DNA of 41,386 nt from Actinoallomurus sp. GTDB lineage: Bacteria > Actinomycetota > Actinomycetes > Streptosporangiales > Streptosporangiaceae. The stretch's first letter is position 1. Each line of letters opens with the position of its first letter. The DNA lies in NCBI GenBank assembly GCA_025964625.1, contig JAOPYL010000037.1:1-41386 (forward strand), written 5' to 3'. Below the pieces are notes generated by a model. The model was not told where the DNA came from. It saw only the letters and a list, made by a program, of their open reading frames with translations, and searched no databases. The translations under genes were made by a program, and so were the position numbers. This document shows, piece after piece, positions 1 through 41,386 of the stretch.

Positions 1-1
1 G

Positions 2-1279
2 TGCGTGCTCGGCGGAATGCTGTTGTCTCAGGACGCGATCGCCGACGTCGTCGAGACGGTGACCACTCAGGACTTCTACCGGCCCGCGCACCAGATCCTC
101 TACGACGCCATCCTCGACCTCTACGGACGGGGCGAGCCGGCCGATGCCGTCACCATCGCCGCCGAGCTCACCAAGCGCGGTGAGATCACCAGGGTCGGTG
201 GCGCGCCCTATCTGCACACCCTGATCTCCGCGGTGCCGACGGCGGCCAACGCCAACTACTACGCCAAGATCGTGCGGGAGCGCTCGATCCTGCGCCGCCT
301 GGTCGAGGTCGGCACCCGGATCGCCCAGCTCGGCTACGCCACCGACGGCGTCGACGCCGACGAGCTGCTGGACCGCGCACAGGCCGAGGTCTATGCGATC
401 GCGGACAAGCGCACAGGTGAGGACTACGTCCCGCTCAGCGAGATCATGCCCAACGACTTGGACGAGATCGAGGCCATCGGCAGCCGCGGCGGCCAGATGG
501 TCGGCGTCCCCACCGGCTTCACCGACCTCGACGCACTCACCAACGGCCTTCATCCCGGACAAATGGTCATCATTGCCGCAAGACCGGCAATCGGGAAGTC
601 GACCCTGGCACTCGACCTGGCCCGGGCGGCGGCGATCAAGCATCGGCTGGCCACCGTCGTCTTCAGCCTGGAGATGGGGCGCAACGAGATCACCATGCGC
701 CTGCTCTCGGCCGAGGCGCGGGTCGCGCTGCACGCCATGCGATCGGGCTCCATGAACGACGAGGACTGGACCCGCCTGGCCCGGCGGATGAGCGAGGTCG
801 CCGAGGCGCCGCTGTTCATCGACGACTCACCGAACATGTCGATGATGGAGATCCGGGCCAAGTGCCGGCGGCTCAAGCAGCAGCACGACCTCCGCATGGT
901 CATCATCGACTACCTGCAGCTCATGCAGTCCGGCAAGCGGGTCGAGAGCCGCCAGGTCGAGGTCTCGGAGTTCTCCCGGTCGCTGAAGCTCCTGGCCAAG
1001 GAGCTGGAGGTGCCCGTGATCGCGCTCTCCCAGCTCAACCGAGGTCCGGAGCAGCGTACGGACAAGAAGCCGATGGTGTCTGATTTGCGCGAGTCTGGGT
1101 CTATTGAGCAAGATGCGGACGTTGTCATTCTTCTGCACCGTGAGGACGCCTACGAAAAGGAGTCCCCGCGAGCGGGCGAGGCCGACCTGATCGTGGCGAA
1201 ACACCGGAACGGCCCAACTGCGACCGTCACCGTCGCCTTCCAGGGCCACTACAGCCGCTTCGTCGACATGGCCCACTGA
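2..1279 (+). CDS. dnaB: Replicative DNA helicase DnaB (5' end outside window)
   Basis: Hexameric helicase that unwinds DNA at the replication fork. The frame is open from the first base of the window, so the N-terminus (probably 15-30 residues) is missing. The N-terminal helical domain begins with CVLGGMLLSQDAIADVVE. A linker follows, then the RecA-like domain with Walker A RPAIGKST (about nt 581-604), FSLEMGRNEI, the Walker B region MVIIDYLQLM (about nt 898-927) and the DnaB signature SDLRESGSIEQDADVVILLHR (about nt 1079-1141). The protein is complete at its C-terminus. No intein is present, but codons are atypical at the two places where DnaB inteins are known to insert (see findings). Confidence 0.97.
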   Translation, partial: CVLGGMLLSQDAIADVVETVTTQDFYRPAHQILYDAILDLYGRGEPADAVTIAAELTKRGEITRVGGAPYLHTLISAVPTAANANYYAKIVRERSILRRLVEVGTRIAQLGYATDGVDADELLDRAQAEVYAIADKRTGEDYVPLSEIMPNDLDEIEAIGSRGGQMVGVPTGFTDLDALTNGLHPGQMVIIAARPAIGKSTLALDLARAAAIKHRLATVVFSLEMGRNEITMRLLSAEARVALHAMRSGSMNDEDWTRLARRMSEVAEAPLFIDDSPNMSMMEIRAKCRRLKQQHDLRMVIIDYLQLMQSGKRVESRQVEVSEFSRSLKLLAKELEVPVIALSQLNRGPEQRTDKKPMVSDLRESGSIEQDADVVILLHREDAYEKESPRAGEADLIVAKHRNGPTATVTVAFQGHYSRFVDMAH

Positions 1280-1308
1280 AGCGGCCGGACCGATCCCAGG
1301 AGTGCGAC

Positions 1309-2046
1309 GTGACCTCGGTCGTCCGGCAGGTCGAGCGGCGGGCGATCGTGGCCTGGCCCGCTGAGGTGGTCCAGGAGAACGCGGGCTGGCTGCTGCGGCA
1401 CACACCGGCGGTGTGGCGGCGTCGCTCCAACTCCGCCGTGCCACCGCCCCGCCGGGGATCCGAAGCGGCGATCGAGGACATCGAGGCTTTCTACCGGCGA
1501 CGCGGCCGGCCCGTGCTGATCCAGGTCGGCCCGGACGAGAACCACCGGGACCTGGACACGCTGCTCGCCGGGCGGGGATACCGGCGGGAGGCTCCCACAG
1601 CCGTCATGACGGCCTTGACCGCGGATGTCGTCGCCGCGACCGAGCCGTCGCCGGCCGACCTGGCGGAGAGTCCGGATGCCTGGGTGAAGACCTTCGCCGA
1701 ACTGGACGAGCACGCCGACAGCGCGATGGTCGGCGAGAAGGTGATCTCCCGCATCGCCGCGCCCGCGGCGTTCGTGAGCGTGACCCGCGACGGCGGGGCC
1801 GCCGGGATGGGGCTGTTCGCAGCGGACTCGGGGTGGGCCGGAGTGTTCTCGATGGCGACTCGGCCGGACCGGCGCGGCCAGGGCATCGCCACCGCCGTCC
1901 TCGGCACCGGGGCCCGGTGGGCGGCCCGCAACGGGGCGCACCGGCTCTACCTCCAGGTCGAGACGGACAACCACCAGGCCCGCGCGCTGTACGCCCGAGC
2001 GGGCTTCACCTGGTCGCACGAGTACCACTATCGGGTGGCCCCCTGA
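1309..2046 (+). CDS. GNAT-family N-acetyltransferase (tandem GNAT type)
   Basis: Predicted acyl-CoA-dependent acetyltransferase of 245 aa; the substrate is unknown. The acetyl-CoA-binding motif A reads MATRPDRRGQGIATAVL, followed by GARWAARNGAHRLYLQVETDN and the motif B tail ARALYARAGF. The N-terminal half, with GWLLRHTPAVWRRRSNSAVP, resembles the degenerate first GNAT fold of actinobacterial tandem proteins. The GTG start is preceded by an AGGAG about 6 nt upstream. It lies 29 bp after dnaB on the same strand and may be cotranscribed. It converges on the epimerase gene, with only 4 bp between the two stop codons. Confidence 0.88.
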   Translation: MTSVVRQVERRAIVAWPAEVVQENAGWLLRHTPAVWRRRSNSAVPPPRRGSEAAIEDIEAFYRRRGRPVLIQVGPDENHRDLDTLLAGRGYRREAPTAVMTALTADVVAATEPSPADLAESPDAWVKTFAELDEHADSAMVGEKVISRIAAPAAFVSVTRDGGAAGMGLFAADSGWAGVFSMATRPDRRGQGIATAVLGTGARWAARNGAHRLYLQVETDNHQARALYARAGFTWSHEYHYRVAP

Positions 2047-2050
2047 GGGC

Positions 2051-2989
2051 TCAGCGCCCCGCGCGGTCCGGGGAGCCCGACTCGATCCAGCGGTAGACCT
2101 CGCCGACACCGTCGGCGAGGCCCGTACGCGCGGTCCAGCCGAGGTCGTTCCGGGCCCGCTCCACGGCGAGAGCGCTGCGCTGCACCTCGCCAGGGCGGGC
2201 CGGCGCGAACTCGGGGCTCACGTCCCGGCCGGCGGCCTTGCCGACCAGGTCGATCAGCTCGAGGACGCTGGTCTCACGGCTGGTGCCGATGTTCCACACT
2301 CCGGGCCGGCCGGTCCTCGCCGCGGCGAGGAAGGCCGCCGCCACGTCGCCGACGTACACGTAGTCGCGGGTCTGGCCGCCGTCGCCGAAGACGGTCGGCC
2401 GATCGCCGTGCAGCGCCCGGCCACAGAAGATGCCGACCACGCCGGCCTCCCCGGTGGGGTCCTGGCGCGGACCGTAGACGTTCGCGAGCCGCAGAGCGGC
2501 ATGAGTTGTGCCGTGCAGGCGGTTGTAGAGGCCGAGGTACTGCTCGGCGCAGTACTTCGCGGTGCCGTACGGCGCCTCCGGGCCGGGCCGGTCGTCCTCG
2601 GAGGAGGGGACGGGGACGTCCACGCCGTAGATCGCGCCGCCGGTGCTGGCGAACAGCACCCGCGCCCCTGCCGCGCGGGCGGCCTCCAGCACGTTGACCG
2701 TGCCGACCACGTTGATCGCCGCGTCGTCGGCCGGAGAATCGACGGAGACACGGACGTCGATCTGGGCGGCGAGGTGGCAGATGAGCTCCGGGCGTACCTG
2801 CTCGACGACCGATCTCAGCGCGTCCACCTCGGTGATGCTGACCTTGTGCAGGGCGATGGACGGGTCCAGCCGCCCCGGCCGGCCGCGGGAGAGGTCGTCG
2901 AGCACGGTGACCTCGTCGCCGTTGGCGAGGAAGGTGTCGGTGAGGTGAGAGCCGATGAATCCGGCACCGCCGGTCACGAGTATCCGCAT
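2051..2989 (-). CDS. NAD-dependent epimerase/dehydratase (UDP-glucose 4-epimerase-like)
   Basis: Extended short-chain dehydrogenase of about 312 aa, acting on nucleotide sugars for cell-envelope or polysaccharide precursors. The NAD-binding motif is GGAGFIG at residues 7-13. The catalytic triad is Ser115/Thr116, Tyr141 and Lys145 (PYGTAK). The binding-site motif ANVYGPRQDP and the C-terminal TRDYVYVGDVAAAFLAA are typical of GalE/RfbB-like proteins. No clear Shine-Dalgarno site is visible. An in-frame ATG lies three codons earlier (2998), but MRILVTGG is the usual family start. Exact sugar specificity cannot be read from the sequence. A perfect 32-bp palindrome lies 49 bp upstream of this start. 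Confidence 0.9.
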   Translation of the reverse strand: MRILVTGGAGFIGSHLTDTFLANGDEVTVLDDLSRGRPGRLDPSIALHKVSITEVDALRSVVEQVRPELICHLAAQIDVRVSVDSPADDAAINVVGTVNVLEAARAAGARVLFASTGGAIYGVDVPVPSSEDDRPGPEAPYGTAKYCAEQYLGLYNRLHGTTHAALRLANVYGPRQDPTGEAGVVGIFCGRALHGDRPTVFGDGGQTRDYVYVGDVAAAFLAAARTGRPGVWNIGTSRETSVLELIDLVGKAAGRDVSPEFAPARPGEVQRSALAVERARNDLGWTARTGLADGVGEVYRWIESGSPDRAGR

Positions 2990-3038
2990 GTCGGGCAAGA
3001 CTAGATGCTTTGGCCCAGCGGCAATGCCATCTCACCGA

Positions 3039-3070
3039 CGTGTCCGGAGCGGGATCCCGCTCCGGACACG
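3039..3070. repeat. Perfect 32-bp palindrome between the epimerase and aldo/keto reductase genes
   Basis: Bases 3039-3054 are the exact reverse complement of 3055-3070; the centre is GGATCC and the outer arms read CGTGTCCGGAGC / GCTCCGGACACG. In RNA it could form a 14-bp stem with a 4-base loop. It has no T-tract. It sits between divergently transcribed genes, so a terminator role for either is unlikely. An operator or a mobile-element trace is possible. The rest of the gap (2990-3272) holds no supportable gene. Confidence 0.8.
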
Positions 3071-3272
3071 CCTGCCGCGGACGATTCCCCACGGGCGGGA
3101 CCTTGTCGTTGGACGTGCCGAGAGCACCATGAAGGCCGACATAACCTGATCTTCGCCGAACTCGACCTGCGTGATCGCGTGCGGCCTGTAATCCTGGCGT
3201 ACGAGACCGGGCTCATCCGCGCAGTCCTCAGGGAGCTGTGAGGCGGCGCCATCCCAGAAAGGACTTACCGGA

Positions 3273-4235
3273 ATGAGGAAATTCGCGGACCGTCACGTAG
3301 GTGCGGTCGGGCTTGGCTGTATGGGGATGAGCTGGGCGTACGCCGAGTCCGAGCGTGACGACCGTGAGTCGGTGGCGTTGGTCCGGGAGGCCGTCGACCT
3401 GGGTGTCACGTTCCTGGACACCAGCGACGTGTACGGCGCCGGGCACAACGAGAACCTCCTCGGCCGCGCGCTGCACGGCATCCGGGACCGGGTGGTGCTG
3501 GGCAGCAAGGTCGGACTGGTCGTGGACCCGGCGACGGGGAAGATGGGCCGTGACGGGTCGCCCGGGCATGTCCGCGAGGCGGTGGAGGGGAGCCTCCTCA
3601 GGCTGGACACCGAGGTCATCGACCTGTACTACCTGCATCGGATCGACCCGGAGGTGCCGCTGGCCGAGACGTGGGGTGCCATGGCCGACCTGGTCGCGGA
3701 GGGCAAGGTCCGTCACCTCGGCCTGTCCGAGGTGAGCGTCGCGCAGGCGGAGGAGGCGCATCGCGTCCATCCGGTCGCGGCGGTCCAGTCCGAGTTGTCG
3801 CTGTGGACGCGGGACCCGCTCGGCGCGGCCGACGGCGAGGGACCCGGCGACGTCGTGGGCTGGTGCGCGGTGAACGGGGCGGCGTTCGTCCCGTTCTCAC
3901 CGCTCGGCCGGGGCTTCCTCACCGGCACCGTCACCGCGGCGAGCTTCGAGGACAACGACTTCCGCGGCCGGCTGCCGCGCTTCCAGGATGAGGCGCTCGC
4001 GAAGAACATGCGCATCGTGGACGTCGTGCGCCAGGTCGCCGGGCGGCACGGTGCGACCGCCGCCCAGGTCGCCATCGCGTGGACCCTCGCCCAGGGCGAG
4101 CACGTCATCCCCATCCCCGGCACCAAGAAGCGCGACTACCTCCACGAGAACACCGTGGCCGCCGGAGTCGATCTCACCCCGGAGGACCTGGCCGAGCTCG
4201 ACGCGGTGCCCGCGGCGGTCGGCACGCGGTACTGA
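3273..4235 (+). CDS. Aldo/keto reductase
   Basis: NADPH-dependent TIM-barrel oxidoreductase of 320 aa; the substrate is unknown. The full catalytic tetrad is present: Asp49 and Tyr54 (FLDTSDVYG), Lys79 (VLGSKVGL) and His122 (YYLHRIDP). The loop GKVRHLGLSE and the cofactor-binding tail IPIPGTKKRDYLHEN complete the family signature. Length and motifs match the AKR family related to bacterial YajO and plant auxin-induced reductases. The ATG follows an AGAAAGGA site. It stands alone, and the next gene (XRE-cupin regulator) is convergent. Confidence 0.93.
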   Translation: MRKFADRHVGAVGLGCMGMSWAYAESERDDRESVALVREAVDLGVTFLDTSDVYGAGHNENLLGRALHGIRDRVVLGSKVGLVVDPATGKMGRDGSPGHVREAVEGSLLRLDTEVIDLYYLHRIDPEVPLAETWGAMADLVAEGKVRHLGLSEVSVAQAEEAHRVHPVAAVQSELSLWTRDPLGAADGEGPGDVVGWCAVNGAAFVPFSPLGRGFLTGTVTAASFEDNDFRGRLPRFQDEALAKNMRIVDVVRQVAGRHGATAAQVAIAWTLAQGEHVIPIPGTKKRDYLHENTVAAGVDLTPEDLAELDAVPAAVGTRY

Positions 4236-4284
4236 GATCGTCCGGCGGGCGGCGCACCTTCAGGCAGACGGTGATCCGGCGTCC

Positions 4285-4842
4285 TCACAGATCCATCACG
4301 GTGAGGATGAAGCACACGTCGTCCTGGCCGTCGTTCGCGTACGAGTGCGGCCGGTCACCGTGGAAAACGGCCGCGTCGCCGCTGGACACCTCCGTACGGC
4401 TGCCGTCGACGGTGAGGCTGAGTCGTCCCGACTCCACGGTGACGATCTCCCGTGTGCCGGGCGTGTGCGGCTCGCTGTCGCGGCACTCGCCCGGGCGCAG
4501 CTCCCAGCGCCACAGCTCGATCGACGGCCGAGGGTCGCTGCCGGCCAGCAGCGTCCCGGTGCCGCCGGCCGGGCCCCGCCAGAGCACGACGTGGCGACCG
4601 GCCGGGAAGAGCTGGATCGGCGGCTCCTCCTCCACCTGCACGAGCCGGGTGAGCGGCACGCCCAGGGCCTCGGAGACGCGGATGAGCGTGCCGAGGTTGG
4701 GGTTGCCGCGCACCTGCTCCAGCGCGACGAGCACGCCCTTGCTGACTCCGGCCCGCGCGGCGAGCTGGTCGAGGCTCCAGCCGTGCGCGGCGCGCAGGGA
4801 GCGTACAGTGCGGGCCACCGCGTCGCCGACCTTGTCCGTCAC
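4285..4842 (-). CDS. XRE-family regulator with C-terminal cupin domain
   Basis: Transcription regulator of about 185 aa. The N-terminal helix-turn-helix (residues about 5-60, with WSLDQLAARAGVSKGVLVALEQVRGNPNLGTLIRVSEALGV) is followed by a small cupin barrel. The barrel contains TREIVTVESGRLSLTVDG and SGDAAVFHGDRPHSYAND and probably binds a small ligand. The GTG at 4842 is preferred because a CTAGGG lies 8 nt upstream; an in-frame GTG at 4851 is the alternative. It is divergent from the B3/B4-EamA pair, with about 80 bp between, so it probably controls that pair and itself. Confidence 0.9.
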   Translation of the reverse strand: MTDKVGDAVARTVRSLRAAHGWSLDQLAARAGVSKGVLVALEQVRGNPNLGTLIRVSEALGVPLTRLVQVEEEPPIQLFPAGRHVVLWRGPAGGTGTLLAGSDPRPSIELWRWELRPGECRDSEPHTPGTREIVTVESGRLSLTVDGSRTEVSSGDAAVFHGDRPHSYANDGQDDVCFILTVMDL

Positions 4843-4857
4843 GGACCACACCCTAGA

Positions 4858-4887
4858 TGGTCATTGCATTGCACCGCGCGGTACGAT
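4858..4887 (+). promoter_or_regulatory. Likely promoter and operator between the XRE-cupin and B3/B4 genes
   Basis: A TGGTCA (4858-4863) and TACGAT (4882-4887) are separated by 18 bp and precede the B3/B4 gene by about 35 bp. The spacer contains the perfect 10-bp palindrome ACCGCGCGGT (4873-4882), next to a tandem CATTGCATTG. The palindrome overlaps the -10 box, as expected of a repressor site for the divergent XRE-cupin protein. This is inferred by eye. Confidence 0.4.
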
Positions 4888-4923
4888 ATTCCGACCGATC
4901 CAGAAACGTCGCCGGGAGGCCCG

Positions 4924-5586
4924 ATGCTCGAGGAGATCGTCGTCGACGACGCGGTGTACGCGCTGCGTCCCGACCTCGCGATCCTGCTGATGACCGTGGA
5001 AGGCCTGGTCAACGGGCCCTCGGACGGCGGCTTCGCCGGTCGGGCGGAGACGGCCGGTGAGATCGGCGGCGCCGGTCCCACTCCCCATGTGGAGGCGTGG
5101 CGCGAGGCCTACCGCGGGTTCGGGGTCAACCCCAAACGGGCGCGGCCGTCGGTGGACGCCCTGCTGCGCCGCGGCGAACTACCGGAGATCAACCGCGTCG
5201 TGGACGCCTACAACGCGGTCAGCGTCGGGTACGAACTGCCCATCGGCGGTGAGGATCTCGACGCCTACGAGGGACCCGCCCGCCTGGTCCGGGCCTCCGG
5301 CGGCGAGTCCTTCGGGACGGTCAAGAACGGTGAGCCGGTCATCGAGCATCCCGAACCCGGTGAGGTGGTGTGGCGGGACGGCGCCGGCGTCACCTGCCGC
5401 CGCTGGAACTGGCGTCAGTGCACCCGCACCCGGATCACCGAGCAGACCAAGAACGCCCTGTTCATCCTGGAGCGGCTGGAGCCGTATCCCATCGACCGGC
5501 TGGTGTCCGCCGGCGCGGAGTTGACGACGATGTTGCGCGTGATCTCGCCGGACGTCGTGATCCGCACCCGCCTGATCGAGCCATGA
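4924..5586 (+). CDS. B3/B4 domain-containing protein (PheRS beta-subunit editing-domain homolog)
   Basis: Free-standing protein of 220 aa resembling the B3/B4 domain of the phenylalanyl-tRNA synthetase beta chain, where that domain hydrolyses mischarged tRNA. Visible motifs are EAWREAYRGFGVNPKRARPSVDALLRR, LPEINRVVDAYNAVSVGYELPIGGEDLDAYEG and the C-terminal WNWRQCTRTRITEQTKNALFILE. The ATG follows GGGAGG at 6 nt. The last codons overlap the EamA start (ATGA), so the two are translationally coupled. Trans-editing of tRNA or deacylation of small amino-acid conjugates is inference. Confidence 0.88.
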   Translation: MLEEIVVDDAVYALRPDLAILLMTVEGLVNGPSDGGFAGRAETAGEIGGAGPTPHVEAWREAYRGFGVNPKRARPSVDALLRRGELPEINRVVDAYNAVSVGYELPIGGEDLDAYEGPARLVRASGGESFGTVKNGEPVIEHPEPGEVVWRDGAGVTCRRWNWRQCTRTRITEQTKNALFILERLEPYPIDRLVSAGAELTTMLRVISPDVVIRTRLIEP

Positions 5587-6419
5587 TCATTGCGCTTGCG
5601 CTCGGCTCCGCGGTGGTGTTCGGCGCCGGCGACTTCTGCGGCGGTACCGCGTCACGGCGCGGCGGCTCCATGGGCGTCCTGCTGCTCAGCCTGCCCGCCG
5701 GGCTGGGCCTGCTCCTCGTCGTGGCGGCCATGTCGGGTGGTCCATGGCACGCGGGCGCGCTCGGCTGGGGCACCGCCTCCGGCCTGGCGGGCGGCGTCGG
5801 CCTGCTGGTCTTCTACCGGGCGCTGGCCAAGGGGCCGATGAGTGTGGTCGCCCCGGTGTCCGGGCTGATGGCCGCCCTGGTGCCCGCCGTCACCGGGGTC
5901 GCGCGTGGTGATCGGCTCACCGTCCCGGCGCTCGTCGGCATCCTGCTGTGCCTGGTCGCCATCTGCCTGGTCAGCATGGAGAGGAGCGCGGGGCCGGTCC
6001 GCCCGACGAGCGGGCCCATACTGGCGCTGCTCGCCGGGACGAGCTTCGGAGTGTTCTTCGTCCTGATCCGGCTGGGCGACGACGGCACGCTGTGGCCGCT
6101 GGCGGTGTCGAAGGCCGCGGGCCTGCTGGTGGTGGCCGGCGTCGCGACGGCGGCCCGCCGTGGGCCTGCGCAGTTGCTGAAGGACCGCGCCACGGTCGCG
6201 ATCGCGCTGTCGGCCGGTGTCCTCGACGTGCTCGGCAACGGCCTGTACGTCCTCGCGGCGCGGGCCGGGATGCTCAGCGTGGCCGGGGTGCTCAGCTCGC
6301 TCTACCCGGCCGGCACCGTGCTCCTCGCCAGGCTCGTCCACGGCGAGCGGTTGCGGCCGATCCAGCGTGTCGGCCTGGCCATCGCGGTGGCCGGTGTCGG
6401 CCTCGTCACCACCGGCTGA
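5583..6419 (+). CDS. EamA/DMT-family membrane transporter
   Basis: Integral membrane protein of 278 aa with about ten predicted transmembrane helices in two EamA repeats. The first spans about residues 1-132 (GSAVVFGAGDFCGG... GPMSVVAPVSGLMAALVPAVTG). The second spans about 143-278 (ALLAGTSFGVFFVLIRLG... MLSVAGVLSSLYPAGTVLLARLVHGERL). Family members export amino acids, metabolites or drugs. It starts inside the stop codon of the B3/B4 gene, so both are made together under the divergent XRE-cupin regulator. It converges on the XRE-TPR gene with 28 bp between them. Confidence 0.92.
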   Translation: MIIALALGSAVVFGAGDFCGGTASRRGGSMGVLLLSLPAGLGLLLVVAAMSGGPWHAGALGWGTASGLAGGVGLLVFYRALAKGPMSVVAPVSGLMAALVPAVTGVARGDRLTVPALVGILLCLVAICLVSMERSAGPVRPTSGPILALLAGTSFGVFFVLIRLGDDGTLWPLAVSKAAGLLVVAGVATAARRGPAQLLKDRATVAIALSAGVLDVLGNGLYVLAARAGMLSVAGVLSSLYPAGTVLLARLVHGERLRPIQRVGLAIAVAGVGLVTTG

Positions 6420-6447
6420 CGCACCGGCAGGCCGCGTGTGACCGAGG

Positions 6448-7779
6448 TCAGCGGCGGCCGAGGTCGACGACGATGTCGGAGTGCTGCGGGCTCGAGCGCA
6501 GGCCGGCGGACTCAAGCGCCTTCCGGTAGGCGTCCATCATCGCGCCCGTGTCCTCGGCCGTGCCGAACAGGTCGCCGAGCTCGCGCCAGACCCGGGCGGT
6601 CGCGCGGGAGGTGGGGAGTCCGGCCAGCTCGTCGCGGGTGGTACGCAACGCGTCGAGCGCCTCCGTGCGTTCGCCGGTCGCCACCAGCGCCTGCGCCAGC
6701 ATCAGCCGGGCCCGGATGCCCGTGACGGAGATCTCCGCCTTCGCGGCCAGGTCCGTCAGCACACGCTGGGCGGTGGTCACCGCGGACTTCGGCTCGCCGA
6801 GCAGCACCTTGGACCGGGCCATCTCGATCAGGCATTCCGCCGCGTCCGTACCGCTGAGCGCCGGCTCGGCCGCGTGCAGGAGATCGAGTGCCTTTCCGGC
6901 CGCGACCGGGGACGCGTTGGCGGGCAGCAGGGTGCGCGCGGACATCACCCGCAGCCGTGCCTGCGCCTTGGCCAGGTCGCCGCCGGCGTGGAGCGCGAGC
7001 GCCTGCTCGGCCAGGTAGAGCGACTCGCCGCCTTCACCCTCGTCGAGCGCCCGCCGGCTGGCGTCCATATAGGCCGAGATCATGGCCGCCGGGTCGGTTT
7101 CGGCCGCGGCCAGGAGCCGCTCGGCGAGATCGCGTGCCTGCGCGGGGTCGCCGCGATCGAGGTAGGTGGCGATGAGAGTACGCCCGACCTCGGCGGCGTC
7201 CTCGCCGCCGAGGAGGCCGAGATCTGCCAGGCGGTTCAGCGCGGACTCGCCCAGGGCGGTGGTGCGGCCGAGGTCGCCGGCGGCACGGTAGCAGCGGGCG
7301 AGGACGACGATCACGGGCAGCCAGCCGGCGCGGCCGCGGTCACGCCCGGCCTCCTCGCGCAGCTCTTCCAGAGCCTTGATCGCTTCCTCTCCGCGGCCCA
7401 GTGACTCGAGCGCCTGCGCGCGGCCCCAGCGGGCTCGCTTGACCAGGTCGGGATCGTTGTCCACGGCGTCGATGATCTCGGTGAACCATTCGAGCGCCTG
7501 GCGGGAGTCTCCGCTGAGGAGGGCGAGCTCCGCATGGCGTGCGCGCACCTGGAGGTGCAGGCGCTCCTCCGGCTCGATGCCCTCGGAGAGGTACTCCGGC
7601 AGGCAGCCGAGCCGACTCGCCAGCAGCCGTACGACCGCGGGAGTCGGGGTTCGCTTGCCCGACTCGATCAATGAGATGTAACTGTCGGACAGCTCGGTCC
7701 CGGCAAGCTGTGCCTGAGAGAGGTGCTTACTCAGGCGCAGGTTACGGACTCGCTCACCGACGCTTCCTTGACTCGGCAT
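6448..7779 (-). CDS. XRE-family transcriptional regulator with TPR domain
   Basis: Large regulator of 443 aa. The N-terminal HTH (residues about 7-62, VGERVRNLRLSKHLSQAQLAGTELSDSYISLIESGKR) is followed by TPR-like helical repeats over about residues 70-430, for example RQALEWFTEIIDAVDNDPDLV, RAQALESLGRGEEAIKALEEL and RAQALVATGERTEALDALR. The architecture recalls peptide- or ligand-responsive regulators, but no ligand is visible. Nested inverted repeats immediately upstream (7812-7866) are candidate autoregulatory sites. Confidence 0.92.
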   Translation of the reverse strand: MPSQGSVGERVRNLRLSKHLSQAQLAGTELSDSYISLIESGKRTPTPAVVRLLASRLGCLPEYLSEGIEPEERLHLQVRARHAELALLSGDSRQALEWFTEIIDAVDNDPDLVKRARWGRAQALESLGRGEEAIKALEELREEAGRDRGRAGWLPVIVVLARCYRAAGDLGRTTALGESALNRLADLGLLGGEDAAEVGRTLIATYLDRGDPAQARDLAERLLAAAETDPAAMISAYMDASRRALDEGEGGESLYLAEQALALHAGGDLAKAQARLRVMSARTLLPANASPVAAGKALDLLHAAEPALSGTDAAECLIEMARSKVLLGEPKSAVTTAQRVLTDLAAKAEISVTGIRARLMLAQALVATGERTEALDALRTTRDELAGLPTSRATARVWRELGDLFGTAEDTGAMMDAYRKALESAGLRSSPQHSDIVVDLGRR

Positions 7780-7811
7780 CTCGACTCACTTACCGAAGGG
7801 CTGCACGCGGA

Positions 7812-7866
7812 TTGGGTTACGACTTCATTGTGGGGTGCACTACCTCACAGATGGAGGGTAACCCAA
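7812..7866. promoter_or_regulatory. Nested inverted repeats upstream of the XRE-TPR gene
   Basis: The outer pair TTGGGTTAC (7812-7820) and GTAACCCAA (7858-7866) is perfect over 9 bp. Inside it, 7829-7849 forms a second palindrome with half-sites TGTGGGGT and ACCTCACA around GCACT (7 of 8 positions match). It lies 33-87 bp upstream of the XRE-TPR start, within its promoter region. Operator function is inferred. Confidence 0.5.
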
Positions 7867-7912
7867 ACAAGCTGGACAAGGTGTAGGGGATTTGGTCAAG
7901 TAACGCGCGAGA

Positions 7913-8440
7913 TCAGTCGTCCGCTTCGTTGCGGTTAGGAAAGATCATGCTGCAGACCTCGAGGTACAACTGCTCAGGGTAGGGGAGGTAGTCGACAACG
8001 CGGAAGGCCTGATCTTGACCGGCCGACTCGAGCACGAACTCGCCATAGCCGAGCATCCGGCCGCTGATTGACCGCTGGAAGCTCATGTCCGTGACTTTGG
8101 CCAGTGGCATCATTGCGACCTTACGAGTGAGCAGGCCGGTGGTCAGGAGCATGCGCTGGTTTGTGATGACGAAGTAGTCGACCGACCACGTCGCGACCTT
8201 CCAGACGAACCAGGCGAGCAGCAGGAGCCACGCCCACCAGATCCAGCTGACGATCGCACCGCCGTGGTTGGCGATGACGTTGCTCAGCACGCCCGCGATC
8301 ACGAGTCCGCCGAGGACGAAGGCTATCGGGGTCATCAGCACGGCCGGATGCCGCCGCACGGTGATCACCTGCTGCTCATGCGGCAGCAGGTAGCGGTGGA
8401 TGGAGGCCGGCGCCGAATCGCCGGGTGTCACGAGTCTCAT
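7913..8440 (-). CDS. PH domain-containing membrane protein (bPH2 type)
   Basis: Protein of 175 aa. A short N-terminal segment (YLLPHEQQVITVRRHPAVL) precedes two membrane helices at about residues 35-55 and 63-82 (AFVLGGLVIAGVLSNVIA, WIWWAWLLLLAWFVW). A bacterial PH fold follows (VDYFVITNQRMLLTTGLLTRKVAMMPLAKVTDMSFQRS... LGYGEFVLESAGQDQAFRVVDYLPYPEQLY). Its function is unknown. The ATG overlaps the stop of the upstream small membrane protein (ATGA), so the two are coupled. Confidence 0.9.
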   Translation of the reverse strand: MRLVTPGDSAPASIHRYLLPHEQQVITVRRHPAVLMTPIAFVLGGLVIAGVLSNVIANHGGAIVSWIWWAWLLLLAWFVWKVATWSVDYFVITNQRMLLTTGLLTRKVAMMPLAKVTDMSFQRSISGRMLGYGEFVLESAGQDQAFRVVDYLPYPEQLYLEVCSMIFPNRNEADD

Positions 8441-8589
8441 GTCAGCGCGTTCACGAATTGAGACAGTGAATCGCCCGCCGACGCCAGCCCGGTGGCCGCG
8501 TTGTGGACGGCGCGGGCCGCGCCTCCGGGGGACTTGAGCAAGTAGAAGGCCACGAAGGCCGCTATCGCCCAAGTGAGGTACTTCTTCAA
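8437..8589 (-). CDS. Small single-pass membrane protein
   Basis: About 50 aa: MKKYLTWAIAAFVAFYLLKSPGG... followed by an alanine-rich amphipathic tail ending LSQFVNALT. One transmembrane helix spans about residues 4-20. A TTG start at 8589 is preferred because GGGAGG lies 10 nt upstream; in-frame alternatives are GTG at 8598 and ATG at 8619. It overlaps the PH-domain gene by 4 bases, suggesting the two proteins work together in the membrane. No known family is recognised. Confidence 0.72.
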   Translation of the reverse strand: MKKYLTWAIAAFVAFYLLKSPGGAARAVHNAATGLASAGDSLSQFVNALT

Positions 8590-8709
8590 GGAAACCACGC
8601 CTCCCGAGGGCTGACCCACCGACCCAACTCAAGTAGTACACCAAATGTCGATCTGCCTGCAAAGAGGCGTGCGATCGTACCTGAGTCGGCGGGTCGCCGC
8701 GGGGCGGGG

Positions 8710-8922
8710 TCAGCCGCCGCCGCGTCCCTCGGCGGCGGCCAGCGCCAGCACCTCCAGATGCTTGCGGGCGATGCGTTCGACGAGGTCGGGTGAGGCCTCG
8801 CCGATCACCTCTTCGGCGCTGTGCCGCGCCGCTTCGACGCACCGTATGACCATCTCGGCGGGATGGACCTCGTCGAAATCCCTCGCGAGGCTTTCGGCAA
8901 CCGCCTCATATGTCCACGCCAT
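8710..8922 (-). CDS. Conserved small protein with a three-helix-bundle look
   Basis: Protein of 70 aa: MAWTYEAVAESLARDFDEVHP, then MVIRCVEAARHSAEEVIGEASPDLVERIARKHLEVLALAAAE. Three amphipathic helices are predicted. The pattern resembles the small N-terminal helical domain seen in some actinobacterial regulators and phosphatase fusions, but no specific function can be assigned. The ATG follows GGGGAGC at 6 nt. Confidence 0.68.
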   Translation of the reverse strand: MAWTYEAVAESLARDFDEVHPAEMVIRCVEAARHSAEEVIGEASPDLVERIARKHLEVLALAAAEGRGGG

Positions 8923-9050
8923 AACCGCTCCCCGTGTCCCCCTTGCTCGCGGCGCGAGCGCGACCGGACCGCCTGTTCGCAATCCGTAGCAGGCTATTAC
9001 CCTGCGTATCTGAATCTTGAACGCTGGGGGCGGCGGCGGTCCGCGGGGGG

Positions 9051-9689
9051 CTACACGACCCCGTACAACCGGTCTCCGGCGTCGCCGAGGCCGGGCACGA
9101 TGAAGCCGTTCTCGTCCAGGTGCGAGTCGATCGCCGCGGCCACGACCCGGACCGGGACCGGGCAGTCCGCCAGCTTTTCCTGCATGTGGGCGATGCCCTC
9201 CGGAGCGGCGAGGAGGCAGATCGCCGTGACGTCGTCGGCGCCCCGGCCCATCAGCAGCTGGATCGCCGCGGCGAGGGTGCCGCCGGTGGCGAGCATCGGG
9301 TCGAGGACGTAGCACTGGCGCCCCGACAGGTCGTCGGGCAGCCGCGTGGCGTAGGTCGTCGCGGTGAGGGTTCCCTCGTCGCGAACCATGCCCAGGAACC
9401 CGACCTCGGCGGTGGGAAGCAGCCGGGTCATGCCGTCGAGCATGCCCAGCCCGGCGCGAAGGATCGGCACCACCAGCGGCTGCGGCCGCGTCAGCCGTAC
9501 GCCGTCGGCGGGTCCGACCGGTGTGGCGACTGTCACAGCCGCGACCCGGACATCGCGGGTCGCCTCGTACGCCAGGAGCGTGACGAGCTCATCGGCCAGA
9601 CGGCGAAATGTGGGGGAGTCTGTGGTCTCGTCGCGGAGCGTGGTGAGCTTGTGGGCGACGAGGGGGTGATCGACGACAAGCGTTCTCAT
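9051..9689 (-). CDS. upp: Uracil phosphoribosyltransferase
   Basis: Cytoplasmic pyrimidine-salvage enzyme that makes UMP from uracil and PRPP; 212 aa, the usual length. It starts [20 protein letters not shown]. The core contains [31 protein letters not shown], the PRPP loop [16 protein letters not shown], and the uracil-binding C-terminus [27 protein letters not shown] sits only about 9 bp before the ATG and no Shine-Dalgarno is visible, so the transcript may be leaderless. It is divergent from a small basic-protein gene. Confidence 0.97.
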
Positions 9690-9752
9690 ATCGGGTCACG
9701 GTAGCCGAATGGATCTCTGAGCATGGGGAACGTACCGGGGATGGAGGATGGG

Positions 9753-9911
9753 ATGAGCCCCGAGCAGGTCCGTGATCGGCTCCGCCGCCGTGCGGCCTTT
9801 CTACGGGAACTGGCCGAGGCACGCGAGCTCCGCAAGCGCGTCACCCCCCGGCGATCACGCCGGGAACGCGTCCGCGCCACGGTACGCATGCGTACGTTCC
9901 GGGCGAATTAA
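9753..9911 (+). CDS. Small highly basic protein
   Basis: About 52 aa: MSPEQVRDRLRRRAAFLRELAEARELRKR, then an Arg-rich tail ending TVRMRTFRAN. The start at 9753 is chosen because GGAGG lies 5 nt upstream; in-frame ATGs at 9723 and 9741 lack such a site. It probably folds as one long basic helix; RNA or ribosome binding would be a guess. It lies just before the TadA-associated genes on the same strand. Confidence 0.62.
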   Translation: MSPEQVRDRLRRRAAFLRELAEARELRKRVTPRRSRRERVRATVRMRTFRAN

Positions 9912-9995
9912 GGCTCTCGGTTTCCCCATGCCGTGAGTGTTCCGGCCCCACATCTGTCAGGATGCCCGAGCAGGACGCGCGCCGGTGGGGTGAAG

Positions 9996-10472
9996 ATGAC
10001 GGAACTGGACACGGCGGACTTCGCTGTCGTGGTCTCCCGCGAGGACGATGCCTGGGAAGTCGAGCAGCTTCCCATCGCATTGACACAGGACCTCGCGGCG
10101 TTGATACATGCCTTGCGGCAACAGCCCAGCATGGCGGGCACGATCGGGCTGGCATCGGTCGGAGACGACTTCTTCGTGGCACTACGCGTGCTCGCGGACG
10201 ACGTGATGATCTTCCTTTCGGACGTCACGGCGTCGCTCGACTGGCCCTTGGCCGGGCAGGTCGTCGAATTTCTCGAGCTGGACATCCCCGATGATGAGGA
10301 TCTCGACCAGGTGCTGCCCGCGGGGGATATGTCGATCTTCGCGGACCTCGGCCTCGACGAGATGGAGCTCGGCGCCCTCTCCGGCGACCTCGACCTCTAC
10401 CCCGACGAGATGCTGGCGAGCATCGCCTCCCGCCTCGGATTCGGCGCCGCCTTCGAGCGCGCGATCGAATGA
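9996..10472 (+). CDS. tRNA adenosine deaminase-associated protein, copy 1
   Basis: Acidic protein of 158 aa. It has the pattern FAVVVSREDDAWEVEQL, FFVALRVLADDVMIFLSDVTAS, PAGDMSIFADLG and a C-terminal ASRLGFGAAFERAIE. The same order of motifs recurs in the next gene, so the two are tandem paralogs of the actinobacterial family named for its position beside tadA. The ATG is preceded by GGTGGGG at about 6 nt. Biochemical function is unknown. Confidence 0.83.
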   Translation: MTELDTADFAVVVSREDDAWEVEQLPIALTQDLAALIHALRQQPSMAGTIGLASVGDDFFVALRVLADDVMIFLSDVTASLDWPLAGQVVEFLELDIPDDEDLDQVLPAGDMSIFADLGLDEMELGALSGDLDLYPDEMLASIASRLGFGAAFERAIE

Positions 10473-10499
10473 TCGGCTTCTTCAGGGAAGAATGGAACC

Positions 10500-10952
10500 G
10501 TGCCATACTTCTCCGCGGTCTTCGCGCGCACCGACGCCGGATGGATCGGGACCGAGGTCGACCTCAGTGAGGTCGCCGGTGTCGATGACATCACCGACAT
10601 CATGCGGGAGACCGCCGTCGAGACGGCGGGTGACACGGTCGTACTCCTCGTCGAGGAGGAGGACGAATGGTTCGCCGTCGTCCGCCTGGACGATGGCGAG
10701 GACCCTCGCGTCTTCCTCTCCGACCCGAGGGCGACGCTGACCAATGAGCTGGCGCGCATGCTCTACGAGCAGATCGGCGTCCCCAAAGACGCGGTTTCCG
10801 ACGAGCCCGCCGGTGACACCGCTCTCCTCGCCGATCTCGGCACGGACCCGGCACAACTGACCCGGCTCGGTGAGCGCAGGCTGCCCGGCGACGCGCTGTC
10901 GGTCGTCGCGGAACAGGCCGGATTCGCCGAGGAGTACGAACGGCTCCGGTAG
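10500..10952 (+). CDS. tRNA adenosine deaminase-associated protein, copy 2
   Basis: Acidic protein of 150 aa with a GTG start: MPYFSAVFARTDAGWIGTEVDL, then WFAVVRLDDGEDPRVFLSDPRAT, PAGDTALLADLG and EQAGFAEEYERLR. It lies 27 bp after its paralog and 16 bp before tadA, a clear cotranscription arrangement. The family is defined by this genomic position. A direct role in A-to-I editing of tRNA is an inference from the neighbourhood. Confidence 0.87.
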   Translation: MPYFSAVFARTDAGWIGTEVDLSEVAGVDDITDIMRETAVETAGDTVVLLVEEEDEWFAVVRLDDGEDPRVFLSDPRATLTNELARMLYEQIGVPKDAVSDEPAGDTALLADLGTDPAQLTRLGERRLPGDALSVVAEQAGFAEEYERLR

Positions 10953-10968
10953 CCGAAGGCGTACGCGT

Positions 10969-11424
10969 ATGAGAGAGCCGGCGATGGAAGACGCGATGAG
11001 ACTCGCGCTCCAGGAGGCGCGGCGGGCGGGCCGAGACGTGCCCGTCGGCGCGGTGGTCCTCGATCCGCCGGGGCAGGTCGTCGGCGCGGGCCGCAACGAG
11101 CGGGAGCGTACGGGCGATCCGACCGCGCACGCGGAGATGGTGGCGATCCGGCAGGCCGCCGCGCGCCTCGGGGAATGGCGCCTCACCGGGTGCACCCTGG
11201 TCGTGACCCTGGAGCCCTGCACGATGTGCGCGGGGGCCGCGGTCCTGGCCCGGCTGGAGCGGATCGTGTACGGGGCGTTCGACCCCAAGGCGGGCGCCGC
11301 CGGATCGCTGTGGGATGTCGTGCGGGACCGCAGGCTCAACCATCGTCCCGAGGTCGTCGCGGGTGTCCTCGCGGAGGAGTGCGGGGCGCTGCTCACCGAC
11401 TTCTTCACCCGCCGCCGGGATTAA
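10969..11424 (+). CDS. tadA: tRNA-specific adenosine deaminase
   Basis: Zinc deaminase that converts A34 to inosine in the tRNA-Arg(ACG) wobble position; 151 aa. The catalytic motif HAE is at residues 54-56 (zinc ligand His54, proton shuttle Glu56), and PCTMC provides Cys84 and Cys87. FDPKAGAAGSLWDV and the C-terminal LAEECGALLTDFFTRRR are typical of TadA. The ATG at 10969 has a GAAGG site; ATG at 10984 is an alternative. The stop overlaps the -35 region of the tRNA-Ser promoter. Confidence 0.96.
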   Translation: MREPAMEDAMRLALQEARRAGRDVPVGAVVLDPPGQVVGAGRNERERTGDPTAHAEMVAIRQAAARLGEWRLTGCTLVVTLEPCTMCAGAAVLARLERIVYGAFDPKAGAAGSLWDVVRDRRLNHRPEVVAGVLAEECGALLTDFFTRRRD

Positions 11425-11449
11425 ACCGGTCGACGTCTTCCGGTAGGCT
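11421..11449 (+). promoter_or_regulatory. Promoter of tRNA-Ser(CGA)
   Basis: TTAAAC (11421-11426) and TAGGCT (11444-11449) have a 17-bp spacer and lie 8 bp before the mature tRNA. The -35 box overlaps the tadA stop codon. The match to the sigma-70/HrdB consensus is moderate, but spacing and position are right. Confidence 0.6.
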
Positions 11450-11457
11450 CCCGTCTT

Positions 11458-11544
11458 GGTGGAGTCGCCTAGTGGCCGAGGGCGCACGCCTCGAAAGCGT
11501 GTGATGGGGCAACCTATCCGTGGGTTCAAATCCCACCTCCACCG
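11458..11544 (+). tRNA. tRNA-Ser (anticodon CGA)
   Basis: Class II tRNA. The acceptor stem GGTGGAG pairs with CTCCACC (11537-11543). The anticodon stem CACGC/GCGTG encloses CTCGAAA, giving anticodon CGA for UCG codons. A long variable arm follows, then the T arm GTGGG-TTCAAAT-CCCAC. The discriminator is G and CCA (11545-11547) is encoded. A terminator hairpin follows directly. Confidence 0.97.
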
Positions 11545-11550
11545 CCAGGC

Positions 11551-11589
11551 AGGGCCGTTGACCCGATCTCAGGGGTCAGCGGCCCTTTT
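11551..11589 (+). terminator. Rho-independent terminator after tRNA-Ser(CGA)
   Basis: AGGGCCGTTGACCC pairs with GGGTCAGCGGCCCT (14 bp with one G-U-type position) around a 7-8 base loop and is followed by TTTT (11586-11589). It lies 4 bp after the encoded CCA. Confidence 0.85.
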
Positions 11590-11798
11590 GCGTGCGGGGC
11601 GCAGCCGCGGCCGGCCGGAGGGCGGTTCAAGCGATCCGGTCCGCGGCATTACTCTTAGGCGTCAGTATGACCACCGTAGGTAAAGGGAACTTGACCATAG
11701 AGATGGCTTCGATCGGGATCTAACGCGCCGTTGCGGACGTCATGCTTACTGATCGGGTCGTCAGGCCGGGTGAAGTGGCCATCGGGCAGGGGAGGATC

Positions 11799-12893
11799 GT
11801 GTTCGGTCCGCAGGGCTTCTTCATCTTCGCCTTGCTCGTGCTGTTCTTCGCGGGTGCGTTGATCTGGCTCGTCAAGGCCAGGCAGGTGGCGCTGAAGGTC
11901 GTCGCCGGGGTGATGGCGTTCCCGCCGGCGATGATGTTCGGTGTCGTGCTGGTGAACAGCTTCTACGGCTACTACCAGAGCTGGGACGACGCCTGGCGCG
12001 ACCTCACCAACCAGGCTCCTGCGAGCGTCGCCCCCGTGCCCGACCTGGGCAACCGTCTTGACCAGGTGCTGAGCGAAGCGGTGAAGAAACGGCAGGCGCG
12101 CAAGAACGGCTTCGCCATGGAGACCACGCTGTCCGGCCCGCAGAGCCGGATCAGCCGCCAAGGCGTGATCTACCTGCCGCCGCAGTACTTCCAGAAGCAG
12201 TACGCCAATCGGCGCTTTCCCGTCATCGAGCTGATCCACGGCGCACCGGGAACTCCGAGCGACTACGAGGGCCGGCTGAAGATCTCCGGCATGCTGCGCA
12301 AGCTGATCGCCGCCCACAAGGCCAAACCGGTCGTCCTGGTCATCCCCGATGCCAACGGCGGCCTGGATCGCTCGACGCAATGCCTGAACACGGTTCGCGG
12401 TGAGCAGGACGAGACCTACCTGGCGCTCGACGTGCCAGAGGACGTCTCCGACCGGTTGCGGGTGGAGCCGCCGGGGACCGCCTGGGGCATCGCGGGCTTC
12501 TCCGAAGGCGGCTACTGTGCGGCCAACCTCGCGTTGCGGCACCCCGACCGGTACGGCGTCGCCGCGTCGCTCAGCGGTTACTTCGAGCCGCTGCGCACCA
12601 ACCGGATGCCGCAGCCCGTCGACCCCTTCGCCGGCAACAAGGCGCTGCGCGCCGCCAACTCACCGCTGAAGGTGATGGCCAGGCCGCTGTCGCACGACCG
12701 GCTCCCCCATTTCTGGGTGATGTCCGGCAACGGCGTCCAGACCGACATGGTGCAGGCGCAGGCCTTCGTGGACCTCATCAAGCGCTACGATCCCGGAGTG
12801 CCGTTCATGGTCGTCAAGGGCGGCCAGCACAACTACGTCGCCTGGCGTGAGGCGTTCCCGAGGATGTTCGAGTGGGCCACCTCACGGGTGTAG
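11799..12893 (+). CDS. Membrane-anchored alpha/beta-hydrolase esterase (esterase D/antigen 85-like)
   Basis: About 364 aa. Two hydrophobic N-terminal helices (FFIFALLVLFFAGALIWLV and VVAGVMAFPPAMMFGVVLV) anchor an extracytoplasmic hydrolase domain. The fold is marked by RQGVIYLPPQYF, FPVIELIHGAPGTPSDY, VLVIPDANGG, the nucleophile elbow GFSEGGYCAANLAL and the late histidine GGQHNYVAW. This is the arrangement of mycolyltransferase/esterase D relatives; the substrate is unknown. GTG at 11799 is preferred for its GGGGAGG site; the frame is open back to ATG 11742. It follows the tRNA terminator. Confidence 0.85.
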   Translation: MFGPQGFFIFALLVLFFAGALIWLVKARQVALKVVAGVMAFPPAMMFGVVLVNSFYGYYQSWDDAWRDLTNQAPASVAPVPDLGNRLDQVLSEAVKKRQARKNGFAMETTLSGPQSRISRQGVIYLPPQYFQKQYANRRFPVIELIHGAPGTPSDYEGRLKISGMLRKLIAAHKAKPVVLVIPDANGGLDRSTQCLNTVRGEQDETYLALDVPEDVSDRLRVEPPGTAWGIAGFSEGGYCAANLALRHPDRYGVAASLSGYFEPLRTNRMPQPVDPFAGNKALRAANSPLKVMARPLSHDRLPHFWVMSGNGVQTDMVQAQAFVDLIKRYDPGVPFMVVKGGQHNYVAWREAFPRMFEWATSRV

Positions 12894-12908
12894 CGGTACC
12901 GGCCGCTG

Positions 12909-13214
12909 CTACGGCACGACGAGGTCGAGGTCGAGTACGCGCGCGTGCAGCACGATCCGCTGGTGGAGGGCCGCGCGCAGTGCACGGTGGAGGCCGTCCT
13001 CGAGGTAGAGCTGGCCGCGCCACTGCACGACGTGGGGGAACAGGTCGCCGTAGAATGTGGAGTCCTCGGCGAGTAGCGAGTTCAGATCGAGCCCGGCCTT
13101 CGTGGTGATCAACTGATCGAGACGCACCTGGCGGGGCGGCACCTTGGCCCAGTCCCGGGAGCTGAGGCTGTGCTCCGGGTAAGGGCGTCCCTCGCCAACC
13201 GCCTTGAAGATCAC
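12909..13214 (-). CDS. ParB-like nuclease-fold protein
   Basis: Protein of 101 aa with RDWAKVPPRQVRLDQLITTKAGLDLNSLLAE, DLFPHVVQWRGQLYLEDGLHRALRAALH and a C-terminal VLDLDL. The D-G-x-H-R-x-x-A core is that of ParB/sulfiredoxin-like domains. Homologs are common in actinobacteria and some carry toxin-antitoxin names, but no toxin is adjacent on this strand. The start is GTG. A TAAACT lies 7 bp before it with no Shine-Dalgarno, suggesting a leaderless mRNA. It is convergent with the esterase gene. Confidence 0.78.
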   Translation of the reverse strand: MIFKAVGEGRPYPEHSLSSRDWAKVPPRQVRLDQLITTKAGLDLNSLLAEDSTFYGDLFPHVVQWRGQLYLEDGLHRALRAALHQRIVLHARVLDLDLVVP

Positions 13215-13415
13215 GCCATGCAGTTTAGGTGGCGTTACCCGTGATCACGCCAGATGTTGCGCCGTTGATCTGCGTCAGATTCCGCCCATAAAGGGCTAGA
13301 ACCGCTAAATAGGCTGCTGGTACGAACCCATCCCGCAGGCTCGTCGGCGCTCCGATCCACGTCGGTCCGCCGACGGCTCGGGACACCACGCAGAGGGACG
13401 TCGTATGGTTGTGTC

Positions 13416-13670
13416 ATGGACACGACGCGCGCGAACCTGTCCTTGGACTCATGGATACTCGGTCATGCCAAACGCATGGCCAAGGAGCAGGGCAAGTCAC
13501 TCGGGGAGTTCACCAGCGAGGCCCTCAAGTGGCATATCGCCCGGTTCGAGTCGGCCGACCGGGTCCCCCTCTCGGAGGCCCAGCGAGCCGAGCGGGTCGC
13601 CGGTGAAGAGGCCGAGGAAGCCGAGTTCTACGCCGACCTGGACCACAGGGGCACCCGAGGAGCCGCATGA
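13416..13670 (+). CDS. Ribbon-helix-helix-like antitoxin
   Basis: Protein of 84 aa. The N-terminal part (TTRANLSLDSWILGHAKRMAKEQGKSLGEFTSEALKWHI) has the strand-helix-helix pattern of a CopG/MetJ-type DNA-binding domain. An acidic tail (EEAEEAEFYADLDHRG) follows that could bind the toxin. It overlaps the next gene by 4 bases (ATGA), the classical antitoxin-toxin coupling. It probably represses its own promoter in 13215-13415. Confidence 0.8.
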   Translation: MDTTRANLSLDSWILGHAKRMAKEQGKSLGEFTSEALKWHIARFESADRVPLSEAQRAERVAGEEAEEAEFYADLDHRGTRGAA

Positions 13671-13978
13671 CCGAACCCAGGTTCGGTGATCTCTATGAGG
13701 TCAAGGTCGCCGACCGGACACTGCGCCGCATCATCGTCAGCAGCGGATTCTTCCATACCGTGTCGCCCGACACCGTGATCACGGCCGACGTCGAGACAAA
13801 GGTGCGGTCGACGTCCGTGCTCGCCGTTCCGCTGGGTGAGCACGGGACCGCACTCGTCGACCGCCTGCACTCCATGAGCCGCCACCGGCTCCTGGGCCGG
13901 ACCGGACAGGTGACCTCTCCAGCTCAGTTGTCCGCACTCTCCGGCGCCCTCCGCGTCATGCTCGGCCCGGACGCCTGA
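13667..13978 (+). CDS. MazF/CcdB-like toxin
   Basis: Protein of 103 aa: RFGDLYEVKVADRTLRRIIVSSGFFHTV, then VLAVPLGEHGTALVDRLHSMSRHRLLGRTGQVTSPAQLSALSGALRVML. The GDLY start, central beta-strands and the S-x-L-x-x-V/A-x-x-x-L tail match the PemK/MazF-CcdB superfamily; the arginine of the usual 'RP.L' motif is replaced here. It may be an mRNA endonuclease or a gyrase poison. It is translationally coupled to the ribbon-helix-helix protein upstream, forming a type II module between the two tRNA-Ser genes. Confidence 0.78.
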   Translation: MTEPRFGDLYEVKVADRTLRRIIVSSGFFHTVSPDTVITADVETKVRSTSVLAVPLGEHGTALVDRLHSMSRHRLLGRTGQVTSPAQLSALSGALRVMLGPDA

Positions 13979-14017
13979 GCCCGCGGGCCACCGCGCCGCG
14001 GGCCCTCGCCGCCGGTC

Positions 14018-14218
14018 TCAGCGGCGCCTGGACCTGGTACGCAGGTTACGGCCGCGACCGCGCCAGTCGTACCCGGTACCGACCCCGGCGAGATGCAGCG
14101 CGATGAACAGCAGACCGAGCGTGTCGAGCGTCGGGTAGTTGAAGAAGTCCGAACCGGCACCGAGCCAGTCGACGAGCAGGGCGAGAGCAAAGCAGAGAGC
14201 GGCGACGATCGCGAGCAT
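14018..14218 (-). CDS. Small membrane protein
   Basis: Protein of 66 aa with two hydrophobic helices, MLAIVAALCFALALLVDWLG and LDTLGLLFIALHLAGVG, and an Arg-rich cytoplasmic tail (DWRGRGRNLRTRSRRR). The ATG is preceded by an excellent GGAGGT site at 6 nt, the main support for a real gene. The function is unknown. Confidence 0.75.
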   Translation of the reverse strand: MLAIVAALCFALALLVDWLGAGSDFFNYPTLDTLGLLFIALHLAGVGTGYDWRGRGRNLRTRSRRR

Positions 14219-14446
14219 CGTTTACCTCCAGAGGTTGATCCGTCTCCCCCGAGATGCACCAAGGATCTCCGTGACGACCGCGACCAAACACCCGCCGAAT
14301 AACGGACAGGGCACAGTCCTGCCGGATGGGGTCGACGTCACCTGGTGATATTGGCGGACATTGCCGGTGGCGACTGGAGGTGGCCCCGCTTCAGGTGGCG
14401 CTCAGGCGCCGGCCATGAGGGCCGGGCGTGCGACGTATTAAGGTGG

Positions 14447-14531
14447 CGGAGGATGCGAGATTCGAACTCGCGAGGGGTTGCCCCCAACACGCTTTCCAAG
14501 CGTGCGCCATAGGCCACTAGGCGAATCCTCC
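14447..14531 (-). tRNA. tRNA-Ser (anticodon GGA)
   Basis: Read on the minus strand: acceptor GGAGGAT pairs with ATCCTCC. The anticodon stem CACGC/GCGTG encloses TTGGAAA, giving anticodon GGA for UCC/UCU codons. A long variable arm and the T loop GAGTTCGAATCTC follow. The discriminator is G and CCA is encoded at 14444-14446. Much of the D and anticodon arms is identical to tRNA-Ser(CGA) 3 kb away on the opposite strand. Confidence 0.97.
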
Positions 14532-14541
14532 GCGAGAGATC

Positions 14542-14856
14542 CTACCGGGTTCGCGGCAGTGACCGTACCTCAACGACCGCGCCGAGCGGGACGGGGCCGT
14601 AGATGTGCGGGAACACGTCGTCGCCGACGGGCTCGTGCCGTACGTCGAGGCCGTCGGTGTCGATGGTGAGCAGTACGAGGTCGTCGAGGTCGGCGTAGAA
14701 CGCGCCCTGGACCGTACGGACCTGCTCCTCGTCGCGGGAGGCGTGGATGAAGCCCTCCTCGGCCAGGGTGCGGCCGCGGGTCGACATCTCGTACGGGCCG
14801 CCCGCCTCACGCGCGGCGTCCCAATCCGGGCGTTCGGCGATGTGAAAGATGGTCAT
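14542..14856 (-). CDS. DUF952 domain-containing protein
   Basis: Protein of 104 aa: MTIFHIAERPDWDAAREAGGPYEMSTRGRTLAEEGFIHAS, then VLLTIDTDGLDVRHEPVGDDVFPHIYGPVPLGAVVEVRSL. This matches the DUF952 family, an ADP-ribosyltransferase-like fold of unknown activity, with the conserved FIHAS and FPHIYGP. The ATG at 14856 has GGAGG 7 nt upstream. It reads into tRNA-Ser(GGA), which begins 10 bp past its stop, so the two could share a transcript. Confidence 0.88.
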   Translation of the reverse strand: MTIFHIAERPDWDAAREAGGPYEMSTRGRTLAEEGFIHASRDEEQVRTVQGAFYADLDDLVLLTIDTDGLDVRHEPVGDDVFPHIYGPVPLGAVVEVRSLPRTR

Positions 14857-14933
14857 GGGCGCGCCTCCAGAGATCGCTGACACGGAGGTGAGCGTACGGG
14901 CCGAAGCCGTGCGCCAGATGCCATAGACTCGAC

Positions 14934-15029
14934 GCAGACCCCTCGCACGGCGTCATCCTGTGAACCTCCCCAGGGCCGGAAGGCAGCAAGGATAAGCAGG
15001 CTCTGACGGGTGTGCGGGGGGTCCTCTGC
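14934..15029 (+). ncRNA. ffs: Signal recognition particle 4.5S RNA (small bacterial type)
   Basis: About 96 nt. The universally conserved apical region GTGAACCTCCCCAGGGCCGG-AAGGCAGCAAGG carries the symmetric and asymmetric loops that bind Ffh and the GGAA tetraloop. The long terminal stem starts GCAGACCCC and closes with GGGGGGTCCTCTGC. A TAGACT box (14924-14929) lies just upstream. Position directly before dnaX is the usual actinobacterial arrangement. Confidence 0.94.
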
Positions 15030-15049
15030 TTCTGAAGGACGGACCCCCG

Positions 15050-17215
15050 ATGAGTCTGGCTCTGTACCGCAAGTACCGGCCAGCGACGTTCGCCGAGCTC
15101 AAGGGGCAAGAACACGTCGCCGAGCCGCTCCAGCAGGCGTTGCGCAACGGGCGCATCCACCACGCGTACCTCTTCAGCGGGCCGCGGGGATGCGGTAAGA
15201 CGTCCAGCGCGCGGATCCTTGCCCGCTCGCTCAACTGTGAGCAGGGTCCTACTCCGGAGCCGTGCGGGCAGTGTGAGTCCTGTGTCGCCCTGGGGCCCAC
15301 CGGCGTGGGCCACATCGACGTCATCGAGATCGACGCGGCGTCGCACGGTGGTGTGGACGACGCCCGCGATCTTCGCGAACGCGCCTTCTTCTCCCCGGTG
15401 GCCGCGCGCTACAAGATCTACATCATCGACGAGGCGCACATGGTCACCCGCGAGGGTTTCAACGCGCTGCTGAAGCTCGTCGAGGAGCCGCCGGCCCACC
15501 TGAAGTTCATCTTCGCGACGACCGAGCCCGAGAAGGTCATCGGGACGATCCGGTCCCGCACGCACCACTATCCGTTCCGGCTCATCCCGCCGGGCACGCT
15601 GCGCGAGCTGCTGGAGGACATTCTCCAGAAGGAGAACGTCCCGTACGAGCCGGCCGCGATCCCGTTGGTGGTGCGCGCCGGTGCGGGGTCGGCCCGCGAC
15701 TCCGAGTCGATCCTCGACCAGCTCCTCGCCGGTTCCGGCGAGGAGGGCATCACGTACGCCCGGGCGGTCTCCCTGCTCGGCTATACCGACGCGACCCTGC
15801 TCGACGAGGTGGTGGACGCCGTCGCGGCCCGGGACGGCGGGGCGGTGTTCGCCGCGATCGACCGGGTGATGGAGGGCGGCCAGGATCCCCGGCGGTTCGC
15901 CGCCGACCTGCTGGAGCGCTTCCGCGACCTCGTGATCCTCTCCAACGTTCCCGACTCTGGAACGACCGGGCTGCTCGACGTGCCGGCGGACGAGCTGGAG
16001 CGCATGCAGGCCCAGGTGTCGCGGCTGGGCCTCGCCGAGCTGACGCGGGCCGCGGACCTGCTGCACACCGGGCTCACCGAGATGCGCGGCGCGACCGCTC
16101 CGCGGCTGCTGCTCGAACTCATCTGTGCCCGGATCCTGCTGCCCGGGGCGTATGGCGACGAGGCGTCGCTGCTCACCCGTCTCGACCGGCTCGAACGCCG
16201 TCTCGCCATCGGCGAGGGAGCGCCGGCCGAGGAGATCCCCCCGGTGCGGCGCGCACGCCCGCCGGCCACCCCGGATCAGCGGCCCGCATCCGGGGGCGCG
16301 GCCTCGGCGGAGGCGGCCCCGACTCGAAAGCCCGCACCACGGCACGACGTGCGGCCGTCGTCCGAAGCCCGGCAGACGGCTGCTGAGGGGCGCCAGGCCA
16401 CCGGTCCGGGAGGACAGCAACCCCCGCCCGCCCAGGGGGGCGACCCCACTTCCATTGTCCAGCGTGGCTCGGGGCGGGTGGAAGTGGAGCGGGGTTCTGT
16501 GGATAACGCCGCGACGGCGGCCGCGCCCGACCGGGGTGCGAGCAGCGTCGACTGGCCGGCGCCGGCCCAGCCGCCCGCTTCGTCCCACTCCTCGGGGTCG
16601 TCCGGGTCCTCCGCCGCGCCCCAGCCCGTCAGTCAGCCCTCCAGTCCGCCCGCGGACGGCCCGGCGCAGCCGGGGACGGTCGACGTCGCGGCCATCCGCC
16701 GGATGTGGGTGGACATCCTGGCGGCGGTGAAGCAGCGGAGCAAGGTCGCCTGGATCGTCCTGATGGAGGGCGTCGAGGTCGCCTCGCTGCAAGCTGACGT
16801 TCTGACACTCGCCTTCGCCAACGAGGGCAAGCGGCGGGGCTTCACCACGGGCGGCAAGGAGGTCGTGCTCCGTGAGGCGCTGAGGGAGATCCTCGGCGTC
16901 GACTGGCGCATCGACGCCATCCTCGACAACGGCTCCGGACAGGGCTCCCGGCCGAGTCCTCCCCCGCCCGAGCCCGGCGGATGGGGTGTGCCCGCCTCGC
17001 CCGCGACTCGCGACACTCGTGCGGCTCCGCCGCAGGCACCCGCGGGCGGACCGCCGCCGGGCCGGGTCCCGCTGCCGCCGGAACCCGTGGACGAGGCCGA
17101 CGAGGTCGATCCCGAAGGCGATGCCGACGCCGGCAACGAGGCCGCGCTCAGCGGCATGGCCCTGATCCAGCAGGTGCTCGGCGGCAAAGTCATCCAAGAG
17201 ATCAACAACGCTTGA
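15050..17215 (+). CDS. dnaX: DNA polymerase III subunit gamma/tau
   Basis: Clamp-loader ATPase of 721 aa. The AAA+ core has Walker A GPRGCGKTS (residues 44-52), zinc-module cysteines 63, 72, 75 and 78, Walker B IYIIDEAHM and sensor region FATTEPEKVIGTIRSR. A Pro/Ser/Gly-rich linker (about 395-540) follows. A tau-type C-terminal domain comes next (VDVAAIRRMWVDILAAVKQRSKVAWIVLMEG... LREALREILGVDWRIDAIL), then a second Pro-rich tail ending IQQVLGGKVIQEINNA. No A-rich slippery heptamer was seen, so a programmed frameshift to make gamma is not supported. Confidence 0.97.
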   Translation: MSLALYRKYRPATFAELKGQEHVAEPLQQALRNGRIHHAYLFSGPRGCGKTSSARILARSLNCEQGPTPEPCGQCESCVALGPTGVGHIDVIEIDAASHGGVDDARDLRERAFFSPVAARYKIYIIDEAHMVTREGFNALLKLVEEPPAHLKFIFATTEPEKVIGTIRSRTHHYPFRLIPPGTLRELLEDILQKENVPYEPAAIPLVVRAGAGSARDSESILDQLLAGSGEEGITYARAVSLLGYTDATLLDEVVDAVAARDGGAVFAAIDRVMEGGQDPRRFAADLLERFRDLVILSNVPDSGTTGLLDVPADELERMQAQVSRLGLAELTRAADLLHTGLTEMRGATAPRLLLELICARILLPGAYGDEASLLTRLDRLERRLAIGEGAPAEEIPPVRRARPPATPDQRPASGGAASAEAAPTRKPAPRHDVRPSSEARQTAAEGRQATGPGGQQPPPAQGGDPTSIVQRGSGRVEVERGSVDNAATAAAPDRGASSVDWPAPAQPPASSHSSGSSGSSAAPQPVSQPSSPPADGPAQPGTVDVAAIRRMWVDILAAVKQRSKVAWIVLMEGVEVASLQADVLTLAFANEGKRRGFTTGGKEVVLREALREILGVDWRIDAILDNGSGQGSRPSPPPPEPGGWGVPASPATRDTRAAPPQAPAGGPPPGRVPLPPEPVDEADEVDPEGDADAGNEAALSGMALIQQVLGGKVIQEINNA

Positions 17216-17231
17216 CCTGTGCGAACGGCCT

Positions 17232-17295
17232 CGGAGGCAGGGCCGCAGGTCGACCTCGGCCGGGTGAGGCGGCCCCGGACCGCAGGCCCTCTCCG
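17232..17295 (+). terminator. Possible terminator or hairpin after dnaX
   Basis: CGGAG-GC-AGGGCC (17232-17244) pairs with GGCCCTCTCCG (17285-17295) leaving a 2-base bulge; inner GC-rich sequence can pair further. There is no T-tract. It sits in the 215-bp dnaX-ybaB gap and may attenuate rather than end transcription. Confidence 0.35.
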
Positions 17296-17430
17296 AAGAA
17301 TTCAGTCCCGGCACGGCCGTACGGTCCGGCGCGACGAGATGCCGGTAGCGCGATCACGGGTGCGCGCGTACCGCATCGCGAGCGGACCCCGTAGTCTCGT
17401 GCCAACGGACGACCTAACGAGGAGAGCACC

Positions 17431-17799
17431 GTGGAACCCGGTGACCAGCCGAATATCCAGCAGATGCTGCAGCAGGCCCAGCGTATGCAGGAGCAGTTCC
17501 TGACGCTGCAGCGCGAACTCGCCGAGGCCGAGATCGAGGGGACCGCCGGAGGCGGCCTGGTCACCGCGACGGTCAACGGGCAGTCCGAGCTGGTCAAGCT
17601 CGTGATCGACCCGGCGGCGATCGATGTCGACGACCCGCAGGACACCGCCGAGACGATCGCCGATCTGGTGGTCGCGGCGATCCACAACGCCGGTGAAGAG
17701 GCCCAGAAGCTCCAGGAGACGAAGATGGGGCCGCTGACCGAGGGACTGGGTGGTCTGGGCGGCGGCCTGCCCGGCGGGCTCGGTCTTCCGGGTCTCTGA
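17431..17799 (+). CDS. YbaB/EbfC-family nucleoid-associated protein
   Basis: Small dimeric DNA-binding protein of 122 aa. The N-terminal helix [53 protein letters not shown] is the family signature, followed by [28 protein letters not shown] and a Gly-rich tail. The GTG start follows GAGGAGA. It lies between dnaX and recR, as in most bacteria. Confidence 0.95.
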
Positions 17800-17836
17800 C
17801 ACCTGCGCACACACCGACGAGGAGAAGGGAGGGGTC

Positions 17837-18436
17837 GTGTACGAAGGGGTTGTTCAGAACCTCATCGACGAGCTCGGCAGGCTGCCCGGTGTCGGGCCCA
17901 AGAGCGCGCAGCGGATCGCCTTCCATCTGCTCGCCGCGGACCCCGCCGACGTCACACGGCTGGCGGAGGCGCTGCGGGAGGTAAAGGACAAGGTCCGGTT
18001 CTGCAAGGTCTGCGGAAATGTGGCCGAGGCCGAAGAGTGCCGCATCTGCCGCGACGCTCGACGCGACCTGCACGTGATCTGCGTGGTGGAGGAGCCGAAG
18101 GACGTCGTCGCGATCGAGAAGACGCGCGAGTTCCGCGGCCGCTACCACGTGCTGGGGGGCGCGATCAGCCCGATCGAGGGCGTCGGCCCCGAGGACCTGC
18201 GTATCAGGGAGCTCATGCAGCGGCTCGCCGACGGCGGGGTCACCGAGCTCATCCTGGCGACCGACCCGAACCTGGAAGGCGAGGCGACCGCCACCTACCT
18301 TGCCCGGCTTGTGAAACCGATGGGCCTCACCGTCACCCGGCTGGCCAGCGGCCTGCCGGTGGGAGGCGACCTGGAATACGCCGACGAGGTGACACTCGGT
18401 CGTGCGTTCGAAGGACGGAGGCTGCTCGATGTCTGA
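17837..18436 (+). CDS. recR: Recombination protein RecR
   Basis: Part of the RecFOR pathway that loads RecA at gaps; 199 aa, the standard length. It has the N-terminal HhH ([24 protein letters not shown]), a four-cysteine zinc finger ([19 protein letters not shown]), the Toprim domain ([44 protein letters not shown]) and C-terminal [28 protein letters not shown] at 17837 follows GGGAGGGG. The stop overlaps the start of the DUF5063 gene. Confidence 0.97.
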
Positions 18437-18962
18437 GAACAGCTGGACCACGCTCGCCGATCGAGTGGCGAAGCACGTTGAGAACTATCTGGCCGGACTC
18501 GAGGCCGTCGCCCGGGGCGACGCCGGCCAGCACACGGTGCCGCTGCTGCTGCTCGAGGTCTCGCAGATAGCGCTGGCCGGGGCGCAGCTCGGCGCGAGCA
18601 CCGACGTTATCCTGCCGGACAACTGGGAGCCGGACGTCGGCGAGGACCCCGATCTGGACACCGTACGCCAGGGGCTCGCCGAACGCCTGACCGATGTCGA
18701 CGACTACACCGAGGTGTTCGAGCCGTACAAGGACCACGAGACGACGGCGTACCGGTTGTCGGACGACCTCGTCGACGTGGCCAGCGACCTGGTCCACGGG
18801 CGGCGTCACTATGAGGCCAACCGTAAGGTGGAGGCGCTCTGGTGGTGGCAGTACAGCTACTTCAACCATTGGGGGAACCACGCGGGCGCGGCACTGCGGG
18901 CCCTGTACGCCGTGTCCGCGAGCGCGCGTCTCGACGTGATAGAAGAGCCGGTGGCCGGTTGA
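18429..18962 (+). CDS. DUF5063 domain-containing protein
   Basis: Soluble acidic protein of 177 aa: [64 protein letters not shown], and the aromatic [25 protein letters not shown]. It matches the DUF5063 family, found beside recR in actinobacteria; the function is unknown. The ATG at 18429 lies inside the last codons of recR (8-base overlap), so translation is coupled. Confidence 0.9.
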
Positions 18963-19095
18963 CCGCAAGGTTTCCGGAGTATTGCGTGGATTTCCGTAAA
19001 TCTCGCATAACGAGCTAACGCCTCGCTGGGTAACGCGCTGACCTCGGTAGACTCAGGCCTCGAACGCCTGATCCCGATTCGAGGAGTGCACACGC

Positions 19096-20360
<1,265 letters not shown>

Positions 20361-20364
<4 letters not shown>

Positions 20365-21434
20365 GCGCGCGCAAGCCCACGCTCGCCCTCGTCGGCGCCA
20401 CCGGCGCCGTCGGCACCGTGATGCGCGAGATCGTCTCCTCCCGTGAGGACGTCTACGGGGAGATCCGGCTTGTCGCGTCCGCCCGCTCGGCGGGCAAGCG
20501 GCTGTCGGTGCGCGGGGAGGAGCTCGTCGTCCAGGAGCTGACCCCGGAGGTCTTCGACGGCGTGGACATCGCCATGTTCGACGTGCCGGACGAGGTGTCC
20601 AAGGTCTGGGTGCCGATCGCCGCCGAGCACGGCGCGGTCGTGGTGGACAAGTCCGGCGCGTTCCGGATGGATCCCGACGTGCCGCTCGTGGTGCCGGAGG
20701 TCAACCCGGAGGCCGTGCGCGACCGGCCGCGGGGCATCATCTCCACGCCGAACTGCACCACGCTGTCGATGATGGCCGCTATGGGCGCGCTGCACGCCGA
20801 GTACACCCTGCGCGAGCTCGTGGTCGCCTCCTACCAGGCGGTTTCGGGCGCCGGCGTGGCCGGGACGGAGCGGCTGTACGCGGAGATCGAGGCGGTCGCC
20901 GGCGACCGTACGCTCGGCCAGTCGGCGGGCGACGTGCGCAAGGCGGTCCATAACCGCCTCGGCGACAGCGAGTCGCCGTTCCCCGCGCCGCTGGCACTCA
21001 ACGTCGTGCCGTGGGCCGGCTCCCTCAAGGAGGGCGGCTGGGCGTCGGAGGAGCTCAAGCTCCGCAACGAGTCCCGCAAGATCCTCGGCATCTCCGACCT
21101 GAAGGTGTCGGCCACCTGCGTACGCGTCCCCGTGGTGACGACGCATTCGCTCGCCGTCCACGCGACCTTCGAGCAGCCGGTCACGGTCGACGGCGTCCGG
21201 TCGATCCTGGACGCCGCCCCGACCGTGGTCGTGATGGACGACCCGGAGAACGGCGTCTTCCCCACCCCCGCCGATGTCGTCGGCACGGACCCGACCTACG
21301 TCGGCCGGATCCGCCAGGCGATCGACTTCCCCAACGCGCTCGACCTGTTCGTCTGCGGCGACAATCTGCGCAAGGGCGCGGCGCTGAACGCCGCCGAGAT
21401 CGCCGAGCTGGTGGCCGCCGAGTTCACGGCCTGA
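20361..21434 (+). CDS. asd: Aspartate-semialdehyde dehydrogenase
   Basis: Reduces aspartyl phosphate to the semialdehyde, the second step of the aspartate pathway; 357 aa. The NADP-binding motif [10 protein letters not shown] is at residues 12-21, the catalytic Cys132 is in [10 protein letters not shown], and the substrate region reads [18 protein letters not shown]. The dimer-interface motif [23 protein letters not shown] is also present. It is coupled to lysC by an ATGA overlap and followed by a strong terminator. Confidence 0.97.
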
Positions 21435-21441
21435 TGAAGGA

Positions 21442-21472
21442 CGGGGAGGCCCGGTGACGCCGGGCCTCCCCG
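21442..21472 (+). terminator. Terminator of the lysC-asd operon
   Basis: CGGGGAGGCCCGG (21442-21454) and CCGGGCCTCCCCG (21460-21472) form a perfect 13-bp stem around TGACG, followed by GTTTCGCG. It lies 8 bp after the asd stop and may also serve the convergent gene ending at 21492. Confidence 0.85.
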
Positions 21473-21491
21473 GTTTCGCGTGAAACAATGA

Positions 21492-21998
21492 TCAGCCGAA
21501 CGTGATGTCCCAGTGCGAGGGCTCGCGGGCGAACATGATCCGGTCGGCCGTCCGATGCGCCGTCCGATATTGCGCGGCGCCGTCACCGCGCGTCGGGACA
21601 CGCTTGTAGTGGCCTCTGATGAAGTGGTTGATGCACCGGTTGGGCAGGACGTCGAGCTTGTAGCCACCACCGTGGCTGAAACGCCCCAGCGCGTGCCCGG
21701 CCTCGGTGCCGCCCGAGATCACGAGCCCGCAGCGGCTGGCATCCTTGAGCTGGAGCATCCCATAGAGGGTCGCCGGCCGGATCCCGTCGAACGAGGTGCA
21801 GTGCCGATTCGCGCGGCGGGTGCAGTGCCCGGAGGAGATCCACCTGAGACCCTCCTCGTGGAGCAGCGCTCCCGCCTCCTGTTGATGCAGCACGGCCGAC
21901 GGTGTCTTTCGATCATGGGTGCGCGCCTGGGCCACACCAGTCGTTAAGGTGCAGAACATCATGGCGCAGCCGGCGATGATGGTGAGTCGTGTGGACAT
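21492..21998 (-). CDS. Secreted M15/hedgehog-fold peptidase-like protein
   Basis: Protein of 168 aa. A signal peptide (MSTRLTIIAGCAMMFCTLTTGVAQA) precedes a mature domain with SSGHCTRR, CTSFDGIRPATLYGMLQLKDASRCGLVISGGTEAGHALGRFSHGGGYKLDVLPNRC and a final SHWDITFG. His109, Asp116 and His162 are placed like the zinc ligands of D-Ala-D-Ala peptidases of family M15. Four mature cysteines (59, 67, 90, 122) could form two disulfides. The activity is inferred from this pattern only. The upstream ATG at 22046 is rejected because it would bury the signal peptide. Confidence 0.75.
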   Translation of the reverse strand: MSTRLTIIAGCAMMFCTLTTGVAQARTHDRKTPSAVLHQQEAGALLHEEGLRWISSGHCTRRANRHCTSFDGIRPATLYGMLQLKDASRCGLVISGGTEAGHALGRFSHGGGYKLDVLPNRCINHFIRGHYKRVPTRGDGAAQYRTAHRTADRIMFAREPSHWDITFG

Positions 21999-22149
21999 CC
22001 AACCTCCCCGTATGTGTCGCATGCGCCAAGCCGCAGCATCGATCACCTACGGCGCGACACTCCGGCAAGAGGCGCGCCGCCTTACCAAAACAGATCCGTA
22101 CTCTTACCCTCCGCTGGCCTGCGGCGGTCCGGGGGACAGGGGTCGTACA

Positions 22150-22821
22150 GTGTCGGCTGTGGCCGTACCGACCAAGTCCGAGCAGACCAGAGACCTGATC
22201 GCCAAGACCGCGCTGAGGCTGTTCCGCGAGCGCGGTTACGAGGCCACGACCATGCGGGCGATCGCGACCGAGGCCGGCGTGTCGGTGGGCAACGCGTACT
22301 ACTACTTCTCCTCCAAGGAAGAGCTGATCCAGCTCTACTACGAGCACTCCCAGGAGGACCACACCGAGCAGTGCGCGGAGGTCCTCGCACGGGAGCGGGA
22401 GTTCCGTGCCCGGCTCCACGGCGTGGTCCGCGCCCGCATCGACACGCTTCAGCCGTACAAGGAGTTCGCCGGCAAGTTCTTCAAGTACGCCGCGGAGCCG
22501 ACGAGCCCGCTGAGCCCGTTCAGCCCGGAGTCCGCGCCGGTGCGTGACGCGGCGATCGCCGTCTACCGCGAGGTGGTGGAGGGCTCGACCCTGAAGACCG
22601 ACGCCGAGATCCGCGCGGACCTGCCGGAGCTGCTCTGGCTGTACTCCATGGGGGTCATCCTCTACTGGGTGTACGACAGCTCGCCGGGGGCCTCCAAGAC
22701 GTACCGGCTCGTCGAGCGCACGGTCCCGCTGATCGACCGCCTCGTGGGGCTGGCGCGGGTGCCAGGGATGCGGGGCATCGTGCGCGAAGCCCTCTCCACC
22801 TACCGCGATCTGCGCAAGTAG
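22150..22821 (+). CDS. TetR-family transcriptional regulator
   Basis: Repressor-type regulator of 223 aa. The HTH occupies about residues 12-58: TRDLIAKTALRLFRERGYEATTMRAIATEAGVSVGNAYYYFSSKEELI. A ligand-binding helical domain with FKYAAEPTSPLSPFSPESAPVRDAAIAVYREVVEG follows. The GTG at 22150 is chosen because ACAGGGG lies 7 nt upstream. It converges with the S9 peptidase gene and is divergent from the secreted M15-like gene, sharing a 150-bp intergenic region with it. The target is unknown. Confidence 0.9.
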   Translation: MSAVAVPTKSEQTRDLIAKTALRLFRERGYEATTMRAIATEAGVSVGNAYYYFSSKEELIQLYYEHSQEDHTEQCAEVLAREREFRARLHGVVRARIDTLQPYKEFAGKFFKYAAEPTSPLSPFSPESAPVRDAAIAVYREVVEGSTLKTDAEIRADLPELLWLYSMGVILYWVYDSSPGASKTYRLVERTVPLIDRLVGLARVPGMRGIVREALSTYRDLRK

Positions 22822-22868
22822 GGCACCCCTGGCCATGCTCCGGCCGGGTCGGAGCGGTCCTGACGGAC

Positions 22869-24632
22869 TCAGAGCATCGCGAGGTGCTTGCGGGCGAAGT
22901 CGATGGTCGCCGCCATCTGCCGGATCCGCTCCTCGACGACGAGCGAGCCGTGCCCGGCGTCGTACCGGTAGACCTCATGCTCCTTGCCCAGGTCGCGGAG
23001 GCGGGCCAGGTAGTTGTCGATCTGCCGGATCGGGCAGCGCGGGTCGTTCTCGCCGGCCATGACCAGGAGCGGCGCGGTGACCTCGTCGACGTAGGTGATC
23101 GGCGACGACGCCTGGTAGCGCTCCGGGACCTCCGCCGGCGATCCGCCGAACAGCGAACGGTCGAACGCCTGCAGCCCCTCCATCTCGTCGTCGTACGCGG
23201 CGACGTAGTCGGCCACCGGCACGACGCCGATCGCGACGGACCAGTCACGCGGCTGGGTGCCGATGCCGAGCAGGGTGATGAAGCCGCCCCATGACCCGCC
23301 GGTGAGCACCAGCCGGGACGGGTCGGCGAGCCCCGAGGAGATCGCCCAGTCGCGGACCGCCTTGATGTCCTCGAGCTCGGTCAGCCCGGGACGGCCCTCG
23401 ATGGCGTCCCGCCATTCGGTGCCGTAGCCCGTCGAGCCCCGGTAGTTGACGCGCACGACGGCGAAGCCGTGGTCGACCCAGGCGGCGGCGTCCGGCGCGA
23501 AGGAGTCGTTGTCGTACGCCGTCGGGCCGCCGTGCACGTCGAAGACCGTCGGGAACGGTCCAGTGCCGGCCGGCTTGGAGACGAGGGCGTGGATCTCGCC
23601 GCCGGGCCCGGCCACCCAGGCGTCCTCGACCGGCACCGACTCCGGCGCGGGCGGCCCCGGTGGGGTCAGCACGATCGCGCCCGAGGTCGACCGGATCACA
23701 GGCGGTGAGGCGGCGGAGGACCAGGAGAACTCCACGGTGCCGTCCGGACGCGCGGTGGCCGAGCCGATCGCGCCGCGGGGCGTGTGGATGCGCTCCAGTT
23801 CACCGCGGGCGAGGTCGTAGCGGTACAGCTCGTCCCGGGCGTGGTGGGAGTGGGAGATGAGCAGCGCGGAGGCGTCCGGGTACCAGTCGGCGCCCACCTC
23901 GCCGGGCAGGTCCAGCACGATCTCGCGGATCTCGCCGCTGATCGGATCCCAGATGAGCGGCTCCGGCTTGCCGCGGCGTTCGTGCTCGACGAGCAGCCGC
24001 TGGTCGCCGGAGACCGGTGAGAACGCGATCCCGCCCAGGCCCTTGCCGGGACCATCCCACAGGTCGGCGACGGTATCGCCGTCCGGGCGCATGACGCGCA
24101 GTGCCATGTGCCGGCTGTCACCGTGCTCGCTGTGGCCCAGCGCGACGAGTGACTCGTCCTTGGACAGGTCGACGACGTGGGCGTCCTCGGAGTGCGCGTA
24201 GATCGTGAACGGCGCGGACCCCGGCGGGCACAGGTGGACGGTCGTGCCGCCCTCGGTGGACCGGCCGATCACCGAGAGGCCGCTCGACCCGACCGCCAGC
24301 CCCGCCGGGTAGGACGGCTTCAGCGGTGGCGCGGCCGGCTCGTCCTCGCCGCCGCCGAACGACTGCCGCTTCCACACCCCGAACTCGTCGCCGTCGGTGT
24401 CGGCGAACCACCAGATGGACTCACCGGTCGGGTCGATGCCGCCGATCCAGGTGCCGTTGGCCCGGTCGGTGACCTGCCGGCGGTCGCCGGTGGCGCGGTC
24501 CCAGGCGTATATCTCCCAGGTCCCGGTGACGTTGGAGCGGTAGACACTGCGGTTCGGCGCGTCATGGGCCCACCCGGGCAGACTCACCCGGGCCGCACGG
24601 AAGCGGGCCTTCCAGCGTTCCTCATCGACCAT
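22869..24632 (-). CDS. S9-family peptidase (prolyl oligopeptidase/acylaminoacyl-peptidase type)
   Basis: Cytoplasmic serine peptidase of 587 aa with no signal peptide. An N-terminal beta-propeller (about 20-330, e.g. WEIYAWDRATGDRRQVTD, ELYRYDLARGELERIHTP) precedes an alpha/beta-hydrolase domain. The catalytic triad is Ser447 (TGGSWGGF), Asp530 (AGENDPRCP) and His561 (DAGHGSLV). The oxyanion region is FDVHGGPTAYDND, and NYRGSTGYG is typical of S9. It lies 12 bp after the carboxypeptidase gene on the same strand, so cotranscription is likely. Confidence 0.93.
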   Translation of the reverse strand: MVDEERWKARFRAARVSLPGWAHDAPNRSVYRSNVTGTWEIYAWDRATGDRRQVTDRANGTWIGGIDPTGESIWWFADTDGDEFGVWKRQSFGGGEDEPAAPPLKPSYPAGLAVGSSGLSVIGRSTEGGTTVHLCPPGSAPFTIYAHSEDAHVVDLSKDESLVALGHSEHGDSRHMALRVMRPDGDTVADLWDGPGKGLGGIAFSPVSGDQRLLVEHERRGKPEPLIWDPISGEIREIVLDLPGEVGADWYPDASALLISHSHHARDELYRYDLARGELERIHTPRGAIGSATARPDGTVEFSWSSAASPPVIRSTSGAIVLTPPGPPAPESVPVEDAWVAGPGGEIHALVSKPAGTGPFPTVFDVHGGPTAYDNDSFAPDAAAWVDHGFAVVRVNYRGSTGYGTEWRDAIEGRPGLTELEDIKAVRDWAISSGLADPSRLVLTGGSWGGFITLLGIGTQPRDWSVAIGVVPVADYVAAYDDEMEGLQAFDRSLFGGSPAEVPERYQASSPITYVDEVTAPLLVMAGENDPRCPIRQIDNYLARLRDLGKEHEVYRYDAGHGSLVVEERIRQMAATIDFARKHLAML

Positions 24633-24644
24633 GGTTCAAGTCTC

Positions 24645-25580
24645 TCAGTCCGTGGGAGCGCCCGCGGGCAGTGACCGCAGCCGAAGCTCGGCACTCTTGG
24701 CGCCGAAGCCCCAGTCGAGCATCGTGGCGGCGTTCTTGAACCGGCGGTTCGGGTCCGTGGTCGTGCTGTTCAGCAGCAGCCCGATGAGGGTACGGCCGCC
24801 GCGCTCGGCCGCGAACAGCAGGCAGTACCCGGCGCCGTCGGTGTGGCCCGTCTTGACGCCGATGGTCCCGCTGTAGGAGCCGAGCAGCAGGTTCGTGTTG
24901 GTCCAGGTGTACGCGTGGTGGCCACCGCCCGTGGCCAGCTTGTACGTCTTGCGCGCCACGACCGCGCGGAAGTTCGTGCTCTTCATCGCGTACCGGGCCA
25001 GCGTGATCAGGTCGTCTGGGGTGGAGTAGCCCTCCTTGTGGGAGGACGTGGGCAGCCCGTCGGCGTCGAGGAGGTGCGTGTCCTTCAGGCCGAGCGAGGC
25101 GGCGGTCTTGTTCATCTTGGCGATGAACTTCGTCTGGCCGGGACCGTACACGTCGGCGAGGGCGTACGCCGCGTCGCAGCCGGACGGGAGCATCATGCCG
25201 TTCAGCAGCTGCCGGACGGTGAGCTTGTCCCCGGTCTTGAGGCCGGCGCTGCTCGCGTCATTGTGCTTGACGTGGTCGACGTAGGACTTCTTGATCGTGA
25301 CCTTCCGGTCGAGGTTCCCCGCGCGAAGCACGACGACCGCGGTCATCACCTTCGTGATGCTGCCGATCGGCCGCTTCGTCGTCGTGGCCCGGCCCCAGAG
25401 CTTCTTCCCCTTGGTCGCGTCGTAGAGGTACGCGCCCTTCGCCGTGATCCCGGACGGCCCCGACTGGGCGTAGACGGCGCCTTCCCGAGCAGGCGCCGTG
25501 GCGTTCGCCGCGGTCAGTGGAACCGCACCGAGCAGGCCGCCCGCGGCGGCGGCGGCGGTCAGGCGGGCACTGAGACGCAT
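24645..25580 (-). CDS. D-alanyl-D-alanine carboxypeptidase (low-molecular-weight PBP, S11)
   Basis: Secreted peptidoglycan-trimming enzyme of 311 aa. A signal peptide (MRLSARLTAAAAAGGLLGAVPLTAANATA) is followed by the penicillin-binding domain with Ser74-x-x-Lys77 (GSITKVMTA), Ser133-Gly-Cys135 in place of SxN (LPSGCDAAYALA) and Lys243-Thr-Gly (VKTGHTDGAGYCLL). SGC is seen in other actinobacterial S11 enzymes. The ATG follows AGGAG at 6 nt. No C-terminal anchor is present. Confidence 0.93.
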   Translation of the reverse strand: MRLSARLTAAAAAGGLLGAVPLTAANATAPAREGAVYAQSGPSGITAKGAYLYDATKGKKLWGRATTTKRPIGSITKVMTAVVVLRAGNLDRKVTIKKSYVDHVKHNDASSAGLKTGDKLTVRQLLNGMMLPSGCDAAYALADVYGPGQTKFIAKMNKTAASLGLKDTHLLDADGLPTSSHKEGYSTPDDLITLARYAMKSTNFRAVVARKTYKLATGGGHHAYTWTNTNLLLGSYSGTIGVKTGHTDGAGYCLLFAAERGGRTLIGLLLNSTTTDPNRRFKNAATMLDWGFGAKSAELRLRSLPAGAPTD

Positions 25581-25645
25581 GGCAACTCCTGCTGAGCGGG
25601 GGGTGGTAGGAGAGCATGCTGGCAGTTGGGTATTTGCGGCGCAAG

Positions 25646-25672
25646 CGGGTCCGGTCCGGCAGACCGGACCCG
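25646..25672. repeat. Inverted repeat in the dac / ABC-like operon intergenic region
   Basis: CGGGTCCGGTC (25646-25656) and GACCGGACCCG (25662-25672) form a perfect 11-bp stem around CGGCA. It lies 66 bp upstream of the carboxypeptidase start and about 245 bp before the ABC-like operon. The 337-bp gap (25581-25917) holds no supportable gene, only this, the inverted repeat at 25737-25754, and GTAAC/GTTAC (25810-25814 and 25830-25834). Confidence 0.6.
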
Positions 25673-25736
25673 GACATCCCGCGTCAACAGTCGCCTTTTG
25701 TCCGCTATCCGGTTTTCGGGCTGAACCATTTGTTCG

Positions 25737-25754
25737 TGTGCGAGTATTCGCACA
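25737..25754. promoter_or_regulatory. Candidate operator upstream of the ABC-like operon
   Basis: TGTGCGA-GTAT-TCGCACA is a perfect 7-bp inverted repeat with a 4-bp centre, the size of a typical LacI/GntR/TetR-type site. It lies 164 bp before the pseudo-ATPase start in the divergent gap. Function is inferred from symmetry alone. Confidence 0.4.
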
Positions 25755-25917
25755 GGTCAACCGCCGTATGCGAGGGCAAACCAGGTGCCGAGAGGCAGAA
25801 ATCGGAATGGTAACGGCCGGGCGCCAAGGGTTACTTTGCAAAGGCAAGCGAGTTATCGTGCCCGCGTCATCACGGACCGAACGTTCCCCAGAGCGGCCCC
25901 CGCGCCAAGGGAGAAAA

Positions 25918-26505
25918 GTGCCGAGCCTGCGCCTGCATGCTCTCGTCTGGCAGGCGGATGACTCACGGCTCCGGCTGGAACTCACGGTCCCGTCCGACGA
26001 GACGGCCGTCGTCGCGGCCGATCCGAAGGCCGGCACGGCGCTGGCCGACGTGCTGCTCGGGCTGACACCGCCGCTCGGCGGGGCCGTACGCCTGGACGGG
26101 CGTGACGTCACGGGCCTGGCCGCGGGGACGCGCGGTATCGCGCTGGTGCCTGTCGGCGGCGGGCTGCTGCCGCACGTGAACGTCGAACGCAACATCGCTT
26201 ACGGCGGAGACCCCGCGCACGCCGAGGACCGGGTCCGTGACCTGCAGCTGGGCGGTATCCAGAAGCAGCATCCGCACGAGCTGTCCCCCGCGCAGCGACT
26301 GCAGGTCGCGGTGGCGCGGGCCCTGTGCCACGCGCGGGAGTCGGTGGCGATCGTGTTCGAGGACCGTTTCGGACAGGCCCCGTTCCACGCGGCGGTGGAC
26401 ACGGCACGGGCGTACGGCGCCACTGTCCTGGTGATCACCGATCTGGAGCGCGGTGTCCTGCTCGGCGACGTCGTGCGGCCGGAGGAGCTGGATGATGCGA
26501 CGTAG
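25918..26505 (+). CDS. Degenerate ABC-transporter nucleotide-binding subunit (pseudo-ATPase)
   Basis: Protein of 195 aa that aligns with the sugar/polyamine importer ATPase core (GGAVRLDGRDVTGLAAGTRGIALVPVGGGLLPHVNVERNIAYG). Each catalytic motif is altered. Walker A is AADPKAGTA (residues 33-41, the lysine position is Gly39). The Q-loop Gln is Val79. LSGGQ is LSPAQ (122-126). Walker B DE is Glu148-Asp149. The switch His is Thr174. It also lacks the C-terminal regulatory domain. ATP hydrolysis is not expected. The GTG start follows GGGAG, and it overlaps the lipoprotein gene by 14 bases. Confidence 0.85.
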   Translation: MPSLRLHALVWQADDSRLRLELTVPSDETAVVAADPKAGTALADVLLGLTPPLGGAVRLDGRDVTGLAAGTRGIALVPVGGGLLPHVNVERNIAYGGDPAHAEDRVRDLQLGGIQKQHPHELSPAQRLQVAVARALCHARESVAIVFEDRFGQAPFHAAVDTARAYGATVLVITDLERGVLLGDVVRPEELDDAT

Positions 26506-27721
26506 GGACGCGATGAAGGGGCTGGCGCTGCTGACGTTGACGGCCGCGTGCGGCGGGCCGTCGAGCAGCGTGCGGGTCGTGGTGGTGTGGAGCGGCTGGG
26601 AGCTGACCCAGTTCCGCCGCGTCCTGGCTCCTTTGGTGAAGGAGGGCACGCGCGTCAGCGTGCAGTCCGGTGGCAACGACCTCGCCGCGCTGGTCGGCAA
26701 CAGGGTCGCCCGGACCGCGGCACCGGACGTCGCGCTGATCGAGCAGCCGCAGATGGTCGACGCCGACCGGAGCCGCCTCGTTCCGCTCGATCGGGTGCCG
26801 GGCATCCCGGCGGGCTGGGCGGACCTGCTGATCCGCGACGGCCAGAGCTACGGCACCTGGTTCAAGGCCGCGCACAAATCGCTCGTCTGGTATCGGCGGG
26901 ATCGCCTCATGGGTGATCCCCCGCAGCACTGGAACGACTGGGTGGACACCTGCCGCACGATGGCGGCCCGCGGGCGGCCGCCGCTGGCGATCGGCGCGGC
27001 CGACGGCTGGGTGCTCACCGACTGGTTCGAGAACACTCTGCTCAGCATCGACCCCGCCATCTACCGCGAACTCGCCGCGGGCGCCGAGTTGTGGACCCAC
27101 GAACATGTGCGTGAGGCGCTGCGACGGCTCGGTGAGATCTGGGCCATACCCGGCGTCTTCTCCGGCGGACCGCGGCGCGCCCTGCTCACCCAGTTCGACG
27201 GCGCGCTGGTCGACGTGTTCCAGCACGGGCGCGCGGCCATGGTCGCGGGGGCCGACTTCGACTACCCGATCATCGAGCAGTTCGGGAACGCCCCGGCGAA
27301 GTGGTTCCGATTCCCGAGCCTGGAGACCGAGCGCCCGCCCCTCATGGTGGGAGGCGACGCGGCCGTCCTCCTGAACCGGCACAGCCGCGGCGGCAGAGAC
27401 CTCATCACGTGGCTGGGCAAACCCGAGGCCGCCCAGATCTGGGCGGAGGCGGGCGGGTTCCTGTCGGTGAACCCGGCTGTGACCGGCTATCCCGGTGACC
27501 TGTCCTCGCTGGCCGACGAGATCCAGAAGGAGACGGCCGGCCGCCCGGCGTTCGATCTGTCCGACCAGCTCGGCGGACGGCTCACCGGAGCCGACGGCCG
27601 CGGCACCTGGAAGATCTTCCAGGACTTCTTCGCCGAGGTCGCGGTCGACAGAGCACCTCTGGAGCGTGCGGCGAACCGGGCCTCGGACGCGCTCGCCGCG
27701 GCGAAGGCGGCGTCGTCATGA
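26492..27721 (+). CDS. Extracellular solute-binding lipoprotein (ABC type)
   Basis: About 409 aa. The N-terminus MMRRRDAMKGLALLTLTAAC has twin arginines followed by D-A-M-K (Tat-like) and a cysteine at position 20 in a near-lipobox (T at -3 is not ideal). The mature protein follows the family-1 binding-protein pattern: VVVVWSGWELTQFRRVLAPLVKE, DVALIEQPQMVDADRSRLVPLD, SLVWYRRDRL, HWNDWVDTCRTMAARG, QHGRAAMVAGADF, and FLSVNPAVTGYPGD near the end. The ligand is probably a sugar or similar solute, unproven. GGAGG lies 6 nt before ATG 26492. The stop overlaps the permease start. Confidence 0.88.
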   Translation: MMRRRDAMKGLALLTLTAACGGPSSSVRVVVVWSGWELTQFRRVLAPLVKEGTRVSVQSGGNDLAALVGNRVARTAAPDVALIEQPQMVDADRSRLVPLDRVPGIPAGWADLLIRDGQSYGTWFKAAHKSLVWYRRDRLMGDPPQHWNDWVDTCRTMAARGRPPLAIGAADGWVLTDWFENTLLSIDPAIYRELAAGAELWTHEHVREALRRLGEIWAIPGVFSGGPRRALLTQFDGALVDVFQHGRAAMVAGADFDYPIIEQFGNAPAKWFRFPSLETERPPLMVGGDAAVLLNRHSRGGRDLITWLGKPEAAQIWAEAGGFLSVNPAVTGYPGDLSSLADEIQKETAGRPAFDLSDQLGGRLTGADGRGTWKIFQDFFAEVAVDRAPLERAANRASDALAAAKAASS

Positions 27722-29382
27722 CCCCGTCCGAGATCCTCCTCCGAGAGGACACCCGCTCTCCGGTGCGCGGGCATCCGCGCCGCCCATGGCGATCCCTCCT
27801 GCACCTCCTGCCCGCCGCGGTCCTCGTCGGCGCGGTCATCGTGCTTCCTCTCGTCTGGGCGATCGTGGTCAGCCTCAAGGACGGCGGCCGCGGCTACGTC
27901 GCGCTCTGGACGGACCATGGCACCAGGAATGCGATCCTCAACAGCCTGGTGTGGCTCGTCCTGGCGCCGGTCGTCTGCCTGTTCGGGCTGCTGCTCGCCT
28001 GGCTGGCCCGCGGGTCCCGGCGTCTCGGCGTGCTCGCGGCACCAATCGCGGTGTCCGCCCTGGTGACCGCGGTGGCGTTCCGGTTGATCTTCGAGCCCGG
28101 CGGGCCCGCGGATGCGGTGAGCACGGACTTCCTGGGCTCGCCGGGCATCTGGCTCGTGCTGGGCCTGGCGTTCGCGTGGCAGTGGGCCGGGCTGGCCGTG
28201 GTGGTCTTCCGGGCCGGCCTTGACGCGATCCCGCGGAGCCTCATGCGGATGGCCCGCGCCTTCGGGCACGGCCCGTGGTGGCGGCTCGGCAAGGTGACCC
28301 TCCCCGCCCTGGTGCCGGCCGGTGCCCTCATACTGATGATCGCGCTGCTCGCCGCCGCGCGGGCCTTCGAACTGATCCTCATCACCGCGCCCGGCTCGGT
28401 GCAGTCCGAGGTCGACGTGGCCGGCGTGCACTGGTGGCGGTGGCGCGCCGACCTGACCGAGGGCACGTCGGCGGCGCTCACCGTGATCTCCTTCCTCTCC
28501 GTCGCCGTCCTGGCGCTGGCCCTGCTCTGGGGGCTGAGCCGGGAATGGCCGAACCGTGTGGAGGAGCCGCAGGAACCACCGCCGAGCCGGCGAGGGCACG
28601 TCTTCGGGATCCTCGCGGTCGCCGTCTGGGTGCTGCCCATGGTGGTGGTGCTGCTGACCTCGCTCCATACGCCGCGGGCCGCCGCGGGCGGCGGGTGGTG
28701 GAGCGGCGGATTCGGCTTCGGCTCCTACCGGCAGGCGTTTGCGAGCGGTGAGCTTTTCAGCGCCCTGCTGAACACCGGCGTCCGTTCGATCATGGCGGCC
28801 TTGCTGCTGCTCATCATCGCGGTGCCGGCGGCGTTCGCGATCGCGTGGGGCGGGTTGTCCCGTCGGGCCGGCCGGATCCTCATCGCGGTCACCACGGTGC
28901 TCGCGGTGGTGCCGCCGCAGACGGTGATCGTCGAGCTCGGGCGCGTGTTCGACGATCTCCACTTGCTCGGCGCACCGACCGCGCTCACCCTGGTGCACAC
29001 GGCCTTCGGCGTGCCGCTCGCCGTCCTGTTGCTGCGCGCCGCGTTCGCCTCCGCCCGTCCCGAGCTGGTCCGGGTCCGGCTGCTGGATCCGGCCCCGGGA
29101 TCGGTGCTGTTCGCGGTCGTGCGCGAGAGCTGGCCGGCCGTGGTCACCGTCGCGGTACTCGAGTTCGTGCTCGTCTGGAACGACTTCGTGGTCGGCCTGC
29201 TGCTCGGCGGCCCGGAGGCCGGTCAGGTGACGTTCGTGCTGTACGACCAGGCGCGGCAGTTCACGACCTCCTCCGGGGTGCTGGCGGCCGGAGCCGTCGT
29301 CGTCACCCTCGTCCCGCTCGCTCTGGTCCTCCTGACCGGCAAGTGGCTGGTCCGGGGCTTCATCCAGGGAGTCCGCCGATGA
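27718..29382 (+). CDS. Fused two-domain ABC permease (MalF-MalG-like fusion)
   Basis: Membrane protein of 554 aa with about 12 helices in two MetI-type halves. Half 1 (about 25-275) has a recognisable coupling motif at residues 165-199 (DAIPRSLMRMARAFGHGPWW...LP) with the conserved glycine Gly184. Half 2 (about 295-550) has a degenerate counterpart at 441-475 (RPELVRVRLLDPAPGSVLF) in which that glycine is lost. The halves are normally separate genes. It is coupled by ATGA overlaps to the lipoprotein gene before it and the STAND-like gene after it. Confidence 0.88.
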   Translation: MTPSEILLREDTRSPVRGHPRRPWRSLLHLLPAAVLVGAVIVLPLVWAIVVSLKDGGRGYVALWTDHGTRNAILNSLVWLVLAPVVCLFGLLLAWLARGSRRLGVLAAPIAVSALVTAVAFRLIFEPGGPADAVSTDFLGSPGIWLVLGLAFAWQWAGLAVVVFRAGLDAIPRSLMRMARAFGHGPWWRLGKVTLPALVPAGALILMIALLAAARAFELILITAPGSVQSEVDVAGVHWWRWRADLTEGTSAALTVISFLSVAVLALALLWGLSREWPNRVEEPQEPPPSRRGHVFGILAVAVWVLPMVVVLLTSLHTPRAAAGGGWWSGGFGFGSYRQAFASGELFSALLNTGVRSIMAALLLLIIAVPAAFAIAWGGLSRRAGRILIAVTTVLAVVPPQTVIVELGRVFDDLHLLGAPTALTLVHTAFGVPLAVLLLRAAFASARPELVRVRLLDPAPGSVLFAVVRESWPAVVTVAVLEFVLVWNDFVVGLLLGGPEAGQVTFVLYDQARQFTTSSGVLAAGAVVVTLVPLALVLLTGKWLVRGFIQGVRR

Positions 29383-31457
29383 GCCCGCGTCGCAGGCAGA
29401 GGTTCGGCCGTGCCGCCGGGTACACCGGGTACGCGGTGGTCAGCGGGGTCGTGCTCCAGATCGTCCGGGAAGTGGCCGCGAACCAGCTGAACGTGCTCGG
29501 CGCGTGGGTGCCGTGGACCGTCATCATCGCGGGCAGCGTGATCGGTCTCGTGCTGTGGATACTTTCGTTTCTGTGGCCGCCGGAACCCCCGGAACCACCG
29601 CTCGAGAGGTGGCTACCACGTGTCGACAAGCTGATCGGGCGGGACAGCACGGTCGCGACGGTCCTGGCGAGGGCACGCGGCCACGGGGTGGTCGTCGTGC
29701 ACGGGCCCAGCGGCATCGGTACCTCTTCCGTGGCCATCACGGCGGCGCGGCTGCTCGTACCCGATGTGGCGGGCCAGCTGTACGTGGACCTGCGCAAAGT
29801 GCGGCCGAGCAGTGTCTGGCCGGCACGGATCCCGCTGCTGCGGGACAGCACCCGGTGGGTGCGGATGCCGGTGCTGCGGACGCTCGGGCTGGACCTCCGG
29901 ATGTCCGACGAAGAGGCCGCACAGGCGGTCGCGGACAAGCTGCGGGGCAGCGGACTGGTGCTCGTGATCGACAACGCCGCCGAGGTGAACGAGGTTCGCT
30001 GGGTCGCGCACGGCGTGGACGGCGCGCGCATCATCATCGCGGGCGAGATAAGGACCAATGAGCTGACCGGTGTCGCCGACGTACCGGTTCAGGGCCTCCA
30101 GCCGGAGGACGCCCTCAGGCTCCTGCGCCACCAGGACGCCGAGCCGACGGGGGGACGCTTCAAGAGACTGGTGGACCGGGTGCGGCACGCGCAGAGTCAC
30201 TCCGACGTTCGGCGGCGTTCCATCGCCGAGCGCGTCAACGACGAACGGAAGCCGGCGAGGGAGCTGGCCGAGCATTACCTCCAGCACCCGCGTGTGGCCA
30301 TCCAGTTCGGCCGCTGGCTGTCCCAGAACCCCGGCGAGAAGATCTCCGATCTGCTGCGCACCCTGGAGCAGGGTGGGCCCGTCGTCGCACTTGATCAGAT
30401 CATGGACAGTGCCCTCGCGGGGATGTCGGGCGCCGCACGGCTGCTGCTCGCGCAGCTCGTCACCGCGCCCGATGTCGAGTTCTCCGACGCGGCCGTGGCC
30501 GCGCTGGCCAAAATCTCGGTGGAGGACGCCGACCTCCACCTGACCGAGCTCAGCCGGCGTTTCCTCGTTCACCGCAGCTCGTCCGGATCCCGCGTGGCGC
30601 GGCCGGCGACACATCTCGCCGGGAAGATCCCGGACAGCCAGGCGGCGAAGGTGCACATTCGCCTCGTCGCCTTCTACGCCAAGCTGGCCGACGCCAACGC
30701 CGTGCTCCTCGGCGGGGAGCAGTACGCCGAGGGGGCGCGGTGGTTCGCGGCCCAGGACGTCACGCTGCTGGGGTTGCTCAGTGTGCCCTCGCCCCCGAAG
30801 CGGGCGGCGTCCCATCTCTGGCAGATCGCGGACGCGCTGGACCTGTGGTTCGCCCGGGAGGAGCGGAATCGCGAGCGGTGGGACGTGGCCGAAGCGATAC
30901 TGGCCCGCGCCCGCGAAGTCGGCGACGTCACCGCACAGGCGGTCGCCCTGATCCGCATGGCCGCGATCGCCCGCCGGGACGCGCGGACCGGCGACGCCCG
31001 GAAGCTGCTCAACGAGGCCGAGGCGCTGGGGCACGGCCGTACCCCGTGGCGGCCGCAGCTGAATACGGAGTGGGCTCTGTGCAACGCCACCGACGGCGAC
31101 CTGGAAGCCGCCCGCAACGACGTGCTGCACGTCCGGCAGGCCCGCCCCCAGCGGGATCTCGAGGGCCGGATGACCGATCTGATCAATCTCGCCGGGATCG
31201 AGATCGGGCTGGGGCGGCACGATCCGGCCGTTGATCACCTTCACAAGGCCGTCAGGCTGGCCAAGCAGGCCCGCAGCATCGCCGGCCGTGCGCAGGCGCG
31301 TGAGCTGACCGGCGTCGCGCTGCGTGGGCAGGGCCATACCGGCGCGGCGGAAGACGCGTGGATCGACGCCGAGAGCCTGTACCGCTCGATCGGCGACGAC
31401 GCCGGCCGGGCCCGCTGCGAACGCCACCGCGTGCTCGAGGAGGGCGGTCAGCCGTGA
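29379..31457 (+). CDS. Membrane-anchored NB-ARC-like/TPR protein with altered P-loop
   Basis: Protein of 692 aa. Two hydrophobic segments (about 14-30 and 43-66) are followed by a Pro-rich linker PPEPPEPP (67-74). A P-loop domain (about 82-260) has HGPSGIGTSS: Gly109...Gly114 with Thr115 where the Walker A lysine belongs. A Walker B-like LVLVIDNA (193-200) follows, then a winged-helix-like region. The C-terminal half has TPR-like repeats, e.g. AVALIRMAAIARRDARTGDARKLLNEAEAL and AQARELTGVALRGQGHTGAAEDAWIDAESLY. It starts inside the permease stop codon, so it belongs to the ABC-like operon. ATP turnover is doubtful; a signalling or scaffold role is inferred. Confidence 0.82.
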   Translation: MSPRRRQRFGRAAGYTGYAVVSGVVLQIVREVAANQLNVLGAWVPWTVIIAGSVIGLVLWILSFLWPPEPPEPPLERWLPRVDKLIGRDSTVATVLARARGHGVVVVHGPSGIGTSSVAITAARLLVPDVAGQLYVDLRKVRPSSVWPARIPLLRDSTRWVRMPVLRTLGLDLRMSDEEAAQAVADKLRGSGLVLVIDNAAEVNEVRWVAHGVDGARIIIAGEIRTNELTGVADVPVQGLQPEDALRLLRHQDAEPTGGRFKRLVDRVRHAQSHSDVRRRSIAERVNDERKPARELAEHYLQHPRVAIQFGRWLSQNPGEKISDLLRTLEQGGPVVALDQIMDSALAGMSGAARLLLAQLVTAPDVEFSDAAVAALAKISVEDADLHLTELSRRFLVHRSSSGSRVARPATHLAGKIPDSQAAKVHIRLVAFYAKLADANAVLLGGEQYAEGARWFAAQDVTLLGLLSVPSPPKRAASHLWQIADALDLWFAREERNRERWDVAEAILARAREVGDVTAQAVALIRMAAIARRDARTGDARKLLNEAEALGHGRTPWRPQLNTEWALCNATDGDLEAARNDVLHVRQARPQRDLEGRMTDLINLAGIEIGLGRHDPAVDHLHKAVRLAKQARSIAGRAQARELTGVALRGQGHTGAAEDAWIDAESLYRSIGDDAGRARCERHRVLEEGGQP

Positions 31458-31583
31458 CGTCGTTCCTCCGGTGCTTCCTCCTCCGGTTCAACCGGCGGCT
31501 CGTGCCCGGGCCGGCCGTCCATGCGTGCGTCCCGCGTCCGGCGATCTGAGGCCGTCCGGGCTCGCGTGGCTTACCGTTGAGGG

Positions 31584-31808
31584 GTGGCGTCGCAGTCCTC
31601 GACCGAATCCGCTCCCCGGCCGGCCAGTGAAGGCGCCGAGGAGGTCACGCACGGCTACCCGCCGCCCGCCCGACCGGTGGGCGCGACCGTCGTCGCCTAC
31701 TGCGGTGCGGTGATGACCGTCCGCGGCGAGTCGTCGGCCGCGCCTCCGCCGGACACGTGCGCGGAATGCGCCGCGATCTGGAAGCGACGGCGGCGCCGCG
31801 CCCGCTGA
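31584..31808 (+). CDS. Small zinc-ribbon-like protein (DUF3039-like)
   Basis: Protein of 74 aa with a central HGYPPPARPVGATVVAYCG and a CAEC pair before a basic tail (AAIWKRRRRRAR). The Cys-Gly...Cys-x-x-Cys layout resembles small actinobacterial DUF3039-type proteins. The GTG at 31584 directly follows GAGGG and TTACCGT, too close for a ribosome-binding site, so a leaderless mRNA is possible. The function is unknown. Confidence 0.6.
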   Translation: MASQSSTESAPRPASEGAEEVTHGYPPPARPVGATVVAYCGAVMTVRGESSAAPPPDTCAECAAIWKRRRRRAR

Positions 31809-31840
31809 CGCCGCCGCGACCGGCGGCCGGACGGGGCCGC

Positions 31841-32596
31841 TCAGCAGGCGGCCGCCGCCAGCCAGCCGGACAGCAGTTCCTGGTCGCCGAAGACCGCGAA
31901 GCGCTCGTCGCCTGGCCGGAGCCGGCCGTACGTGAGCAGCAGCAGGTCGCTCGCTGTGCCGCGTACGGCGACGGTGCCCTTGCCGTGGCCGTGCTCCCAG
32001 GTGACGCCGTCGGGTCCGAGGGCGATCATCCATTCGCCGTCGTGGTCGGTGGCATGCAAGTGCAGCGTCTCGCCGGTCCGGCCGAGCGTCCGCAGCTGCT
32101 CGGCGACCCAGGGGATCACCGGAATGTTGGCGAGGAACTCCTCGATGCCGTCGGCGGCCGTCTCGGGGTCGATGTACGGCGTGCGGCCCAGGGCCAGCTC
32201 GGCGTCGGCCCGGTGGACCACGGCCTCGTACAGCACCCGGCGGGACCAGAAGCGCACGTGCTGGTCCGGCCCGAAGGTCCAGACGGGGGTGTCGCCGCCG
32301 GCCTCCCGCAGCGTGGTCAGCAGTGGCCCGGCTCCGGCCGCGAGCCACCCCGGATAACCGGCGTCGTCGGCGGGCAGCCCGAGGTCCAGGTCGCGTGACC
32401 AGACGCGCTCCTTCGGACGGGTGCGCACGATGTGGGTGATCCAGCGGTGCGTCGTGCCGTGATGCCGGATGAGGTCGGTGATGGTCCATCCGGGGCAGGT
32501 GGGCACCGGAGCCGCGGGGTCGGCGTGCTGGGTCACCTCGGCGAAACGGGCGATCTCGGCCTCGGCCGCCGCGCAGTGACGTTCGTGATCGCTCAT
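31841..32596 (-). CDS. Maleylpyruvate isomerase-family mycothiol-dependent enzyme (DinB fold)
   Basis: Protein of 251 aa. The N-terminal four-helix DinB-like domain contains VPTCPGWTITDLIRHHGTTHRWITHIV and RRVLYEAVVHRADAELALG, which place the three metal-binding histidines. A C-terminal domain follows (LHLHATDHDGEWMIALGPDGVTWEHGHGKGTVAVRGTASDLLLLTYGRL). Such proteins use mycothiol for detoxification or isomerisation; the substrate is unknown. It is divergent from the PIG-L deacetylase gene with 62 bp between, so they may share a control region. Confidence 0.88.
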   Translation of the reverse strand: MSDHERHCAAAEAEIARFAEVTQHADPAAPVPTCPGWTITDLIRHHGTTHRWITHIVRTRPKERVWSRDLDLGLPADDAGYPGWLAAGAGPLLTTLREAGGDTPVWTFGPDQHVRFWSRRVLYEAVVHRADAELALGRTPYIDPETAADGIEEFLANIPVIPWVAEQLRTLGRTGETLHLHATDHDGEWMIALGPDGVTWEHGHGKGTVAVRGTASDLLLLTYGRLRPGDERFAVFGDQELLSGWLAAAAC

Positions 32597-32658
32597 GGTG
32601 CGAGCGTAGGCGGTGAGGCCGACACAACAGGCCCGTCCGTGGGGGCATGCTGTAGCCC

Positions 32659-33474
32659 ATGGATCGTGAACTCACACTGATGGCCGTGCACGCTCACCCG
32701 GACGACGAGGTGCTCGGCACGGGCGGCGTCTTCGCGCGTTACGCGGAGGAGGGAATCCGCACCGTCCTGGTCACCTGCACCAACGGCGAGCAGGGCGACG
32801 GCCCGGACGGGGTGAAGCCCGGCGAACACGGGCACGACGAGACCGCGGTGAGCAGCCGCCGGCTCGCCGAGCTCCGCGACTCCGTCGCCCACCTGGGCAT
32901 CGACCACGTCGAGCTCCTCGGCTACCGCGACTCCGGCATGGCCGGCTGGGACGCGAACGGCAACCCGGACGTCTTCAGCAACGTTCCCGTCGACCAGGCC
33001 TCCGCGCGGCTCGTCGCGCTCATGGAGCGCTACCGCCCGCAGGTAGTGGTCACCTATGACGAGAACGGCGGGTACGGCCACCCGGATCACATCCAGGCCC
33101 ACCGGATCACGCTCGCCGCGATCGAGGCCAGCGCCATCCCGCGCAAGCTCTACTACACGGCCATTCCGCGGGCCCGGTTCGGGGAGATGATGAAGTACCT
33201 GCGGTCCAGCGGCCTGGACGTGGGTGACGTGGAGCTGCCCGAGGACTTCGGTACCCCGGACGACGAGATCACCACGATGGTGGACGTCTCGCCGTACGTC
33301 GGGCGCAAGCGGAAGGCGCTCGAGGCGCACGCCAGCCAGGGCGACAACATCTTCCTGCTGCGGCTGCCCGAGGACGCCCAGCATCAGGCGTTCGGCCTCG
33401 AGTCCTTCGTCCGCCGCATCAGCACCGTCACCGCGCCGGAGCAGGAGGACGACCTGTTCGCTGGTCTTCGCTGA
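32659..33474 (+). CDS. PIG-L/LmbE-family deacetylase (MshB/Mca-like)
   Basis: Zinc N-deacetylase or amidase of 271 aa. AHPDDE (residues 12-17) gives His13 and Asp16 as ligands and Asp15 as base; GHPDH supplies the third ligand His144. VTCTNGEQGD and LLGYRDSGMAGW are shared with MshB, which deacetylates GlcNAc-inositol in mycothiol synthesis, and with the mycothiol S-conjugate amidase Mca. Which of these it is, or whether it is a paralog of both, cannot be decided here. It sits beside a mycothiol-type DinB-fold gene. Confidence 0.9.
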   Translation: MDRELTLMAVHAHPDDEVLGTGGVFARYAEEGIRTVLVTCTNGEQGDGPDGVKPGEHGHDETAVSSRRLAELRDSVAHLGIDHVELLGYRDSGMAGWDANGNPDVFSNVPVDQASARLVALMERYRPQVVVTYDENGGYGHPDHIQAHRITLAAIEASAIPRKLYYTAIPRARFGEMMKYLRSSGLDVGDVELPEDFGTPDDEITTMVDVSPYVGRKRKALEAHASQGDNIFLLRLPEDAQHQAFGLESFVRRISTVTAPEQEDDLFAGLR

Positions 33475-33567
33475 ACAGTCCGCCGCCTTGATCCATGCGG
33501 GCAGGCGGTCGAGCATGCCCATGGTCGGCTGGGCGGTGCGTTCCCGGAGCCCGGCGGCACGCGGTGT

Positions 33568-34716
33568 CTATCGGCCGTAGAACCAGTCGATGTGGGTGTA
33601 GTCGCAGGGAGAGCGGCCGGTCAGGAGTTCGTTCCGGAGGGCGCGCGCGATGCCGTCGGCGTGCCAGATCTCGCCCCAGGCGCGGGCCCGGCGCTGGACC
33701 GTGGCCGTACGCGGGCCGCGTATCCGGTGGGTGGCGTGCAGGGCGTCGGGCCAGTCCGCCTGAGACGCCTGGGCGGCCAGCACGTGGGCGTCCTCGATGG
33801 CCTGGCAGGCGCCCTGCGCGAGGTACTGCAGCATCGGGTGGGCGGCGTCGCCGAGCAGGCCGAGGCGGCCGTCGACCCAGCGGTCGGCGGGGAGCCGGTC
33901 GTACATCGGCCAGCGGCGGTCGCGCCAGAGTGAGCCCAGCGACGTGCGGACGTGGTCGCAGCAGTCCGCGAATGCGTCGTCCAGCTCGTCCGGAGTCCCC
34001 CACTCCGCGGCGCCGCGCTCGAACGCGGGACTGCGGAAGACCGCGACCTGGTTGATCATCTCGCGCTGCCGCAGGCCGTACTGGACGAGGTGGCAGCCGG
34101 GGCCGATCCAGGCCACGACGTCGTCCAGGTCCAGGTCGAGGGTGACGTCGGCCGTGGGTACCGCGCCGCGGTAGGCGACATAGCCCGACGGAATCGGCTC
34201 GTCGCCGACGATGCCGCGCCGCAGCGTGGAGTTGAGCCCGTCCAGGCCCAGCACGACCGCGCTCTCATGGACGGTGCCGTCCGCGCAGTACGTGAACGCC
34301 GACGACCCGCCGCTCTCCACGTGGCCGACCCGGCAGCCGGTCCGCAGGTCGACGCCGGAGCGTTGACAGGCGTCGTGCAGGATCCGGTGCAGATCGCTGC
34401 GGTGGACCACGACGTACGGGGCGCCGTAGCGCCGGCGGAAGTCCTCGCCCAGGTCGAGATGGGTCAGCTCGCCGCCGTCGACGGCGTCGCGTAGCACGAT
34501 CCGCTTGGGGAGCACGCCGGCCGCGATGACCTCGTCGAGGAGCCCCCACTCGGCGAGCACCCGCGTGGCGTTCGGGGCGAGCTGCAGACCGGCGCCGACC
34601 TCGCCGAACCGGGTGGACTGCTCCAGGACGCGCACCTGGTGCCCCCCTCTGGCCAGGGCGTACGCGGTGGCCAGGCCGCCGATGCCGCCGCCGACGACGG
34701 TGACGCCGGCGTTCAC
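33568..34716 (-). CDS. FAD-dependent monooxygenase (3-hydroxybenzoate 6-hydroxylase/salicylate hydroxylase type)
   Basis: Aromatic-ring hydroxylase of about 382 aa. The FAD dinucleotide motif GGGIGG is at residues 9-14, the DG motif is VVLGLDGLNSTLRRG, and the GD motif is LGLLGDAAHPMLQYLAQGACQAIEDAHVLA. With a gentisate pathway directly upstream in the same operon, it probably makes gentisate from 3-hydroxybenzoate or salicylate. GTG at 34716 is preferred over 34722: it overlaps the isomerase stop (GTGA) and has GGAAG 6 nt upstream. Confidence 0.9.
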   Translation of the reverse strand: MNAGVTVVGGGIGGLATAYALARGGHQVRVLEQSTRFGEVGAGLQLAPNATRVLAEWGLLDEVIAAGVLPKRIVLRDAVDGGELTHLDLGEDFRRRYGAPYVVVHRSDLHRILHDACQRSGVDLRTGCRVGHVESGGSSAFTYCADGTVHESAVVLGLDGLNSTLRRGIVGDEPIPSGYVAYRGAVPTADVTLDLDLDDVVAWIGPGCHLVQYGLRQREMINQVAVFRSPAFERGAAEWGTPDELDDAFADCCDHVRTSLGSLWRDRRWPMYDRLPADRWVDGRLGLLGDAAHPMLQYLAQGACQAIEDAHVLAAQASQADWPDALHATHRIRGPRTATVQRRARAWGEIWHADGIARALRNELLTGRSPCDYTHIDWFYGR

Positions 34717-35357
34717 AGCCACCTTCCGAGGTCGGGTCCGGAAGCGCGGCCGGTGAGGAGGGCGGCCAGCTCGACCGCGCTACCGGTGAGGGTGCGCGGC
34801 TCGGGGCCGCCGGTCCGCCATCGCCGTTCGCGGTCGGCCGGGGCGACGATCAGCGCGGGCGACTGGTCCCGGCGTCGCCGCAGCTCGATCACGTCGTCGA
34901 TGAGCGCGTCGACCAGAGCGTCCGGGAACTGCTCGAACGTGGCGCCGGCGCCCAGGTCCACGGCGTGGATCCACACCTCGCGGGTCCGCATCCACGGGAT
35001 CTCCGAGGCCGGCACCGTACGGCCCTGTGCCGTGACGACGAGCGCGTCCCACGACTCGGTGACGCGGATGGCCTCGGTCAGCTCGTCGCGGGCCGTGGCG
35101 TACAGCTCGCGGAGCGCCGGGTCCTTCGCGCCCTCTTCGATCTCCCGGTCCCGCGCCTCGCGCGAGGCGTACATCGGTGTCTCCTCGCCGGTCCGCGCCC
35201 AGTGCAGCAGCCGGACGAGGGCGCGGGCGTTGTACGCGACGTGCGCGACGACGTGCCGGCGCGTCCATCCGGGAAGCGCCGAGGGCCGGTCGAGATCGCA
35301 GTCCGACACCGCGTCGAAGAACGCGGTGCCCTCCCGCATCCAGTCCAGCGCGATCAT
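34713..35357 (-). CDS. Mycothiol-dependent maleylpyruvate isomerase
   Basis: Converts maleylpyruvate to fumarylpyruvate in gentisate breakdown, with mycothiol as cofactor in actinobacteria; 214 aa. It has the DinB-like fold with LPGWTRRHVVAHVAYNARALVRLLHWARTGEETPMYAS and IPWMRTREVWIHAVDLGAGATFEQFPDALVDALIDDV, which hold the metal-binding histidines. ATG at 35357 overlaps the fumarylpyruvate hydrolase stop (ATGA). Operon position strongly supports the assignment. Confidence 0.92.
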   Translation of the reverse strand: MIALDWMREGTAFFDAVSDCDLDRPSALPGWTRRHVVAHVAYNARALVRLLHWARTGEETPMYASREARDREIEEGAKDPALRELYATARDELTEAIRVTESWDALVVTAQGRTVPASEIPWMRTREVWIHAVDLGAGATFEQFPDALVDALIDDVIELRRRRDQSPALIVAPADRERRWRTGGPEPRTLTGSAVELAALLTGRASGPDLGRWL

Positions 35358-36157
35358 GACGCGCGGGCCACGTTGACGAGTTCGCCGATCCCGCCGATCC
35401 GGGTGACGAGCTTCGCGCCGTCCGTGAGGTACCGGGCCGGTTCGCGGGCGTGACCGACCCCGCCCGGCGTGCCGGTGGCGATCACGTCTCCGGGGTTCAG
35501 CGTCAGGATCCGCGAGATGTAGCGGACCAGCTCGGCGGGGGAGAACAGCAGATCGGACGTGCCGGCCCGCTGGACCACCTCGCCGTCGACCTCCGCCACC
35601 AGCTCCAGGTCGGCGGGCAGCTCGTCGGGGGTCACGAGGTAGGGCCCGAACGGGGTCGTGGCCTCGAACGTCTTGCCCTGCAGCCACTGCAGCGTGCGGT
35701 ACTGGAAGTCCCGGGCGGTGACGTCGTTGAGCACCGAGTACCCGGCGATCGCGGCCGCCGCCTCGTCCTCCGAGGCGTGCCGTACGGCGGTGCCGACGAC
35801 GACGGCCAGCTCCGCCTCCCAGTCGGTGTTCGCCGACGGCAGCACGATGTCGTCGTACGCGCCGATCAGCGCCTCCGGGTACTTGGCGAACAGCGTCGGG
35901 TACTCCGGCAGCTCGCGCCCCATCTCCAGGATGTGGTTGCGGTAGTTCAACCCGACACAGATGATCTTGCCGGGGCGCGGAACGACGGGCGCGAAGTCGC
36001 CGAGGGCGTGCCGGGGGCCGTCAGCGGCCGCCCGCGTCTTCCAGTCGGGCCGGGCGAGCAGCACGCCCACGTCGGGCGCCCCGAGCTCGACGCCCGTGTC
36101 GCCGTCGACGCGTACGGCCGTGGTGCCGCGGGGGGTTCGCAGGGTGGCGAGTTTCAT
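35354..36157 (-). CDS. Fumarylacetoacetate hydrolase-family protein (fumarylpyruvate hydrolase)
   Basis: Probably cleaves fumarylpyruvate to fumarate and pyruvate, the last step of the gentisate route; 267 aa. The FAH core contains KIICVGLNYRNHILEMG, LFAKYPEALIGAYDDIVLP, the metal-binding DWEAELAVVVG, NDVTARDFQYRTLQWLQGKTFEATTPFGPYLVT, and LNPGDVIATGTPGGVG. ATG at 36157 overlaps the dioxygenase stop by 4 bases. Confidence 0.93.
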   Translation of the reverse strand: MKLATLRTPRGTTAVRVDGDTGVELGAPDVGVLLARPDWKTRAAADGPRHALGDFAPVVPRPGKIICVGLNYRNHILEMGRELPEYPTLFAKYPEALIGAYDDIVLPSANTDWEAELAVVVGTAVRHASEDEAAAAIAGYSVLNDVTARDFQYRTLQWLQGKTFEATTPFGPYLVTPDELPADLELVAEVDGEVVQRAGTSDLLFSPAELVRYISRILTLNPGDVIATGTPGGVGHAREPARYLTDGAKLVTRIGGIGELVNVARAS

Positions 36158-37185
36158 TCGCTGTTCTCCAGGTTGAGGGCGTGGAAGATCGGGGCGTCGC
36201 TGAAGCGGAACAGGTCGAGCTCGGTGGTGGCGCCGACGCTCAGCCGGCACCAGGACGGTACGACGACGAGGTCGCCGCGTTCGACGGGATGTTCGGCTCC
36301 GTCGAGGACGAGGACGCCGGTTCCGTCGAAGACCTGCCAGACCGAGGAGCCGGCCTCTCTCCGTGCCGTGGTCCGCGTGCCGGCGCGGAGCCGGTGGAAC
36401 TCCGCCCGGATGGTCGGCATGACGTCGCCGCCGGTGGTCGGATTGGTGAAGCGGATCGCGGCGTGGCCGGGCTCCAGGGTCACCGCGTGCCCCTCGTCCT
36501 CCAGCGCGAGCTGCTCGCGCAGCGCCGCGTCGGTGTGCTCCCAGCGGTACGCGGCGATCGGCGAGCTCGGGCGCGGGCCGGGCTGTGACACCGGGCGGAT
36601 CCCCGGGTGTGCCCAGAGCCGTTCGGAGCGGGACACGCTCGGGGTCTCTTCGCTGGTCACCTCGTCCGGGCCGAACTCGAAGAACCCGGCGTCGAGGTGC
36701 TGCACGAACGGGATGTCCAGCCCGTCGAGCCAGGCCATCGGCGCGTCGGAGACGTTGTGGTGACCGTGGAAGTGCCAGCCGGGGGTGAGCAGGAAGTCAC
36801 CGCGGCGCATCGCGACCGGGTCCCCGTTCACGACCGTCCAGACGCCCTCGCCCTCGACCACGAAGCGGAAGGCGTTCTGCGTGTGCCGGTGGTCGGGGGC
36901 GACCTCGCGCGGGCCCAGGTACTGGATGGCCGCCCAGAGCGTCGGCGTGGCGTACGGGCGTCCGCCCAGGCCCGGGTTGGCCAGCGCGATCGCCCGCCGC
37001 TCGCCGCCGCGGCCGACCGGGACCAGGTCCCCGGCGCGCTGCGCCAGCGGGTACAGCGTGGACCACTTCCAGACGTGCGGCACGGCCGCCGGCGCCGGAT
37101 GCGTCGGCATCAGGTCGGCGCGCTGGGTCCACAGCGGCAGCAGGTTCTCCGCCTCGAAGTCCTTGTACAACTGTTCTTCCGACAT
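36154..37185 (-). CDS. Gentisate 1,2-dioxygenase
   Basis: Ferrous-iron ring-cleaving dioxygenase that opens gentisate to maleylpyruvate; 343 aa, first gene of the operon. It has two cupin domains. The catalytic one has His99 and His101 (APDHRHTQNAFRFVVEGEGVWTVVNGD) and His140 (RRGDFLLTPGWHFHGHHN) as iron ligands. The second reads WQVFDGTGVLVLDGAEHPVERGDLVVVPSWCRLSV. The ATG follows a perfect AGGAGG 7 nt upstream. It is divergent from the IclR regulator. Confidence 0.95.
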   Translation of the reverse strand: MSEEQLYKDFEAENLLPLWTQRADLMPTHPAPAAVPHVWKWSTLYPLAQRAGDLVPVGRGGERRAIALANPGLGGRPYATPTLWAAIQYLGPREVAPDHRHTQNAFRFVVEGEGVWTVVNGDPVAMRRGDFLLTPGWHFHGHHNVSDAPMAWLDGLDIPFVQHLDAGFFEFGPDEVTSEETPSVSRSERLWAHPGIRPVSQPGPRPSSPIAAYRWEHTDAALREQLALEDEGHAVTLEPGHAAIRFTNPTTGGDVMPTIRAEFHRLRAGTRTTARREAGSSVWQVFDGTGVLVLDGAEHPVERGDLVVVPSWCRLSVGATTELDLFRFSDAPIFHALNLENSE

Positions 37186-37240
37186 GCGATCCTCCTTGGT
37201 TCTTCTCGTCGGAGGCATGGCGCTTACGGTAGGCAAACAA

Positions 37241-37262
37241 TTCCGCCCATGGGAATACAATT
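37241..37262 (+). promoter_or_regulatory. IclR-type operator and leaderless promoter in the gentisate divergent region
   Basis: ATTCC-N7-GGAAT (37241-37245 and 37253-37257) is a perfect inverted repeat. TACAAT (37257-37262) overlaps its right arm and lies 5 bp before the IclR ATG, so IclR is probably transcribed without a leader. The site lies about 56 bp upstream of the gentisate dioxygenase start and fits IclR control of both directions. Inferred by eye. Confidence 0.5.
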
Positions 37263-37267
37263 CTGCT

Positions 37268-38002
37268 ATGAAGAACAAGCCGCCGTACCCGCTGGAATCT
37301 GTGGACAACGCCCTGCGGCTGCTCCAGCTCCTGCGGGACAACGGCCGGCTGCGGGTGAGCGAGGCCGCCGCCGAGCTCGGCATCGCCCGGTCCACCGCGC
37401 ACCGGCTGCTGGCGATGCTCGTCTACCGCGACTTCGCCGTGCAGGACGACCAGCGCGGCTACCTCCCCGGCCCGGCACTGTCCGCCGCACCCGTCGCCGG
37501 CCGCCCCATGCGCTACCTGCGCCGTACGCTGCTCCCGCACCTGGAGGCGCTGTGCGAGCGGGTCGATGAGACGGTCAACCTGGTCGTCCGCGTCGGCACG
37601 CAGACCCGGTTCATAGCCACCGTGGAGTCGGACCAGGTGCTGCACGTCGGAGATCGGCAGGGCACCGTGCTGCCCGCCCGCAAGACCTCCGGCGGCAAGG
37701 CCCTCCTCGCCCTGCTCACCCCCACCGAGCTGCGCGAGCTGTACGAGGACGAGCCCGATTTCGACCCGCTGTGCCGTGAGCTCGACGCCGTACGCGGACG
37801 CGGCTACGCGCTCAACATGGAGGGCACCGAGACCGGTGTCTCCGCGATCGGCCGCAGCCTGAGCGACGGAGCGGGCCGTCCCGTCGCGGCGGTCTCCATC
37901 GCCGTCCCGACCGCGCGTTTCGCCAAGGACCGGATCGCCCCGCTCGCCGCCGAGCTGCGCGCCGCCGTCGAGCACGCCCAAGCCGACCTGCCCGAGCTGT
38001 GA
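37268..38002 (+). CDS. IclR-family regulator of the gentisate operon
   Basis: Protein of 244 aa. The winged HTH (about 8-65) contains SVDNALRLLQLLRDNGRLRVSEAAAELGIARSTAHRLLAMLVYRDFAVQD. The IclR effector domain has RVDETVNLVVRVGTQTRFIATVESDQVLHVGDRQGTVLPARKTSGGKALLALLTPTELREL and the late YALNMEGTETGVSAIGRSLSD. It is divergent from the gentisate catabolic genes with 82 bp between, the common layout for a local regulator. An aromatic effector is likely but not visible. There is no Shine-Dalgarno; see the promoter entry. Confidence 0.93.
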   Translation: MKNKPPYPLESVDNALRLLQLLRDNGRLRVSEAAAELGIARSTAHRLLAMLVYRDFAVQDDQRGYLPGPALSAAPVAGRPMRYLRRTLLPHLEALCERVDETVNLVVRVGTQTRFIATVESDQVLHVGDRQGTVLPARKTSGGKALLALLTPTELRELYEDEPDFDPLCRELDAVRGRGYALNMEGTETGVSAIGRSLSDGAGRPVAAVSIAVPTARFAKDRIAPLAAELRAAVEHAQADLPEL

Positions 38003-38038
38003 CCCGCCACGTACGGCCGGTGTGACCGGACGCGGAGG

Positions 38039-39116
38039 CTACGCCTGGGAATGAGTCTCTCGGCGATTTACCGCTGAAATCGACGGTTTTCCGGCAGTGG
38101 CCAGTAAGACGGGGACGGCCAGGAACGCGACACCGCCGGCCAGCAACGCCGCGGTGGCCGCACCTCCGGCCAGGCCGGCGAACAGGCCGGCCGTGCCGGG
38201 CACAGCGGGTTGTGCGACGCCCCAGGACAGGCCGAGGAACGCGAACCATCTGGGCCGGTCGGCCTCCGGCGCGTTGTCCGCGGCCATCGCCGGCCAGTGG
38301 CCCAGCAGCGCACCGCCCGCCATCGCCCATGCCACGTAGGCCGACGCGGTGAGCAGGACGTCATGCGTGCCGGCCATCAGCAGAGCGAGTCCTCCGAGCA
38401 CGCCTGTCCCCGCGGCGAGCAGGAGCGTACGTGGGCAGCCGGTCAGGAGTCTGCGGGCCGAGTACGCGCCGGCCGGGGCCAGCAGTGCCGCTGTGGTGAG
38501 GGTGAGGCCGGGAAGCCAGGTGGGTGCCCCTCGCTGGAGGAGCACGAACGGCAGGAACATCATGACGGCCAGGTAGCCGAACGCGAAGGCCGTCGCGGCG
38601 AGCGTCAGCCGCACCAACCTCACCGGTGGCCGCCACCGCTTGCGCTCCCGGCGTGGAGCCGGCGCCTTCGGTGGTTCCCGGGGCAGGTGGCGCAGTGCGA
38701 CGTGCCGAGGACGGCGTACGCGTCCTGGCGCTGCGCGCCCGTGGTGACCCGGGCGAGGAGTTCGGAGGTGGCAGGCTTGTAGATCTCGAATGCCAGCCCG
38801 GTCGCGGCGATGGCGGTCAGCACCTGCGCCGGGGTGCGCGCGAGGGCCACCGCGACCAGGCCACGCCGGGCACGCCGAGCCCGGCGGCCACCAGAGTTCG
38901 GGGCGCCGCGCGGTCGAGCAGAATGCCGCCCGCCCAACGTGAGGCCAGTGCCGCGAGTCCGAAAAGTGTCAGGGCGGTGGTAACCAGGTGCGGGCCGGCG
39001 AGCACGGCCAGGAAGGCGAGGGCGAAGGCGCCGACCTGGTTGAGAAGGCGTACCCACAGCAGCGCCTTTGCCGCCCCAGGCAGCGATCGGAACACCAGCA
39101 CCTCTTCCGACGTACG
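38039..39116 (-). pseudogene. Decayed MFS transporter
   Basis: Pieces of one major-facilitator transporter lie in three registers. The N-terminal part (LPGAAKALLWVRLLNQVGAFALAFLAVLAG... GGILLDRAAPRTLVAAGLG) breaks near 38858-38872. LVAVALARTPAQVLTAIAATGLAFEIYKPATSELLARV...AYAVLG follows, up to about 38703. After a gap of about 50 bp, out of frame, comes the central loop RRERKRWRPPVRLVRLT and the C-terminal half to the stop at 38039. TM helices 4-6 are mostly missing. The C-terminal 194-aa frame is open but cannot be a full transporter. Confidence 0.8.
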
Positions 39117-39237
39117 GAGCGCGGACGTTCCATCCACGGCTGTCAGAACGTGGAAACCCTCCTCACGGAGCCCGCGGGCCACCACGTCCCCGTACGCCGT
39201 GGTCGTCCTCCACCACGAGCAGTGGATGAGCCGTCAC
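39117..39237 (-). pseudogene. N-terminal fragment of a response-regulator receiver domain
   Basis: From a GTG at 39237 the frame reads HPLLVVEDDHGVRG, the start of a receiver domain with its acidic pair. A one-base shift after VRG restores VVARGLREEGFHVLTAVDGTSAL, the next part of the same domain. The sequence then runs in frame into the MFS remnant at about 39117. The phosphorylated aspartate and everything after it are missing, so a deletion joined two genes. The 39238-39453 gap has no supportable gene. Confidence 0.72.
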
Positions 39238-39453
39238 CCGATCATTGTCTTCGGTTACCGCAGGTGCTCGAGATGAGGCGCACGACGCAGACAACGACGG
39301 GCTGGCTCACGCATCGCACCTCGCCGGGTGACGATTTGTCCGATTCCGCCAACGTTTGCCAGGAGTTCCCCCCGGTGTTCAGCGTGCGATGCGCCAGGCC
39401 CATAGAAAGCTGGGTGCGGCCGGCGTACGCCCGCGTCGCACTTGGAGGATGTG

Positions 39454-41112
39454 TTGTTCGGTACCCCGATCAAACGAATGGCTGCCATCGGCATCGCCGG
39501 TGCGCTGGCGAGTGCGGCCGCCACGTCGGCTTTCGCCTCGACAGCGAACCAGAACAGCGGCCATAGCAAGCATGTGCTGCTGTTGTCGGTCGACGGCATG
39601 CACCAGTCCGACCTCGCCTGGTACGTACACGCCCACCCTCACTCGGCGCTGGCGGCGCTGGCGGGAGCCGGCGTCGACTACTCCAACGCGCGGACCACGG
39701 TGCCGTCGGACTCCTTCCCCGGTATGACGGCTCAGCTGACCGGAGGCAACCCGAAGACGACCGGCGTCTACTACGACGACACGTTCAACCACGCGCTCCT
39801 GCCCGCGGGGACGACAAAGTGCGCGGGCGTAGCCCCCGGCGCGGAGGTCGACTTCACCGAGGACCTGGACAAGAACAAGAACTCGCTCGATGCCGGACAG
39901 GGGCTCAGCGGCCTGCCGGGCAGCATCCTGAAGATGACCGGAAAACCGCAGACACTGATCGATCCGGCGAAGCTGCCCGTCGACCCGAAGACGTGCACAC
40001 CCGTCCGCCCGCATCAGTACCTGAAGGTGAACACCGTCTTCGAGGTGGCGCACAAGCAGGGCCTGCGGACGGCCTGGTCGGACAAACACCCCGCCTACGA
40101 GATCCTCGGCGGTCCTTCCGGCACGGGCCTGGACGACCTGTTCGCGCCGGAGATCAACAGCCAGGCCATCGGCTACCCGGCAGGCCAGGACTGGACCATG
40201 GACAACGCCGCGACCCAGCAGTACGACGGCTACAAGGTCCAGGCGGTTCTGAACGAGATCGACGGCTACGACCATAGCCGGTCCGTGAAGGCCGGAACCC
40301 CGGCCGTCTTCGGGACGAACTTCCAGACCGTGTCCACCGCCCAGAAACTCCCCACGTCCAACGGACTCAAGGGTGGCTATCTGGCCGGCGGTACCGTTCC
40401 GGGCCCACTGGTGTCCCGCGCCCTGGACTTCATCAACACCTCGGTCGGCACGATGACGGCCGAGATCCGCAAGCAGGGCCTGGCGAACAACACGACCATC
40501 ATTCTGTCCGCCAAGCACGGCCAGTCGCCGACCGACCCCACGACGCTGACCCGGATCGATGACGGCCCGATCAAGGACGCGATCAACGCCGCGTGGACGA
40601 AGGCGCACCCCGGCGCCGCCCCGCTGGTGAAGTTCTCCACCGACGACGACGTCATGCAGCTCTGGCTCAGCAACCGCTCCCAGGCCGCCGCCGACTTCGT
40701 CAAGAAGTTCCTCCTGACCCACTCCGCGACCGGAAACACCGTCACCGGTGCGGCACGGACCCTGAGCGCCTCGGGGCTGAAGACCGCCTACGCCGGTGCC
40801 GAAGCAGCGAAGTTCTTCGGCGTCCCGGTGAGCGACCCCCGCCACGCGGACGTCTTCGGCATCGTCCAGCACGGCGTCGTCTACACCGGGGGCAAGGCGA
40901 AGATCGCCGAGCACGGCGGCGCTGACCAGCAGGACCGGAACGTGCCGATCCTCGTCACCTCAGTGGGTGACCTGGCCGCCCATCACAACGGCAGGACCGA
41001 CCGCACTCCGGTCGAGACCACCCAGATCGCCCCGACGATCCTGAAACTCCTCGGCCTCAACCCGAACGCGCTCCAGGCGGTAGGCATCGAGCACACCCGC
41101 GCACTCGGCTGA
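39454..41112 (+). CDS. Secreted alkaline phosphatase-fold phosphodiesterase/nucleotide pyrophosphatase-like protein
   Basis: About 552 aa. A signal peptide (KRMAAIGIAGALASAAATSAFASTAN) is followed by the type I phosphodiesterase core. It contains HVLLLSVDGMHQSDLAWY (first metal-binding Asp), TVPSDSFPGMTAQLTGGNPKTTGVYYDD (nucleophile region), TAWSDKHPAYEILGGPSG, TTIILSAKHGQSPTDP (metal-binding His) and IAEHGGADQQDRNVPILVTS, then VETTQIAPTILKLLGLNP. TTG at 39454 is preferred, with GGAGG 5 nt upstream; GTG 39451 and ATG 39478 are alternatives. It probably releases phosphate or cleaves nucleotide or lipid phosphodiesters outside the cell. Confidence 0.88.
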   Translation: MFGTPIKRMAAIGIAGALASAAATSAFASTANQNSGHSKHVLLLSVDGMHQSDLAWYVHAHPHSALAALAGAGVDYSNARTTVPSDSFPGMTAQLTGGNPKTTGVYYDDTFNHALLPAGTTKCAGVAPGAEVDFTEDLDKNKNSLDAGQGLSGLPGSILKMTGKPQTLIDPAKLPVDPKTCTPVRPHQYLKVNTVFEVAHKQGLRTAWSDKHPAYEILGGPSGTGLDDLFAPEINSQAIGYPAGQDWTMDNAATQQYDGYKVQAVLNEIDGYDHSRSVKAGTPAVFGTNFQTVSTAQKLPTSNGLKGGYLAGGTVPGPLVSRALDFINTSVGTMTAEIRKQGLANNTTIILSAKHGQSPTDPTTLTRIDDGPIKDAINAAWTKAHPGAAPLVKFSTDDDVMQLWLSNRSQAAADFVKKFLLTHSATGNTVTGAARTLSASGLKTAYAGAEAAKFFGVPVSDPRHADVFGIVQHGVVYTGGKAKIAEHGGADQQDRNVPILVTSVGDLAAHHNGRTDRTPVETTQIAPTILKLLGLNPNALQAVGIEHTRALG

Positions 41113-41135
41113 CACGATCGAAATCCGTTGACAGC

Positions 41136-41167
41136 GCGGCGCCGGCCGAGATCACGGCCGGCGCCGC
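41136..41167 (+). terminator. Terminator after the phosphodiesterase gene
   Basis: GCGGCGCCGGCCG (41136-41148) and CGGCCGGCGCCGC (41155-41167) form a perfect 13-bp stem around AGATCA, 23 bp after the stop. There is no T-tract, as is usual in high-GC actinobacteria. Confidence 0.75.
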
Positions 41168-41361
41168 ACGCCGGGCGGCCCGCTTGGAGCTGAGTAGCCC
41201 TCGGTGGGGTCGAGGCGATAGACGGAACTGTCCCGCGGCCCGACGTCACGTGACCCGGTCATCGAGCGGTGCGGCTCGCGGACGGCGTCGTCGATCTCTG
41301 GGACGATCCGGAGCGCAATGTCGTAGTCGACGCTGTACGTCTGCGACGCCGGCTGTGTCAC
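41152..41361 (-). CDS. Doubtful small protein at the right edge
   Basis: A 69-codon frame with GTG start: TQPASQTYSVDYDIALRIVPEIDDAVREPHRSM... ending PSGPPGVRRRP. No Shine-Dalgarno, family or motif is recognised. Its end overlaps the terminator hairpin of the opposite gene, which argues against it. It may be a remnant or chance frame. I see nothing else in 41168-41386. Confidence 0.2.
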   Translation of the reverse strand: MTQPASQTYSVDYDIALRIVPEIDDAVREPHRSMTGSRDVGPRDSSVYRLDPTEGYSAPSGPPGVRRRP

Positions 41362-41386
41362 CGGTCCAACCGGACAACAGGCAGGT

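Follow-up and report, generated by a model that had tools for sequence, protein, structure and literature searches.

An operon that combines the parts of a sugar-type ABC importer with a STAND-like/TPR protein has stayed intact in many Streptosporangiaceae although the ATP sites of both its nucleotide-binding proteins are lost, and its role is therefore probably that of a sensor or scaffold, not of an ATP-consuming sugar pump. The reading that we prefer, with a probability of roughly 0.47, is a transmembrane receptor that derives from a sugar importer and has abandoned the use of ATP. Transport driven by ATP is what defines an ABC importer, and a nucleotide switch is what defines a STAND protein; the joint loss of both defining residue sets in one conserved operon is a natural test of those folds without ATP. 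Were the operon to encode a receptor, it would show a route from transporter to sensor and would suggest that a sugar-like signal exists in Nonomuraea and related bacteria.

The window, a stretch of 41,386 nucleotides from Actinoallomurus sp., carries the four open reading frames on its plus strand (gene 1, 25918–26505; gene 2, 26492–27721; gene 3, 27718–29382; gene 4, 29379–31457). Their coordinates agree with the original prediction of four coupled genes with overlaps of 14, 4 and 4 bases, and short gene overlaps are preserved in nearly all loci. We noted that gene 2 may instead start at its second ATG (26495), which gives an overlap of 11 bases, a spacing seen in many relatives. The same operon is present in 30 other genomes of a single family (Streptosporangiaceae), and one relative's locus is ~99.6% identical to Nonomuraea gerenzanensis, a species that has the operon. 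Among 297 family genomes the distribution is patchy, with 28 fused-permease loci; the four-gene order is constant in all 28, and gene 4 is present in 27, the remaining locus lying at a contig end. Three further loci with the same operon bring the total to 31, and the reading frames are open in these 31 loci. Pairwise distances, compared among the four operon genes only, correlate at 0.84–0.94, and the gene 3 permease is the best conserved of the four proteins. A conserved permease is equally expected of a transporter and in that respect counts against a receptor.

Gene 1 (195 aa) encodes an ABC nucleotide-binding subunit whose catalytic motifs are lost. It matches ABC_tran with an E-value of 2.3e-7 (32 bits, cut-off 25), and its nearest solved relatives are ModC 2onk, 3d31 and SugC. 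At the Walker A equivalent (residues 33–42, 26014–26043) Gly39 stands at the Lys place, which holds Ala, Gly or Ile in all 28 rows of the alignment; the pattern GxxGxGK[ST] occurs in none of these rows, and the three added loci also have a Walker A without Lys. The Q-loop Gln is lost (Val79) from a stretch (residues 76–92, 26143–26193) that includes the probable permease-docking segment and keeps LLPHLTV..N. The dead subunit retains the segment that follows the Q-loop in working relatives, with a mean majority fraction of 0.87 versus 0.64 for the whole protein and with P78, L83, P85 and N92 invariant. In the signature helix (residues 119–136, 26272–26325), RLxVAxaRa is kept and LSGGQ is replaced, by LSPAQ in the window and by LSP[AV]Q, LSPDE, LAHDE and similar forms across the family. 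The alignments thus bear out the predicted losses at Walker A, the Q-loop and LSGGQ. The Walker B equivalent (26353–26373) appears as a rebuilt E-D-[R/H]-x-G followed by a shortened D-loop, and E148, D149 and G152 are found in 28 of 28 rows. The pair E148-D149 is as predicted, and its interpretation as a swapped DE is uncertain; given a six-residue D-loop gap in the family consensus relative to 3d31 (profile alignment), E148 may instead replace the Walker B Asp. The original prediction had also placed the lost switch His at Thr174, but the profile alignment to 3d31 assigns this position (switch-loop equivalent, 26425–26445) to Asp175, and all 28 rows have Asp there.

The Walker A Lys, the Q-loop Gln, LSGGQ and the switch His are absent from all 31 ABC subunits. 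A search for same-operon orthologs with intact motifs, which would have made this a single degenerate allele, found the full catalytic set (Walker A Lys, Q-loop Gln, LSGGQ, Walker B DE and switch His) at 0 of 31 loci. As a control, GK[ST] is retained in every one of the 19 outside ABC matches that were read, out of 25 outside matches. A single-protein search of genome contigs returned only three distant ABC matches. One candidate for an intact-motif intermediate, G011 (E = 3.4e-33), was rejected: it carries GCGKTT and LSGGQ, as an ordinary ATPase does, and genes 2–4 were not matched in the stretch fetched around it. Being fixed across the whole 28-row alignment and at three further loci, the motif states of gene 1 are not a matter of chance. 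Moreover, gene 1 is not decaying, since dN/dS was 0.20–0.46 in eight pairs and 0.38 between the window and locus L031, that is, within this range in all nine. The missing Walker residues point to, without proving, a loss of ATP binding. A single-sequence structure prediction for gene 1 had a mean pLDDT of 45.9.

Gene 2 (26492–27721) encodes a solute-binding lipoprotein of the sugar (CUT1-like) type (SBP_bac_1, 1.1e-8), as expected of an importer. Its nearest solved relatives are sugar-, xylo-oligosaccharide- and trehalose-binding proteins. A lipobox, LTAAC with Cys20, is read at 26537–26551, and all 27 related proteins examined have the N-terminal Cys. Gene 3 (27718–29382) encodes a fused permease with a SugA-like and a SugB-like half (profile matches 2.3e-16 and 1.4e-24, respectively); BPD_transp_1 matches in two stretches (7.8e-14), and 12 hydrophobic peaks correspond to the two domains of six transmembrane segments each that an importer has.

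The two coupling loops of gene 3, by contrast, do not both keep the EAA motif expected in each half of an importer permease. The first loop (28219–28311) is constant in length in all rows, and every one of the 28 has Arg where the EAA motif has Glu; SugA, a working permease, is also without this Glu and has Asn there. In the second loop (29035–29142) the EAA signature is lost by both pattern and alignment: a lenient pattern, A/G/S-xxx-G, is found in 23 of 28 first halves and in 0 of 28 second halves, and a strict one, which demands an acidic or amide residue at the first position, in neither half of any of the 28 rows. The F-to-P stretch of the second loop spans 31 residues in the window, 25 in Nonomuraea-clade rows and 33 in two rows, compared with 33 in SugB (counted by eye). 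Judged from these alignments, the loop is altered, not plainly deleted, in the window's own genus, where it is only ~2 residues shorter than that of SugB and retains its Asp. This loop may still contain an acidic-Gly pair at certain other loci.

Gene 4 (29379–31457) encodes a STAND-like/TPR protein that is predicted to be anchored in the membrane. Its matches to AAA_22, nSTAND1 and TPR_12 are weak and sub-threshold, and a profile match to the STAND-TPR regulator AfsR (PDB 8k60, 5.5e-21) covers both the NTPase part and the TPR part. A hydropathy peak marks the N-terminal segment (residues 37–55, 29487–29543), and at least one such peak is found in 24 of 27 members, in scanned stretches some of which begin as many as 75 residues before the aligned start. 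The P-loop is degenerate (GPSGIGTSSV, 29691–29738), with Thr115 at the Lys place as predicted. This place holds Thr in 25 and Ala in two of 27 rows and Thr at the three added loci, so the Walker A Lys of a STAND protein is missing from all 30 gene 4 proteins read; among STAND paralogs in the same genome, all four with a match that extends over the P-loop retain GKT or GKS. The loop form GxxGxG[T/A][S/G] is kept, and the Walker B D-N expected of STAND proteins, aligned to AfsR, is found in 27 of 27 rows. Gene 4 also has the C-terminal repeats of this class, by the AfsR TPR alignment and by a TPR_12 match at residues 602–660 (31182–31358; 2.4e-6, 28.1 bits, just below the curated cut-off of 30.1); TPR_12 matches with E ≤ 0.01 are found in 14 of the 27 members. 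The AfsR match excludes the N-terminal SARP DNA-binding part, in place of which gene 4 has its predicted anchor, and AfsR, unlike gene 4, has GKT.

The system can be set beside known ones. With the CUT1 trehalose importer LpqY-SugABC (PDB 7cad, 8ja7) it shares the sugar-type lipoprotein, the SugA-like and SugB-like permease parts and the SugC-like nucleotide-binding fold; it differs in that the permease halves are fused, the second coupling loop has no EAA signature, a STAND-like/TPR gene is added, and the single ABC gene has lost the catalytic motifs and encodes a protein roughly half as long as SugC. Like MsiK-dependent Streptomyces importers, it has a sugar-type binding protein and a permease with no working ATPase gene adjoining. 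To our knowledge, MsiK-dependent Streptomyces importer operons contain no ATPase gene, whereas the present operon retains a dead one and has altered coupling loops. A further likeness is to the proposed sensory operon of Actinobacteria that comprises the lipoprotein GlnH, the membrane protein GlnX and the TPR kinase PknG, for which nutrient sensing is proposed (PMC6069109, PMC8546545). That system has a four-helix-bundle sensor with a kinase output in place of the importer permease and pseudo-ATPase; Pfam matches at E 0.01 included no kinase or four-helix-bundle domain in our operon. A literature search, which covered few subscription papers, found no published description of this system or of an importer with a dead ATPase.

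In the receptor that we favor, the lipoprotein would bind an extracellular sugar-like ligand and dock on the fused permease, which would transmit a conformational change across the membrane. The pseudo-ATPase may sit as an adaptor beneath the first permease half, where the coupling loop has constant length; the membrane-anchored STAND-like protein, lacking a nucleotide switch of its own, would scaffold the complex, and its TPRs might recruit or release a putative cytoplasmic partner. It is possible, and we propose it tentatively, that a whole importer has become a receptor that signals without NTP chemistry, by conformational relay to a pseudo-STAND/TPR scaffold, and that this constitutes a separate signaling architecture, which has become fixed in a single actinomycete lineage that includes Nonomuraea. 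The original prediction had offered two alternatives, a transporter powered by another ATPase and an importer-derived sensor signaling through the TPR protein. We infer that the latter fits better, by analogy with GlnH-GlnX-PknG and from one homolog that carries a possibly cyclase-like domain in fusion with its ABC part, the 60 codons upstream of which contain no start codon (the cyclase-like resemblance is weak, E = 0.057, with no Pfam match). Against a receptor stand the lack of a recurring regulator gene among 20 flanking proteins scanned at 10 loci, the missing first-loop Glu of SugA and a second loop that is altered only.

Drive by another ATPase would make the operon a real sugar importer whose power comes from a shared ATPase of the MsiK/UgpC type, encoded at another locus; the dead subunit would then pair with one live subunit or regulate it. 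The same genome does encode two ATPases above the curated UgpC family cut-off, which are candidates for MsiK; in most rows neither the length nor the Ala/Gly frame of the first coupling loop has changed; and shared ATPases are usual in actinobacterial sugar importers according to the CebE/MsiK and DasABC-MsiK papers. Nevertheless, the second-loop EAA signature is missing in all 28 rows, which makes drive by a borrowed MsiK-type ATPase less likely, as does the first-loop Arg; in a rough control that took the best score over both strands, 30 own-genome permeases had the EAA Gly in position in 29 cases and Glu or Asp at its own position in 20. The dead STAND protein is also left unexplained, and we consider this account unlikely, if the strongest of the rivals. 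It is quite improbable that the gene 1 and gene 4 products are ligand-gated switches that bind nucleotide without hydrolysis, or another ligand in rebuilt pockets (E-D-[R/H]-x-G, Asp175): new invariant acidic residues do replace catalytic ones in gene 1, and gene 4 resembles AfsR in its loop and Walker B, but neither protein has the Walker A Lys in any member read.

An ATP-independent facilitator, in which the binding protein assists uptake without pumping, would suit the well-conserved binding protein and permease; it leaves the pseudo-ATPase and TPR protein without evident role, there is no sign of an ion-coupling site, and we regard it as a long shot. A defense system was rejected, as no PADLOC anti-phage model matched any of the four proteins, and so was a conserved flanking gene, the window's carboxypeptidase having no counterpart in the sequence retrieved for any of the 30 other loci. 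An apparent six-locus cluster that included the carboxypeptidase frame was not the carboxypeptidase; an antisense shadow of gene 1 is its likely cause. Lastly, missing catalytic motifs and a patchy distribution could suggest the decaying remnant of an importer, to which we give almost no credence: the conserved operon with its open frames, the newly fixed motifs and the purifying selection on gene 1 largely refute it and support the original claim that this is not plain decay.

The four genes lie on the forward strand of the window, and their ORF coordinates bear out the overlaps of 14, 4 and 4 bases claimed in the original prediction. Gene 1 (25918–26505, 195 aa) encodes an ABC subunit matching Pfam ABC_tran at 32 bits (cut-off 25), and gene 2 (26492–27721) a binding lipoprotein (SBP_bac_1) with the lipobox LTAAC. 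Gene 3 (27718–29382, 554 aa) encodes a fused permease with two BPD_transp_1 matches and 12 hydrophobic peaks, and gene 4 (29379–31457, 692 aa) a STAND-like/TPR protein with weak, sub-threshold matches to AAA_22, nSTAND1, AAA_16 and TPR_12 and one hydrophobic peak, near its N-terminus.

All four genes, again coupled, are present in 3 of 7 other genomes of the genus (identity 54–68%, 62–71%, 69–79% and 37–59% for genes 1 to 4, respectively). In the family, the fused permease occurs in 28 of 297 genomes (E 1e-40 or better), spread over 7 of 68 genera. We fetched stretches for 27 family loci besides the window: genes 1, 2 and 3 are adjacent in 28/28 loci and gene 4 is present in 27, being missing from locus L067 where the contig ends. 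A gene 1 profile run against 297 genomes of the order (threshold 1e-32) returned 31 matches, one to an ordinary ATPase (G011) and 30 to this kind of operon (1.6e-68 or better), the latter all within the same family, in a sample whose share of other families is not shown. Three matches were new loci, each with the whole operon, bringing the total to 31. In a class sample of 246 genomes the best outside match reached 105 bits (1.2e-29) versus 239 for the window, and in a phylum sample (396 genomes, threshold 1e-31) the sole match was the window's own genome. Nonomuraea gerenzanensis NZ_LT559118.1 carries the same operon; it was left out of the count since it is 99.6% identical to locus L087 over 13.3 kb and hence belongs to the same strain or one very close to it. 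This record suggests that the family is Streptosporangiaceae.

By candidate starts, genes 1 and 2 overlap by 8–17 bases in 26/27 fetched loci, genes 2 and 3 by 4 bases in 24/27, and genes 3 and 4 by 4 bases in 25/26 (the three loci added by the order search are left out). Twenty flanking proteins scanned from 10 loci differ from locus to locus, and include an MFS transporter, a luciferase-like protein, a dienelactone hydrolase, an AMP-binding enzyme, a penicillin-binding protein, a zinc-finger protein, SpoIIE, ANTAR, a beta-lactamase and an ADP-ribosylglycohydrolase. The window's D-alanyl-D-alanine carboxypeptidase (Peptidase_S11; 24648–25565, minus strand), divergent from the operon, was not found at any of the 30 other loci within the sequence fetched. 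The kept overlaps, the variable flanks and the absent carboxypeptidase together indicate that the four genes behave as one self-contained unit. Between-locus distances correlate at 0.84–0.94 over the six gene pairs (27 loci with all four; operon genes only), which common descent alone could explain.

Gene 1 motifs were counted in 28 aligned rows plus the three further loci. As predicted, the Walker A Lys, the Q-loop Gln and LSGGQ are absent from all of them. In the 28 rows, the Lys position holds Ala (24), Gly (3) or Ile (1), and the Gln position Ala (21), Pro (4), Val (2) or Leu (1). At Walker B the sequence is [IVF]ED[RH]xG, and E148, D149 and G152 are invariant across these rows. Loss of the switch His also held, but profile alignment to the solved relative 3d31 places the invariant Asp175, rather than Thr174, at that position; it also leaves a 6-residue gap at the D-loop. 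As a control, GK[ST] is kept in 19/19 outside ABC loci read, from 25 outside matches in the class search.

The dead subunit is under constraint much like its neighbours. Nei–Gojobori dN/dS (own script) over eight pairs of loci was 0.20–0.46, 0.24–0.64, 0.16–0.43 and 0.24–0.75 for genes 1 to 4, and 0.38, 0.39, 0.29 and 0.55 for the window versus L031, a related locus; these are upper-side values because high-GC codon bias probably lowers dS. The best kept of eight gene 1 segments measured is the stretch after the Q-loop (LLPHLTV..N), with a mean majority fraction of 0.87 (switch 0.82, signature helix 0.81, whole protein 0.64). In MalK-type subunits, this stretch faces the permease coupling helix.

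The gene 4 profile matches AfsR (5.5e-21) over both the NTPase and TPR parts. AfsR (8k60) has GKT at the P-loop, whereas the predicted loss of the Walker A Lys in gene 4 was confirmed in 27/27 rows, 25 reading G-x-G-T-S and two GIGAG; the three added loci read GTS. As a control, among the profile's matches in the own genome, the four that span the P-loop retain the Lys, with GKT in three cases and GKS in one. Further along the protein, 25/27 rows have AG, as against VTAR or VTSR in three own-genome paralogs. A hydrophobic N-terminal stretch was found in 24/27, some scanned stretches extending upstream of the aligned start.

The main rival explanation is an importer driven by a shared ATPase, and the suggested check for an MsiK-type ATPase did reveal two UgpC-family genes above the family cut-off in the same genome. 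Gene 3 itself matches the trehalose importer permeases SugB (1.4e-24) and SugA (2.3e-16). Its first coupling loop is of constant length, and Arg replaces the EAA Glu in 28/28 rows, a change that means little by itself because SugA has Asn there. From the second loop the EAA signature is lost, which makes shared-ATPase drive less likely. A lenient EAA pattern matched the first loop in 23/28 rows and the second in 0/28, and a strict pattern matched neither loop in any row. Among own-genome control permeases (30 of 65 matches), the best windows carried Gly in 29 and began with Glu or Asp in 20. The mean EAA score was 5.9 for the control versus 4.7 and 2.4 for the first and second loops, in a rough scan that favours the control because it takes the best score from either strand. 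The second-loop F-to-P stretch spans 31 residues in the window and 29–31 in most others; Nonomuraea-clade rows have 25, loci L077 and L078 have 33, and SugB has 33 (counted by eye). The second-loop Asp is kept in the window's genus, and an acidic-Gly pair may be kept in some other loci.

A receptor built from an importer is the most likely working mode of the operon. The data establish the operon's layout, the lost motifs, the selection on the genes and the retained segment of gene 1. For its ligand, relay and output, we infer that the ligand-bearing lipoprotein would dock on the fused permease, and that the change would travel via the first permease half to the pseudo-ATPase. From there it would reach the STAND-like protein anchored in the membrane, and the TPRs of that protein would act on a putative partner. 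A precedent is the GlnH-GlnX-PknG system of Actinobacteria, C. glutamicum included, in which a lipoprotein, a membrane protein and a TPR kinase are proposed to form a sensory operon (PMC6069109, PMC8546545). The listings of our literature search contained no description of this operon or of an importer whose ATPase is entirely dead; proof of the receptor reading would make the operon a distinct kind of system.

In L067 (3035–4549, minus strand), the gene 1 homolog shares one frame with ~245 upstream residues, and no start codon lies within 60 codons ahead of the ABC part. The best solved match of the added part is the cyclase 5d0g (E 0.057, weak), and a Pfam/NCBIfam scan of it gave no match. 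If the cyclase likeness is real, this single case would join a signalling-type domain to the dead subunit; the copy is otherwise atypical, gene 1 not overlapping gene 2.

We also noted individual neighbours. The divergent locus L084 has a glycosyltransferase and an ABC-family ATPase (2063–3007, minus strand; PF00005, 98 bits) beside its operon, the ATPase being divergent from it; no similar ATPase turned up in the rest of the flanking-protein scan. Downstream of the L086 operon, and convergent to it, lies an anti-sigma-like zinc-finger gene (zf-HC2; 8932–9624, minus strand). Certain Nonomuraea-clade loci encode a further protein with TPR-like matches on the strand of gene 1, ~2.3–3.5 kb upstream of it (L146:11005–12999 and L185:15821–18001, minus strand); weaker upstream matches occur in L079 and L082.
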